From IMG/VR virus record IMGVR_UViG_3300006037_000034, positions 1-23,497 of that record: DNA of 23,497 nucleotides; one strand, given 5' to 3'. The translations under genes and the position numbers were made by a program. The notes under the pieces were generated by a model that searched no databases, had not been told where the DNA came from, and was given only the letters and a program-made list of their open reading frames with translations. Of this stretch, positions 1 to 23,497 are shown one piece after another. Position 1 is the first letter of the stretch, and each line of letters starts with the position of its first letter. This DNA is from a virus.

Positions 1-91
1 CATCGTAAACACCTGAAACATTAACTTCTAATGTTGTTATTTTGAACCCTTCTGGAAGTCTTAAAGTGATTTTTATACATTCACAACTCAT
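1..91 (-). CDS. Hypothetical protein, 5' part only (cut by window edge)
   Basis: An open frame starts with ATG at 91, three bases after the stop of the upstream gene, and runs off the left edge. The visible 30 residues begin MSCECIKITLRLPEGF and contain CxC at the N-terminus. The tight spacing and common strand place it as the next gene of the tail-fibre operon. I recall short proteins with a similar 'LPEGF/Y' start downstream of tail-fibre genes in Bacteroidota phages, but their function is unknown to me. It could be a fibre accessory protein or the first gene of the next module; the visible part cannot decide. Confidence 0.5.
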   Translation of the reverse strand, partial: MSCECIKITLRLPEGFKITTLEVNVSGVYD

Positions 92-93
92 AA

Positions 94-342
94 TTATATC
101 GGCATTGGATTAATTTTTGGAACAAAAACAATCATTTCCAAATCTTGCAGCCATCCAAAACTCGGATTTTGATTCTGCTCGATTTCTTCAATTGATATTA
201 TCCAATTATTTGCATCGTCTTGGATAGGATTAAAAAAACTATCCTCGTCAAACAATTGACCTACTAATAAGTCTTTCTGTGCTACTGATAAAAGACCTAC
301 ATAGATTGCCTTTTCTTCTTGTGTTAATTGTGCTATTTTCAT
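94..342 (-). CDS. Small conserved hypothetical protein downstream of tail fibre
   Basis: This 82-residue acidic protein has no signal peptide or membrane segment. Its middle reads DANNWIISIEEIEQNQNP followed by FGWLQDLEMIVFVPK, a pattern I remember from short proteins encoded next to tail-fibre genes in Bacteroidota phages (memory, not a search). It begins three bases after the stop of the fibre gene at 346, so it is almost certainly co-transcribed and probably translated with it. Size and position would suit a fibre assembly chaperone or a fibre-associated subunit, but nothing in the sequence shows either. The function should be treated as unknown; the call that the gene is real is firm. Confidence 0.7.
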   Translation of the reverse strand: MKIAQLTQEEKAIYVGLLSVAQKDLLVGQLFDEDSFFNPIQDDANNWIISIEEIEQNQNPSFGWLQDLEMIVFVPKINPMPI

Positions 343-345
343 AAT

Positions 346-1191
346 TTATACGTTTCTTGATAATGTTGTTTGGAATGCTTGTACTGCTGTGTAGTAGTTA
401 GCTGCTTCGGTGTCTGTTAAACCATCCGAAACATAAGCTAATCTAAATTGAGAGTTAACATAGCCTTGCGCATAAGGTAAACTTGTAACGCCCATTGTAC
501 CTAAAAATATATTTGAATTAACTGCTAATCCACCACCACTATTACCCGTAGTTAATAAAGTAGAATTTTTATAAATTTTAGTAATTGTGGCAGCTGTTTT
601 TTGACCGCTAAAAAATCCCGCTCCTCCCGTTATTGGTGTGGATAATATGGTGCTATTCAATGCTACCCTTATAGATGAAGAGAGGAGTTGAATAAATGAA
701 AAATTAACGTAATCTGTACAACCCATTACTACGGGGTCGCTCATCCCTGATGAGTTTTGAGTTATGTAACAGCCTATTCCGTTGCTATTCAAAGATTGGA
801 CATTATTTGGGGATAAAAAAGTATTAGCATACGCATTCGTTCCATTTGGCAATGCGCCAGTACTAGAATGTACCCATCCACCATTAAAAACTAAGCGGAA
901 TGCAGCATCAGTATCCAAAGGATTCTTTAAGTTAAACTTATGCTGCGCTGCTGTTCCTCCAACAAATGGATATAATGCTTTCAGTTTTGTCCAAAGTCCA
1001 TATCCTTTCAAAGAAATAACCAAATTATTCAGTGCATTTTGTTGTGTTGCATCTGTTATTGCAGCATTTGTGATAAAAAGTTGTGCATCTGGATCAAATG
1101 AAGACCAAACAAGTGAAGTGCCTATTCGAATTTCACTGACCTGAACATTTCCGATTTTGCAGTTATTTATTCCAAGTGTTCCTATTTTCAT
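346..1191 (-). CDS. Tail fibre tip / receptor-binding protein, LamG-like
   Basis: A 281-residue protein. Residues 1-30 form a short adaptor (IGTLGINNCKIGNVQVSEIRIG, ending at LVW). A helical stretch follows with FITNAAITDATQQNALNNLV, then LKALYPFVGGTAAQHKFNL. From about residue 75 the protein is rich in beta-type sequence, with GG, NSS and short hydrophobic alternations typical of a concanavalin/LamG-type jelly roll. The end, GLTDTEAANYYTAVQAFQ, is one I recall from many Bacteroidota phage fibre proteins. Its start overlaps the stop of the 1191-2264 gene by one base, so the two are translationally coupled. Inferred role: virion-exposed sugar or protein binding at the tail tip during adsorption. 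The family has no enzymatic motif that I can see. Confidence 0.65.
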   Translation of the reverse strand: MKIGTLGINNCKIGNVQVSEIRIGTSLVWSSFDPDAQLFITNAAITDATQQNALNNLVISLKGYGLWTKLKALYPFVGGTAAQHKFNLKNPLDTDAAFRLVFNGGWVHSSTGALPNGTNAYANTFLSPNNVQSLNSNGIGCYITQNSSGMSDPVVMGCTDYVNFSFIQLLSSSIRVALNSTILSTPITGGAGFFSGQKTAATITKIYKNSTLLTTGNSGGGLAVNSNIFLGTMGVTSLPYAQGYVNSQFRLAYVSDGLTDTEAANYYTAVQAFQTTLSRNV

Positions 1192-2264
1192 TATACAATA
1201 AAATAAAGTGTTTGTGCATTTGGGGTGAGTGCCGCGTATTCCGCAGCCGTAACTGTTTTAACGGCATTTGTCGTATAAGTTGCGCCTATGTCTTTTGCGA
1301 TTTTATTATTAAAAATTGTCCAATCTGCTGAACTCAAAGCGCCCCTTTTTGTTGCGCTGGCAGTCGGTAAATTTAACGTATGCGTATCTGTTGCAGAATT
1401 GATTGCAAAATCACTTCCAGCAGTTCCAACTGCCAAATATTGCGTTTGTTTGGTCAATCCATTTATGGAAGAAATTCCACTTGAAAAACTGGTAATTATT
1501 TGACAAACATGTGAATTTTGCGTGTGATGAATTATTGTTCTTCCAGCAGTTGAATCAACAATATAAACACGAATAGCAATTCTATCTGTCACAAGTAAGG
1601 GAGTCAATGGAACGGCAACACTTGTTAAGTACAAATCAATTGTAGTTCCACCAGTAATTGATTCTGGAACGGCTGAATTGTTTGCAATTGTTGTGAAAGT
1701 AGTGCCATTGTATTTCAGAATTTCAATGTAAAATTTTGGAACACCACCAGCAGAACTTGCGGAAAAATACATTTCAAAATTCCAATTTCCCGCTGGTATT
1801 TCAGTAACGTTTGGATCGTTTAAATCTGTAAGCCATTGCGAAATTAAACCATTTCCAGCAAGAGAGAAATTAACGCCCGTTCCAATTATAGGAATTTTTG
1901 ACATTTGATAGTAAGTAGCAACAGTTGCAGGGGTGCCTCCGTTTAAATAGTAATTGACGTTATTACCACCGCCAGAACTTGTTGGGAAAGTTGCTAGCGT
2001 GCCGTCTCCCCGAATGTACTGATTTGCTAAACCTGCAGCCGTTAAAGTCAAAGTTCCCGTTCCGTCAACAGGGCTCCCACCAACAATAAACGCACTCGGG
2101 GCTGTTAAACTTATTGCAACCCCTGACAATATACCAGCTTTAATTACTGAGCCTAAAATCTTTGCGGTTTTATATTCCACCCCGTCCCAAAAATCAATAT
2201 CGTAGTAATCATCGTCACCAAAAACTAATCTTTCAATCGGGTATTCGTGTATTTTTAAGTCCAT
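1191..2264 (-). CDS. Tail fibre protein
   Basis: A 357-residue protein. The N-terminus (MDLKIHEYPIERLVFGDDDYYDIDFWDG) probably attaches to the baseplate. Residues 40-95 carry the fibre-type motif AGILSGVAISLTAPSAFIVGG followed by GTLTLTAAGLANQYIRGDG, which resembles repeats in long tail fibres. Residues 160-262 form a beta-rich domain (WNFEMYFSAS to VCQIITSF) that I recall as a recurring module in Bacteroidota prophage fibres. Residues 265-322 repeat the fibre motif and end GALSSADWTIFNNK, and the C-terminus TAAEYAALTPNAQTLYFIV is common in phage fibre proteins. It sits between the baseplate protein and the LamG-like tip protein, suggesting order baseplate, shaft, tip. Receptor identity cannot be read from the sequence. 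Confidence 0.75.
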   Translation of the reverse strand: MDLKIHEYPIERLVFGDDDYYDIDFWDGVEYKTAKILGSVIKAGILSGVAISLTAPSAFIVGGSPVDGTGTLTLTAAGLANQYIRGDGTLATFPTSSGGGNNVNYYLNGGTPATVATYYQMSKIPIIGTGVNFSLAGNGLISQWLTDLNDPNVTEIPAGNWNFEMYFSASSAGGVPKFYIEILKYNGTTFTTIANNSAVPESITGGTTIDLYLTSVAVPLTPLLVTDRIAIRVYIVDSTAGRTIIHHTQNSHVCQIITSFSSGISSINGLTKQTQYLAVGTAGSDFAINSATDTHTLNLPTASATKRGALSSADWTIFNNKIAKDIGATYTTNAVKTVTAAEYAALTPNAQTLYFIV

Positions 2265-2266
2265 AA

Positions 2267-4543
2267 TTAAGCTATTATTTTAAAATTGTTATTAGTAGTA
2301 ATCTTTTTATCGCCGTTTGTTGTAACCTTATAGAAGACTGGCAACTTGCTGCAACCTTTTATTTTTGTTGTAAATTTAATGCCATTTGTCAAATTAATCA
2401 AATTTGGATTAAAAAAACATTCAAGTCGTGCCAAGGTCGGCGTCGGGAAAGTTAATTTGCACTTCACTTCTCCCGTTAAAGGTATTAAAGGGTTTGCAGA
2501 ATTAAAGTCATAATCAATTACCGTGCTTGAAATAAACCTAGGATTTGATTCCGTTGGTTCAACTGTAATCATTCCCCAAGTAGTCGTGTTATCCCAAAAT
2601 TGTCCATTTAACAACGAATGTTCTGCAATTACCCGCATCATTTGCCCCTCGACAACGATATCAACGTTTTGATTTGTTGAATCGATTACCAGTTGAATTT
2701 GCTGAACGATTAACGGCTCGCTGTCGTAATCTTTAATGACAATATCCTTTGAATAATCGTGCGAAAGCCCGCTTTCAATTAGCGTTAATTTCATTTGAAC
2801 GTTCCAATCTGGCAAAGTTTCGTAACCGTACCAATTTCTATTTTGATTCGGGTAAAAATCAATATTTGCGTTCAATTGCGGAAGCCAATATTCCCAACGT
2901 AAAAGAGCCGGGAAATAAATTGAAACTCCATATTCGGTCGGAGTGTCCAAAGCTGGGTTTAAATATAACTTTGCAACCCGTTTAAGCGACGTATTCGGTA
3001 AAGTAGTGATAACCGTCGCAACTTCATTTAAAAGGTAACGCCCGTCGTTTGAAATTAAAACTGGCCCGAAATCAAAACTAAGCTCCAAAAGTGTAAAAGC
3101 TTCCAGCGTTACACTATTAAAAACTTGAATTTTCGCCCTGAAAACTTCGTAAATTTTGGATTTTTCAAGTAAAAAACTGCCTGCATACGCAAAGTCGTCT
3201 TCGATATTAAATTCTAATTGGTCGGTATTGTTAACCGGTTCAATTATATTTTCCGAATGATCAAAAAACGCCTTTTCGTCAACCATGATTAAAGGGTCTC
3301 CAACGGGTGGCGTACACGTTAACTGATCGCTGAACGCTAATAAATTGACGTTTCCACATTTTATCCATAATTGGAACAATCTGTCCCCGTCTTCCCTGCC
3401 AGCAAAAAACAAATTGAATTCGTTATTCGGCGTAAAGGTAAAATTGATAGTGTGAACGGTTCCAACGGAAACGATACTATTTATTTCGATTTCATATTGT
3501 GCCAAAAATTGGTTTTGTTCCGAATTTTTAATTGGATTTGCTACAATATCATAGCTAGGTAAGCAAATAGCTAGTTTATTTTGACTGAAAGTCTGATTTT
3601 TATAATAGGTTTCATCTATGGAAATATAAGCCGCGCCAAGCCCTATTTTTGCAATTGGACCGTCAACTATGATTTCATGCGTGGAAGCAATACAGTAATC
3701 AATTTCCGTTATTCCTTGAATTAAAGTGGAATTTATCGAATTTATATTTCTCGCTTCGTTAAAATAACCTGTATTTCCTGCGGGGCTTATTACAATTTCA
3801 GAACGGCTGTCAACTTCACCAGGAAGCGAAGAAAAAAACAATTTTGCGTACGTTTTAAGGCAATCGCTAGATTGAAACCATGCTGCATCGTAAAGACCAC
3901 TATTAACGAAAGTAATTACCAATTGATAAGACCGCTCAAACGCAAAACTATCCGCGTTTCTGGTAATTCGACAACTAATTAAAAATTGCCCCGACTGATT
4001 TCCAATTAAAATTCCGTTTTGATTGCCAAGAACGGGTAAAAGTTGCAAATTATTTAAAACAGCCCTTGACGCTTGACCGTCAATTAAGGAAAAAGGCGTT
4101 CCAGCCGTTGAATTAAGAACATGGTTAAACTGAACTTCTAAATCCGCACGTCCTCTACTGCTTACAGTTACAACGGCGTATTGATTTAAAGATAAATCGT
4201 ACCATGCTAAAATTGAGTTTACCCCAAGCGTTACGTCGTCAACGTATTGAACGGTCGCCGTATGGCTGCTAAATGGCACGGTCGTTAAAGGATTAAAAAT
4301 TTCAATCGTAACCGTATCGCCCAGCCTGAAACCCTCGTCAATCCAGCTTAAACTTGACGAATTAATCGAGAACGGAGACATCGACAAATCTAAAAACATT
4401 GGATTTGTAATCGAATTCATTCGTATGTTTTCCTGAATGTTAATAACCATGGAAAACTGATCCCCAACGTTGGAATTGTACGTATTTTCCGAAGCCGTTC
4501 CGAAATTGTCCGAGAACTTAGTTTGAATTATTTGGATTGGCAT
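2267..4543 (-). CDS. Large baseplate / distal tail protein
   Basis: A 758-residue, beta-rich, acidic protein without signal peptide or membrane helices. It contains many alternating hydrophobic/polar strands (for example GDTVTIEIFN near residue 75 and LEVQFNHVL near 135) and few charged helices, as expected for a stack of beta domains in a tail-tip structure. I do not recognise a specific domain or an enzymatic motif. Its place, after the tape measure and the 571-residue baseplate protein and before the fibre genes, corresponds to the tail-tip or upper-baseplate position in siphoviruses. It overlaps the preceding small gene by 26 bases. A role as central fibre or fibre-anchoring platform is inferred from order only. 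Confidence 0.65.
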   Translation of the reverse strand: MPIQIIQTKFSDNFGTASENTYNSNVGDQFSMVINIQENIRMNSITNPMFLDLSMSPFSINSSSLSWIDEGFRLGDTVTIEIFNPLTTVPFSSHTATVQYVDDVTLGVNSILAWYDLSLNQYAVVTVSSRGRADLEVQFNHVLNSTAGTPFSLIDGQASRAVLNNLQLLPVLGNQNGILIGNQSGQFLISCRITRNADSFAFERSYQLVITFVNSGLYDAAWFQSSDCLKTYAKLFFSSLPGEVDSRSEIVISPAGNTGYFNEARNINSINSTLIQGITEIDYCIASTHEIIVDGPIAKIGLGAAYISIDETYYKNQTFSQNKLAICLPSYDIVANPIKNSEQNQFLAQYEIEINSIVSVGTVHTINFTFTPNNEFNLFFAGREDGDRLFQLWIKCGNVNLLAFSDQLTCTPPVGDPLIMVDEKAFFDHSENIIEPVNNTDQLEFNIEDDFAYAGSFLLEKSKIYEVFRAKIQVFNSVTLEAFTLLELSFDFGPVLISNDGRYLLNEVATVITTLPNTSLKRVAKLYLNPALDTPTEYGVSIYFPALLRWEYWLPQLNANIDFYPNQNRNWYGYETLPDWNVQMKLTLIESGLSHDYSKDIVIKDYDSEPLIVQQIQLVIDSTNQNVDIVVEGQMMRVIAEHSLLNGQFWDNTTTWGMITVEPTESNPRFISSTVIDYDFNSANPLIPLTGEVKCKLTFPTPTLARLECFFNPNLINLTNGIKFTTKIKGCSKLPVFYKVTTNGDKKITTNNNFKIIA

Positions 4544-4754
4544 ATCGTTTCGTTAATTCGTTTAGTTTTTCTGTATCGCCTTTTTTAATGGCTGTTTTTA
4601 TTGTATTAATGTCTTTTATCGCAAAAGCCAGTTCCGAGCTGTATTCTGGCGGTAAATGACTAATCGCCTGGGCTTGAACTTTCAATAATTTATCTAAGCT
4701 TCCTTTTAATTCGCTAATCATTTTCAACGAATCCTGTATGTTTTCATTATTCAT
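4518..4754 (-). CDS. Small helical hypothetical protein in baseplate operon
   Basis: This 78-residue, mostly helical protein (DSLKMISELKGSLDKLLKV; IKDINTIKTAIKKGDTEKLNELTKRY) has no cysteine, signal peptide or membrane segment. It overlaps the stop of the upstream baseplate gene by 8 bases and the start of the downstream 758-residue gene by 26 bases, so its frame is squeezed between two real genes and it is probably translated by coupling. It may be a small assembly factor or chaperone for the adjacent baseplate proteins; this is inferred from context. I recognise no family. Confidence 0.7.
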   Translation of the reverse strand: MNNENIQDSLKMISELKGSLDKLLKVQAQAISHLPPEYSSELAFAIKDINTIKTAIKKGDTEKLNELTKRYANPNNSN

Positions 4755-6462
4755 TTATTATAATTGTTTGAACGTGTCCATCTGCGTAATTATCAGGTTC
4801 TTTGTAACTTATTAGTGCGTGGCTTTTTTCGTCAACCCATTCAATTCTAAGAATTTCCGAAACCGTGCCATTTATTTCTGCGTAATTATTACCCAACAAA
4901 TCTACGAAATCCTGCGAAGAAATACGCGTTCGCACTTCATTAATTACTTTAAAACTATTCGCCTGAATTTGGTTAATGTAGTGAAATTTATTCCAAAGAG
5001 CGGAAGCGGAAAGAAAATCCATGTAATTTGCTGGCTGTTTTCCGCCGATTAAATAAAGCATTTTAGTCTGGCTGTAAAATTGCGAACTAATTTGTAAAAC
5101 GCCCGCCCTGTTTTCAATCGCCGACGCAAAATTGGTTCCACCGCCAAAAACATCCGTAACGGCATCGACTACCTCAAAGTAAGCTTTCACGTATTTTTCA
5201 AGCCAATTTAAGCCGCTTTTACGGCTTCCAAGTGCAAAAGGTATATTTATATCGTTCAATCCTTTTATCGTTACTAAATCTGGGTTTAATGGGTTTAACG
5301 GCTCCGTGCTATATTCGGCATCCGTCGGGTCATAATAGTCTAACGTATGAATATCGGAATAGTCAATTTGATAGTGAATGTAATATCTTCGCCATGCTTC
5401 GTCGGTATTTAAAAAATACTCGTTTTGGCGTTCGCCCTGTAAAGCAAGTGCCGGAACAATAGCATTCGGCGTTATGTTTTGCCAGTACGTCCAAATTTCC
5501 AAATAAACAACCCCGTTTAATACCTTTGTTTTTGCGTTTAATTGTGTTTCAATTGCTGAAAATAACGATCCCAAAGTAGGCGTTGAATCCTGAGCCGTTG
5601 GGTAACCTTTTGTAAAAGAAAAATTTAGATCGTTTTGCAGTTTTTCCCAAATAGAAGCCTTTTCCTTTAAAATTGGAACGGGTAAAATTGTAAGCCCTGA
5701 AATTGAATCCAACAAAGTAGATTGAAACGAATATCCTAAATATTGGCAACCTTTAGCAATTAATTCTTTTACCTTGCAGGAATTAAAATAACGAACTTTT
5801 GGAAAAATTAAATCAAACATTTGTTGCGCCAATTTAACCACTGCCACCAAAAGCAAGGACGTATAAATTAACTGAGCGACAACGGCAACCGCTAGCTTTA
5901 TAATTGATCCCAAAGGCGGTAAAGGTGGCAAAGTTGCGTTCGGAGTTACTGCCTGAATTAAATTTTCAACGGTCGTTGCTAAATCCCGAATCGCTTGTAT
6001 TAATTCACGTGTCATTACATAAAGTGCAATTGACATTGAAATTCCAACTTCCGCAACATTATCTTTTACAATTACGTATGGAGTCTGTATTAAATCAAAA
6101 TTAATACCTTTTGCACGCATCAATTCAAAAGTAAGCCCGTCTGCGTTGTCAAAAAATTGGTCTTTTCCGCCCCGTCTTTTTATTTTTACTTCAATTTCAT
6201 GATCTCGAAAAATAGCCTGCTCCAAAAAATCCACGTAATATTCCAAAGTAATTCCACCGTCCATTTGAATCGTGTACGGCATTCCCTCAAATGGTCCTTG
6301 CGTCGCTAAATGTGCCTGAATTAAAGTAAAGGCCTCACGCGGTAAAACAACCACGTCCACGTTTAATTCCAATTCGCTCGGTCTGTCCGTAAAATCGGAA
6401 ATAACTCCAATATCTTGTAAATTTCTGGGTGCAATTTCAGTACCGTTTAAAAAATGTTTCAT
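4747..6462 (-). CDS. Baseplate/tail-tip protein with internal hydrophobic segment
   Basis: A 571-residue protein directly after the tape measure (the start overlaps the tape-measure stop by 4 bases), where siphoviruses encode the distal tail or tail-hub proteins. Residues 1-130 look like a beta-rich hub domain (NGTEIAPRNLQDIGVISDF; GMPYTIQMDGGITLEYYVDF; HEIEVKIKRRGGKDQFFDN). Residues 185-220 are strongly hydrophobic (LGSIIKLAVAVVAQLIYTS and LLLVAVVKLAQQMFDLIF) and preceded by a proline-rich linker PPLPPLG. Residues 225-571 return to mixed alpha/beta with many aromatic residues. A membrane-type segment inside a baseplate protein is uncommon and could insert in the host membrane during injection (inference). 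No peptidase or hydrolase motif is visible. Confidence 0.65.
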   Translation of the reverse strand: MKHFLNGTEIAPRNLQDIGVISDFTDRPSELELNVDVVVLPREAFTLIQAHLATQGPFEGMPYTIQMDGGITLEYYVDFLEQAIFRDHEIEVKIKRRGGKDQFFDNADGLTFELMRAKGINFDLIQTPYVIVKDNVAEVGISMSIALYVMTRELIQAIRDLATTVENLIQAVTPNATLPPLPPLGSIIKLAVAVVAQLIYTSLLLVAVVKLAQQMFDLIFPKVRYFNSCKVKELIAKGCQYLGYSFQSTLLDSISGLTILPVPILKEKASIWEKLQNDLNFSFTKGYPTAQDSTPTLGSLFSAIETQLNAKTKVLNGVVYLEIWTYWQNITPNAIVPALALQGERQNEYFLNTDEAWRRYYIHYQIDYSDIHTLDYYDPTDAEYSTEPLNPLNPDLVTIKGLNDINIPFALGSRKSGLNWLEKYVKAYFEVVDAVTDVFGGGTNFASAIENRAGVLQISSQFYSQTKMLYLIGGKQPANYMDFLSASALWNKFHYINQIQANSFKVINEVRTRISSQDFVDLLGNNYAEINGTVSEILRIEWVDEKSHALISYKEPDNYADGHVQTIIINE

Positions 6463-9400
6463 TTTACCCTGAATTTATTGTAAACAATACTATTTCCTTT
6501 CTTTTGGGTTTTAATTATATTCATAGTTCCCTGAATAATTTCGCCCAACTGAATATTCGTTTCGGGTTTATTTTCGATAATATTAGTCAAATCTTCCAAT
6601 TTCTGAACTATTAAGCTACTTGACCACCCAGGCGATAGCTGAACCGCTCCGTCCCCCTTATTAATTAGTTTTCCGTTGTTGTATTCCATTGCAATTTTGG
6701 CGATTTCATTCGTGGATAAATTTCCAGTCATTGCGGAAAGTTTCGGGTTTAAAATCTTTTCCGAGCCGTCAACCCTTACAACGTGCCCGTCCCGACCTGA
6801 AAGTTGTGGCATTCCAAGGGCTTGCGAAACCGTCCCGTCCGTACCCTCGTAAAAGGTAGGTAAAGACGAAATAAACTGATTTAAAAGAGTAATATCTGTT
6901 ATTGTTTTTGCTAGTGGATTCGGCTCGTTTTTTTCCACGTTTGCCGTATAACTTGCAAATACGCTTTCCGCTAATTTTATTCGTTCTTGACGGCGTTGTT
7001 CTTGCTCTTTTTTACGATTAGCTTCAACGATTAGTTTTTGTTGTTCTGCAAGGCTTTCTTTTGCCGTTATATTTCCATTTGCCGCCATTGTTTGTAAATT
7101 GGAATACATTGTTTCAGCCGCTGCAATTTCTTTGTCGTATTGAGCTATTTTCTCGTTTGACCTTTTCACAAAGTAGTCGGCCGCCATTTTTACAAATTGT
7201 TTCTGGGTTTCAAAGTTCTTTTTTGCGCCGTCGCCCTCTATTTTTGTAATTTCGTCCGTTTTCTTTTGTGTGGCTTCAATTTGTGCATCAATGATTTTGT
7301 CGTTTTCGGAATTAATTTCATTGTTTTTATCCACTTCCAATTCGACAATTTTATCTTTTGATTTTTCTTCCGCAATTTCAATTTCCAAAAGTTTATCCGA
7401 ATTTCTTTGTATGTTATTTTCTTCAATTAACTTTAAATCTTCGGCATATTGGTCGTTTATCGCTTTCTTTTGTGCTGCGCTTATTCCCTCTTGAGCCAAT
7501 AATTTATCCCTGCGTTCCTGCGCTAATTGAATTTCGGCCGCATCCATTAAACGGTATCGCTCGATTATTCCATTTATTTCCAACTGCAAACGATCCGCTT
7601 CAAACTTTTCAATTAAGGCGTATTTTTTCAATATTAGTTCTTCAAAAAGTAAATAGCTGGAATCTTCGCTTGCCATTACTTCGCCACCGTTGCTTATGTT
7701 TGCAATATCCTGCGAAACTTGCGTTTCAATAGCTGTTTCAGCTTGTTTAATCGCCCTTTCGTTTTCTATTTCTGCTAATTGGTTTAACAAATCGGTCTGG
7801 ATTGTTAAATATTCGTTGGTTTTTTCGTATTCTAGATTAACCGCTTTCATTACCGGGGTTTTGGCGCTAACTTTTCCCGTGTTATTTTCGTGGCTTATTG
7901 AATTTTCCTTTATTAAAACATTCGATTCGTCAACCAAATCATTGTATTCCTTTTCGGCCTTGTTTAAACCTATTATTTCGCCCGTTAACCTTGTTGCATC
8001 TTCAGCGAGTTTTTTTACCGTTCCTTTTTGTTCTAATTCGTACAAATTCTTAATTCCAGCCCTATCCAATGCCGCTTGTTGTGCGGAAGAAATTGTTGCG
8101 AATTTCCCCGATTTAGCAACGTCCGCTTCAAGCTTTTTTAATAAATCAAAATCTTTTACTTTTTGGGAATATTCCTCTTTTCTGGTTTTTTGACCGTATT
8201 TTAATCGGTTTAAACCGTCCTTTTCTATATCCTTATTTCTTTTTAATTGTTCTTCGTCGAGTTTTTTAGAGCTTTCCCCTGCCGTTTTACGGTCTCTAAT
8301 TTCCAAGTCTAACAACCTTTTTTGTTCGGCAACCCAGTCTTGAGTTCTTTTTGTAACTTCCGAAATATTTTTAGCCGCTTTTTTGTCTGCCCTTGCTAAA
8401 AGTTCTTTTTGTTCCCTAGCTGATTTTGCACCGCTGGCAATATCATACAAAGCAACCGCCATTTCAACCATAACACCAATTAAAGCAATCCAAGGCACCG
8501 CCGACATTGCTTTTCCTGCCTTGGAAACCCCGTCGCCAGCTAATTTCGCGCCCTCGCCAGCTTGTTTTCCTGCTTTAAACAAGTCCATCATTCCGGCTGC
8601 TACATTTTTCAGGCCGCCAGTCATAATAAAATTATACGCCTGTATTGATTTTTGGATCGCTAAATACGTTCCCCATGCTAAAACAACCTTTCCAACTAAG
8701 CTTACAATCGTGGTTAAATTTTGGGCTAAAAAGCTTAAACCCTCAACTAAAATTGCACTCGTTCCCTCGCCGGAAGACAACCCCAAAATTAAAGCGTTCC
8801 AACTTTCTTTTAATTCATTAAAGGCAAAAGACAAAGTTTTTGTTCGGTCTTCGGCTTGTTTTGAAGCCGTACCCTGAGCGCCCATTCCCTCGGTTAATTC
8901 CTTAACTCTATCGGTATTCGCGATCAAATTTGTAGCCGAAACAGTGTTTTCCATTCCGAAAACCTTTACCATTGCAGCGTTATCCTTTAACAACGGTTTT
9001 AATAAAGCTAATTTGTCAGCCATTGAAGTCGCTGGATTTTTTAAATCCTCAAAGGAAATTCCCAACGCCTGCAACCTTTGTTGTGCTTCAATTGGTAAAG
9101 CGTCAGGGGCCGAAATTTTTAGCATTACATTTCTTAACGCCGTACCCGCTTCCGCGCCTTTCAATCCTTTTTCTGCTAGGGTTTCAATTAATGCAACGCT
9201 TTCTTCTACTGAAACATTTGAGTTTTTGGCAACCGCTCCAAATTTTAATAAAGCTTCCGTAACTTGCGGAATTTCGGCGCTACCTAATAACGCCCCATTT
9301 GCGAGCGCGTCGATAAATTGTCCTGCCTTTTCAGCTGGCGCGCCAAATTGATTCATCGCATCCGTTAAAGCTGTCGCCGCATCTGGTAAAGTCATTCCTG

Positions 9401-10349
9401 ACGCTTGACTTAATGTAATTGCCGACTGAGTAACCGCGTCCAATGCTTCGGCGTTTGACAATAATTCAGGTTTTGCGGAACCAATTAATTTATAGGCTTC
9501 AATTACAGCACTAGCGCCACCCTCAACGCCTTTACCTAGTTCAATGGCTTGTTCCTTGAAATATGTTAAGTCAGCGCCACCAGCACCCGTAATTGAAACT
9601 AAATCCGCAATTTTTTGGTCGAATTCTACAATCGTTCTTCCGGCCCCTTGCACAACGGTTCCAATTCCGAATGCTAAACCTAATTGACCCAAACCGTTTC
9701 GCAATTTATTAACCGCCCCCGTATAATTCCCTACGTTTCTAAAATTGTCCCCGACGGTATTATCAATTTTTTTTAATTGTCTGTCTCCGTCCTGAGCCGC
9801 TGTTGTTACTTGCTTATAAGTTTTGGAAAGTTCCCGGTATTCTTTACCGTTTTTCTTGCCAGAAAGTTCAAGTTTTAGCATTTCGGCTGCTAACTGTTTG
9901 CTTTCATTTTTTAACGCGCGTGTGTTCGACTCTAGTTGTTTGTAGGCATTCGCTTCGTTTTGAATCGTTTTGGTTAATTTTTCCGCTTCCTTTGCCGCTT
10001 TCGCGTCCGCGTTTGCCTGTTGCTGGCTTGTTTTTAGCTTTTTTTGCGCTAAAACTTCAAGTTGTTGGTCCGCTTTTGCCTTTAAAGCAACGGATTTTTG
10101 TAGCTCCTGGTCTATTTTTATTTGGTCTTTTTGTAATTTCTGAGCCTTTTCGGTAGCCTTTGCGAATTCGTCAATACCTTTTGAACTTCCAAAATTAGCC
10201 TTTGCAATATCGGTTTTTGTAACGTTGGCAATTTCAACAAGTACTTTACTTGCTTTCTCAAGAATGGTAATAGTTTTTTCCGCGCTGTCCCGAACGCCTT
10301 TAAAAATATCCTCTTCCGCAATATCCGATTTTGTGATTTTTCTAGCCAT
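6459..10349 (-). CDS. Tail tape measure protein
   Basis: At 1296 residues this is the longest gene in the window. Residues 20-215 are a long charged coiled coil (repeated EKA, KLQKDQIKI, QQANADAKAAKEAEK). Residues 220-500 carry the conserved core of TP901-type tape measures: FGIGTVVQGAGRTIVEFDQ, ITLSQASGMTLPDAATALTD, NGALLGSAEIPQVTEAL and LAEKGLKGAEAGTALRNVM. Residues 536-575 and 617-640 are hydrophobic, membrane-type helices, and residues 640-1150 are again coiled coil. The C-terminal part has GRDGHVVRVDGSEKILNP, which I recall from Bacteroidota tape measures. It sets tail length and fills the tail tube, and is expelled ahead of the DNA. No transglycosylase or peptidase domain is apparent. 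It is preceded by two chaperone-position genes and overlaps the next gene by ATGA. Confidence 0.95.
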   Translation of the reverse strand: MARKITKSDIAEEDIFKGVRDSAEKTITILEKASKVLVEIANVTKTDIAKANFGSSKGIDEFAKATEKAQKLQKDQIKIDQELQKSVALKAKADQQLEVLAQKKLKTSQQQANADAKAAKEAEKLTKTIQNEANAYKQLESNTRALKNESKQLAAEMLKLELSGKKNGKEYRELSKTYKQVTTAAQDGDRQLKKIDNTVGDNFRNVGNYTGAVNKLRNGLGQLGLAFGIGTVVQGAGRTIVEFDQKIADLVSITGAGGADLTYFKEQAIELGKGVEGGASAVIEAYKLIGSAKPELLSNAEALDAVTQSAITLSQASGMTLPDAATALTDAMNQFGAPAEKAGQFIDALANGALLGSAEIPQVTEALLKFGAVAKNSNVSVEESVALIETLAEKGLKGAEAGTALRNVMLKISAPDALPIEAQQRLQALGISFEDLKNPATSMADKLALLKPLLKDNAAMVKVFGMENTVSATNLIANTDRVKELTEGMGAQGTASKQAEDRTKTLSFAFNELKESWNALILGLSSGEGTSAILVEGLSFLAQNLTTIVSLVGKVVLAWGTYLAIQKSIQAYNFIMTGGLKNVAAGMMDLFKAGKQAGEGAKLAGDGVSKAGKAMSAVPWIALIGVMVEMAVALYDIASGAKSAREQKELLARADKKAAKNISEVTKRTQDWVAEQKRLLDLEIRDRKTAGESSKKLDEEQLKRNKDIEKDGLNRLKYGQKTRKEEYSQKVKDFDLLKKLEADVAKSGKFATISSAQQAALDRAGIKNLYELEQKGTVKKLAEDATRLTGEIIGLNKAEKEYNDLVDESNVLIKENSISHENNTGKVSAKTPVMKAVNLEYEKTNEYLTIQTDLLNQLAEIENERAIKQAETAIETQVSQDIANISNGGEVMASEDSSYLLFEELILKKYALIEKFEADRLQLEINGIIERYRLMDAAEIQLAQERRDKLLAQEGISAAQKKAINDQYAEDLKLIEENNIQRNSDKLLEIEIAEEKSKDKIVELEVDKNNEINSENDKIIDAQIEATQKKTDEITKIEGDGAKKNFETQKQFVKMAADYFVKRSNEKIAQYDKEIAAAETMYSNLQTMAANGNITAKESLAEQQKLIVEANRKKEQEQRRQERIKLAESVFASYTANVEKNEPNPLAKTITDITLLNQFISSLPTFYEGTDGTVSQALGMPQLSGRDGHVVRVDGSEKILNPKLSAMTGNLSTNEIAKIAMEYNNGKLINKGDGAVQLSPGWSSSLIVQKLEDLTNIIENKPETNIQLGEIIQGTMNIIKTQKKGNSIVYNKFRVK

Positions 10350-10353
10350 AATT

Positions 10354-10875
10354 TTACTTGTTCATTCTACCAAATTGATCCAATAAATCAAAGTATTCGG
10401 TAGTAGTTATTTCCTTAATTTTTATTCTTTCTCCAATCCATTTTCCGATATGTAGTAAAGTATCGGCGATTGACATTCCATTTCCAGCATTATTTATTAT
10501 TTGCTGGATCTTGTTTTCTTCAATTTCTATCAAAGTTAGTTTAAATTTGTCTTTTGTTATTACAAATTCGCATTGAAGCAACGCTTTTTTCTTTAATAAA
10601 TTCAACTGCTTTAAATGAATGTCGTTCAATCCGTATCTTTTTAGGTATTCGTCGTAAATTTCAATCCACAAATTGCCCTCAAATTCGCCAAATTCACCCG
10701 TTTCATCCTTTCTAACAAAGTTTAATTCCCCGTTCAAACATTTTATCCAATTATGCAACGGGAGCTCGTCAATCGATTTCCAATGCGTTTTTGACAAATT
10801 GAATGTATTTTTTTCTGATTTCTTCCTGAAGTTTTCCCATGCTTTCCTCGGTAAGCCCAATAATTCCATCGCCAT
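10354..10875 (-). CDS. Tail assembly protein upstream of tape measure (start uncertain)
   Basis: The frame allows 173 residues from the ATG at 10875, which would overlap the upstream gene by 107 bases. The first 26 residues (MAMELLGLPRKAWENFRKKS onwards) are antisense-free but share their DNA with the upstream gene's conserved end, so they may not be translated. A TTG at 10797 would give about 147 residues and a 29-base overlap; an ATT a few codons further is another option. The convincing part begins near IDELPLHNWIKCLNGELNFV and ends EYFDLLDQFGRMNK. Placement four bases before the tape measure is the usual site of a tail assembly chaperone. Fusion to the upstream gene by frameshifting would need +1 (or -2), and I see no classical slippery site for it. 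Confidence 0.6.
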   Translation of the reverse strand: MAMELLGLPRKAWENFRKKSEKNTFNLSKTHWKSIDELPLHNWIKCLNGELNFVRKDETGEFGEFEGNLWIEIYDEYLKRYGLNDIHLKQLNLLKKKALLQCEFVITKDKFKLTLIEIEENKIQQIINNAGNGMSIADTLLHIGKWIGERIKIKEITTTEYFDLLDQFGRMNK

Positions 10876-11215
10876 ATTTAAAAAATAAGTTGTCGTTTCC
10901 TTTAATTGGGTCCGCCTCGATTACAATACTATCTTTTAAAACAACGACGTACATACTACGGTAGAAGTCGCCCGTATCGTCCAAAGTGTACGGCGTGCCC
11001 GCTATTTTTTCAGGGTTTAAACTTTCCGTAAAGTCTGAGTAAAGCCCGATAATGTCCCCGTCTTCGTCAATTCCTTGCTGTAATTGGTCTTCCTGAATCC
11101 ATTTTATAATATTATTCATTAAAGCCTGGTCGAACGCTTCAAGCCATGCCAAACTTTCAGAAAGATTTGCCGCTTTTTTTAATTTGTCGCCCAACAAAGT
11201 TTCCATAAAACCCAT
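10769..11215 (-). CDS. Tail completion / HK97 gp10-like or chaperone-position protein
   Basis: This 148-residue acidic protein contains DDTGDFYRSMYVVVLKDSIVIEAD, which resembles the 'TGxLxxSI' strand seen in HK97 gp10-like tail completion proteins, followed by a C-terminal helix (ESMGKLQEEIRKKYIQFVKNALEID). I assign a tail-completion or minor-tail role by this resemblance and by its place between the major tail protein and tape measure. Start choice: ATG at 11215 lies just after a terminator hairpin and a TAnnTTTG-like box; a second ATG three codons later is possible. Its 3' end overlaps the next gene. It could instead be a tail assembly chaperone. Confidence 0.6.
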   Translation of the reverse strand: MGFMETLLGDKLKKAANLSESLAWLEAFDQALMNNIIKWIQEDQLQQGIDEDGDIIGLYSDFTESLNPEKIAGTPYTLDDTGDFYRSMYVVVLKDSIVIEADPIKGNDNLFFKYGDGIIGLTEESMGKLQEEIRKKYIQFVKNALEID

Positions 11216-11219
11216 GATA

Positions 11220-11227
11220 CAAACTTA
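11220..11227 (-). promoter_or_regulatory. Possible -7 box (TAAGTTTG) ahead of tail-assembly genes
   Basis: The minus strand reads TAAGTTTG, matching the Bacteroidota -7 consensus TAnnTTTG, immediately after a terminator hairpin and five bases from the start codon at 11215. A TTG lies 15 bases upstream, a shorter spacer than usual, and it falls inside the hairpin loop. If used, the transcript would be leaderless or nearly so. In AT-rich DNA a chance match is quite possible. Confidence 0.25.
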
Positions 11228-11232
11228 ATAAA

Positions 11233-11260
11233 AAAGGGGACACAATTTTGCGCCCCCTTT
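11233..11260 (-). terminator. Intrinsic terminator hairpin inside the tail operon
   Basis: On the minus strand AAAGGGG (11260-11254) pairs with CCCCTTT (11239-11233), with weaker pairs inside, and a run of Ts follows to about 11230. It lies in the 65-base gap after the 108-residue gene and before the tail-completion gene. The position suggests partial termination, giving more major tail protein than tape measure. The plus-strand reading also has T residues, but no gene enters from that side. Confidence 0.7.
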
Positions 11261-11280
11261 ATAATCATTTAAAAAACAAT

Positions 11281-11607
11281 TTATTCGGTAATTTCTTCCG
11301 ATTCAATTTGTTCTGCAACTTCAATTTTTTCAGCTTGAAACCTATTTTTCCATTTCGCATGCAGGACGTGAAATAAATCGATTAATTCCTTTGCTTTAAA
11401 AATTGCCTTTAATTCTGTGCTTTTATCAATACCTGACAAATTAACAGAAACATTCCCAACTTTCAACTGAAAAGAATGGTTATAAAGTAAAGTAATCGCC
11501 CGTTCTTTGTGTCCAAATTGTTTGAAATAATCAATCGCATCTGATACGTTTTTAAACGACCGCATTCCCTGCTCCGAAAATTCGATATTGTTTTGTTTTT
11601 TTGCCAT
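11281..11607 (-). CDS. Probable tail assembly chaperone / tail protein
   Basis: This 108-residue protein starts MAKKQNNIEFSEQGMRSFKN and contains a predicted alpha/beta core (DAIDYFKQFGHKERAITLLY; VSVNLSGIDKSTELKAIFKA; KELIDLFHVLHAKWKNRF) and a very acidic tail (EVAEQIESEEITE). It sits directly after the major tail protein gene, and is followed by a terminator hairpin before the remaining tail genes. In siphoviruses this slot holds the first tail assembly chaperone, and an acidic C-terminal tail is compatible with that. I do not recognise the family from sequence, so the function rests on gene order. Confidence 0.6.
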   Translation of the reverse strand: MAKKQNNIEFSEQGMRSFKNVSDAIDYFKQFGHKERAITLLYNHSFQLKVGNVSVNLSGIDKSTELKAIFKAKELIDLFHVLHAKWKNRFQAEKIEVAEQIESEEITE

Positions 11608-11618
11608 TTTTAATCGAT

Positions 11619-12521
11619 TTAAGCTGTGAATACTTGCGAACCAGTGAATCCAGTCTTAACAACTGTAAGCGTGTACGAAGTCAACAAAGTTAAAGGAACT
11701 GTTGCCGTGTAACTTCCTGCGATTGAAGGGTTTTCAACTACCGCTGTAATTGTAACCGGTAAACCAGTTGTATTGTTTGTTAACGTGAAATCCGCCAAAA
11801 CTCCACCTTGGAATTTAATTGGGTTTAACGCCGTTCCGTAATCCAATGCAGCTTTAAAAGTTACGTTTGTAACCGTTGAAACAATATCAGTAATATTTAC
11901 ATCCAATAAACCGTCCAATTCGTTAAAATTGATACCAGCCTCAGAAACTTGAATCATGTACATTGTACTTTCGTCGAATAAACGATTAAAGTCGAATCCA
12001 ACCATGATTTTTGAAGTTGTTGAATCCGTAGCAAACATGTACTTTGGATCAAACGAGGAATTATCTACCGGGATAGGGTACAAAAATCCATTTGATTTTG
12101 AACCTACTAAATTTCCATTTACATCAACGATATAAACTCCAAATTCAACACAACGGTTGTTTTGTAATTTACCCAACAAAGTAGGTGAAGAATCTTCCGC
12201 CCACAATTCGCCCGTAAATGAACGCTTACCCTGACGCAAGTAAACCATTCTTCCGCTGTTTGCTTCCTCAAACTGAGTGTCCGCTTTCGGTAACTCTACA
12301 TTCTCGAATTCTGGTAAAGGAAACCAACGTTTTGACGCGTCCAATTCATTTACTAGATCGCTCCATACTGGAACAGGCAAAGATAAATCGATTCCGTTTA
12401 ACGTCCCGTCCGTACCACGCAAAGGAACTAAAATCAATTTTGAAGTAACCGACTGAATCGGTACACAATTAGGTCTTCCAGTATTTGAAAGCCCTGAATC
12501 ACAATTACATCCTAATGACAT
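11619..12521 (-). CDS. Major tail (tube) protein
   Basis: A 300-residue protein starting MSLGCNCDSGLSNTGRPNC. The Cys-rich start (C5, C7, C19) followed by VPIQSVTSKLILVPLRGTDG is one I recall from major tail proteins of Bacteroidota siphoviruses. The middle (WFPLPEFENVELPKADTQFE; RQGKRSFTGELWAEDSS; GKLQNNRCVEFGVYIVDVNG) is a beta-rich tube-type fold, including the Phe/Glu-rich strands expected of the inner tube. Residues about 225-300 form a separate Ig-like domain (ADFTLTNNTTGLPVTITAVV ending TLTVVKTGFTGSQVFTA), as often found decorating the outside of tail tubes. Its position before the chaperone-slot gene and tape measure agrees. The DNA upstream (12522-12568) has a hairpin but no clear promoter. 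Confidence 0.8.
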   Translation of the reverse strand: MSLGCNCDSGLSNTGRPNCVPIQSVTSKLILVPLRGTDGTLNGIDLSLPVPVWSDLVNELDASKRWFPLPEFENVELPKADTQFEEANSGRMVYLRQGKRSFTGELWAEDSSPTLLGKLQNNRCVEFGVYIVDVNGNLVGSKSNGFLYPIPVDNSSFDPKYMFATDSTTSKIMVGFDFNRLFDESTMYMIQVSEAGINFNELDGLLDVNITDIVSTVTNVTFKAALDYGTALNPIKFQGGVLADFTLTNNTTGLPVTITAVVENPSIAGSYTATVPLTLLTSYTLTVVKTGFTGSQVFTA

Positions 12522-12548
12522 ATTTTTTTGTTTTAAAAGTTATTTTTA

Positions 12549-12571
12549 TAGCTTATCGCCTTGATAAACTA
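12549..12571 (-). other. Stem-loop between connector gene and major tail protein gene
   Basis: TAGCTTATC and GATAAACTA pair as an 8-bp stem with one mismatch and a five-base loop; it includes the stop codon of the upstream gene. There is no T-run directly after it on the minus strand, so it is not a standard terminator. It could mark an mRNA processing or stabilising site ahead of the highly expressed tail protein gene. Confidence 0.35.
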
Positions 12572-13270
12572 GCATTTGCAATCGTACCCTTTATAAATCG
12601 GTAGGGTAAACCGTAATTCGACGGCTGTTAAATTTGCATCGAGTATATTCTTTAAAAAACCTTGTTCGCTTTCGCTACCTAATTTCGTCAAAGTTTTTAC
12701 CCTGTAATCTGTCACACGTTGGAAAATTCTGTTGGCATTTACCGACTCTTTGAACTGCTCAACCATGTTTAAAAGTGATTGAATTCTAAATTCGTGAATG
12801 TCCTTAACTTTCCAATTTGTAACGAATCGCCCGTCCACAAATAACAGCCTAATTTCACTCGTTCGTTCAAGTGAATTGTCCCGCCCAAAGGTATTTTCGT
12901 TTAATGGCTCGATTAACCAAATAAAAGGAATTTTATTAACCTCTATTTTGGTAACCGCCCCCCATTCCGAATTAACCTGTATCGGAGTCCCGTAGAAATA
13001 ATACGGAACATAAAGTAACCCAGTCAACGATTCAAACGAATTTTTAACGGTAATTAGATTTAAATTGTAATCTATTTCAAGAATGTTATAAAATACACCT
13101 ATTTCGTCAATTACATATTTTCCTATCCTTGCCCATTTAATGTCGCAAACAGTAATTTTTGAAATAAATTCATTTTGAGCCACTTCGAGAATTTCAACAT
13201 TTGATATTGAAAGCGAAACGTCCATTTTATCTATTATCTCGCGTTTAACTATGTTTACAATATCTTCCAT
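12569..13270 (-). CDS. Head-tail connector / neck protein, hypothetical
   Basis: This 233-residue protein starts MEDIVNIVKREIIDKMDVSLS and is mixed alpha/beta: strands around residues 20-110 (EFISKITVCDIKWARIGKYV; FYNILEIDYNLNLITVKNSF), then a region with IPFIWLIEPLNENTFGRDNS, then a helix-rich part (FRIQSLLNMVEQFKESVNAN). It ends in a beta strand with CKC. It lies between the gp6-like adaptor and major tail protein, where stopper or tail-terminator proteins are encoded, and its start overlaps the adaptor stop (TAATG). I recall proteins of this pattern in Bacteroidota phages annotated only as hypothetical. Role is inferred from order. Confidence 0.6.
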   Translation of the reverse strand: MEDIVNIVKREIIDKMDVSLSISNVEILEVAQNEFISKITVCDIKWARIGKYVIDEIGVFYNILEIDYNLNLITVKNSFESLTGLLYVPYYFYGTPIQVNSEWGAVTKIEVNKIPFIWLIEPLNENTFGRDNSLERTSEIRLLFVDGRFVTNWKVKDIHEFRIQSLLNMVEQFKESVNANRIFQRVTDYRVKTLTKLGSESEQGFLKNILDANLTAVELRFTLPIYKGYDCKC

Positions 13271-13758
13271 TAAAAGAATGGTATAAATGGGTATTTTTTA
13301 ACCCCGTTGAATTCTGGATAAACAAGTAAATTCTGCTTAATATAATGCTGAATTGTTTCATAGGAGCTTAACGCGTCAGCGTATCTACCATGAAGATTTG
13401 ACATTACAAAAGAAGAATTTACACTGTTTTCTCCAGTATTTTTTTGAGCCCCGTCGATCGTTTGTTGTGTGTATGCGTCCCGAGAATATTCAAAATAAAT
13501 AAAGCCTGCCAGCATGTCTGAAATTCCCTTAGAAATCCAAATTTTGTTACATTCGTCTTGAAAAGTAAATTCGCTGTTTAAACCTGTATAAATCGGAAGT
13601 TCTGAGCCAGCCCACAAATTGTATAATTCAACACCAAACAATTCATTTAAAATTTCATTGCTTAATCTGTCTATATACGATTGAATTCTTGGCATGCTTT
13701 CTTCCGTTACAGAAAGTTCGTATTTACCCGTGAAACTAAAAACTGTTACAAATGACAT
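13270..13758 (-). CDS. Head-tail adaptor protein (gp6/DUF6712-like)
   Basis: This 162-residue protein starts MSFVTVFSFTGKYELSVTEE and continues with helices (QSYIDRLSNEILNELFGVEL; CNKIWISKGISDMLAGFIYF) and a C-terminal helix (YADALSSYETIQHYIKQNLL) ending PFIPFF. A helical bundle with a long insertion is the pattern of head-tail adaptor proteins that bind below the portal, and I associate this sequence type with the DUF6712-like family from Bacteroidota phages (memory). Its place, after the capsid protein and a small head gene and before the neck protein, agrees. It overlaps the next gene by one base. Confidence 0.65.
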   Translation of the reverse strand: MSFVTVFSFTGKYELSVTEESMPRIQSYIDRLSNEILNELFGVELYNLWAGSELPIYTGLNSEFTFQDECNKIWISKGISDMLAGFIYFEYSRDAYTQQTIDGAQKNTGENSVNSSFVMSNLHGRYADALSSYETIQHYIKQNLLVYPEFNGVKKYPFIPFF

Positions 13759-13776
13759 GCTTTCTTTTTTTACCTA

Positions 13777-14076
13777 TTATTTTTCTTCCTGAGCCGTTTT
13801 AATCAACTGAATTAATACAGCTTTTTTTGTTCCTGCTGGCACTTCGATTGAAAGCGTTTCTGCAATTTCCATTAATTCAACGACTTTTAATTCGCTTAAA
13901 TTAACTTCCTTTTTTACACAATCAGCGCAACCCTCTTTTTGCTTAGAACATTCACACAACTGAGCGATGTTGTTTGCTAAATAATATTCAGCCGTTCGAA
14001 CTTCGTCCCGTGTTTTAAATTCTGCAATTTCTCCCTTTTTACGGGGTGAAAAATCTCTAATGAATACTATCTTCAT
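13777..14076 (-). CDS. Small head protein with Cys cluster and Rho_N/SAP-like C-terminus
   Basis: This 99-residue protein directly follows the major capsid protein. The N-terminal 40 residues (MKIVFIRDFSPRKKGEIAEF) look like a small beta domain of the type found in small head or head-fibre proteins ('FKxRDEVRTAEYYLAN'). A cysteine cluster follows, C42, C44, C50 and C53 (CECSKQKEGCADC), which could bind a metal ion. Residues 58-95 (NLSELKVVELMEIAETLSIE to AVLIQLIKTA) resemble the helix-extended-loop-helix of Rho N-terminal, LEM or SAP-type domains, often nucleic-acid or protein binding. It may decorate or complete the capsid. Domain calls are by eye. Confidence 0.6.
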   Translation of the reverse strand: MKIVFIRDFSPRKKGEIAEFKTRDEVRTAEYYLANNIAQLCECSKQKEGCADCVKKEVNLSELKVVELMEIAETLSIEVPAGTKKAVLIQLIKTAQEEK

Positions 14077-14086
14077 ACCTGTTAAA

Positions 14087-15409
14087 TTATACCGCTGGAG
14101 TTGCTATTGCTGCCAATGCCGTTTCGATATCAGAACACTTCATGAACGCATCACGGTTAATCATTCGAACGTGGAATTGTAGTCTTTCAACCGCAACCAA
14201 CGTCAACAATTCATGCTCAATATTATCCTTGTTCTCGAATGAAGCCGTAACAGTAGTACGTTTTCTGTCTAGGATTTTTCCTTTTGTCGAATCCAAAACA
14301 TATAACGTATTTTGTTCAACTAATGGAGACGTTACAATTCGCATTCCTGCAATTTGATCCGTAGCTCCAAAAACAAAATTAGGGAACAAATAGTTTCCGT
14401 CAATGTCCTTAGCAAGTAAATAAGTTACCATATCCGTATAATTCATGATAATAGTATCCGCCTGCCATTTGTTTTGCTGTCCAAAAGTAAAAATTTGCGC
14501 TTTCATGCAAGTAACCAAATCACCGATTGTAGGCGTTGCGATTTTGTCGCTGAAATCTGCCAAAGGATTTGCAGGGTTGAATTCACTTGAAATATAATCA
14601 ATTGAAAGCATATCCGTTGCAACTGCTGAAGCTCCAAGTAACAATTCGTATTCAGCTTTTAATGCGATACTTTCGTTAATAAGTTCGCTAATTGCACCTT
14701 CTACAAACGCGTAATCTTCTAGCATGTCAATACAAACGTCAACTAAATCACGAAGTTTAGCAAGTTCAACTGTTCTTTTTGCCCAAGTTACTTTTGTTGT
14801 ACTTGTTGAAGTTGCACAAGCAATAACGAATTTAGCGTCACGAGTGACAACGTTTTGTTCCCAGTAATGCAAGTATTCCGTTGAAACAGGAGTTCTCGAA
14901 AATAAATCCAAAATAGTTGTACGACGTACAGGCTTGTTTTCGATTCCAGCTTCAATTGTTCCAAGGTAATCACGACTACCAATATCGGAAGCTCCCTGAG
15001 TTGCCTTATTTACGTCAAAAGAAAAACCTGCATGCGCTTTTTGAGCCGCTCCGTTTTCTTTAATCGCTTTCAAAACTTCGGAATTGTCCATAATGTACTC
15101 TTTCAAGCCTTTTTCAATTGTGGATTTTGTTCCTTTTTCTCCGATTGACTTCATGGTTAACATTACTGTTTTCATGTTTTCACCTAAAAGACGCATTTCT
15201 TCAGTTTTACCGTCGTTTAACGCTTTTACGGCATTGTCCAAAGTCGCCTGGTCAATTTTACCATCAATATTTTTTTGTAAGTCATTGATAAAAGACTTCA
15301 TTTCTGCATTGTACTCTTTGTACAAATCTGCTTTTTGTTCTGCTTCCATAGCATCAAAACCCGCTTGAGTATGATTTTTAGAAACGAGAAATTCTAAAAA
15401 ATTTTTCAT
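14087..15409 (-). CDS. Major capsid protein, HK97 fold, with N-terminal delta domain
   Basis: A 440-residue protein. Residues 1-125 are charged and helical (EAEQKADLYKEYNAEMKSFI; TEEMRLLGENMKTVMLTMKS), a scaffold-like delta domain. A low-complexity hinge (AAQKAHAGFSFDVNKATQGA, 121-140) is the likely cleavage region. The rest fits the HK97 fold: the N-arm/E-loop region (RRTTILDLFSRTPVSTEYLH), the spine helix (YAFVEGAISELINESIALKA), and A-domain strands (DTIIMNYTDMVTYLLAKD; GMRIVTSPLVEQNTLYVLD), ending in VAVERLQFHVRMINRDAFMK. The protease gene directly upstream supports proteolytic maturation in the procapsid. It is transcribed with the protease and the downstream connectors. Confidence 0.9.
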   Translation of the reverse strand: MKNFLEFLVSKNHTQAGFDAMEAEQKADLYKEYNAEMKSFINDLQKNIDGKIDQATLDNAVKALNDGKTEEMRLLGENMKTVMLTMKSIGEKGTKSTIEKGLKEYIMDNSEVLKAIKENGAAQKAHAGFSFDVNKATQGASDIGSRDYLGTIEAGIENKPVRRTTILDLFSRTPVSTEYLHYWEQNVVTRDAKFVIACATSTSTTKVTWAKRTVELAKLRDLVDVCIDMLEDYAFVEGAISELINESIALKAEYELLLGASAVATDMLSIDYISSEFNPANPLADFSDKIATPTIGDLVTCMKAQIFTFGQQNKWQADTIIMNYTDMVTYLLAKDIDGNYLFPNFVFGATDQIAGMRIVTSPLVEQNTLYVLDSTKGKILDRKRTTVTASFENKDNIEHELLTLVAVERLQFHVRMINRDAFMKCSDIETALAAIATPAV

Positions 15410-15419
15410 TTTTTTTTGT

Positions 15420-16235
15420 TTAAAAATAAATACTAATTGTTTTTTTTGGGTCCGTGCCCGTATTGTTTTGAGTGTCTTTCAACGGCTCGTTTGTTGAAGT
15501 GTTTTCCACGGCTTCAATTTCTTTTTCTATTTCAATCTCCATTGTAGGAGTAAATTCATTACTTCCTTTTACCACTGCTGAACCCTCAATAACCATCGCT
15601 TCGGTAATAGCCCAAAAATAGCCTTTTTCGTCTGCAATTTGAGGATTTACAACAACTGGATAATACTTTTCCCAATTAGCTTTTTCGCTTGAATACGCCG
15701 CTTCATTTGAATTTATGCAAAGGAACATTTTAACGTACCGCATACCGACTGAATGGTTTAATACCCTTCCTTTTCGATACAAATTAAACATAAACTCGTT
15801 CACGTCCTTTTTAATCTGAGCGTTGAAAATTAACGCTTCCGTGGATCCAATAAAATTATAGCCTAACTGTTTCCATTCGATTGTTTCGGTATTTGCTTTT
15901 AAGTTGTCATTTACAGAATCAGCAATAACCTTTTCAAAATCCATTTGGTGTTCCTGAAGCAATAAAAGATTTTTATTTTCCTTTAAGGATTTTTTCCATA
16001 AACCGTTTATATGGCAGTCCATGTGTGAATCAATTACGTTCGTGGTATTAATTACCAGCTTTGCGTTTAAAACGGTTGAATCAGCCCCTGTAATTTCAAC
16101 GCCTGCTTTTGTAACGTTTTCGGTTGCCTGAATCCTAGCGTCGCAAAAATCGCCATGCTTAGTAACGTTCTTTTTTTCCGTAATAATTAAATCACGATTT
16201 TTAAAAACGTGTGCAATTTCTTGTTCCTTTGTCAT
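15420..16235 (-). CDS. Prohead maturation protease, HK97 (S78)-like
   Basis: This 271-residue protein lies directly before the capsid gene, the normal place for a prohead protease. Candidate catalytic residues are H96 in LLLLQEHQMDF and S162 in VLNHSVGMRYVKM, which match the His and the 'SVGF'-type Ser of HK97-family proteases. The strand WAITEAMVIEGSAVVKGSNE near residues 208-227 resembles the conserved C-terminal core 'E-S-V-x-GAN' seen in the family. The last 45 residues are acidic and disordered (EIEIEKEIEAVENTSTNE). It would cut the delta domain of the capsid protein inside the procapsid. Its start overlaps the stop of a 28-codon ORF by ATGA. The family is divergent, so the call relies on motif plus position. 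Confidence 0.7.
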   Translation of the reverse strand: MTKEQEIAHVFKNRDLIITEKKNVTKHGDFCDARIQATENVTKAGVEITGADSTVLNAKLVINTTNVIDSHMDCHINGLWKKSLKENKNLLLLQEHQMDFEKVIADSVNDNLKANTETIEWKQLGYNFIGSTEALIFNAQIKKDVNEFMFNLYRKGRVLNHSVGMRYVKMFLCINSNEAAYSSEKANWEKYYPVVVNPQIADEKGYFWAITEAMVIEGSAVVKGSNEFTPTMEIEIEKEIEAVENTSTNEPLKDTQNNTGTDPKKTISIYF

Positions 16236-16318
16236 TTCTTCACAATTTGCTGTTCTTTTATGGCTTTTTCACGGTCTTTTTTAGCTTTTTTAACCGCTTC
16301 AATCGTTTCTTTATCCAT
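16232..16318 (-). CDS. 28-residue charged peptide ORF coupled to protease gene
   Basis: An ORF begins with ATG at 16318 and ends with TGA at 16232, encoding 28 residues: mostly Lys, Glu and Ala, starting MDKETIEAVKKAKKDREKAI. It ends in an ATGA overlap with the protease start, and lies about 26 bases below a TAnnTTTG box, so it would be the first cistron of the head operon. It may be a translated leader whose job is to bring ribosomes to the protease start, or a tiny helical accessory peptide. No family is recognised. Confidence 0.5.
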   Translation of the reverse strand: MDKETIEAVKKAKKDREKAIKEQQIVKK

Positions 16319-16350
16319 ACCGAAATTTATTAATTGAACTTAGTAGATAG

Positions 16351-16358
16351 CAAATGTA
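16351..16358 (-). promoter_or_regulatory. Probable head-operon promoter -7 box (TACATTTG)
   Basis: The minus strand carries TACATTTG, a full match to the Bacteroidota -7 consensus TAnnTTTG, in the divergent gap between the portal gene and the head operon. The expected start site is near 16344, giving a leader of about 26 bases. No good TTG appears at the usual upstream spacing, which could mean activator dependence. An inverted repeat GCAAT-AA-ATTGC lies at 16368-16379, just upstream. Confidence 0.45.
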
Positions 16359-16410
16359 TGATTTTTTGCAATAAATTGCTTTAATTTGTAGAGAATTAAT
16401 CAATTAAAAT

Positions 16411-17646
16411 ATGGCTATCATAAATCCAACTAACATTATTGACGCTTTATTCGGGTCCCGCGAGTATTATAAAACGCCTAAACCGCAAAATCAATCAATG
16501 CTTTTAACTGGTCAAGCGGAGTTTTTGAATCCTGACACGTGGAATCCTTACAATATTTTCATGACAACGCCCCAGCTTTACGCTGTAATTAATCGTAGAG
16601 GATATTTATTGGCAAGTGGAATCTGGAAACATTACAAAACGGATGCCAGCGGAAAAGTTACTGAGGTGGAAAATAGCCCGTATGTTAAACTTTTGGAGAA
16701 CCCAAACCCAATGCTTCACGGGAACGATTTAATTCGCCAATGGAACGAAAACAAATGTATTTACGGGAATAATTACGAGTACATTTTAAAAGCGTTTGCA
16801 AACCAGGACTTGCCGGACCAATTAACCAATATTTCGCCTGCTTCGGTCGGCATTAAAACGTCAGGAAAATATTACAAACAAACTTCAATGGCGAATATTA
16901 TTCAATATTATGAAGTTTTTGAACAAGGAAATGCCGTTGCAGTTGATCGTATTTTACCAAGTGAAATAAATCATACTAAAATAATTAATTCAATTAATCC
17001 AGTCAAAGGCGAAAGCCCAATGATAGCGATTCACATGCCTATTTCAAATATTCGGGCTGCATATCAATTTCGTAACGTTATAATGACTAAAAAAGGCGCA
17101 CTCGGTTTACTTACCAACGCTTCCAAAGATAGTTCTGGAGCTGTTCCATTACTTGAGCCAGAAAGAAAGCGAATTGACCAAGAATACCAACGTCAATACG
17201 GTATCGGAGACGAACAATCTAAATTGATAATGACAAACGCCTCTCTTTCATGGCAGGCGATGACTTTTCCAACTAAGGATTTAATGTTATTTGAAGAAAT
17301 AAACGAGGATTTTCTAAATATTATTGATAATTACGGGCTAAATGCTAATATTTTTAGCCGAACGCAAGGCAGTACTTTTGAAAATATGAACGAGGGGCTA
17401 AAACAAGCTTATCAGTCCACTATTATTCCCGAAGCGGAAGAACTAGCCATGAATCGTTCTAAGTTGTTTAACCTCTTAGAAAAGGGCGAATTTTTAGAAC
17501 TTGAATATTCTCACATTCCAATTTTGCAGAAAAACAAAAAAGAGCAAACAGAAATTTTAGAAATAAAGGCAAACGCGATTAATACTTTAGCACAAAGTGG
17601 GCTTTATACCAGCGAAGAAATTAAAACTATTATTGATTTGAACTAA
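16411..17646 (+). CDS. Portal protein (only plus-strand gene)
   Basis: A 411-residue portal protein: N-terminal wing (PQLYAVINRRGYLLASGIWK; LLENPNPMLHGNDLIRQWNE; CIYGNNYEYILKAF), stem and crown-side helices (PMIAIHMPISNIRAAYQFRN; DQEYQRQYGIGDEQSKLIMT), and the loop/helix NIFSRTQGSTFENMNEGLKQAY typical of HK97-type portals. It forms the dodecameric ring through which TerL pumps DNA. It is encoded on the strand opposite to all other genes in the window, between terL and the protease gene, where the portal normally lies in the same direction. It has its own terminator. On the plus strand upstream there is only an imperfect -7 box (TTAATTTG, 16381-16388); the A-rich leader ends AATTAAAAT before ATG. 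Confidence 0.9.
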   Translation: MAIINPTNIIDALFGSREYYKTPKPQNQSMLLTGQAEFLNPDTWNPYNIFMTTPQLYAVINRRGYLLASGIWKHYKTDASGKVTEVENSPYVKLLENPNPMLHGNDLIRQWNENKCIYGNNYEYILKAFANQDLPDQLTNISPASVGIKTSGKYYKQTSMANIIQYYEVFEQGNAVAVDRILPSEINHTKIINSINPVKGESPMIAIHMPISNIRAAYQFRNVIMTKKGALGLLTNASKDSSGAVPLLEPERKRIDQEYQRQYGIGDEQSKLIMTNASLSWQAMTFPTKDLMLFEEINEDFLNIIDNYGLNANIFSRTQGSTFENMNEGLKQAYQSTIIPEAEELAMNRSKLFNLLEKGEFLELEYSHIPILQKNKKEQTEILEIKANAINTLAQSGLYTSEEIKTIIDLN

Positions 17647-17654
17647 AAAATTAG

Positions 17655-17684
17655 CGAGATTATTTTGTAACCTCGTTTTTTTTT
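17655..17684 (+). terminator. Intrinsic terminator of the portal gene
   Basis: CGAG (17655-17658) pairs with CTCG (17672-17675), then after one mismatch TTA pairs with TAA around a TTTTG loop. Nine Ts follow on the plus strand (17676-17684), which is a good intrinsic terminator nine bases after the portal stop codon. On the minus strand the same hairpin is followed by CTAATTTTTTAG, so it may also stop terL transcription before it runs antisense into the portal gene. Confidence 0.8.
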
Positions 17685-19104
17685 AAGAATACAAATCCGC
17701 ATGGAATGATTTTATCATGCTACAAAGCCCCTCTAATGAATCGGGCGCGTCGTCGTGTTCAACCTTACCATTCTTTAAATATTCGGTTAAATTTTTCATG
17801 AAGTGGTAATAATCTGAGCCGTGTTCGTAATCTGTTCTAAAATAGCAATTTTCTTTTATAAAGCCAGCCATTTGAGTGATTCTCGAATGTTTATTTGTGG
17901 TTGCCCGAATCGGTAATAAACCAATCATTTTATTTAGTTTCGGTTGAAGTAATTGGACGTACATTCCACCGCCAAAATTGGATTCAACTCTACAATACTC
18001 TGGTAAATGCTTGTTTAAAATTTCGGCTGTAAGTTCGACATTTTCATCCGTCCCTTTGGTTGTGTACAAAATATCGTGAATGTATATTTTTGTGCCTATC
18101 AAATAACCAATTGGAACCGCGTGGGCATCCGTACCCGTGTCCGCAACGTCAATAAATGCCAATTTTCCGTCGGTTTGGTCTGTTTTAAGGTCGTTTGAGT
18201 CGTAATAGTTCAAATCATCTTTGGCAAACAATAAACCCTCCTTAGGCTTCGGATTTTGCATGTACTGAGTATCAAAAACAAATTCGTTTATTTTCCTTAA
18301 TTTATGTAGTTCTTCAATCGTGTGTTTAAACGACCATAACGCCGTGCCGTCTTCCTTAATTGCAGGCAAAGAAATTACGTGCCATGCTCCTGGTTCTATT
18401 TCGGTCAAGTAACCACATAAATCGCTCGAGTGTAACCGCTGCATAATTATAATAATTGGCGTTTTTCTAGAGTTTACACGGTTTCTAATCGTTGTTTCGA
18501 ACTTATTATTTACCTTTTCCCGAACTACTGAACTATCGGCTTCACTTGCTTTCAATGGGTCATCCATAACAATCGCACCGCCAAAAGTTGTTTTATCCGT
18601 TTCTATATTTAAAAATTCGTCAATTTCTTCGTCAACCGTTCCAGCTCCGAAACCCGTGATTGAAGAACTAGAAGAACGCGCCAAAACACCGCCCCCCTCC
18701 GTCGTGTACCATTTTTCTTTCGCCTTACTATCTTTTTTAATTTTTACAGCTGGATAAAGTCTTTGATATTCGTCTGAAAGAACTAAATCTTTTATTTCTT
18801 CGCTATTATCTAGTGCTAAACTATCGGAGTAACTAATATGTATGAATTTTGCGCTAGGGTTTAACGCTAAGCCATGCGCTATGAAGTTTTTAACTGCTAA
18901 TTCCGTCTTTCCGTAACGTGGGGCTATGTTGATAATTAAACGAGTAATTTCGCCGTTCAAAACCTTTTCGAGCGCGTCAACTATTATTTTGTGGTGGTCA
19001 TTTTCTATAAACTTTCTATTAAAACGCTTTTTAAAATGATATTTTGTAAAAAACATTAATGATTTAAGAGTTTTAACCTGAATTACAGCGTCTTTATCGT
19101 TCAT
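17683..19104 (-). CDS. terL: Terminase large subunit (packaging ATPase and nuclease)
   Basis: A 473-residue protein. The ATPase part has a Walker A motif, APRYGKTE at 61-68, Walker B GAIVMDDP at 176-183, and the coupling motif IIIIMQRLH at 217-225. The C-terminal RNase H-like nuclease part shows acidic residues in the right order: FIDVADTGTDAHA (D319, D322), RVESNFGGG (E374) and HDDAPDSLEG (D451, D452, D455). Length is normal for the family. It cuts concatemeric genomes and drives DNA into the procapsid through the portal. Its 3' end reaches the portal terminator, with which it converges. It is separated from TerS by an inserted HNH gene, but its own N-terminus looks complete. Confidence 0.95.
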   Translation of the reverse strand: MNDKDAVIQVKTLKSLMFFTKYHFKKRFNRKFIENDHHKIIVDALEKVLNGEITRLIINIAPRYGKTELAVKNFIAHGLALNPSAKFIHISYSDSLALDNSEEIKDLVLSDEYQRLYPAVKIKKDSKAKEKWYTTEGGGVLARSSSSSITGFGAGTVDEEIDEFLNIETDKTTFGGAIVMDDPLKASEADSSVVREKVNNKFETTIRNRVNSRKTPIIIIMQRLHSSDLCGYLTEIEPGAWHVISLPAIKEDGTALWSFKHTIEELHKLRKINEFVFDTQYMQNPKPKEGLLFAKDDLNYYDSNDLKTDQTDGKLAFIDVADTGTDAHAVPIGYLIGTKIYIHDILYTTKGTDENVELTAEILNKHLPEYCRVESNFGGGMYVQLLQPKLNKMIGLLPIRATTNKHSRITQMAGFIKENCYFRTDYEHGSDYYHFMKNLTEYLKNGKVEHDDAPDSLEGLCSMIKSFHADLYS

Positions 19105-19116
19105 TTTTTTTGGATA

Positions 19117-19641
19117 TTATAAAACATGAAGCCATGATTTTTTATTAATAACGTTATGAATAACTTTTTGCGATACATTATACTTTTTTGCTAATTGTCT
19201 TTGACTGTAATTATTTGTAGAATACAAATGTTTTATTTCAAGAACAATTGATTCGTTTATTTTTGAACAAGCATTATTAGATCCAATTGGTTTTATTAAT
19301 CCTATTTTAATTGCATGTTGTATATTTTCTTTGGCTGAACACCATTCTAAATTTTCAACTCTATTATCTGTTTTAATTCCATTAATATGGTTTACTTGAG
19401 TTTTATTTTGGTTATTTTCAATAAAATTTATCGCTACAATTCTATGCGTTTTCATTGTTTTATGAATTTTATCCAAACTTAAAGTTATTTCATTATATCC
19501 AAATCTGGTTACTTTGGATTTTAAAACTTTTGACTTTAATAATCTACCTAAAGAGTCTATTCTGTCTATTCTTTTTATTTTTCCCAAATTTGAGACTTCA
19601 TAAATACTTTCATAACCTTTAACCTCTTTCCAAACTTCCAT
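19117..19641 (-). CDS. NUMOD4/HNH homing endonuclease
   Basis: A 174-residue protein from ATG at 19641; a TTG two codons upstream is possible. Residues 2-26 are a NUMOD4 DNA-binding motif (WKEVKGYESIYEVSNLGKIK). The HNH core includes HR at 66-67 and VNHINGIKTDNRVENLEW at 83-100, with the second His and the closing Asn/Trp. Residues 127-172 look like a helix-turn-helix (SQRQLAKKYNVSQKVIHNVI). This makes it a free-standing homing endonuclease, expected to cut an allele lacking it. It is inserted between terS and terL and is visibly more AT-rich: the 60 bases from 19141 have 13 G+C against 23 in the terL line at 18601. HNH proteins next to terminases can also help packaging, but the NUMOD4 domain favours homing. 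Confidence 0.85.
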   Translation of the reverse strand: MEVWKEVKGYESIYEVSNLGKIKRIDRIDSLGRLLKSKVLKSKVTRFGYNEITLSLDKIHKTMKTHRIVAINFIENNQNKTQVNHINGIKTDNRVENLEWCSAKENIQHAIKIGLIKPIGSNNACSKINESIVLEIKHLYSTNNYSQRQLAKKYNVSQKVIHNVINKKSWLHVL

Positions 19642-19645
19642 AACC

Positions 19646-19730
19646 AAAAAAACCTATTGACTTTCGAGGTTGAGGACTCTACTCATCAATAGGAATTAAT
19701 TAATGTTTTTAATTGTAGCCTCAACTCTAC
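19646..19730 (-). other. Structured, potentially pseudoknotted RNA leader of the HNH gene
   Basis: On the minus strand a 5' hairpin GTAG/CTAC (19730-19727 with 19718-19715) has the loop AGTTGAGG. Downstream CCTATTGA (19693-19686) pairs perfectly with TCAATAGG (19660-19653). The loop sequence GTTGAGG of the first hairpin is fully complementary to CCTCAAC (19675-19669) inside the second stem's loop, giving a possible 7-bp pseudoknot. Seven Ts follow the 8-bp stem directly, so it also looks like a terminator, and the HNH start is only a few bases further on. It may hold down HNH expression. Confidence 0.5.
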
Positions 19731-19746
19731 ACATTAAAGATACAAA

Positions 19747-20250
19747 TTAATATTCGTTATCCAATTCTTTCGATATTCTTTTTATTTCTTCGGGGGTTAA
19801 ATTAGAAACGTTTATACTACCTTTTAAATCGGTTTCTGACTTATCAATTAACCCTTGAGTACGTGCTATTATATTTTCTTTGAACGTGCCTATAACAGCT
19901 CCCTCCCATTGTTGAGTCTCAATTATATTCTCGATTTCCTCTAAGACTACCAAAAAATCTTTACTTGCTGTCTTTTTAAATTCATTAAACCAACCTTTTG
20001 AGCATCCAATGTATACAAAAAATCCACCTTTTGAATAAGGTCGTGCCGTTGGTTTTTCCTCTTTGCTTTCACCTGAAAATTCTCCTTTATCGTATGAAGT
20101 TGACTTTGTGGAAATCCAAGGGTTTTCATCGCACCATTCAAAATACTCGTGTGCTGACTCTCTTAATAATTCAGGTGATTCAAATAGTTTTTCCCTACCG
20201 TGTTTTGAACGAATTTTCCAGAACTGATTTCCTTTAGGAGCTGCGCACAT
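19747..20250 (-). CDS. terS: Terminase small subunit (gp3-like)
   Basis: A 167-residue protein with the N-terminal pattern APKGNQFWKIRSKHGREKLF that I know from small terminase subunits of the P22 gp3-like DNA-packaging family in Bacteroidota phages. It continues with SPELLRESAHEYFEWCDENP, then a helix-turn-helix-like part (YSKGGFFVYIGCSKGWFNEF), a central helical part (VVLEEIENIIETQQWEGAVI) and a C-terminal tail (NLTPEEIKRISKELDNEY). It recognises the packaging site and recruits TerL. Its ATG shares one base with the stop of the membrane protein upstream (TAATG). The gap to terL holds the HNH gene. Confidence 0.85.
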   Translation of the reverse strand: MCAAPKGNQFWKIRSKHGREKLFESPELLRESAHEYFEWCDENPWISTKSTSYDKGEFSGESKEEKPTARPYSKGGFFVYIGCSKGWFNEFKKTASKDFLVVLEEIENIIETQQWEGAVIGTFKENIIARTQGLIDKSETDLKGSINVSNLTPEEIKRISKELDNEY

Positions 20251-20471
20251 TATACAAACATTTTTATTATCAAAAATACGACTATTCCAACAATAACACG
20301 ATAAAGGCTGTTTCCGATTTGTTTACGCTCAAAAACGTATTTTTGTATCGTTGTACCCTCAACCCATGGAAGGAAAATCAATACCATTCTGTCAATTAAA
20401 AAAGTTGCTGTCATTACAGGCAAAAGTAATAAGCCGAAAAGCGTTTTGAAGTGTTTTTGTTTTAGTCTCAT
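20250..20471 (-). CDS. Small two-helix membrane protein coupled to terS
   Basis: From the ATG at 20471 the protein has 73 residues: a basic start MRLKQKHFKTL, a first hydrophobic segment at about 11-36, a short loop with ERKQIGNSLYR, and a second membrane segment at 56-72 (VIVGIVVFLIIKMFV). An upstream TTG at 20498 would add nine residues, but a TAnnTTTG box lies across that region, so the ATG is preferred. The stop overlaps the terS start, so both are translated from one mRNA. A membrane protein in front of the terminase is unusual. It may be a holin-like or superinfection-related protein, or just a passenger; no family recognised. Confidence 0.65.
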   Translation of the reverse strand: MRLKQKHFKTLFGLLLLPVMTATFLIDRMVLIFLPWVEGTTIQKYVFERKQIGNSLYRVIVGIVVFLIIKMFV

Positions 20472-20486
20472 TTTATACGGTTTTGA

Positions 20487-20494
20487 CAAATGTA
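20487..20494 (-). promoter_or_regulatory. Probable promoter of the membrane protein-terminase operon
   Basis: TACATTTG on the minus strand matches the -7 consensus TAnnTTTG. At a 19-base spacing the upstream element reads TTTC, a near miss of TTTG. The predicted start near 20481 leaves a leader of about ten bases before the ATG at 20471. It lies in the 96-base gap that separates the small-gene array from the late genes, so a promoter is expected here. Confidence 0.5.
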
Positions 20495-20567
20495 ACAAAA
20501 TTTAGTTTAATCGAAATTCCGAATAATTATATTTTGAAGCCAAAGAAAAATAAAAGTTCGCATGATT

Positions 20568-20759
20568 TTAGATTTTAGTTAGTGTTTTTTCTTCCTGAGT
20601 GTTTCTTGCTACTTCAATAGACCAATACATTTTGCATTTTCCGTCGATTACAGGCAGTTTAATATAAAATTGGTAATATTCATTTGCTGGAGCTGTAAAA
20701 CGGTTGCACGTGTCTTTTATTTTACAGCTTTCACCTTTGCATTTTGCTAAGTTTTCCAC
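20568..20759 (-). CDS. Cys-rich small protein, possible zinc binding
   Basis: This 63-residue protein starts with GTG, one base after the stop of the gene upstream. Cysteines are C7, C12, C18 and C43, in AKCKGESCKIKDTCNRFTAP and GKCKMYWSIE. I recall short 'CxxxxC(P/K)xKxxCxRFTAP' proteins from Bacteroidota phages, always without a known role. Four Cys in this spacing could bind a metal ion. It is the last gene of the small-gene array; 69 bases to the next promoter contain no convincing terminator hairpin. Confidence 0.65.
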   Translation of the reverse strand: MENLAKCKGESCKIKDTCNRFTAPANEYYQFYIKLPVIDGKCKMYWSIEVARNTQEEKTLTKI

Positions 20760-20760
20760 A

Positions 20761-21000
20761 CTATTTATTTTTAAAATTTTCGTTTACGTAATCTTTTGCC
20801 ATTCTGCTGTAAAATTTTCCGTCTTTTGCCGACTGCTGATCCGTTCTTCCGCCCCGATATGCTTCAATTAAATTTTCCGTTTCCAATTCCTTAAGTTCTT
20901 CAACTTTATCTAATAAATCATTGTTAATGTAGTAATGATTTTTACTGAGCCAATTTAATAGTTTTTCTACTGTTGTCATGTTATCTTTATTCAGGTCCAT
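20761..21000 (-). CDS. Small hypothetical protein with YxNENFK tail
   Basis: This 79-residue, largely helical protein (MTTVEKLLNWLSKNHYYINN; DKVEELKELETENLIEAYRG) ends SRMAKDYVNENFKNK. The tail is related to the YYNENFKSE ends of two other small proteins in this array (stops at 21855 and 21316). Its N-terminal 'VEKLLNWLSKN' is also loosely like the MKTAVEWL start of others. Its start overlaps the upstream membrane protein gene by 14 bases. Function unknown; it belongs to the array's recurring short protein type. Confidence 0.65.
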   Translation of the reverse strand: MDLNKDNMTTVEKLLNWLSKNHYYINNDLLDKVEELKELETENLIEAYRGGRTDQQSAKDGKFYSRMAKDYVNENFKNK

Positions 21001-21166
21001 TTACAATCATTAAAACTGATGTACTTAAACCAACTCCTACTAAAGTTGACATAAGTTTAGTTTGAACGGTTTGTAAATCAAATCCACCAAGTATATACAT
21101 AGCACATACTTGCACTAATAAAAATGTAACTAAAAAAGCTACTATATTTCTTGTTAATTTATTCAT
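20987..21166 (-). CDS. Small membrane protein with two helices
   Basis: From the ATG at 21166, one base after the preceding stop, the protein has 59 residues: a basic start MNKLTRN, a membrane helix at about 8-27 (IVAFLVTFLLVQVCAMYILG), a short loop with QTVQTKL, and a second helix at about 38-56. A longer reading from 21199 would overlap the gene upstream and is less likely. It resembles small phage holin-like proteins in size and topology, but sits among small early-type genes and no endolysin is nearby, so that role is unproven. Confidence 0.6.
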   Translation of the reverse strand: MNKLTRNIVAFLVTFLLVQVCAMYILGGFDLQTVQTKLMSTLVGVGLSTSVLMIVNGPE

Positions 21167-21167
21167 G

Positions 21168-21314
21168 TCATTTCTTTTTATTATCAATTGAATGACCACA
21201 AGTCAAACTGCTAACACTAGATTGTTGTAGTTTGCTTATTAAAATATCATTTATCTTAATAAGACTCTTCATCTTACTGCTTAATTGGTCAAATTCTTTT
21301 ATTATTTTTTCCAT
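21168..21314 (-). CDS. Short coiled-coil protein
   Basis: The ATG at 21314 is part of the repeated junction sequence that also ends the gene upstream, so I choose it over the ATG at 21371, which would lie inside that gene. The 48 residues are a single amphipathic helix (MEKIIKEFDQLSSKMKSLIK; INDILISKLQQSSVSSL) plus a short polar tail with one Cys. Probably an oligomerising helper peptide; no family recognised. Confidence 0.55.
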   Translation of the reverse strand: MEKIIKEFDQLSSKMKSLIKINDILISKLQQSSVSSLTCGHSIDNKKK

Positions 21315-21331
21315 CTTATTCTGATTTAAAG
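21312..21331. repeat. Gene-junction direct repeat, copy 1
   Basis: CATCTTATTCTGATTTAAAG on the plus strand, identical over 20 bases to the copy at 21851. On the coding (minus) strand it contains the end of one gene (TTTAAATCAGAATAA) and the ATG of the next. Similarity continues for about 16 more bases (TTTCGTTGTA) into the shared YYNExFKSE codons. Confidence 0.85.
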
Positions 21332-21627
21332 GTTTCGTTGTAGTATTGTTCTGATGTATTATATTCACCATCCATACCTATTGCAAGTCTAACAGATGTC
21401 CTAATGACAAATGAATTAGGGTTAATTGAATTCCCATTTTGTAAAACGTGTTCAATTGTTTCAAGAACTTGTGTCAACTCAATAATTCTTTTATTTTTTG
21501 CTTCAATTGAATTGTTTTTTTTTTCAATTTTCAACAACTCATGCGCTTTATCAATAATTGATTGTTTTGATGCCGTTTCTGACCAAATAATTAACTGTTC
21601 TAATAAACTGTTTTCTTTCTGTTTCAT
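21316..21627 (-). CDS. Small helical protein with YYNETFKSE tail
   Basis: This 103-residue protein has long charged helices (SIIDKAHELLKIEKKNNSIE; NKRIIELTQVLETIEHVLQN), then GNSINPNSFVIRTSVRLAIG and the tail EQYYNETFKSE. The tail is shared with the 99-residue protein whose stop is at 21855, while the rest is different. Start and stop both lie in copies of the 19-20 bp junction repeat, so the gene looks like an exchangeable cassette. I recall the tail from many short Flavobacteriia phage proteins. Function unknown. Confidence 0.7.
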   Translation of the reverse strand: MKQKENSLLEQLIIWSETASKQSIIDKAHELLKIEKKNNSIEAKNKRIIELTQVLETIEHVLQNGNSINPNSFVIRTSVRLAIGMDGEYNTSEQYYNETFKSE

Positions 21628-21643
21628 CTTATTCTGATTTAAG
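21625..21643. repeat. Gene-junction direct repeat, copy 2
   Basis: CATCTTATTCTGATTTAAG, matching copies 1 and 3 over 19 bases (the next base differs). It spans the stop of the lipoprotein gene and the start of the 103-residue gene. It gives this otherwise unrelated lipoprotein a C-terminal LKSE like the FKSE of its neighbours. Confidence 0.8.
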
Positions 21644-21853
21644 TTTATGAATTGGATTGTTACAATTACCCTTGTGAGTTAAAACAGTAGCATTATGCCA
21701 ATCACCATACAAATATTTACAACCCTCTATTTCTATTGTTTGTAAAGGACTTGTCATTCCAAGATAAACATCTGTATCCGTTGAATTTTGTGATTTTGAT
21801 TTTGAGCAAGAAATTAATGTTAGTAGCATTAATATTGTAAATATTTTTTTCAT
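21629..21853 (-). CDS. Small lipoprotein
   Basis: From the ATG at 21853, inside the junction repeat, the protein has 74 residues. It has a clear lipoprotein signal: basic MKK, hydrophobic IFTILMLLTL, and the lipobox LISC with the lipidated Cys at 16, then a polar linker SKSKSQNSTDTD. The mature part has two Cys (in IEGCKYLY and GNCNNPIHK) that could form a disulfide. The ATG at 21919 would bury the signal and overlap the upstream gene, so it is rejected. Phage lipoproteins are often superinfection-exclusion or lysogenic-conversion factors acting at the cell envelope; that role is inference here. Confidence 0.75.
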   Translation of the reverse strand: MKKIFTILMLLTLISCSKSKSQNSTDTDVYLGMTSPLQTIEIEGCKYLYGDWHNATVLTHKGNCNNPIHKLKSE

Positions 21854-21870
21854 CTTATTCTGATTTAAAG
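21851..21870. repeat. Gene-junction direct repeat, copy 3
   Basis: Identical over 20 bases to copy 1. It spans the stop of the 99-residue MKTAV protein gene and the ATG of the lipoprotein gene. The distances between copies are 313 and 226 bases, so they frame two gene-sized cassettes. Confidence 0.85.
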
Positions 21871-22154
21871 TTTTCGTTGTAATACTTTTCACCGTAATTA
21901 GTTCCATCACTACCTTCATTGCCTTTATAACCTAAGTCAATCAATGCTTTTTGTGCTATTTTATATACTTCTGTCGTTCTTGCAAGTTGAACATAATTCA
22001 TTTGCCACTCCTGTATTTTAAGAAAAGCATTGATAGCAATTTCTCGTTCATGCTTTTGCTCTTTCTCCATTTCTTTGGCTTGTTCAATATCCGAACTATG
22101 CAAAATTCCATTTTCTGCTAATGTTTCCACTAAAAAATCTACTGCTGTTTTCAT
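21855..22154 (-). CDS. MKTAV-family small protein, second copy
   Basis: This 99-residue protein starts MKTAVDFLVETLAENGILHS and continues with a charged helix (DIEQAKEMEKEQKHEREIAI), then a helical part (KIQEWQMNYVQLARTTEVYK) and the tail GEKYYNENFKSE. It is a divergent relative of the protein encoded just upstream (22384-22151): same start, an 'EQAxEM' motif in the same place, and a similar tail. I recall this family from Flavobacteriia phages and prophages, where it is abundant and unassigned. Its start overlaps the upstream stop by ATGA. Confidence 0.75.
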   Translation of the reverse strand: MKTAVDFLVETLAENGILHSSDIEQAKEMEKEQKHEREIAINAFLKIQEWQMNYVQLARTTEVYKIAQKALIDLGYKGNEGSDGTNYGEKYYNENFKSE

Positions 22155-22155
22155 A
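22138..22155. repeat. Repeat at MKTAV gene start, copy 1
   Basis: TCTACTGCTGTTTTCATA, identical over 18 bases to 22368-22385; on the minus strand it codes the first residues MKTAV of two adjacent genes. The two copies are 230 bases apart. Confidence 0.8.
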
Positions 22156-22384
22156 GCTTATCTTTAAATATTTTTTTGTAATATTGTTCTGCTGTTAATT
22201 CAGTCATGTCGCTTCCCCATTCATTATCAATATAATCACTAATGCCAGCTTCATGACCTTTGTTGTAAGTATCAATAATCTGCTTCTCAAACATTTCATT
22301 AGCTTGTTCAAGTTCTTTTAAAAAGTAAACTCTTTCAGTTCTATTTACCACTTGTTCAAATAACCATTCTACTGCTGTTTTCAT
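22151..22384 (-). CDS. MKTAV-family small protein, first copy
   Basis: This 77-residue protein starts MKTAVEWLFEQVVNRTERVY, followed by LKELEQANEMFEKQIIDTYN, an acidic part (SDYIDNEWGSDMTELTAEQ) and the tail EQYYKKIFKDKL. It is related to the next gene (99 residues) and shares the tail type with the proteins whose stops are at 21316 and 20761. The helical 'EQAxEMxxxQI' part suggests an oligomer or a protein-binding helper. No catalytic motif, cysteine or membrane segment. Function unknown; family membership is from memory. Confidence 0.75.
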   Translation of the reverse strand: MKTAVEWLFEQVVNRTERVYFLKELEQANEMFEKQIIDTYNKGHEAGISDYIDNEWGSDMTELTAEQYYKKIFKDKL

Positions 22385-22385
22385 A
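22368..22385. repeat. Repeat at MKTAV gene start, copy 2
   Basis: Second copy of the 18-base sequence encoding MKTAV, at the start of the 77-residue gene. Confidence 0.8.
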
Positions 22386-22395
22386 ACTGTTGTTT

Positions 22396-22485
22396 TTAAT
22401 CATAATTATAAATACTAATTACCAATGAAATAAGTGAAATTATCAATGATATTATGCCTAAAATAAATTTATTGTTATGATTCAT
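22396..22485 (-). CDS. 29-residue single-pass membrane peptide
   Basis: ATG at 22485 overlaps the stop of the upstream gene by ATGA, and TAA is at 22396. The 29 residues start MNHNNKF and then form one hydrophobic helix (ILGIISLIISLISLVISIY) ending NYD. The exact coupling to the gene before it and the well-formed membrane helix argue that it is real despite its size. It fills what would otherwise be a 97-base gap. Possible roles include a small membrane regulator or a toxin-like or pinholin-like peptide; none can be shown. Confidence 0.6.
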   Translation of the reverse strand: MNHNNKFILGIISLIISLISLVISIYNYD

Positions 22486-22700
22486 TCTGCTGAATTTAAG
22501 TGTTCGTAAAATCGACGCTGGTCGCCAGTTAAATTTTTAGTATTCCAATCTTTTGGTTTTGGAAATTTATATTCTTTTTTGTAAAAAGTAGGTTGTTTTT
22601 TGAAATGTTTTTTTTCTTCTTTTAAAAGAAAATATCCTACCGCCCCATAAGATATCATAAGGGCGGCAAGAATAAAATTGATTATTATTTTATTTGACAT
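22482..22700 (-). CDS. Small membrane-anchored protein
   Basis: This 72-residue protein has one N-terminal membrane helix at about 5-26 (IIINFILAALMISYGAVGYF), then a strongly basic, aromatic segment (KEEKKHFKKQPTFYKKEYKF) and a polar end (KDWNTKNLTGDQRRFYEHLN). The start overlaps the upstream gene by 11 bases and the stop overlaps the 29-residue membrane peptide by ATGA. It probably sits in the inner membrane with the basic tail in the cytoplasm. No family recognised. Confidence 0.65.
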   Translation of the reverse strand: MSNKIIINFILAALMISYGAVGYFLLKEEKKHFKKQPTFYKKEYKFPKPKDWNTKNLTGDQRRFYEHLNSAE

Positions 22701-22905
22701 TTTTTTTTGTTATTAATAGATTAGTACGCATTTCTTCTAAAAAATCAAATACAATTTTTTTGTTTTTTGGAATCACTAATTCTGGTATCGCTACATTAAA
22801 ACAAGCTAGGTTGTAAATTGCCATCCATTCTTCTACGGTTTCAATTGTGACGCTGATTGTTACAGGTTGGAAAATATTTTCAACTTCATTAATTTCTACT
22901 TTCAT
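22690..22905 (-). CDS. Small hypothetical protein
   Basis: This 71-residue protein begins with beta-type sequence (MKVEINEVENIFQPVTISVT), followed by IETVEEWMAIYNLACFNVAI and a helix (FDFLEEMRTNLLITKKN). The 'PVTISVTIETVEEWMAIYNLA' pattern is one I recall from short Bacteroidota phage proteins. No signal, membrane segment or catalytic motif. It overlaps the downstream gene by 11 bases and lies in the same operon as the preceding coiled-coil gene. Confidence 0.65.
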   Translation of the reverse strand: MKVEINEVENIFQPVTISVTIETVEEWMAIYNLACFNVAIPELVIPKNKKIVFDFLEEMRTNLLITKKNVK

Positions 22906-22915
22906 ACTTTTATTT

Positions 22916-23176
22916 TTAATCGTTTAAACCCTTGTTTATTTCAGACTGAGCGTATTGTAATTCCGCTTCCAAAATTTTAATTTGCTCACGCTGCGTGTTG
23001 ACAATTTTAACCAGCTTTTTATTTTTTTCGCTTATTATTTCCTGCAATTTCAATATGATTTTTTCGGACTTTTCATTTTCTTTTTGCAAAAAATCAACAT
23101 AACTATTAATGTCGTTTGTTAAAGAGTTAAATGTATTTACTCTTTTTTCTAGTTTTTTAAAGATATTTCCTGCCAT
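22916..23176 (-). CDS. Coiled-coil small protein
   Basis: This 86-residue protein is almost entirely amphipathic helix: MAGNIFKKLEKRVNTFNSLT, then FLQKENEKSEKIILKLQEII and IVNTQREQIKILEAELQYAQ, with heptad-like spacing of I, L and V. It probably forms a coiled-coil dimer or larger bundle. It follows the first gene by two bases and is transcribed from the promoter near 23430. Function unknown. Confidence 0.65.
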   Translation of the reverse strand: MAGNIFKKLEKRVNTFNSLTNDINSYVDFLQKENEKSEKIILKLQEIISEKNKKLVKIVNTQREQIKILEAELQYAQSEINKGLND

Positions 23177-23178
23177 GA

Positions 23179-23394
23179 TTAATAATTCATTAAATCCAAA
23201 CGTTCATAAACTGCGATTGCTATCTTTTCTCGATGGTGCCACATTAACTCCGTAATATCGTCCCCTGAAACAGTTTCAATCAACTCTACCTGCAATGTAT
23301 CGAGTTGTTGTTCGTCGTTGTCGTATGGCGTTGAAAAATCGTATTCAATTTTTAAGGAAACGCCCTCTAATTCTATCGTTGTGTGTTGTGACAT
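23179..23394 (-). CDS. First gene of the small-gene array, hypothetical
   Basis: This 71-residue acidic protein (MSQHTTIELEGVSLKIEYDF; STPYDNDEQQLDTLQVELIE; ETVSGDDITELMWHHREKIA) has a two-strand start and a C-terminal helix. I recall short proteins starting 'xxxIELxGxxLxVEYDYxP' in Bacteroidota phages, unassigned. It is the first cistron after the promoter at 23423-23452, with a leader of about 20 bases that is A-rich (CTAAAAAAAACAAATT before ATG) and has no Shine-Dalgarno site. Confidence 0.7.
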   Translation of the reverse strand: MSQHTTIELEGVSLKIEYDFSTPYDNDEQQLDTLQVELIETVSGDDITELMWHHREKIAIAVYERLDLMNY

Positions 23395-23422
23395 AATTTG
23401 TTTTTTTTAGATTAATTATATA

Positions 23423-23452
23423 CAAATATATATATCTTTTTTAATATAACAA
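23423..23452 (-). promoter_or_regulatory. Bacteroidota-type promoter of the small-gene array
   Basis: On the minus strand TTG (23452-23450) and TATATTTG (23430-23423) are separated by 19 bases. This matches the -33 TT(T)G and -7 TAnnTTTG arrangement of Bacteroidota sigma-ABfr promoters. The expected start site is near 23416, about 20 bases before the first ATG (23394). A-rich phased tracts lie directly upstream. Confidence 0.6.
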
Positions 23453-23462
23453 CTACTTTTTT

Positions 23463-23497
23463 AAAAAAAAATAAATAAAAAATAAATAAAAAATAAA
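23463..23497. repeat. 11-bp periodic A-tract repeat at window end
   Basis: After nine As, T residues fall at 23472, 23476, 23483, 23487 and 23494, i.e. a period of 11 bases with A6 and A3 tracts. A-tracts repeated about once per helical turn are expected to bend DNA. It lies 10-45 bases upstream of the -33 box on the minus strand. The window ends inside it, so its full length is unknown. Confidence 0.7.

Follow-up and report, generated by a model that had tools for sequence, protein, structure and literature searches.

The 23,497-base virus record analyzed here (the window) carries its head genes in the usual order terL–portal–protease, and direction alone differs, for the portal gene (Table 1). 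The head genes of phages are normally transcribed in one direction. In the window terS, an HNH endonuclease gene, terL, the gene in the protease position and the capsid and tail genes all lie on the minus strand, and the portal gene is the sole plus-strand open reading frame in a non-overlapping set of ORFs of at least 60 aa, converging with terL and diverging from the protease operon. The first-pass annotation had described the portal gene as alone on the opposite strand with the gene order retained, and the gene strands confirm that description. No RNA families or tRNAs were found in the window.

Table 1. Coordinates of the genes and predicted signals around the reversed portal gene of the window.
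Feature	Coordinates	Strand	Evidence or remark
Major capsid protein gene	14087–15409	-	PF05065, 1e-15
Gene in head maturation protease position, first large gene of the leftward head–tail operon	15420–16235	-	Position and conservation
Tiny lysine-rich ORF, 28 aa, C-terminal IVKK	16232–16318	-	Stop overlaps protease start (ATGA)
Divergent -7 element TACATTTG (CAAATGTA on the plus strand), exact	16351–16358	-	Predicted to serve the protease–capsid–tail operon
Spacer between back-to-back -7 elements, 22 bp	16359–16380		Commonest spacing class in relatives
Putative portal -7 element TTAATTTG, one mismatch to TAnnTTTG	16381–16388	+	22 nt before portal ATG
Portal protein gene	16411–17646	+	PF04860; PHROG portal families; HK97 portal fold
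Convergent junction with a hairpin flanked on either side by T runs	17652–17686		Between portal and terL stops
terL, terminase large subunit gene, convergent with portal	17683–19104	-	PHROG 38, 5e-96; PF22530
terS, terminase small subunit gene	19747–20250	-	PF16677, 1e-23

The 411-residue product of the plus-strand gene matches the Pfam Phage_portal family (PF04860, 3e-28) with a profile score of 99 bits (cut-off 39), and also matches PHROG portal families. An AlphaFold2 model from a 26-sequence alignment is of medium confidence (mean pLDDT 76.6), and HK97 portal structures rank first among its PDB matches (E 1e-14, TM 0.56); the product is an HK97-type portal protein. The large gene to its left has no Pfam or PHROG match of its own, and we designate it a putative protease gene from its position and from blastp links to genes at the same position in relatives. 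It is preceded by a tiny lysine-rich ORF that accompanies the protease in both reversed and co-directional arrangements, mostly overlapping it as ATGA; a mechanical search finds a short ORF at this place in 48 of 76 loci, a few of which are likely chance occurrences.

The reversed orientation is deeply conserved. A search of viral contigs yielded 20 loci with portals 55–99% identical to that of the window, and in all 20 the portal gene points away from protease and capsid and converges with terL wherever terL is present on the contig; no close relative with a co-directional portal was seen in this identity range. When further profile searches were added, with the best 80 loci taken from each search, 122 distinct related portals were obtained among the matches listed, of which 104 are reversed relative to the terminase, protease and capsid genes, 17 are co-directional, and one is reversed together with terL; these proportions are not a census, because the queries were reversed portals or their near relatives. 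Gene labels in these loci were carried over from a small number of seeds through chains of blastp matches (E 1e-6), some of the loci are short contigs, and the portal start codons were picked by rule. Of 11 contigs 32–42 kb long, nine have no credible opposite-strand gene besides the portal, and the remaining two have further opposite blocks; two opposing ORFs among the nine contigs, one of 149 residues lying over the protease gene and an unmatched one of 102 residues in another contig, were treated as spurious. The single locus with a reversed terL (L105, 3167–5740) lies inside the reversed clade and carries a flip of two genes: portal and terL together run against terS, protease and capsid.

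These comparisons dispose of two explanations in which the orientation would not be a property of the lineage. The window is one metagenome contig, and the first-pass annotation had raised the possibility of a mis-oriented segment; the 104 distinct portal sequences are from contigs of many separate datasets and keep the same orientation, and an assembly error is thus excluded for the group, with the exception of one locus known from a single contig (L111, below), and for the window its probability is negligible. A programmed invertible segment that flips between two states would likewise place a single turned gene amid otherwise one-way genes, and inverted repeats had been suggested near 16320–16410 and 17647–17690, but there are none linking the two flanks, and the 20 closest loci include no mixture of orientations. 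We regard this possibility as effectively refuted.

A first scan of bacterial genomes found no prophages with a related portal, and a second found two loci in metagenome-assembled genomes (MAGs), both with a co-directional portal; distant portals on gut scaffolds are co-directional too. Searches with four portal queries found no cultured phage within the reversed clade, and the closest cultured relatives found by portal are Freyavirus (Polaribacter phage Freya) and Lillamyvirus (Flavobacterium phages), at 30% and 25% identity respectively. Both share the gene order of the window (terS–terL–portal–small ORF–protease–capsid), with the tiny ORF present in the Freya and Lillamy phages as well, but their portal genes are co-directional with the other head genes. 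The promoter motif described below and these relatives suggest that the hosts of the reversed group are probably Bacteroidota. In the open-licence papers searched, we came upon no description of a portal gene reversed on its own.

At its 3’ end the portal gene meets terL tail to tail. The junction contains a minus-strand hairpin (17675–17655) and a plus-strand version that has one mismatch and is followed by a long T run, and this junction terminator is real but moderate; a simple terminator scan of positions 12000–20000 gave four sites compared with 5.6 in shuffled sequences, and thus no excess. Convergence with terL at a strong terminator had been claimed previously, and while the convergence stands, the strength does not apply to the window: it is in relatives that stronger hairpins occur at the same junction. 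Among 66 reversed representatives the downstream gene lies no more than 3 bp from the portal in two, and gaps of at least 15 bp are present in 37, of which 21 have a terminator-like hairpin with a T run on the plus strand and 15 on the minus strand (raw counts). The clearest junction hairpins, convincing by eye, are those of L002, L005, L027, L065, L126 and L160. In a further 27 of the 66 the portal overlaps the downstream gene tail to tail (in one of them the neighbor is just a fragment of the portal's own split ORF), such that the 3’ ends of portal and neighbor must overlap. This overlap, together with the convergence itself, is what might be expected if terS–terL transcription entered the portal gene on the other strand and repressed it until upstream transcription stopped; however, the terminator-like hairpins at many of the roomier junctions would limit any such overlap, and we consider antisense control of this kind quite unlikely.

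At its 5’ end the portal gene shares an intergenic region with the leftward operon. A scan for Escherichia-type sigma-70 promoters performed no better than on shuffled sequences, and the Bacteroidota motif was used instead. This is a -7 box, TAnnTTTG, which in Flavobacterium psychrophilum spans -12 to -5 (PMC9723704); no -33 box was identifiable in F. johnsoniae (PMC7366714), and we found no TTTG column at -33 in 45 aligned portal promoters and no such box in the window. The window has two -7 elements back to back, one facing the portal gene and the other the protease operon, and the position rule for F. psychrophilum (PMC9723704) predicts starts near 16393 (plus strand) and 16346 (minus strand).

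This arrangement is a recurrent feature of the reversed portals. For 69 reversed representatives, the 140 bp preceding the portal were scanned for the pattern CAAAnnTA-N(0–40)-TAnnTTTG, and perfect pairs are present in 42 compared with 0.38 expected from dinucleotide shuffles, rising to 58 compared with 8.8 if one mismatch is permitted; the 11 representatives with no pair are partly accounted for by uncertain start codons. Viewed across the same 733 kb, 44 pairs lie upstream of reversed portals and 17 in all of the remainder. A control Bacteroidetes MAG of 4.2 Mb contains 90 pairs, compared with 46 for the pattern read backwards, indicating that such pairs are a general feature at low density; among the pairs listed, the MAG spacers are by eye broadly distributed except for an excess at 2 bp. 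The spacers upstream of the reversed portals cluster at 2, 12–15, 20–24 and 30–32 bp, with periodicity in a Rayleigh test at period 10 (p about 5e-11 with all values, and about 1e-9 with clades of equal spacing merged, leaving 35 groups), and the spacing class changes 13 times on the portal tree. The fit is about as good for any period from 9 to 10.5, and steps of approximately one helical turn are a reading of these data and not a measurement. The TAnnTTTG element itself is shared with the sigma-A promoters of Bacteroidota, from which the reversed group differs in having two such elements back to back at spacings that cluster in steps of roughly one helical turn. From their match to the consensus we infer that the paired elements are active promoters, and the proposal in the first-pass annotation that the portal is separately transcribed is supported as far as sequence can tell.

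A portal promoter is probably older than the reversal. When all candidate portal starts are searched, a TAnnTTTG box lies in the terL–portal interval 15–43 nt before a portal ATG in 10 of 17 co-directional viral and phage loci, and in 12 of 22 when the MAG and gut loci are added. A flip of the gene therefore need not have abolished its expression.

The history of the orientation can be followed on a portal tree of 80 representatives, where three changes are needed compared with 11 when the labels are shuffled. A single clade of all reversed portals is rejected (p-AU 1e-41), but when L111 is left out a single reversed clade is not rejected (p 0.083). The tree thus fits one ancient inversion and one later, independent inversion in L111, and is compatible with, and does not prove, a single old event. 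The nearest relative of L111 is the co-directional L084, itself among the loci with a -7 box before the portal; the two share 70–82% DNA identity, the portal block (3599–4906 in L084) is oppositely directed in L111 (4272–5574), and L111 has no protease gene. This looks like a second and more recent in-place inversion of the portal, with the reservation that it is seen in one contig only, in which an assembly fault could have produced it. A one-gene inversion in an ancestor, as had been proposed, accords with these trees and with the 104 reversed portals among 122, and we treat the orientation as a trait of the lineage.

The protease tree conflicts with the portal tree, and the orientation needs four changes upon it, implying that the neighboring genes recombine while the direction travels with the portal; it follows that the in-place nature of the old inversion is not directly readable. 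This conflict and the mosaicism of the head genes could also be accommodated if a portal gene and its promoter had come in from another phage, facing the opposite way, and displaced the resident portal. Such a replacement seems unlikely, since the terL–portal–protease order is exact, the tiny ORF remains with the protease, and L111 has an inverted block homologous to that of L084.

The explanation that we favor, with a probability of roughly three in four, is that the portal gene was flipped in place in an ancestor shared by a large phage group, probably infecting Bacteroidota, that the orientation has been kept since, and that the portal is now a one-gene transcription unit at a divergent node. 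Its transcript would start at its own promoter, back to back with that of the protease–capsid–tail operon, and would run rightward until it meets terL tail to tail, often with a hairpin terminator there. The common location of the two promoters suggests a common timing, and both halves of the node might fire together late in infection, tying the portal to the capsid and tail. Separate elements could have separate strengths, in which case portal dosage would be set independently; a reversed portal would also escape read-through from terS–terL, which a co-directional portal would receive. The portal is the ring by which DNA passes into the virus head, and each head needs one such ring for its hundreds of capsid subunits. 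The earlier argument that a protein needed in only 12 copies is transcribed separately would fit this scheme, and control of dosage or timing may be the reason for the reversal.

The strongest rival, stronger than antisense control, is that the inversion brought no benefit, was costless because the portal already had its own promoter, and has been passively inherited thereafter. The promoter-like box before the portal in many co-directional relatives is in its favor, as is the sufficiency of one old and one recent event to account for nearly all loci; against it, no switch back to co-direction is seen within the reversed clade despite frequent exchange of neighbors, and the paired boxes hold to clustered spacings through the 13 changes of class. 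We place it somewhat below even odds. A more elaborate reading is that the reversed portal and a phase-locked promoter pair constitute a regulatory device. RNA polymerases would share a single node or compete for it, and the geometry and strength of the opposed -7 elements would determine when portal and capsid transcripts are made together and in what proportion, with selection keeping the device while the surrounding genes are swapped; this is conceivable but we hold it to be doubtful.

The nearest precedent for a divergent portal is phage P2, where the portal gene (Q) diverges from the scaffold/protease and capsid genes (O-N-M-L, rightward), as in the window, and the P-Q and O-N-M-L promoters are located in one region with one annotated activator site for both. 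In P2, however, Q shares a leftward operon with terL (P), whereas the portal of the window stands alone and converges with terL. With terL on the other strand the window portal is not P2-like, and shared ancestry of the two arrangements is not implied. A lone turned portal with a constrained paired promoter provides a natural experiment on portal dosage and timing, and the reversed portal is a simple genomic marker for an uncultured group of phages.

The genes bordering the portal vary considerably in the group. The terL gene is chimeric: its C-terminal nuclease part is 57–62% identical to that of the window (17683–18243, minus strand), and the N-terminal ATPase part has no detectable similarity, belonging to another family (PF04466, Terminase_3) in L010 (9659–10933) and L016 (9286–10566). 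L001 has portal, head and tail proteins 92–99% identical to those of the window but a terL (9237–10955) only 82% identical, with a portal–terL gap of about 280 bp compared with 36 in the window; its terL may have been acquired in a recent exchange beginning right at the convergent junction. Homing-type nucleases are found at module borders, with a NUMOD4/HNH gene between terS and terL in the window (19117–19647) and GIY-YIG-like genes adjoining the divergent node in L009 (4814–5410), L019 (3608–4204) and L068 (5090–5692). Finally, L069 (4295–5713), L070 (2113–4104), L160 (2111–3532) and L203 (4194–5915) contain inserted large genes, on the strand of terL, that separate it from the portal; one of these genes has a tail-fiber PHROG match.
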